Below, piece after piece: positions 1 to 64,000 of a stretch of 64,000 bases of DNA. Source of the DNA: Xestospongia bergquistia (Eukaryota > Porifera > Demospongiae > Haplosclerida > Petrosiidae). The position numbers and the translations under genes were made by a program. The notes under the pieces were generated by a model, which worked only from the letters and a program-made list of their open reading frames with translations, was not told the origin of the DNA and did no database searches. Positions within the stretch are counted from its first letter, which is position 1. Every line of letters begins with the position of its first letter. The DNA lies in NCBI GenBank assembly GCA_963965975.1, contig OZ014411.1, positions 6,743,001 to 6,807,000 of the forward strand, given 5' to 3'.

Positions 1-170
1 TTGCAAATGGTAAAATTGTGTTTATATAAAATGAGAAATATCAAATAAGCATAATATATTATTGTATGTAGAAGTTTGATTGCAAGTTTCATTTGTAATT
101 AGCTAGGAGACGCAGTGTTAATAGTGTGTTTACCATATAAGGGTATTTTTATGTATATTGTTTCTTTTAG

Positions 171-3100
171 GTCTTGAAATTATAATGATGCTCTATAATC
201 TGAAACGGTATGAAGATTGTCAAAAGCTTTGTGAGAGTTTAAAGCCTACTGATGATTCTGACATTGTGTTGTTGTATAAAGCCAAGAGTATGTACTATCA
301 GTACAACAAAAACTTTCACTAGACAAAAAGCCAACTATCCTGAAAATTTGGCTTATTGGAAATGAACAGGATAGTTAAGCTTGAGGTATCCTGAAGTTTT
401 ACTGTACCTATCCTTGATGCAGTATATGTCATATTTTGGTCAACTAATGATATCAGAAATAATTTGTCACCTATAATGTGTCAAATCTGTCACCTATTAG
501 TAGCTGTAGGATAATGGATAGATAGATCACATTTGGTTAATATATAGATCATGAGGTATGAATATTATTGAATTTAATTTATTACATTAATTAATGCTAA
601 GTTGTGCTATAGTAATAATACATGAAAATTTTGTCTGAGCACAAGTGTGAAAAATACATTATTATTTAAGAGAACAAAGATTTCTTCACTCTATAAGAGG
701 TATAAGTTGTAGCAACCATTCGTCATTGATACAGATCTTTGAATATGAACAACACTGCTTTATTAAGTGAATAGGAACAAAACAATAATAACTTGGATGT
801 TCAAATTTGTCAGCACACCAGATCTGCACAGGCTTACCTATCCTACCAAATTGTTGATGGGGGAGATACCACAAACAAACAGCTATTGGTAAGTTTGAAA
901 CCTCATCTCCAACACTGAAAGAAACAGAACCAAAGTGATGTATCTTTACAGGACGAAAGCTACTGTTGCATTCTAATTGGTTATACAAAGGAGTAGGAAA
1001 TGGTCCAAAGATCGTTTCTCTGATGCTCATATGAGTTTTCCAAATTTCTCCATCATAAACATCAGTTAAGTTTGTACTGTCTTGACGATTAATCCACTGT
1101 CTACATAAGTCGATAAAACCAGGACGTAGAAGCATTTGCTGTATATACATTTTCAAAGGGTAATAGCAGTAAACTTTTAATGGGTAGTAAATACACTTGC
1201 CAGATGAAAAACAAACAGACTTCAACAAAGCAGAACCACATGGTTGACGAAATCTCTTTATAGGATGGTTAGGAAATTGATCGTTTAAGCACCTGCAGTT
1301 CCCTTGTGAAAGTGAACATGAGACATGTTCATGGACAGTAAGACATTCTGGACAAACAAAATAAGATGAAACATTCGACTTGTATTGGTGAACAGTTATT
1401 TTTTTAGCCATATATAATGAAGTTGGAAACTTGTTAAAATGTGAGTTGAATGTTGAATACTTTGCCATAATTGTGAATACTTTCGACATAAACTTAATCA
1501 ATTCATCAATGGCATTCTCAGGAATGTAATGTTTTCCTTGAAGCCTAAGAAGAAACAATACAATCCAAGTAGCTAAAGCAGCAGCCTCAGTAACAAGTTC
1601 ATTTGAATTATGCTCAGGTGGTGTTGGTTGTGAAGGAGCATTGTTGATCTCTTGTTCAATGTCACTGTCATAATCTTCAATATTCTCCCAATGCTCCTCT
1701 GTAAAAACAAATTTTCTTGCAAAAGATAATATTAGAATTCACCTTTCATAATGGAATCAATTCCTTGTGTTTCCTTATGATTCTCTACACTCACAATCCA
1801 ACTATCATCACAAAAGTAAAGTCTCCTGTGCTTTCTGTACGTTTTGATAGTGACATCCTTCTTACAATGAGGGCAGCACATAGTACATGAAGGAGAAGAA
1901 AACTTTGTCTGGACAGAACTTATTTTCACGCATTGAAAGTAACGCCTACTTGCTCCACCCACAAACGTTGAGCACATGCTTCGATAGTAAGTGTGAACTG
2001 TGAAGTATGAACTGTGAAGACAGCTGAAGTTTTAATGAGTCTGCGTTCTGATATTGACATGTCTTCTTTTTTGAACCTGAAATGGAACGGTAAAACGTAC
2101 ACTTTACAAACTAGTTGTAGCTCCAGCTCTGAGGAAGACTTAGAAAATGTACGGACAAATGCCAGAAGAAAGAGACGGCGTATCCAATGTCTGGAGAAAA
2201 TACCACCTATCAATCGCAATAGAAGAAATAAGCAACCTAGCAGTAGTTATAAATCAAAAGGACATAAAAAATCAACAGCGCCAGTTCTAAAGTCTTACCT
2301 ATCATCTACTACACCAACGTTAACACCTTTACCTTCACAAGTTTCCACTGACGGTACGTTATCCAGTTAGTATTATTGTTAGACATTTTGTTAAAATTTG
2401 TTCAGTAGAAAGTACAGACTTTGTTGAGTATTGTATTACATAAATATTGACTATTATAGTTATGCTTACATATATAATTGTTTAAATTTATTTGTGTTTG
2501 TGTAGGCTAAGTGTAAATTCTTTCAGTACTCCATGTATATCCTTTAAGTATTATAAATCCACTAAAACTCTTTGTGTTATTTTATACATAGAAACTGGAG
2601 GAGAGACGAGCTATATTGCAAAAAGTCAAGTTCAGTGATGAATCACATTGTGACCGTTGGCTTGAGGCACTTAAAATTGACACTATGTCCAGTGAAGAAA
2701 GTGACAAAGAAAATGATGAGGATATCTTGGTAGTGAGACCTCTTTCTTGGAGATCTACAGAGTATGAGAAGTTACTGAAAATAATAGATAAGAACCGAGA
2801 AGAATGTCGATCATCACAAGCTAAGAGGCAACTTCTGAAGAGAGTCAGAGGGCCTTTCTCATCTCGAAATTGATCAGATGATATTCCCAGATGGGCTTAA
2901 ACTTGCTTATAAACACATTTATTATAGAAATGTATATTTTATCATATATAACAGTGATGGTTTCATGCAATATTGTTTCAATGATTTAAGGAAATATGAC
3001 AAAAATATGACATATAATTAACTTTACTGTCAAATTTAACATAGCTAGATTAGCCAAGGATATGTCACCTTTCATTGCCATGATAGGTGCTAGCTATTGT

Positions 3101-6100
3101 GCCCTACCCTGCATCAGTAAATCTACAGTTTAGTTGGAACAATCCTTGATACCCAACATGTAAGAACATTTGACCTATACTTAATCAATAATACAGGGAT
3201 AATGATACAGTATTGTTGTGTTTTATTCTAGTGTTTGTAATGAAATGTCAGGAGAGAAAGATCATCCCCACATTTGAATATAAGACTATGATGCGTAGTT
3301 TTTGCAATGACAAAATTGTTGAAGTAATAAGAATCCTAACCAAGATAAAAAATAAGAAGACTGAAGACATTTGGGATTCTGAAGCAACGTATATTTTAGA
3401 CAAGGCACTTGTAGATTGTCTTATATTCAACATTGAGAAGGTTAAAACCTGCTTGCTATGTCATGTTAGATCAGATAAGTTGATACGTAGCCACTATATC
3501 TCAAAATTTATTCTCCAGAGATCTGTGAAAGCAATGGGATATGGTACAGGTGAGAGTGTAGTTATTTTCTCATCCACTGATCAGGCATCTGATTGGGAAC
3601 TAAAATCTGCTGCAAAAATCACATTTTCCATGCTTTGCAAGAATTGTGATGGAGGTGTTCTGAGCAAAGATGAAAAAGCTTTTAAAGAATGCATTTTTGA
3701 TTTAGTGTATGGACATGAAGATTCACATATGCTAGCCCACTCGATTGTTTATGGTACATTTTTTCATAGATTTGTTGCAGGGTTAATTTTCAGGGGTATA
3801 GCACAGTTTTGTAGCAATGTGTGTGCAGAAATAAGTCAGTTTAATCAGGTTCATGTGCTGATGCAGGGTTGTCGAGAGGCATGTCTTCCTACTTCTCATT
3901 TAGCAAGCAGTTTAACTGTTTATATGCTACCACTTCCAGTAGAAATTCCAGTAGAAATCCAAAAGCCTCTTGGTTGGGATACCTTTGTGGGATTAGCAAG
4001 TGCTCCTTATGGAGCATACAGGCTTATTTATCCAGGAGAGCCAGCACTTCCTAAACAACTTTATTGCTTCATGGTCAAAGTCGGATTTATGGTTTTTGTT
4101 GCCCCGCTTGATCAGGATCTTCACGATGAATTGGAAATTATTTGTCCTGGTTGCAAAATTTGCATACCATTCAATGAAGGTGGAGATTGTGTTATGAATA
4201 TTCCAGAGGACAGCAAGAGGGCTAAACAGATACCACAGAAACTTTGGTTAACTTTAACAAGCTGGGCTCAAGAAAAACACAATATTGCAATGTCAGTGGC
4301 ACTATCATTCAGTCCAGCAGAAAATTTCATGACTGGTCATGGGCTAGCTGATGTCGTGAAACGATCAGCTGATGCTATACAGCAAGCCACTAAAGAACCT
4401 GAAGGTTTAGATACAACCTTATCTCTCAAGGACTCACCAGTTGTTGCCAATCTACTACCTCCTGGGTTTGAAATTAACTTTGACAAGCCCATCACTAGTC
4501 CACTGGATGTTGTTAAAGTACCCAATGGTCACAAAGTTATACTTCACAGTTTCTTTACCATAATGTCTGGAGCTACTGGCTACATTCTTTTGGCAAAACT
4601 TGAGAGTAATACTCCAAAAGAACAAAAAGAGAAGTACTCAATTTACTCCAGATTGCTACAGCCATATATTTTGCTGTATGTTGTCCTACCTCGCATCATC
4701 ATGAAAGTTGGATTTCTCATCAATGAACAAGATTGTAGTGTGAAAGGCACACTCCCAGGTTGTCGTGCAGAAATGAGGGATTCTGTTCACCTTGAACAAC
4801 TAATTGAGCGAGTTCCTGAGCTTATTTCTTGCACCCTTCGTGCCAAAGGATTCAGGAGTTTTAAATCACTTCTTTTCTGGAATGAACATCGCAAAGATAT
4901 GATAAGTAGTGAAAGGTATGCAGTTTTTCAAATAATATATGCTATGGCTATAAACCTGCACTAAGAATATCATTAAGCATGATATCACAGAAAACTACCA
5001 TATATTATAAATTGTATGTCATTGCTTTGAATCTTACTTGATACGTTTGAAGTCCTAGAGCCATTAAGGCTTCTACTTTTGTCTAAAAACATCATTAAGG
5101 TAGAAAATCAGTGAATAGCCTAACTGTAACAACCAAATTGTTCTGATTCTAATTCTAGAAAGGCTAACTTGACAATAGATACTATGATAAAATCCCTATA
5201 CATTAAGTTAATCACCTAAGAAGTGATCATTTCTAAAGTTAAGCATGACTGGCATCGTTTAAGTTCTTCATTCAAAAAAATCAGCTACTTACGATACATT
5301 TATTCATAGATATGTTTGAGTTACTAAAATGCTATGGTGCCATTTTATGTTATGTCTATACTTTTGTCATGGAAATTATTATAAATAGATTCAAAACCTA
5401 AAGTATTCAAGAGTTGTTGTACTAACTAGAACTAAAACTACTAAATATTAACAATTCAAATACAGTGTATATTCATATACTTTCTAATTTGGGTTCTTTA
5501 CATTTTTTTATTTTTGATTGATGAATCCAGAACATTTTAAGCCTTAAAACATTTTGCCTTTTTGAAGCACTAAAATTCAAACTAAACTAAATAACTATCG
5601 ATAACTAAAACTGAAACAATATTAATCAGAACTAATGACGTCAAAATAATTTTAGAAAGTGATGCCTAATAACTAATGATTGAGAATTCCTAAGCCATTT
5701 GAATGAGACAAAGAAAAAATGAAAAAATCGAACATTTGACTAATTGTATCTGTGATGCCTAAAAAGTCCAGTACCAAGAAAAAATATCATTGCACCATAT
5801 ACATTGATTCAGCATTGTATTTTAAAGCCGGAAGAACTCAACTCTACAAATAAAGGTTTGACCAGAAGTGGTGACTTTAGAAAGCCATTCAATGCCAATT
5901 ATCTCTGAGTAGCCTTAATCAAATTACCCTTAGTATAGTTCCCAAGGCATTTCCAGTCATCTAATAATTCTCTTTCCATGCACATATCATTTTTACTGTG
6001 TAAATTTTGTGGTAATGTTCCACAACCTATGCATCTCACTGCATGGAGCAGAAAACCTATTTCCACTTTAAACTTTCCATACACATAAGATGAGTTGGAA

Positions 6101-6892
6101 TAGATACAAAATAAATGAAATGCATTTCACATTTACATGACTTCATATAGATATTATATTCTAACTTAGAAACGCAATAGGTAAGTCTTCTTGTTATATT
6201 TATTAGTTACTGTCAAGTGATGAATATTTTTTGTGTGACTAAATATAAAGGCTTGACATTTGTCATACTAGCAATCATTACTTTTTTTTGTTTTTAGAGT
6301 TACTCCATCTTTAGATTCAACTTGTTTTCAATCCCAAAAGTGTTTTTACTGTCAAAAGCTTTGTGATGTCTGTATGAAACCATGCTTTCAAGAGGAGCCA
6401 AAATTAAAAGACTATTCTACTTTTGGTATTGCACACTGCTGCAGTGATCCATGCCACAAGTTTCTTACTTCAGAAACAGACAACATAATTTTTGAGAATG
6501 TTCCAGAATCATCATCGTTAATATTTACTTCTGAGGGTCATTTTGAATACTTGCGTGGATACTTTTCTATTATTGATCAAAAGCATTTTGATTTTCAATC
6601 AACTGTCTTCTTCTCTATTTGTCAAAGTGGAAAAGAAGTAAATGGATATTTTACTGTTCCAAGTACAACTAAATATATTCGTCTATGGTACTGGAATATT
6701 TATAAGCCTTTATGTCTTGAGTATGTTGTCGATCATGATTTCAATCCAGTCAGACTGTTAGATTTTGAGCATTCTGGATCTGTTTTTGGTGAAGTTGAAG
6801 AAAACGAATTAATGTTAGAACATCATCAACTACTAGTTGCTTTTGGAGTTCCTTTTCATTTTAAAAAATGTCAATTCAAGCAGGAACTGTGA
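171..6892 (+). CDS. 3' part of an uncharacterised TPR-like / Cys-His-rich protein, interrupted by a CACTA transposon
   Basis: Exons seen: 171-287, 3232-4915 and 6298-6892; the 5' end lies left of the window. Phases fit at each junction: the first exon ends with one spare base, AG is shared across intron 4916-6297, and the stop is at 6892. The first exon encodes a helix-turn-helix typical of a TPR (LYNLKRYEDCQKLCESL). The long exon carries CLLC, then a SHYISKF segment, then CKNCD followed by SKDEKAF. This C-x2-C / S-H / C-x2-C spacing recalls HNH-like zinc folds, but no catalytic motif can be assigned. The last exon adds further Cys pairs (CFYCQKLCDVC). I do not recognise a named family, and function is unknown. 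Oddity: a 2.9-kb CACTA element lies inside what was one continuous coding exon; splicing from 287 to 3232 would keep the frame but replace ten residues by two. Confidence 0.7.
686..1977 (-). CDS. tnp2-like CACTA transposase derivative, apparently internally deleted
   Basis: Two exons, 1977-1743 and 1698-686, join in frame (one spare base plus two) to about 415 aa. The N-terminal part has a zinc-knuckle-like CPHCKKDVTIKTYRKH segment, an acidic linker and a hydrophobic helix. The middle has DVYDGEIWK, the block that precedes the catalytic core in tnp2-type proteins. Right after it come residues resembling the C-terminal domain of these proteins (IGKPVQIWCADKF, then YYCFVPIHL), and the protein stops. 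The DDE core expected between them is missing, so this looks like an N- to C-terminal fusion left by an internal deletion. The frame is still open, so loss was recent or the product is retained. Family placement is from remembered motif patterns. Confidence 0.55.
2014..2873 (+). CDS. Accessory reading frame of the CACTA element
   Basis: Two open segments on the plus strand, 2014-2353 (ending at a GTACGT donor) and about 2592-2873, start within 40 bp of the transposase start on the other strand. The first is Ser-rich with a basic RRKRRR stretch (possible nuclear signal). The second has an acidic SSEESDKENDED run, then PLSWRS and SSQAKRQLLKRV. Similar PL-WRS / QAKRQ tails occur, from memory, in accessory proteins of sponge and cnidarian transposons. 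The exact acceptor is uncertain: the obvious TAG at 2590-2591 does not keep phase with the first segment, while a weaker AG at 2607-2608 does. No enzymatic motif is visible. Confidence 0.5.
4916..6297 (+). other. Intron of the TPR-like gene, no further feature
   Basis: A 1.4-kb AT-rich stretch between a GTATGC donor and a TTTTTAG acceptor. Phase across it is consistent (AG plus A). No conserved reading frame or repeat array was recognised in it. Confidence 0.6.
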
Positions 6893-7724
6893 CAATTTGT
6901 CCATTAAGTTTCTCTTTGATTAAATTTGTTATGTACATCATGAATACAGTTTACTGCTGTATTTTTATGTTTAGATGTTTGCGTGTTTGAATAACCAACA
7001 AAGTTCACATGTAAAATCATGTTTGTATTGAATTGTTTTGATTTTCACAAGTATTTGTTCTTTATATGTCCTAACTCAATTTTAGAAGTTACAATGTATT
7101 ACCATGTCAAATGTTCTTGTTTTGGTATATTTTAATCCTTGTGGTAGTCAGTTGAACATACTTGTATTACTCAATCATGCACACTAATGATACCACATAG
7201 GGTATGTATCTAAAGTAGTTATGTAACTTTTAAAGAAAGCACAGCAGTAATTTTTGATAAATATACTATTAAGTAAGGGAATTTATATCAACAATTCTGG
7301 AAGAATTGAATAATTTTTTGGCTCAAAACATATAACTTTACCACTGCTAGTTAATATTCATAATGATATCTGGTAAACTTAACAACAAAGCCTAGTTTTA
7401 ATCACATTAAAATGAAATATTTTAGATAGGCTGCTTCACTTTCCTTAAAAAATAGGTAAGTTGTTCAATGGTCACTAATGAGAAAAGCTTGATATGAACA
7501 CTCCATACCTGCTATAGCCACCTAATTCAGTATTTTAGTAAGTCAGAATTTGTCACTAGGTGATTAGGTATTAACTATTATGGTGGGCAAGTATTAAGGC
7601 CCATAGTACAGCAATATCCTATATAACAATTGAAAAAATTGTCAAAGGAGATAGCAATAGTAAAGCTAATATGATGCTAGACCCCTACACGTACGAACAA
7701 TACAATAAAACAATATGTACACCT

Positions 7725-8150
7725 AATTCAAAATGTGGTTCTTAGAAAGTACTTTTAAAGTAAATTTTTGAATTTTTGTGAAGTATATTGGGATAATGTT
7801 GCTGGCTAGAGGATTCCATAGTTCAATACCATTCAAAAAAACAATTGTCACAAAATTGACGGCTGAGTGATAAAGCAAACAGTACTATCAATTTGAGGTC
7901 ATGAAAAGAATTTGTGATGGTTGGAGACTGAAATTTGAATGATGATGATGGATAGGGATTAGACTGTTATAATATACTGGACATTCAGTGCCTTAAAGTA
8001 CAACCTGTCTGTCAGTGAAGGGATAGTTTCAAAGAATGGTAATGATGTCAATTTTGAAACACTATGACCAGCTGTTGCTGATAACCTTAAATGTGAAACC
8101 TTAGACAGACTCAATGTGAGGTGCCTATTCACAGCAGCAGTAATCCGGAT
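7725..8150 (-). mobile_element. LINE-like retrotransposon C-terminal remnant
   Basis: On the minus strand, 7860 down to about 7740 reads FLNGIELWNPLASNIIP followed by KIQKFTL and a stop. This resembles the WN-LP / F-K-L tail that closes many non-LTR reverse-transcriptase polyproteins. Further upstream on that strand, broken segments occur. No intact catalytic core is visible. The rest of 6893-8530 is intergenic, between two convergent genes, with nothing else recognised. Confidence 0.4.
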
Positions 8151-8532
8151 AGTGCTTTATACAAATGTATCTTAGCAATACTGAATAGATAAGACACCAT
8201 AGTTATTATGAATTAGAAACTGAAGTTTTATTTATTAAAATAATTTAAAATATCTTAATTTTTCTATTTAATGTTCCATTTAGATAGTTCTTGAGGTCTA
8301 AAAACAGAAACATAAATTTAATATGTACTAATTTTACATGAAAATACATACAAGACTACAATTGAAACAATTATCCTATAATTGTTTTGGAATTAAACAA
8401 ACAAATATTGGAGTTACAAAGATTAGAGAATTGGTATCAGTATCTGTTAAGTGACTTAAAATGTTAGAAAGTTTTCTTAAGTAAGCTAGCAAGGTTAACA
8501 AGTTCATTGTTTCCATATGCATCAGCAGTTAA

Positions 8533-29605
<21,073 letters not shown>

Positions 29606-30405
29606 CGTACCAGATGGAAACACTTTTAGGAAAAGATTCGGTTAGTGCTGCTAGAAGACAACAGCTCAACTCTCCCGCCAGTCTACAAATGCCTGATGGG
29701 TGTGGTAATTTTTCTTATGTTTCCACCCCATAATCCCTCAAGACACCCGGAAATTATCGAGTAAGTGTCTACGACAAATAAACTTCTCCTTGGTTATAAA
29801 ATCAATGTATGCATAAAGCAGATAGGAGAACTGATCGAGATCCTTACCGATGCTCCATGCATGATACCAGGAATATGAGGCTAGCTTCAATAATATTTAG
29901 TGGCCTTGCCTCTACCATATGATCACTCATTCCAATGAAAGCTGAAGTCGTAAAATTTAATTTATTATCATGATAAATAATATATATAGCACTTGCAGTC
30001 TAAGCTGTGGTTGGTATTGTAATATTAGTATATCTACATGTAAAAAGCTTACACATGTGACTGTGGGCAAATATGGAGACCTTATCAATATCAATAGCCA
30101 CAACCCACTGTAGTGAGTCAAATACATGTAGTGCACTTGCTACTCTAACATTATGTGTATTAATAAATGAGATCTACCTTTTTCCAGCAGACACCTGCCC
30201 TTGCCAATACTTTGGCTGACACACATACAGTCAATAGATTTCCTTGTCACTCATGTTAGGACTATGATAGAAGACAGTAAATATATTCAATTTGAGTGTT
30301 AATAGTATGTCTTTTGCTCTCTTTAAATACTTCATGTTAATCTGTATACTATTTATGTTTGTGTTGTTAAAACAAATTATTGTTCTATTGTGTTAGTTTA
30401 GTAAC
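29606..30405. promoter_or_regulatory. Divergent promoter region between NCAPD3 and the CARD-Death gene
   Basis: About 800 bp separate the NCAPD3 start codon (minus strand) from the CARD-Death start codon (plus strand), so both genes must be driven from here. An identical-looking copy occupies 32531-33330. No TATA box or specific factor site is assigned. Confidence 0.6.
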
Positions 30406-30825
30406 ATGAATCTTGATGGATTATACAAAGCTGCTCTACAGAAAAACACTACTAAATTTATGGATGCATGTCTTGATCCAAAGAAATTATCAGAAGATCT
30501 TTTTGAAAAAGATATTATTCCTAGTCATCTCTATAATAAAATTATTGATGTCAATTGTAGCTCTGGAACAAGAGGTCGACTACAAAGCCTTTTTGAATAT
30601 CTTCTTCAAGCTGTAGAAAATAAAGGAGTATTTATAAAATTTCTTCAAATTCTTAAAGATGAAGGAGGAACTAATGCTCCAGCTTTAGCTAAATGCCTTG
30701 AAGACAGTTTTGAAGACCTAGTTACAAAAAGTGAGATAGAAGTTAACTTTAGTGATTTTACTGTTAATTGAAATGCCTGACTGTTTCCCACTGATTACCC
30801 AATTTTAATCATTGATGTTAGAAAA

Positions 30826-30915
<90 letters not shown>

Positions 30916-31334
30916 CGTACAAATTAAATTAATAAATGCTCTTAATTGTATTCACAGGGATAGAGGAAAACAAAGTGCGACTGTTACAACCATATGATGA
31001 CCATGTTCTTACTGAAATCACTGTAATCACAGAAGGGGTTTCATTTGATTTATTGTCTTCCCACTTTGACATGACATTTGGAGATGTTGCTAAAATCAAC
31101 GATGAAATTAAGGAACATGAAGAAAACAAAATGCTTGCTTTGTTGCGTAAATGGAGATGTCGGAAAAAAGAGAATAGTTCTTATCTTGCATTAATAAAAC
31201 CATTTGTCAAAATGAATAGCATTGCAATAGTTGAAGTTATTGTTGAGCATATCAAAAACCATAGCATAAATGAAACCAAACAGTTGCAACTCCCATTCAC
31301 ACCTGAAGATACACCTGACAAATACAGTAGATAG
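30406..31334 (+). CDS. CARD + Death domain protein (truncated duplicate, 233 aa)
   Basis: Exons 30406-30730 and 30958-31334, joined by a strong GTGAGA donor and CACAG acceptor that keep phase. Residues about 1-100 are a CARD (KKLSEDLFEKDIIPSHLYNK, then RLQSLFEYLLQAVENKG). Residues about 118-205 are a Death domain (FDMTFGDVAKINDEI, then MLALLRKW). The frame crosses the duplication breakpoint and stops two codons later (DKYSR-stop). Both death-fold domains are therefore complete, while everything C-terminal is lost. The domain order equals that of the adaptor CRADD/RAIDD, but this is a separate origin. The intron holds a GT microsatellite (about 30832-30914). Whether it is expressed is unknown. 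Confidence 0.75.
30832..30914. repeat. GT microsatellite, left copy
   Basis: About 41 GT units in the intron between the CARD and Death exons. The right copy is about 42 bases longer. Confidence 0.95.
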
Positions 31335-32530
31335 CACATAGCTTCTCCAAAATAGACTAGATATAAAGAGTAATAAATATATTAGTCTTAAATAACAGAC
31401 TAGATGTATTACAAGTACAATGAATCAGACAGTATTAACATGACAGTATATTATAACAAAAGTGACTTTTTTGTCATCACCAAGTTCATTCATCTCATCA
31501 TATGTGGTCCATATATTCTATACTTGTACATGTATATAAATGTTATGATTAATAAAAGACTATTGGTAACCAAACATTCATTGAAAAGTAATTTCAGTAT
31601 GTAACTGTGAACTCTAGTAATTTATTAATATGATATCTAAGTTATTAATATAATGATAACAAATACAGTACTTGTTAGATCAATCAATACTTACAGGTTT
31701 GTTTTGTTCCAATAGTGAGTATATTACAGTTAACAATGTCTTATGACTAACTCCAGCATTAAAAAGTATTGTCCAAAACCCAACAGTATTTGACTCATTA
31801 TCAGTTACTGGGACAAAAGAGAAAGAGAAGGAGAATGAGAGGCAAGGCAAGAATAAAAAATAGAGAATGAGAGACAGGACAAAAAGAAGATAATAGTAAT
31901 AGTATAATATACCAAGTATTGAGAGAAATTATATTGAAATAATCATGTGTGTGTGTGGAACAGTTCCTGATGACCACAAGGTCCACAACATGGTAAGTTA
32001 GTTTTAGCTGGTAGAGTTATAGAAGCTTTTACAATAGGAAAGTTTCTTTTCATTTACACAAATGTACACATGATATAATATATTGTAACTAGTTAATATA
32101 TTGTATTGTGACTAAAAAACTAAAGTAGATTGGAAATAATGTCATAAAAAATGTCATGTACATAGATTGTCCACTACATGTACACCTTCATACCATATAA
32201 CAGGTTAATAACATTTATAGTTCTGTACATGTCAGAGCACAACCATAATTATACAGAAGACAAGACACATTTCTTTTATGCATTATCCATCCAGTAATTT
32301 AGAAAACTAATACCTGATAAAGTTGACAAGTCATTCACTCCTATCCATCCTCGTGTAACATTCACTACATCCCTCCACTTATCAGGAGACTGCGACAGAA
32401 TACTGAGTTCTTCTACCGTATTCAATACCTCACATAGATTGTTGTCCCATATCTCAGCTACCCAGTCTGAAGGAATGTCTTCAAGATTGAGGACCTGATA
32501 TGCTTCTAGTGTGTCTCTTGGAAAAGACAT
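31325..32530 (-). pseudogene. Orphan 5' fragment of NCAPD3 in the right duplicate
   Basis: It contains copies of exon 1 (32530-32314, same coding sequence as the real one), exon 2, exon 3 and the first part of exon 4, which is cut at the duplication junction. Downstream on the minus strand it runs into the truncated CARD-Death gene on the opposite strand, so it cannot make condensin. It still has a full promoter copy and could give a short antisense transcript. Confidence 0.85.
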
Positions 32531-33330
32531 CGTACCAGATGGAAACACTTTTAGGAAAAGATTCGGTTAGTGCTGCTAGAAGACAACAGCTCAACTCTCC
32601 CGCCAGTCTACAAATGCCTGATGGGTGTGGTAATTTTTCTTATGTTTCCACCCCATAATCCCTCAAGACACCCGGAAATTATCGAGTAAGTGTCTACGAC
32701 AAATAAACTTCTCCTTGGTTATAAAATCAATGTATGCATAAAGCAGATAGGAGAACTGATCGAGATCCTTACCGATGCTCCATGCATGATACCAGGAATA
32801 TGAGGCTAGCTTCAATAATATTTAGTGGCCTTGCCTCTACCATATGATCACTCATTCCAATGAAAGCTGAAGTCGTAAAATTTAATTTATTATCATGATA
32901 AATAATATATATAGCACTTGCAGTCTAAGCTGTGGTTGGTATTGTAATATTAGTATATCTACATGTAAAAAGCTTACACATGTGACTGTGGGCAAATATG
33001 GAGACCTTATCAATATCAATAGCCACAACCCACTGTAGTGAGTCAAATACATGTAGTGCACTTGCTACTCTAACATTATGTGTATTAATAAATGAGATCT
33101 ACCTTTTTCCAGCAGACACCTGCCCTTGCCAATACTTTGGCTGACACACATACAGTCAATAGATTTCCTTGTCACTCATGTTAGGACTATGATAGAAGAC
33201 AGTAAATATATTCAATTTGAGTGTTAATAGTATGTCTTTTGCTCTCTTTAAATACTTCATGTTAATCTGTATACTATTTATGTTTGTGTTGTTAAAACAA
33301 ATTATTGTTCTATTGTGTTAGTTTAGTAAC

Positions 33331-37534
<4,204 letters not shown>

Positions 37535-38245
37535 AAATAATGACATAACTATGAGTTAAAAAATTTCTCATAATTTTTATAATGTTAAGAGCTTCAAACT
37601 TTTCTTTAAAATTTCTTCCCTACTATTAAAGATTTTCTTTGATTTACCCCTCACAATTTTTCAATAGACTACAATGCATAGCATATCACTGTTAAAACCG
37701 ATAAGCTAATACATGATTACTAATATAGGTTGCATAATTATGTAAAAAGTTAACATAATACTATTTTGATTACTAATCTATTAATGTTTATCTAGCTACA
37801 TAAATGGTATAATCAACACAGTGTAATGTTACTTCTTTACATCAAATTAAGTTTGCTACGTGCAATCTGATGTATAATCATTATATTGGTTAAGTCAATC
37901 AATTAGTTTTACACATTGAGATACAAACTAAGTTATATTAGTTTGTTTATTTATTTTAATAATTCAACTGTACTAATAATTCAACTGTATCAAATTAAAT
38001 TCAACTGTCCTTTTAATTCAGATACTTAATTTATGTGATATGATGTGATTAGTGATTTTAGTGAGTAACTTTACAAACTGAAATTTCTATGCACTCAGGT
38101 TTTATCTAACATCATTAAAATCTTATACATTATACTCGCTAAATCCTTTAAAATATCAAAAATTGCGTGGTCCTCGCATTTGTATGTTCAATATTTCTAT
38201 GTCTATTCCTTACACTGAGTTAATTAGAAGAGGATAGTAATTGCT
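37535..38245. other. Intergenic region
   Basis: AT-rich DNA between the NHL stop and the next gene, containing the latter's promoter. No specific element recognised. Confidence 0.5.
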
Positions 38246-48923
<10,678 letters not shown>

Positions 48924-49264
48924 TTGTGATGTTAACAATAACCATAATAATATAGATTGTTAGTAATATTGAATATATTTTTATATGTATTATGTAATCA
49001 CAGGACATGTGTTCCCTCATTGTACATTATTGACTCACTACATCATATTAAAAATGTAACCTTTAATACTTAATGTTGTAATATGATCATATCAGTTATA
49101 TGTATTATTACTACTAAACCAGCTGCTAAGAGTAATGTCACCATTACCTGAGTTGGAGTGATTCTAATTCTGTGCATCTTAAATTCAATGGATAATAATA
49201 CCAAAAATAGACAACTCTCAACAAAGTACAAATTAAGAAGGGGTCTAAATAGATATGTTATTAA
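48924..49264. other. Convergent intergenic spacer
   Basis: Only 341 bp separate the stops of the receptor gene (plus) and the adhesion GPCR (minus). It must hold both polyadenylation regions. Confidence 0.6.
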
Positions 49265-49605
49265 TCAAACACAGTCTTCATTACAATGAATTATCGCATC
49301 ATCTTCCATCTTGCTGTCTTCGTCAACTGTCCCAAAGGCTTCTTTTTCCTTTTGTCTGGCTCTCTCTTCTTGATCATCGCTATCTTTTAGTGGAATCTTC
49401 TCTGATAAACTAGCTAATGCTGTAGATTGTGTAATATAGCGATCTTCCATAGAAGGGTCACTTTTTTCTTCACCAGAATAAGCCTTTTGTATATTCAATT
49501 TAATAGCTTTAAAAGATAGGTAATTGTCATTACAGATATATTGCTGTACATACTATCATTATGAGAAGATCTACTTTTCAAGGTTGATTGACTGTCTTTA
49601 GATGT
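49265..49605 (-). CDS. Cytoplasmic tail exons of the adhesion GPCR
   Basis: Exons 49605-49554 and about 49506-49265 join in phase (THSHND-type linker into IKLNIQKAYSGEEK). The tail is rich in Ser, Glu, Asp and Lys (PLKDSDDQEERARQKEKE) and ends EDCV. The D-x-V end could act as a class III PDZ ligand, by inference only. Confidence 0.75.
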
Positions 49606-52600
49606 CTAGTTAAGAAAAACAAAGTACAATATGTACTACATATCATAAAAATGAATATTTATACTTACAAACTGATAAGATCTTGTTTTCATAGTTGCTC
49701 TGCCCTTTATTCGTTTGAGTTGAGGTGAGACCTTAGACCACACCTTTTCACTTCGTACCACATGAAAGAAAAAGATTGCAGCACCCTAGTAATGTAATAT
49801 TGTCTGTAAGTATATAGAAACAGAATGGTGTGTTTTCACTTGTAGACTGTTCAATATGGTAAATATCCAAGCAAAAACAGTTGTGTTTTCATTTACTGCC
49901 AACAGTCCAAACAACCAAGTTAGACCCAAAAGTGGTAACAGAATGATGGATGCTTTAAGTACACCTCTGTATAATGAAGAGATAATTAATTTAGAATATC
50001 CACTGCTTTTGTTATAATTTTTGATCAAAAAGATGATCATGACAAGAATTTCTTACAGAGCTATTTGTCGTGTGCTTCCTTTTTGTTCATGATGTGATCG
50101 ACGAGATAGTTGGTTACTTCTTGTTCTCCATATACGAACTAAAGCCAATACTAAGAATACAATATTGATCTATACAATAAAGAAAAATGAGTGATCATTA
50201 ATTGATATATTAACGAACTATGATGATAATAATCATTGGAGCTACAAAGGCCCAAATAACTCCATTATCCACTGATAGCCAGCAACTATTGTAATAAGGT
50301 AACAGAATTCTCAGAGTTGTTATATGGGATTCTTAAGCTTACTATAACAAGTCTCCTTCTTCATTTCTAACACCATAACCGCTGTAACCAGCAGCAAGAC
50401 CAATTACAACAGGCAAAACAGGAGTGACTATAGAAACATAAATTCTATCAACAGATACATATAAATGTATATACTGTAAATAATTATACTAATGATATCT
50501 GATTTCCTTTATCCCTTATTAACACTTACGCCATCCCAGTAACAAAAATAACCACCATCTCTTAGCCATTCTTGAAAATACTATTATTAACATTAGATAT
50601 AACATTACACCCTCGCATAACATCCAACAGAATGAAGCAAGAAAGAAATAGTGAAGAAGTGCAGCTACAAAAGCACATCCTCCCTAAAATGGAACTATTT
50701 CATTTTCAGTATGCAGTATATGATGTTCTACCTGGCTTCCTCTAGCTGTCTCTACACCAACAGCAAAGATAAAGTATGCACATAATAATGAAATTGCTAG
50801 ATTTAGATGCACAAAGAAGTGAACTGAAGTAAAAAGAACTTTCCTATAAGAAGAACATAAGTATATGAAATGATGACATAAGGATATTGCCACATTAATG
50901 TCTGTGTGTTATTAGTAATTTCTTAAATGTGAAACAATTATTCTTACCCTTGAATAGCAAAGAATATTACTGTGATGACAAGGCAGGCAATAGAGATAGC
51001 ACAACCAATGTATGAGACCACCTTGAGTGCTGTAAGTTCTCCTGGACTGGTTTGCTAAATGAAGTTTAAAAAAAGATCAATACATGTATGACATATTGTC
51101 CTCATTGTAAAGACAATTTTATAGTTAACTGTAATCATGAAATCAAACTTACATGAACAGATCCTGATACATCAACAAGCACAGCAAAAGCAGTCAAATG
51201 GAAACTCTCACAGCTAACCAGTGTTTGCCCATTTGAGTCAGTGAAATTTCGTACTGTTTCTACACCATCATTAGACCATCCTTGTATACTATAGATACAT
51301 GATGATTAAAGTACAAACATTATATAGTAGCCTACTTTTCATCCCAGTACACACAAATGTATCTTGAGACATCTGTAGACTGTATAAAAAGGAAACGTTC
51401 TATAATACTGGACCATAGGAACAGCATGCAACCATGGCCATTCACTATTGCATGACTCAAATTAATATTCCTTTATATTTTCTTAGCAAATCAATAATTT
51501 TTGAATTCATAACTCACATTGTCAATACCAAATGTCAGGTTTATTGGGTTTTTAATGTTGCCAGTCAATTGAGAGACTTGACCAGACCAAAGAAGAGATG
51601 CAGGACGAGTATTATTGCTGCTATTAGGAAAATGATGTGTATACTTGAGCAACAAAAATATACCTTCTATTTCTTTGTGCTGTTTCAAGAAAATATTCTA
51701 AATTTTGGAAGAGAATACTAACTACTGGTACTCTGCCTGTATCTGTAACATGTATATTGTTTATAATATATGATGTTATTGATCAATATCTTTACTTTTT
51801 GCTCTTTCAGATAACAACTCATTAGGAATGCTGACAGAAGCTGTCCTACCAGTAAACAATGTGTTATCAAGATCACCAGGTTGTGGAAATGTCAGAGCTG
51901 AACCTCTGGATACAGCATATCGCTTGGCTCTGATAGCTACACATGATAAATTGTCAAATGGCTATACATGCTGTTATTCATTTACATTGTATTTAATACT
52001 AGAGCTTCTAGCTGTATTCTATAACTTTATAACATTTCCTATCACATGCATAAAGCTAACAATATAGACTGTATGTTTTATGAATTATGTGTTGATTTCA
52101 AAATACTAACCTATGTTTTGTCTTCTTTTAACAGTGTCATTTCTGGCCAGTGCAAAATACAGGCCATACCTCTCAGCATTTTGCAGTAAAACATTACTTC
52201 CAAGAGCAGTATTTGTTGAAGACTGTACAACAAGAATAGCAACATTTATAATCATATACAAAATACTAGTTGACATTAACTTACACTCTGTAGTTGATTC
52301 CAACCAATAGAATGATTATTGTTCAATAGATTGTTAAATATATCCAATATGTTCTGCAAATAACTGATAAAATTAACTCAACAACACTTAAAGGCATACC
52401 AATGAATCAACAAGAGAGTCAGTTATATTAGCAGTATTATTATCCAAGCTATCAAAAAGTAAATCTATAGCACCATTAACAATATAGTTAGTGGCATTTA
52501 AAGAAGCTGGTAAAAGAGATACTTGGTTTGGTAATGTTTGTGCAGTGGTGTCTGCCAGATTAGAAATAACTGGGGCAATTTGAGTCAGCTGTACTTCAAT

Positions 52601-55600
52601 ACTCTCATTAGCAGAGAAGATATCATTAGCCTAATGGTACAAATGCAATGTTAGACATTGCACTCCTTCAATATTACCTGGTTTAGGTAATTCTGGTATT
52701 CAACTGGTAAGCAACTTAGTACATTAGGATCACCCCATTCATTCACACCAATGCAAGTACGTGTAGCAGACCCTATAACCATAAATATTGTATATAGCAG
52801 TAATAATAAGTTGTTGTTCCAATACCAAGTGTATCAGCTTGTCCAGGACAAGGTTGTCTATCAGTTACACCTACAGGTGTATTAGTCCATAATATTCCCC
52901 AGGTATCATCAGCACCAAAGGAACAGCCAGAGAACACTATGTGTAGAAAGCAATAACTACCGAGATATTGGTTTCATTTAGCTAACATGGTAAAGTTTGA
53001 CAAGCTGTTTGATTTTGATCAGGATTATAGACATTTGGGCAATTATCCTAACATAAACATAACAAATGCAACATTAACTACAGTGTTGATATAGTATCAG
53101 ACCTTAATGCAATAGGTTTCTGTGCTGTTGTTAGTACAAGAGTTCAATATATTTTCAGGATAAGAGTCTCCATCACTGTCTAATGTACATAAGACACCAT
53201 CACCAACAAAAGGAGATTGACACTGATCAAAAAGAAAGGTTGAGTAAAAAATGAAAACCATATGAACAGATTAGGACACATTCAAATAGCTTGTTGTTCT
53301 ACCTGGCAAGTGTTGTTAACACAATCACATGGTCTGGTAGCACCTCCTGAACACAAAATAACAAAGTTCTCTTGTTGTTGAGTCATTTGACAAGGACAAG
53401 ATTCTGAAAAAAGTAAAATGGATGTCATATTATAACACAGTTACAAACCTGCAGTTTGATAAACTTGAATGCCACTGTTTTGTGGTATAGCAGTAAAACC
53501 AGCAAATGTTGTTGATCTACTGAGATCTGTTGACACTTGCATTAATGCCTCAGTAGTCGACTCATTTAGAGTTGGCAAAGCCACATGGAACTGTACAAGA
53601 ACACTTGACAGATACAGTGACTGTATATTGACAATATCATAGGGTATGTTAAGATCATCTAGAAAGGCTCTCATCTGAGCAGGAAAAGAACTTAATAACT
53701 GAAAAACATTGTAACTACTATTAAATAGTTCAGTTTTATTGTCAAATACATGCATATATTATACCAATTAAATTTATTATAACTTATTAAAATATCTTAC
53801 ATTATTTTCTAAGCTTGTCTGCTTGCTCCGTATTTGTTCAATACTATCAACATCCAAAGTGACCCATATAGTAGCTGAATTGCCAGCATCTTGTTTTAAC
53901 AGACATTTAGTAAAGTCCACAGGTCCCCATCTGGCTACACTATAGCACTGACGTGATGCAACCAATCCAGAACGAAACTGATTGCCAGCTTGTGTACAAG
54001 GTACTGTTACTAGAGTACTGGCAACTGTTGTTTCCCATAGTATACCATTAGAAAAGTCTTCAGGACATGCTAAGATAAAAAAATAACATACACATTATTA
54101 GCAAAATGAGAATATACCGTAAATTCTATAGAATGCTAATACTTTAGTTATAGTCAAAAAGACTACTTCCACATTTAAATTATGATCACAAATACTTTGC
54201 ACATACATAAATAATTGATAAACATACTTCTAACACAGGGAGTACATTGAGGTGGAGGCAAAGTTGAAACTTCACGGTCAAAATCGTTGTTATTCACTCT
54301 CGCATAAGCTACTCCATTATATTGATTACAGCATTGTTCAATTGAGTTAGCAGTTGCAATATATTGACCACATGGTGTTGCCTCACGGTAGCAAGCAAAT
54401 GCTAAAAAAGCAAAACACATAAATTTCATATTGGTACTTCATTTTAAATATTGTTATAGATAACGGTACTAGCAGTTAGCTTTAAGGTTAGGCTATAAAT
54501 GATTATGACTATTGACTATAGTAATTTTAGCAACCACGTAAAAATTGCTAACTTACAAAAACTTAGTTTAATGAATAATGATAAAATGTCAAAAATAATT
54601 AAATCTGACTAGTTCAAATACAATGAGCTGATTATCGTACTACTCATTAATCAAAAGTACAGGTATTAATGTTAATAACATGACAACAATAGTTCACATA
54701 CCTTCAGTTATAGTCACATTAATCTGTTGTGATAATATAACTTCATTATCAACTAACAGACTACAAGTGTAGCTACCAGAGTCATCTAAAGTGACTCCGT
54801 GTAAAAAAAAGACATTATTGTATTGTTCCGGGTAGAAACATGTTTCAGTTAAACTTTCTGTATTACAAACACCAGCTGTAATAGTTCTCCCATTGTGTTG
54901 CCAATTAATAACAAAGTTTCCTTGGGAAGGCCGGCAGCTGAGAAATATATTATTACCAACAAACGCATTAGTTACAGCAGAAGTTCGTAGCAGTTGTGGA
55001 ACTTAAAAGAAATGACAAGTTAGTGCTAATATTGTTGCTTTTACAATTCATGAATTATAATATCTCTAATATCCTATAGGACATACCTTCCACAGTAACA
55101 TTGACAGAATCATTAACATAACAGTTGCCTCCCACACATTCATCTACTGTATTGGTAAATGAGAATACTAATATTAACTTGTCCTTTGAATCTATGTTCT
55201 ATAAGTAGTTATAATGCTATATACTATTAAGATATTTACTCAATATCTATTAATAGTACACAATATGTAAGATGAAACTTAGTTCCTTAGTAACATACTT
55301 GTTAATCCAGCATAGTAGATTCCTGCATGTTGTGGACGTATTTTGTTTATTGAGTATCGATATTGATAACAAAAAATAGACTCATCATTATTTCCACAGT
55401 TTTGATTGACTTTAAAGATGGAGTTAGATCCATTGTCAGCCATAAAATATCCTTGAAGGCTAGACAATCCATTAGAGTTACCATCACTATCTTTTGCAGC
55501 TAAAAAGATCATGGTAACATTGTCTCCTAAGAAAGCAGTTACAGTCTTGTTTGAGTCAGTACGTACAAATGGATTTTCTAAAGAAAAGAATAAAACAATT

Positions 55601-58600
55601 ATACAATACTCATTACTCAGGCTAAGAAAGGACATCGCAATTGTTTTTGAATAGCTCCAGAATGAATAAATTTTATTGTCAAAAAAAGATTCAGCTCAAA
55701 TGCAGGAGCCTTCAGTGGATGAATACACAGTAATGACAAGATATGTATATATGCACACAGGAGAACAAAGAACGAGTAAGTAAATGAACAAAGGTAGGAA
55801 ACAAATCAATAAATAAATCTATTGAATTAGTAGATGAAAAGATGTTAAATGGAATTTTCAAAATAATTAAATAAATAACATACACTGTGTATATATATTC
55901 TACTATTACTATTTCTTCACCCAATGATGAAGGCCACTGTATATGAGTCAAAACATTGGTTTTAATAATTAAATTTAACAGGACCTATTCAAAAGCAAGA
56001 ACATTCATTGTTCTGTCTTACCTGGAGTGAGAATGAAATTTGAGAAGACACCACTAACAGTTGATCGACATTGATATCTTCCACTGATATTTTCATTTAC
56101 ATCAGCTATCAATCTAGACTGATACACATTAAGATGTTCAGTAGAGAGATCGCCATTATAGTATAAATAGTCATAATCCAGAACTACTTCATTTCCAGGA
56201 CTTGCAAAGAATTCTGCTTTAAAGATGGGATTATGATCACCTTGAACAACAGTACATAAAGCTTCAAAGCTCTGTTCATATCCTATCTCACGTTTATGAT
56301 CTGATAAAAATGTGTTGACAATGGAATTATTTGTAATAACTTGGGTATTGCTGTCTGTAATAGTAATTACATCTATGAAAAAAAAGGAATAGTACTAAAA
56401 TAACTATACTATATTGTAATTAATTACTAGAACACAAATATATTTTACAGGTAATGAATTGTTGTGGTGAACAATCGAACACGACGCAAATAAAAGTGAT
56501 GAAGCTGTTGTACAAAATTAACATACATTATGACAATTAAGTCATATGTGATAATACAATTCACTCAAACAACACATTACTTAGTCATGTTCATTTCGAC
56601 TTATTACTGTTACAATTCTGCCTTGTACCTTATGCTTTATTAATATATTTGATTACAAGCACACAAGTTTTTTTTACAGATAATGCATTGTTATGGTGAA
56701 CAGCTGAACAAGACACGTTTAACAAATAAAATGATAAAGTTGTCTTAAAAATTAATAGTATCATTTATTACAAAATATATTATTACTCACTTAACAATTT
56801 AAGTTACATATGTAAAAGTACAATTCTATTCACTAAAACAACATAATTATTGATTAGTCATGATCATTACAACTTATTACTGTTATAATTTTACCTTGTT
56901 CTATATTTAAAATCAAATTTTTTGAATTAATAAATAATGATGGATTAGAACCATTCCGAAAACCACAAACAAACCGAAGCCTCCCACTATCACTGTCAAG
57001 AGAATATTCAAGGTTTGAGAAAGTAGCTGATGTGAGGTTGAAGCTGACATTGTGATCCAAATTTTGTGGAGAGAACACAAATGTTGGTTCATTGTTGAGA
57101 GGTAGATATTCCTCATAATTACTGTGAAAAGATTGAGTATATTACAATTTTAAGGATTTTAATGTATTTCAAAGCTTATATGTAGTACAAATCTTAAATT
57201 TACAACTATCATTAGTCAGTAAGAGAATGATATCAACAATAAATAATGGAATTGAAATAGAAGTGTATGTAAGATGTGATAGTTCATGTAATAACTATAT
57301 ACACTCACAGAACTCCCCAGTTTACAGGAGCACTTGTATCATTTGGTGTACAAAACATATTAACTATTCTACCAAACAAAGCATACACAGGAGTAGAAAC
57401 TGATGTGAACATTGGAACTATTATAATATTATAAGGTCAAAGGTCAGCACTATCAGAAAAGATAACTTACTTATTGGAAGAACTTGGAGAGTAAAACTGA
57501 ACTCAGTAAAATTTCTGACAGCTGCATAATAAAAAAAGATATTATTTATAGCATACCTACTCTATAAAATACCTTGAAAATTGAAGTCAGCATCATCAGA
57601 AGTACTGACAGTAAATGTGTGATTATAACTATATATGTTGGAGTCTGATGTTATATTTTTGAAGACAGTGTAGGCTGGTAAATTCTTAGTATTAGGTGTC
57701 ACACTCAGACTAAGCAGTAATCCATATCCAGTGTTGCCATAGCCTTTTGATTCATAAGCATACTGTCCTGTTAGTGTTAAGTTAACACCAATAGGTGCTT
57801 CAATGTATGGAGGAGAGAGGATTTTCCAGTAGGGATCATCTGCAATAAAGAAAGGAGAGGATCTTAAATGGCATAATTATGAATTAATATACATAATATT
57901 GTCATAATATTGCTGTATTCATCATCTGATGGATAGATCTCAAACAACGGTCTTAGTAAATAACCAAAATTAACTCTTTCAACTATTTGTTTATTTGTGA
58001 GCTACATACTGAGTCTCACCTAATACTATTAAGACTCTAAAGTCCAAACCACTTTGATCAGATCTACAAATGTAATAACCAGTCTTATTCCCATTGAGAT
58101 TAGATATATTTAACTGAGTGTAATAATTTGCGGTCATAACTGAGAGAAAGGGATCTGAACTAATAACTTCATCAGTAATGTTAGTTGGTAGAAACTGAAC
58201 CTCCTCAGTCTGCCACCTCAGATTATTATGTCCCTCTTCTCCATAACATTGCAATGACAGGAAATGACTTGGAGTAAATTGGTTGATTATAGCTGACTCA
58301 AATATTTCAAAGCCATTATTCCACAAAGATACAGGACCTGTGTACAAGTAAATAGAGAGTATAAAATCAAACTATCAACAGACAAATCTCTTCATTAATG
58401 GGATATAAACTCTAAACTCTTAAATTAAGCTCAGATAACACAGCAATATAGAGCAATTGTTATAATAAAGTTTACATAGCATACCATAAAAATATACTAT
58501 TATCATTATAGTATATTATTTTGTAACAACTTACGTGAAACAGTGACTACAGTCACTTGTTGCTCATTTATTAATTCAAACCCACCAGGACTGTATACTC

Positions 58601-61600
58601 CACAGACAAAGGTAGCAATACCATCAGGAGCGGACAGAAGTTTGACTGTATGGTTTAGACCCTCTGGCTCAAACTGATATGAAGGATACGTTTCATAAAG
58701 TGCAGTTGAATTGAGGAGTTGCCAATAAATGACAGCTGATGGATCACTTGGTGTACATGTAACACTGATTAGTCCGTTCTCAAAATCTCTAGACCTCTTA
58801 ACAATCAATGTAGATGATATATTAACAGACGGTGCTGTGAAAATAAATTAAGAAAACAAGACAAAAGAACCACACTTCAAAACAACAAACATATTGTTGT
58901 TTCATTGGTTGGTTAGTTGCATGACCAAGTTGTTATCATTCATTCTCCTGTTAATAGTATCATACACAAATACTCTAATGTAACTTTCACTATCACTAAC
59001 AAATGAAACTGAAAACAATTACAACTGCTATGATAATATTTTAATCACATAGCAAAACAATCAACTTACTACACAATATACACAGAAGTAGGCTTGCCCA
59101 ATCAATAACATACCTGTTATGACAGACACATTGATCTGTTTTAATAGTATCACTTCATTATTGACTAATAAACTGCAAGTGTAAATACCAGTGTCACTAG
59201 GAAAGGCAGCAGCTAATCTGAGATGAGTATTATAGGGTGAAGGATACAGACAAGATAATAGAGCATTTCGTTTTTGAATATTTTCACAATCATATCCTGG
59301 TATCATTACACCATTATGTTGCCATGATATAATAAAGTTCCCAGCAGAAGGAACACAAGATAATAGAAGTGGGTTACCAACATATACTGTCAAGGTAGTG
59401 TGTGATGGAATCAGCTGAGGTACTGTATAGAGGAAGTAACACCAACTATTAGCACTATATCATGATTTACCTTCGACTGATACAACTACAGAATCATTTA
59501 CATAGCAGTCAGGAGTTATTATCTCACAATCACCTAAAGAATGAGAATATTCCCATCACTTGTTTCAGAAAGTTAATCATAAGGTTTTACCTAAAACTCT
59601 GGCATAGTAGACTCCTGCATGTTGTGGTCGTATTTTGTTGATTGAGTATCGATATTGATAACAAATAGACTCATCTTTATTTCCACAGTTTTGATTGACA
59701 TTGAATGTAGAGTTAGATCCATTATCAGCCATAAAATATCCTTGAAGGCTAGACAATACATTAGAGTTACCAATACTATTTCTTGCAGCTAAAAAGATCA
59801 TGGTAACATTGTCTCCTAAGAAAGCAGTTACATTTTTATTTGAGTCAGTACGTACAAATGGATTTTCTAAAGAAAACAACATAAAATATAAAGTTTATGT
59901 TTGAAAATTCAAATACCAGCTGCAATGATAAATGTTGAGAAGAGACCACTGACAGTAGATTGACAATTGTATTTTCCACTGATACTTGAAGTAACATTGG
60001 CTATCAGAAATGACTGGTAAGGGTTACTTTGCAATGTATATAAATATATACTATAGTTAGTAATAACAATTTCATTTCCAGGATTATCAAAGAACTCCAC
60101 TTTAAAGAGAGGATTATGGTCACCTTGAACAGTAGTACATCTAACTCTGAAATTCTTCATATTCACTACTTCACGTTTCGATATAAAATTAAATCTGTTT
60201 ACTATAGAATTGTTTCTTAATCTAACATTACCAAGCACATTCGACACAGTGATTGGGTCTACAGAAAAGAAGATAAGCATTGATTTCTCACAGGAAAGTA
60301 ACTGTTAATTATAAGAACTACATTCAATTTGTACCTGTCTCTATATTCAGTGTAATATAACTAGGGCTGGTAAAAGATGACCTAGACCCATTTCGAAAGC
60401 CACAAACAAATGAAAGCTGACTATAACTACCACTATCAATATCACGATAGTACTCAGGGTCTGAAAATGTTGCAGTTGTGAGGTTGAAGTCAATGTTGTG
60501 ATCCAAATTCGCTGGAGAGAACACAAATGTTGGTTCATTGTTGAGAGGTTCATAATTCTCCTCCTCATTACTGTGAAATGGAAAACACAATGTACCACAA
60601 TAAAAAGAAATTAAATTTTGAAAGAAAAAACTCTAAAGTATAGTATATTTTCATATATTCCATTAAAATAAAAGTTAAAAACTAGTAACATCACAGATAA
60701 TCATAAATTAAATAACAGTTAACCATCAAATGTTAATGTTAACTCTAAAATCAATACTTTAGACACTTACGAGATTCCCCAGTTTACAGGAGCTCTTGTA
60801 TCATTTGGTGTACAGAACAAATTAACAGTTCTACCCAACAAAGCATACACGGGAGTGGAAACTGAAGTGAACACAGGAACTATAGCATAAATGAGACAAC
60901 ATTGATTGTACTGAATTGTCATTAAAAACATACTTATAGCTTGCACTCGAACAGTCTCAGATAAAGTCAAATTGAACATGTCAGCATTAGCTATGGGGTT
61001 TTTCATTTAAATAGTTATTGATTGATATTATAGGCATACCTTGAAATACAAAGTCAGCTGTATCAGATGTACTAATTGTAAAGGAATAGTTGTATGTGTA
61101 TCCATTATCAACTGAGAGGATATTAGTAAAAACACTATAATCTGGTAATTGTGGATTTGTTGGTATTACATCGAGGTCAAAGGTGAAGCCAACTCCCAGA
61201 TTGCCATACCCTTCTGAGGCATATGCATATTGTGCTTTAATAGTAAAGTTAGTGCCGATAGGTATCTCAATATACGAAGGAGCAAGGACATCCCAGTATG
61301 GATCATCTAAAGAAGACATGTTTGAAGGACAGTCGGATGAATAAATAGAGAGACAGATAAATGTACTGCTTTAAACTTACCAAATGTAGTGAAGACACGA
61401 ACTTCTTCTCCACTTTCATATGACTTACAGATGTAATAACCAGTTTTGTTTGCATCAAATTCAGCATAATTCAAAGTTGAATCATGACTATATCCAATCA
61501 CTGTCAGGGACTGTGTTGAATTAAGTGTGACATTATCAGACAAAGTTGACACATCCTCCGTCTGCCATTGTAGGTCACCATGACCATCTTCACTAAAACA

Positions 61601-64000
61601 TCGTAGGGATAGAAAAGGTAGTCCATCATTAAAAAATATGCGAAAAGAATTGATGATTGAGTTTGGAAGTAGCTCATTATTGTTATTCCATACAGACACA
61701 GGTCCTAAAGAGTTAAAAACATCAAGCCACACTATTAAAGTATAAACTTTATTAAATGTCCTTTATTTCATATTCAAAGTACATTTTATGCTTATCAAGT
61801 CAATCATCACAATTAGCTCTTTATAGTGAAATAACAACTGGAGAGTTATTACAAGAGATAAATTGGATGATTTATATAGCCTGTGAATACTACAAAGCTA
61901 GGGAATACAACCATTATCGTATCACTAATATAAGTAATGGTAGACTGTCTAATGTGACAATTTATTTACGCATTGTTACAGTATAAATAGCAAGTACATA
62001 ACTGTCTGGAAAACATAATCTCTTACTTGTTACAGTCACTAAAGTAATTCTTTGTTCATTTAATAGCCTTGGCATACCACCTGGATTAAGTAGACCACAT
62101 ACAATAATGATAATGCCATAGGGAGGAGATAAAATCTTGACAGTATGGTTGCGTCCAATAGGTTCATATTGATAGGATGGATAAATATCCCATAATGGTA
62201 CATTGCTAAGTTGTTGCCAGTGAATGAAGGCTGTAGGATCACTAGGCATACAAGAGACATTGACTAGACCATCATTATAATCTGCTGCTCTTCTAACCAC
62301 AAGATCAGTTAAAAGAGTAATAGATGGAACTGTATTTTAAGAAAATAACATTTAATTAGAATAATATGAATTGCACAAAGAGCAGTTGCTTTTCTAGTTC
62401 CTACCACACCACATATCATTATGCCTATAGTTGATGTAAATCATCAAATAAATCACAACCAGGAACTTTTTCTCTTATTACAGACTCCAGCCATATCAGA
62501 AATGATAAATTTCCAAATTCTATTCTTTACTACTTCTGTAGTTAATGTATTCATTCACTATTATATACAAGTAAAAAACTAACTGCTATACAATGTACTC
62601 TAGTATTGTTCACTGACCTGTTACAGTCAAATTAAAAAGTCCTATACATTGTGATATCATTTCTGAATCTGAACTGCCAGAGCCCTCAGAGAAACCAAAG
62701 CAAATCTCATACAAACCAGCAGCTAAGACAGGAACTGCTGAATATGTAATGTAAAATGTAGTCATATCAAGTGTTTGTATTGTCGGTACTATTACATTCC
62801 TAGTTACATTGGTGTTGTTGATAGATATAAATTGAACAGTTGTAGGATCAACTGCTTGCTCAGTGAGGAGCACTGCAGTTATGTTAACTGGACTACCAAC
62901 AGAAATCTCGAGACTATTGCCATCAGGATAATGCACAGAAGAAATATCTGTGGTGAATGGAAATAAATAGTAATTGTTCATGTGTCACTCACTATAATTA
63001 GTCTATGAGCATTAATATTAATAAAAATATAGATTAATTGTTGCAGCTGCATGTGAGAATTAGCTATGATCTAACACTATAGTGACATAACTTGATTACA
63101 TCTAGTGACAATAGTAATGACTACTAATGGCTATACTGCACATAAGCTATATTGGTAACATAGAGGTATTGCAATTTGCAGCTATCATAACCTTCTAAGT
63201 GGTGACAATATTGTCAAAACAACATTGCAACAACCTCAGGTCGTGTGGTTACAATAAGGGTAGGTGAAGCTTTGTAATAACTACTAGAGACTGACACCAC
63301 TAGGTGTTTAAAGGGAGTGTAAGTGACACCAGATGGTTATTTAATTGTCTTGGTCATGTGCATAATTATCATACCTTGATAAGTTGCCAAGTATACTCGA
63401 GTAGAATACCCATCTAAAGATATACACGTATATACTGCTGCATATTGGGATGTAAGTCCACCTGGAAAGCTTGCAACAATTACACTGTTTGCTTCTTGAT
63501 AGAGTGGGACAAAGGATGCCATTGAGTTCTGTCTTAAGGGATCGATGTATAGCATTGGATGAGGGCCATGGGGAGTGGCTGAACAGGTAATGTTAAATGG
63601 ATTGGTTGTGTTATGAACTATGTATAAGTTTCTGATTATATTAATTGTAGTTCCTGGGTAGGTTTCAACTGCAGAAATCATTGTAGCTATGAAAAAAAAT
63701 TAACCAAACAATCACATTAAATTGTTGAATGAGTTAGTTATTTTTGTATGCAAAATGCATATAAATTATCTATAATATATATATATATATAATTACATAC
63801 TTTGACCCCATGTCACATTTAAAGGAAAAGCACAATCACTCAATCCTACGATTAGAACTGCTTGCCCAATTAGAGGACTATCTGGACATGACACTATTGT
63901 GATTGTTTTATTGAATTCACCAATCGTTTGACTAATGATGATACATGCATGTCCTTGTGAAAAAGTATTAGGCCCACAGTAGTTATCAGTACTTAGGAAA
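49265..64000 (-). CDS. Large adhesion GPCR with Ig-rich ectodomain (5' end beyond window)
   Basis: About 48 exons on the minus strand. N to C: a partial exon (64000-63801); Ig-like exons (63686-63375, 62947-62618); two homologous ten-exon blocks (62329-59114 and 58834-54712); a Cys-rich exon (54401-54228); an HRM-like exon (54069-53801, QCYSVARWGPVDFTKC); a SEA-like exon (53698-53449); Cys-rich and TSP3-like exons (53403-52987, DSDGDSYPEN and DNCPNVYNPDQ); a second HRM (52936-52678, RTCIGVNEWGDPNVLSC); GAIN (52630-51518); GPS (51379-51153, ICVYWDE and FHLTAFAVL); seven helices (51054-49669); and the tail (49605-49265). TM6-7 read LLGLTWLFGLLAV and IFTILNSLQ|GAAIFFFHVV, typical of family B2. 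Ig + SEA + GAIN recalls ADGRF5, but the HRM pair and block duplication do not, so no orthologue is claimed. Confidence 0.88.
51153..51379 (-). CDS. GPS autoproteolysis motif exons of the adhesion GPCR
   Basis: Exons 51379-51336 and 51288-51153 join with AA plus T. They encode C-VYWDE, a Trp-Ser segment, then SCESFHLTAFAVLV. The conserved Cys and Trp and the HL/T cleavage triad are all present, so self-cleavage before Thr is expected. The next exon (51054-50948) starts the first membrane helix. Confidence 0.85.
54712..58834 (-). repeat. Ig-rich exon block, C-terminal copy
   Basis: Exons 58834-58535, 58337-58020, 57839-57573, 57521-57471, 57417-57309, 57121-56895, 56372-56022, 55577-55299, 55143-55087 and 55001-54712. 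Each has a counterpart, in the same order, in 59114-62329. Examples: GPVSLWNN against GPVSVWNN, NKTGYYIC in both, and SLQGYFMADNGSN in both. Longer than the other copy because two introns are expanded (55578-56021 and 56373-56894). Confidence 0.88.
59114..62329 (-). repeat. Ig-rich exon block, N-terminal copy
   Basis: Exons 62329-62027, 61704-61381, 61306-61041, 60990-60934, 60879-60771, 60570-60335, 60258-59917, 59866-59591, 59533-59471 and 59422-59114. Ig hallmarks include GYYICKSYESG and GIYTCSLL, plus many N-glycosylation sites. Together with 54712-58834 this is an internal duplication of about ten exons. Confidence 0.88.

Follow-up and report, generated by a model that had tools for sequence, protein, structure and literature searches.

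An internal coding exon of a multicopy animal gene is interrupted by an internally deleted CACTA (En/Spm) transposon. The window, by which we mean the whole 64,000-nucleotide stretch analysed, is taken from the + strand of the 28.2-Mb contig C1 (bases 6,743,001–6,807,000), in a genome of 146 Mb and 21 contigs. We read the locus as most likely a disrupted allele at which leaky splicing may occur, and give the explanation as a whole a probability of roughly two in three. A non-autonomous element, recently moved by cut and paste, entered a TTT of the exon (314–316) and would mainly disable this allele by truncation, since the host frame meets a stop two codons into the element (CAC TAG). In any transcripts that cross the element, its T-rich end and the TAG at 3229–3231 could serve as a 3' splice site generic to CACTA elements. 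Disruption and splicing alike are read from DNA, and the one is as unproven as the other. Features are collected in Table 1.

Table 1. Features of the interrupted exon and the inserted element, in window positions (a slash marks an exon–intron boundary)
Feature	Position	Strand	Details
Host exon, 5' part	171–316	+	Acceptor AG at 169–170, phase 1; first full codon at 173
Competing donor ACG/GTATGA	208–213	+	Scores above the donor at 288; out of frame with 3232
Candidate cryptic donor AGA/GTATGT	288–293	+	Host codons S-M-Y; GT at 288–289, preceded by an A as exon base 287
Target site duplication, 5' copy	314–316	+	TTT, sequence read directly
CACTA (En/Spm) element, internally deleted	317–3233	.	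Ends CACTAGA...TCTAGTG, imperfect terminal inverted repeats; 2,917 bp
350-aa open frame in element	689–1738	-	Two transposase parts fused across the internal deletion; Transposase_21 core gone
Short second open frame of element	2592–2870	+	Also in sister copies; no Pfam family at cut-off
TAG in 3' terminal repeat, candidate 3' splice site	3229–3231	+	Exon would restart at 3232
Target site duplication, 3' copy	3234–3236	+	TTT, sequence read directly
Host exon, 3' part	3237–4915	+	559 full codons; donor AAG/GTATGC, GT at 4916

The interrupted exon and its paralogues

The host exon opens at 171 after TTTCTTTTAG, and its last base is 4915. Deleting the element together with one TTT left a single open frame through the remaining exon, so the codon continuity claimed by an earlier sequence-only reading of this DNA held up. 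The upstream exon in L039 ends CAG/GTAAAT in phase 1, and the intervening intron is 287 nt. In the paralogue L058 the boundary and phase, read by eye, are the same as at the start of the host exon.

A protein search of the genome gave 16 places. Two were the window's own pieces, L058 and L064 together made one paralogue, and L072, without letters at the insertion site, was left out of the count, leaving 12 usable paralogues. In 10 of them the site was covered by the local match; in L065 and L071, whose local matches begin only past it, at query residues 126 and 100, it was covered only through the aligned extended frame. The paralogues are 19–45% identical to L058, and residue pairing in the alignment is approximate. 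An open frame spans the insertion site in all 12 of these same-genome paralogues, so the site was exonic before the insertion, and an intron that predates the element is rejected. An intron at this site in element-free relatives, named in the sequence-only reading as an observation that would tell against it, was found in none of the 12.

The host exon matched no Pfam family, L058 matched no PDB sequence better than E 0.41, and its AlphaFold2 model (mean pLDDT 70) matched no PDB fold at E ≤0.001. The function of the host protein is therefore left unnamed. We judge the genome to be an animal's from matches elsewhere in the window: one hormone-receptor and one immunoglobulin domain, part of a secretin-family receptor and a weak match to CARD.

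The element and its family

The anatomy given in the sequence-only reading was confirmed. The CACTAGA and TCTAGTG ends lie at 317 and 3233, the imperfect 26-bp inverted repeats agree at 20 of the 26 outermost positions (match line of the alignment between the element's two ends), and TTT stands on both sides. The extent given there for the feature, 288–3236, runs from where a would-be intron starts to where the target duplication stops and so confuses the two; the element itself occupies 317–3233.

Querying the same genome with the element DNA gave at least 65 matching pieces, a lower bound drawn from 40 scored candidates. We retrieved 17 element places, 10 of them with both ends, for a total of 11 complete copies with that in the window; the other seven (L050–L056) were diverged or partial and were left out of duplication scoring. 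In all 11 complete copies the ends are exactly CACTAG...CTAGTG, and each copy is flanked by its own 3-bp duplication (TTT, TGT, TAA, ACC, AAG, GCA, ATC, ATC, ACA, AAG and TCT). TAG is present at 22 of their 22 ends, in line with the earlier statement that every CACTA end carries it. Searched with up to one mismatch, the 3' end pattern matched the genome 11 times, once at each complete copy. Allowing three mismatches raised this to 21, but a reversed control then gave 14, so most of the additional matches are noise. The 5' end pattern, with up to three mismatches, had 11 matches against 0 in the control: 10 complete copies and the truncated L053, the complete copy L048 being too diverged to match. 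With both ends common to 11 complete copies, each bearing its own duplication, the element is far beyond chance.

The inner parts that are missing vary from copy to copy. Sister copy L042 keeps the transposase core (Pfam Transposase_21, PF02992, E 8.1e-13, above the cut-off), while the three open frames scanned in the window element gave no Pfam family, the core having been lost by internal deletion. Ends, 3-bp duplications and the sister-copy transposase together assign the family to CACTA (En/Spm). That copies so alike occupy different sites, with clean duplications, suggests indirectly that the family has been mobile.

Age was judged from substitutions private to the window copy, counted against seven long sister copies. 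These numbered 4 in 289 columns at the 5' end and 3 in 690 at the 3' end; the last 701 bases of the window copy showed 7 to 16 differences from those sisters. With seven private substitutions in 979 compared columns, the insertion is young. Dating by decay of the host was dropped as uninformative, private change being under 1%. Elsewhere the examined exon is unbroken (562 aa), as a functional gene would be; this speaks against our preferred reading but counts little at this age.

Candidate splice sites

Splice scores were trained on 19 donors and 14 acceptors read by eye in a tandemly repeated receptor gene (49–64 kb, 22 exon frames). One donor and one acceptor from the host exon were added, giving 20 donors and 15 acceptors, all read by eye from DNA; scores built on so small a set are fragile. 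The sequence-only reading had placed a GTATGT donor 29 bases upstream of the element and an AG acceptor in the terminal TAGTG, and had calculated that joining 287 to 3232 keeps the frame at a net cost of eight residues. All of this was confirmed at the level of candidate sites: 29 nt of exon separate the exon boundary of the GTATGT from the element, the element ends in TGTTGTGTTTTATTCTAG/TG, T-rich before the TAG, and the join is in frame with no stop at the junction (797 versus 805 residues in the translated stretch).

Both sites scored low. At three pseudocount settings the 288 donor ranked below all 20 local donors, and the TAG ranked below all 15 local acceptors, though by less than 0.1. 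Within the window, 7% of all GTs score at least as high as the 288 donor, and 22% of all AGs at least as high as the TAG. Donor scores were 8.27 for the authentic upstream donor (L039 position 9384), 6.86 for the donor at 208 and 4.67 for that at 288. Unexpectedly, this upstream donor likewise shares the phase of the TAG: joining the two would preserve the frame and cost a net 47 residues. Base composition at the boundary tempers the ranking of the 288 donor: A precedes GT in three of the 20 local donors, two of which are A/GTATGT, and on the two strands of the window AGTATGT occurs 34 times versus 16 for the reversed word, with no such excess for GGTATGT (12 versus 14 reversed) or GGTAAGT (12 versus 11 reversed). 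A/GTATGT may thus be a better donor here than its score indicates. The motif did not arrive with the element: it is pre-existing host coding sequence, and the element-free L058 carries a GTATGT at the matching codons.

We asked how often an insertion into coding sequence would land near such a donor, using 23,569 insertion points spread over 13 related coding exons. For 600 points (2.5%) an in-frame donor as good lay within 29 nt, and for 1,485 (6.3%) within 65 nt; in any frame, one lay within 29 nt for 1,867 (7.9%). The coincidence of splice sites is only mildly unusual. Among the remaining 10 complete copies, no donor of equal quality stands in step with the TAG at 29 nt or less; in L045 there is one at 32 nt, but no open frame crosses there. 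Nor was any of the 10 recognised in a host-gene exon, searched in about 1 kb of unannotated flank on each side, where several junctions cross unidentified short open frames. The proposal that the family may create introns as it inserts was not supported.

A splice from 287 to 3232 would remove S39–N47 of the exon's protein and add one Met. K38, which is kept, is identical in 11 of the 12 paralogues. Among the lost residues, Y44 is identical in nine of 12, and Y41 is Tyr in six and Phe in six. The segment KSMYYQY ranks 25th in conservation among 601 seven-residue windows; the nine lost residues taken together are less striking, at 78th of 599. In the L058 model the lost segment falls within a predicted helix (62–93) with blocks of pLDDT 75–90. 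Splicing would therefore likely shorten a conserved helix, which makes full function afterwards doubtful.

Weighing the alternatives

The proposal of the sequence-only reading, a CACTA element in a coding exon that can be removed as an intron, stands in part: the element is in the exon and its TAG could serve. That 288–3231 is in use as a new intron, made from a host donor and an element acceptor and yielding a working protein eight residues shorter, we regard as unlikely. Its GT...AG limits, the frame kept open across the junction, the local A/GTATGT donors and the AGTATGT excess speak for it, as does the stop that the unspliced frame meets within the element. Yet its donor is the weakest of all compared, its acceptor falls just below the local set, the donors at 208 and upstream score better (the latter also in frame), the deletion falls on conserved helix residues such as those of KSMYYQY, and at so young an age of the insertion an intact frame is no sign of function. 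We hold it similarly improbable that the authentic upstream donor instead skips the acceptor at 170 and joins 3232, truncating the exon. The phase at 3232 is that of the natural exon start, the donor far outscores that at 288 and the frame is open through the join; against this, the natural acceptor at 169–170 is nearer and, like the other 14 training acceptors, scored above the TAG, and the stretch that would be lost aligns along most of the 12 paralogues.

An open frame at 3192–4964 starts within the element and continues into the exon, with its first ATG at 3240. Transcription from the 3' end of the element could on that basis give an N-terminally shortened protein, a very unlikely course, as the product would lack everything encoded upstream. 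We saw nothing to suggest that the insertion is an assembly join or cloning artefact. The base-exact target duplication, and 10 other copies elsewhere with the same ends and 3-bp duplications of their own, make an artefact extremely improbable.

What these comparisons leave as the preferred reading is a disrupted allele from which some transcripts may escape. Splicing appears possible in two in-frame ways, both weakly supported: from the upstream CAG/GTAAAT and from the weak cryptic donor at 288. The third donor, at 208, outscores that at 288 and would shift the frame. With two in-frame donors and one frameshifting donor in competition, any rescue would be leaky and would give protein without the conserved helix residues. 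The TAG itself would be there because the transposase requires that terminal sequence, and would be no intron-making device.

Relation to known elements

In the maize bz-m13 dSpm allele, an exonic dSpm is spliced from RNA with an acceptor in the element's end, and the candidate in the window is similar. CACTA elements are described in PMC4158355 as having CACTA and TAGTG ends and a 3-bp target duplication; since these ends, on that description, define the superfamily, the terminal TAG is generic. A dSpm-derived novel intron in the maize A2 gene was reported by Menssen et al. (1990, EMBO J), going by the title as cited in PMC4219821 and PMC8195511. Maize En/Spm and the A2 dSpm share with the window element CACTA...TAGTG ends, terminal splice sites and a position inside a gene where the element can be read as an intron. 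The A2 intron is a published finding, whereas splicing in the window is proposed from sequence, in an animal genome and in a different family. That CACTA ends are able to make an intron is, by that title, already established in maize.

Introners of DNA-transposon origin offer a second comparison. As summarised in Gozashti et al. (2022, PMC9860276), many of their families have target duplications and inverted repeats, and one splice site comes from the element while the other is recruited from the target duplication or the adjacent exon. The same account counts 27,563 introns derived from introners, with families of between 5 and more than 2,000 copies and median lengths of 30–654 nt. By contrast, we have one 2.9-kb element, a single host-gene exon seen to be hit, splicing that is inferred and a net loss of residues. 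As expected of introners, the insertion lies within an exon and is absent from relatives, here all 12 usable same-genome paralogues. Animal TRC elements such as SmTRC1, in the account of PMC1636069, belong like the window family to the CACTA superfamily and have a Transposase_21 domain; they differ in their suggested CCC core and 2-bp repeats, where the window family has CACTA ends and 3-bp duplications. In the literature searched, of partial coverage and mostly titles, no title described an animal CACTA intron, which is not a claim of absence. The portions consulted of PMC2613891 and PMC3488318 contained nothing further on CACTA ends as splice sites.

The new details here are the two in-frame donors, a GTATGT drawn from pre-existing codons and the conserved helix into which splicing would cut. 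It is conceivable, if rather doubtful, that this animal CACTA end acts as a ready-made 3' splice site and that the element is spliced out in living animals, the two in-frame donors competing for one TAG so that a single insertion would at once give the gene both a new intron and an additional, alternative isoform. As it stands, the locus is a typical recent transposon insertion for which a splicing escape is plausible but weak. Were RNA to show the join, the maize finding of CACTA ends as splice sites would extend to an animal, and a young insertion beside uninterrupted paralogues would make the first step of intron birth observable.

Other genes and repeats in the window

The minus strand carries a large receptor gene at 49268–63699. 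Its exons are repeated in tandem, and it combines immunoglobulin and hormone-receptor domains with a secretin-family 7TM segment. Read by eye, most of its repeated exons share phase-1 boundaries. Another gene is present as a tandem duplicate (30397–31331 and 33322–34943), whose CARD-like match is weak (E 0.0009, below Pfam's cut-off); the adjoining minus-strand frames are likewise repeated. Long GA/TC simple repeats at 25573–26100 and 39275–39826 produce spurious open frames.

Relatives of the CACTA element in the genome

Three of the element's sister copies lie in retroelement-like surroundings. We take the sequence around the L043 copy to be gag-like.

Sister copies of the CACTA element and their surroundings
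Place	Position	Surroundings
L043	1068–4370	retroelement-like
L044	1040–4333	RNase H-like, by eye only
L046	1016–4213	reverse-transcriptase-like (Pfam E 0.023, below cut-off)

On the contig that contains the window (G000:C1), seven places within 26448183–26690928, a cluster of ~243 kb, match the 3' part of the element at 68–69% identity. On another contig, a pattern search found the 3' end motif four times at 135-bp spacing, with 2–3 mismatches (G000:C9:1763595–1764022). These four motifs possibly represent a satellite derived from the end of a related element.

The frames interrupted by the window element (317–3233) and by the L043 and L046 copies are coding or retroelement-like, and the orientation of the element relative to the interrupted frame is identical in all three, a number too small to carry meaning. 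With this shared orientation, the TAG that is the candidate 3' splice site would come from the same end of the element in each case.
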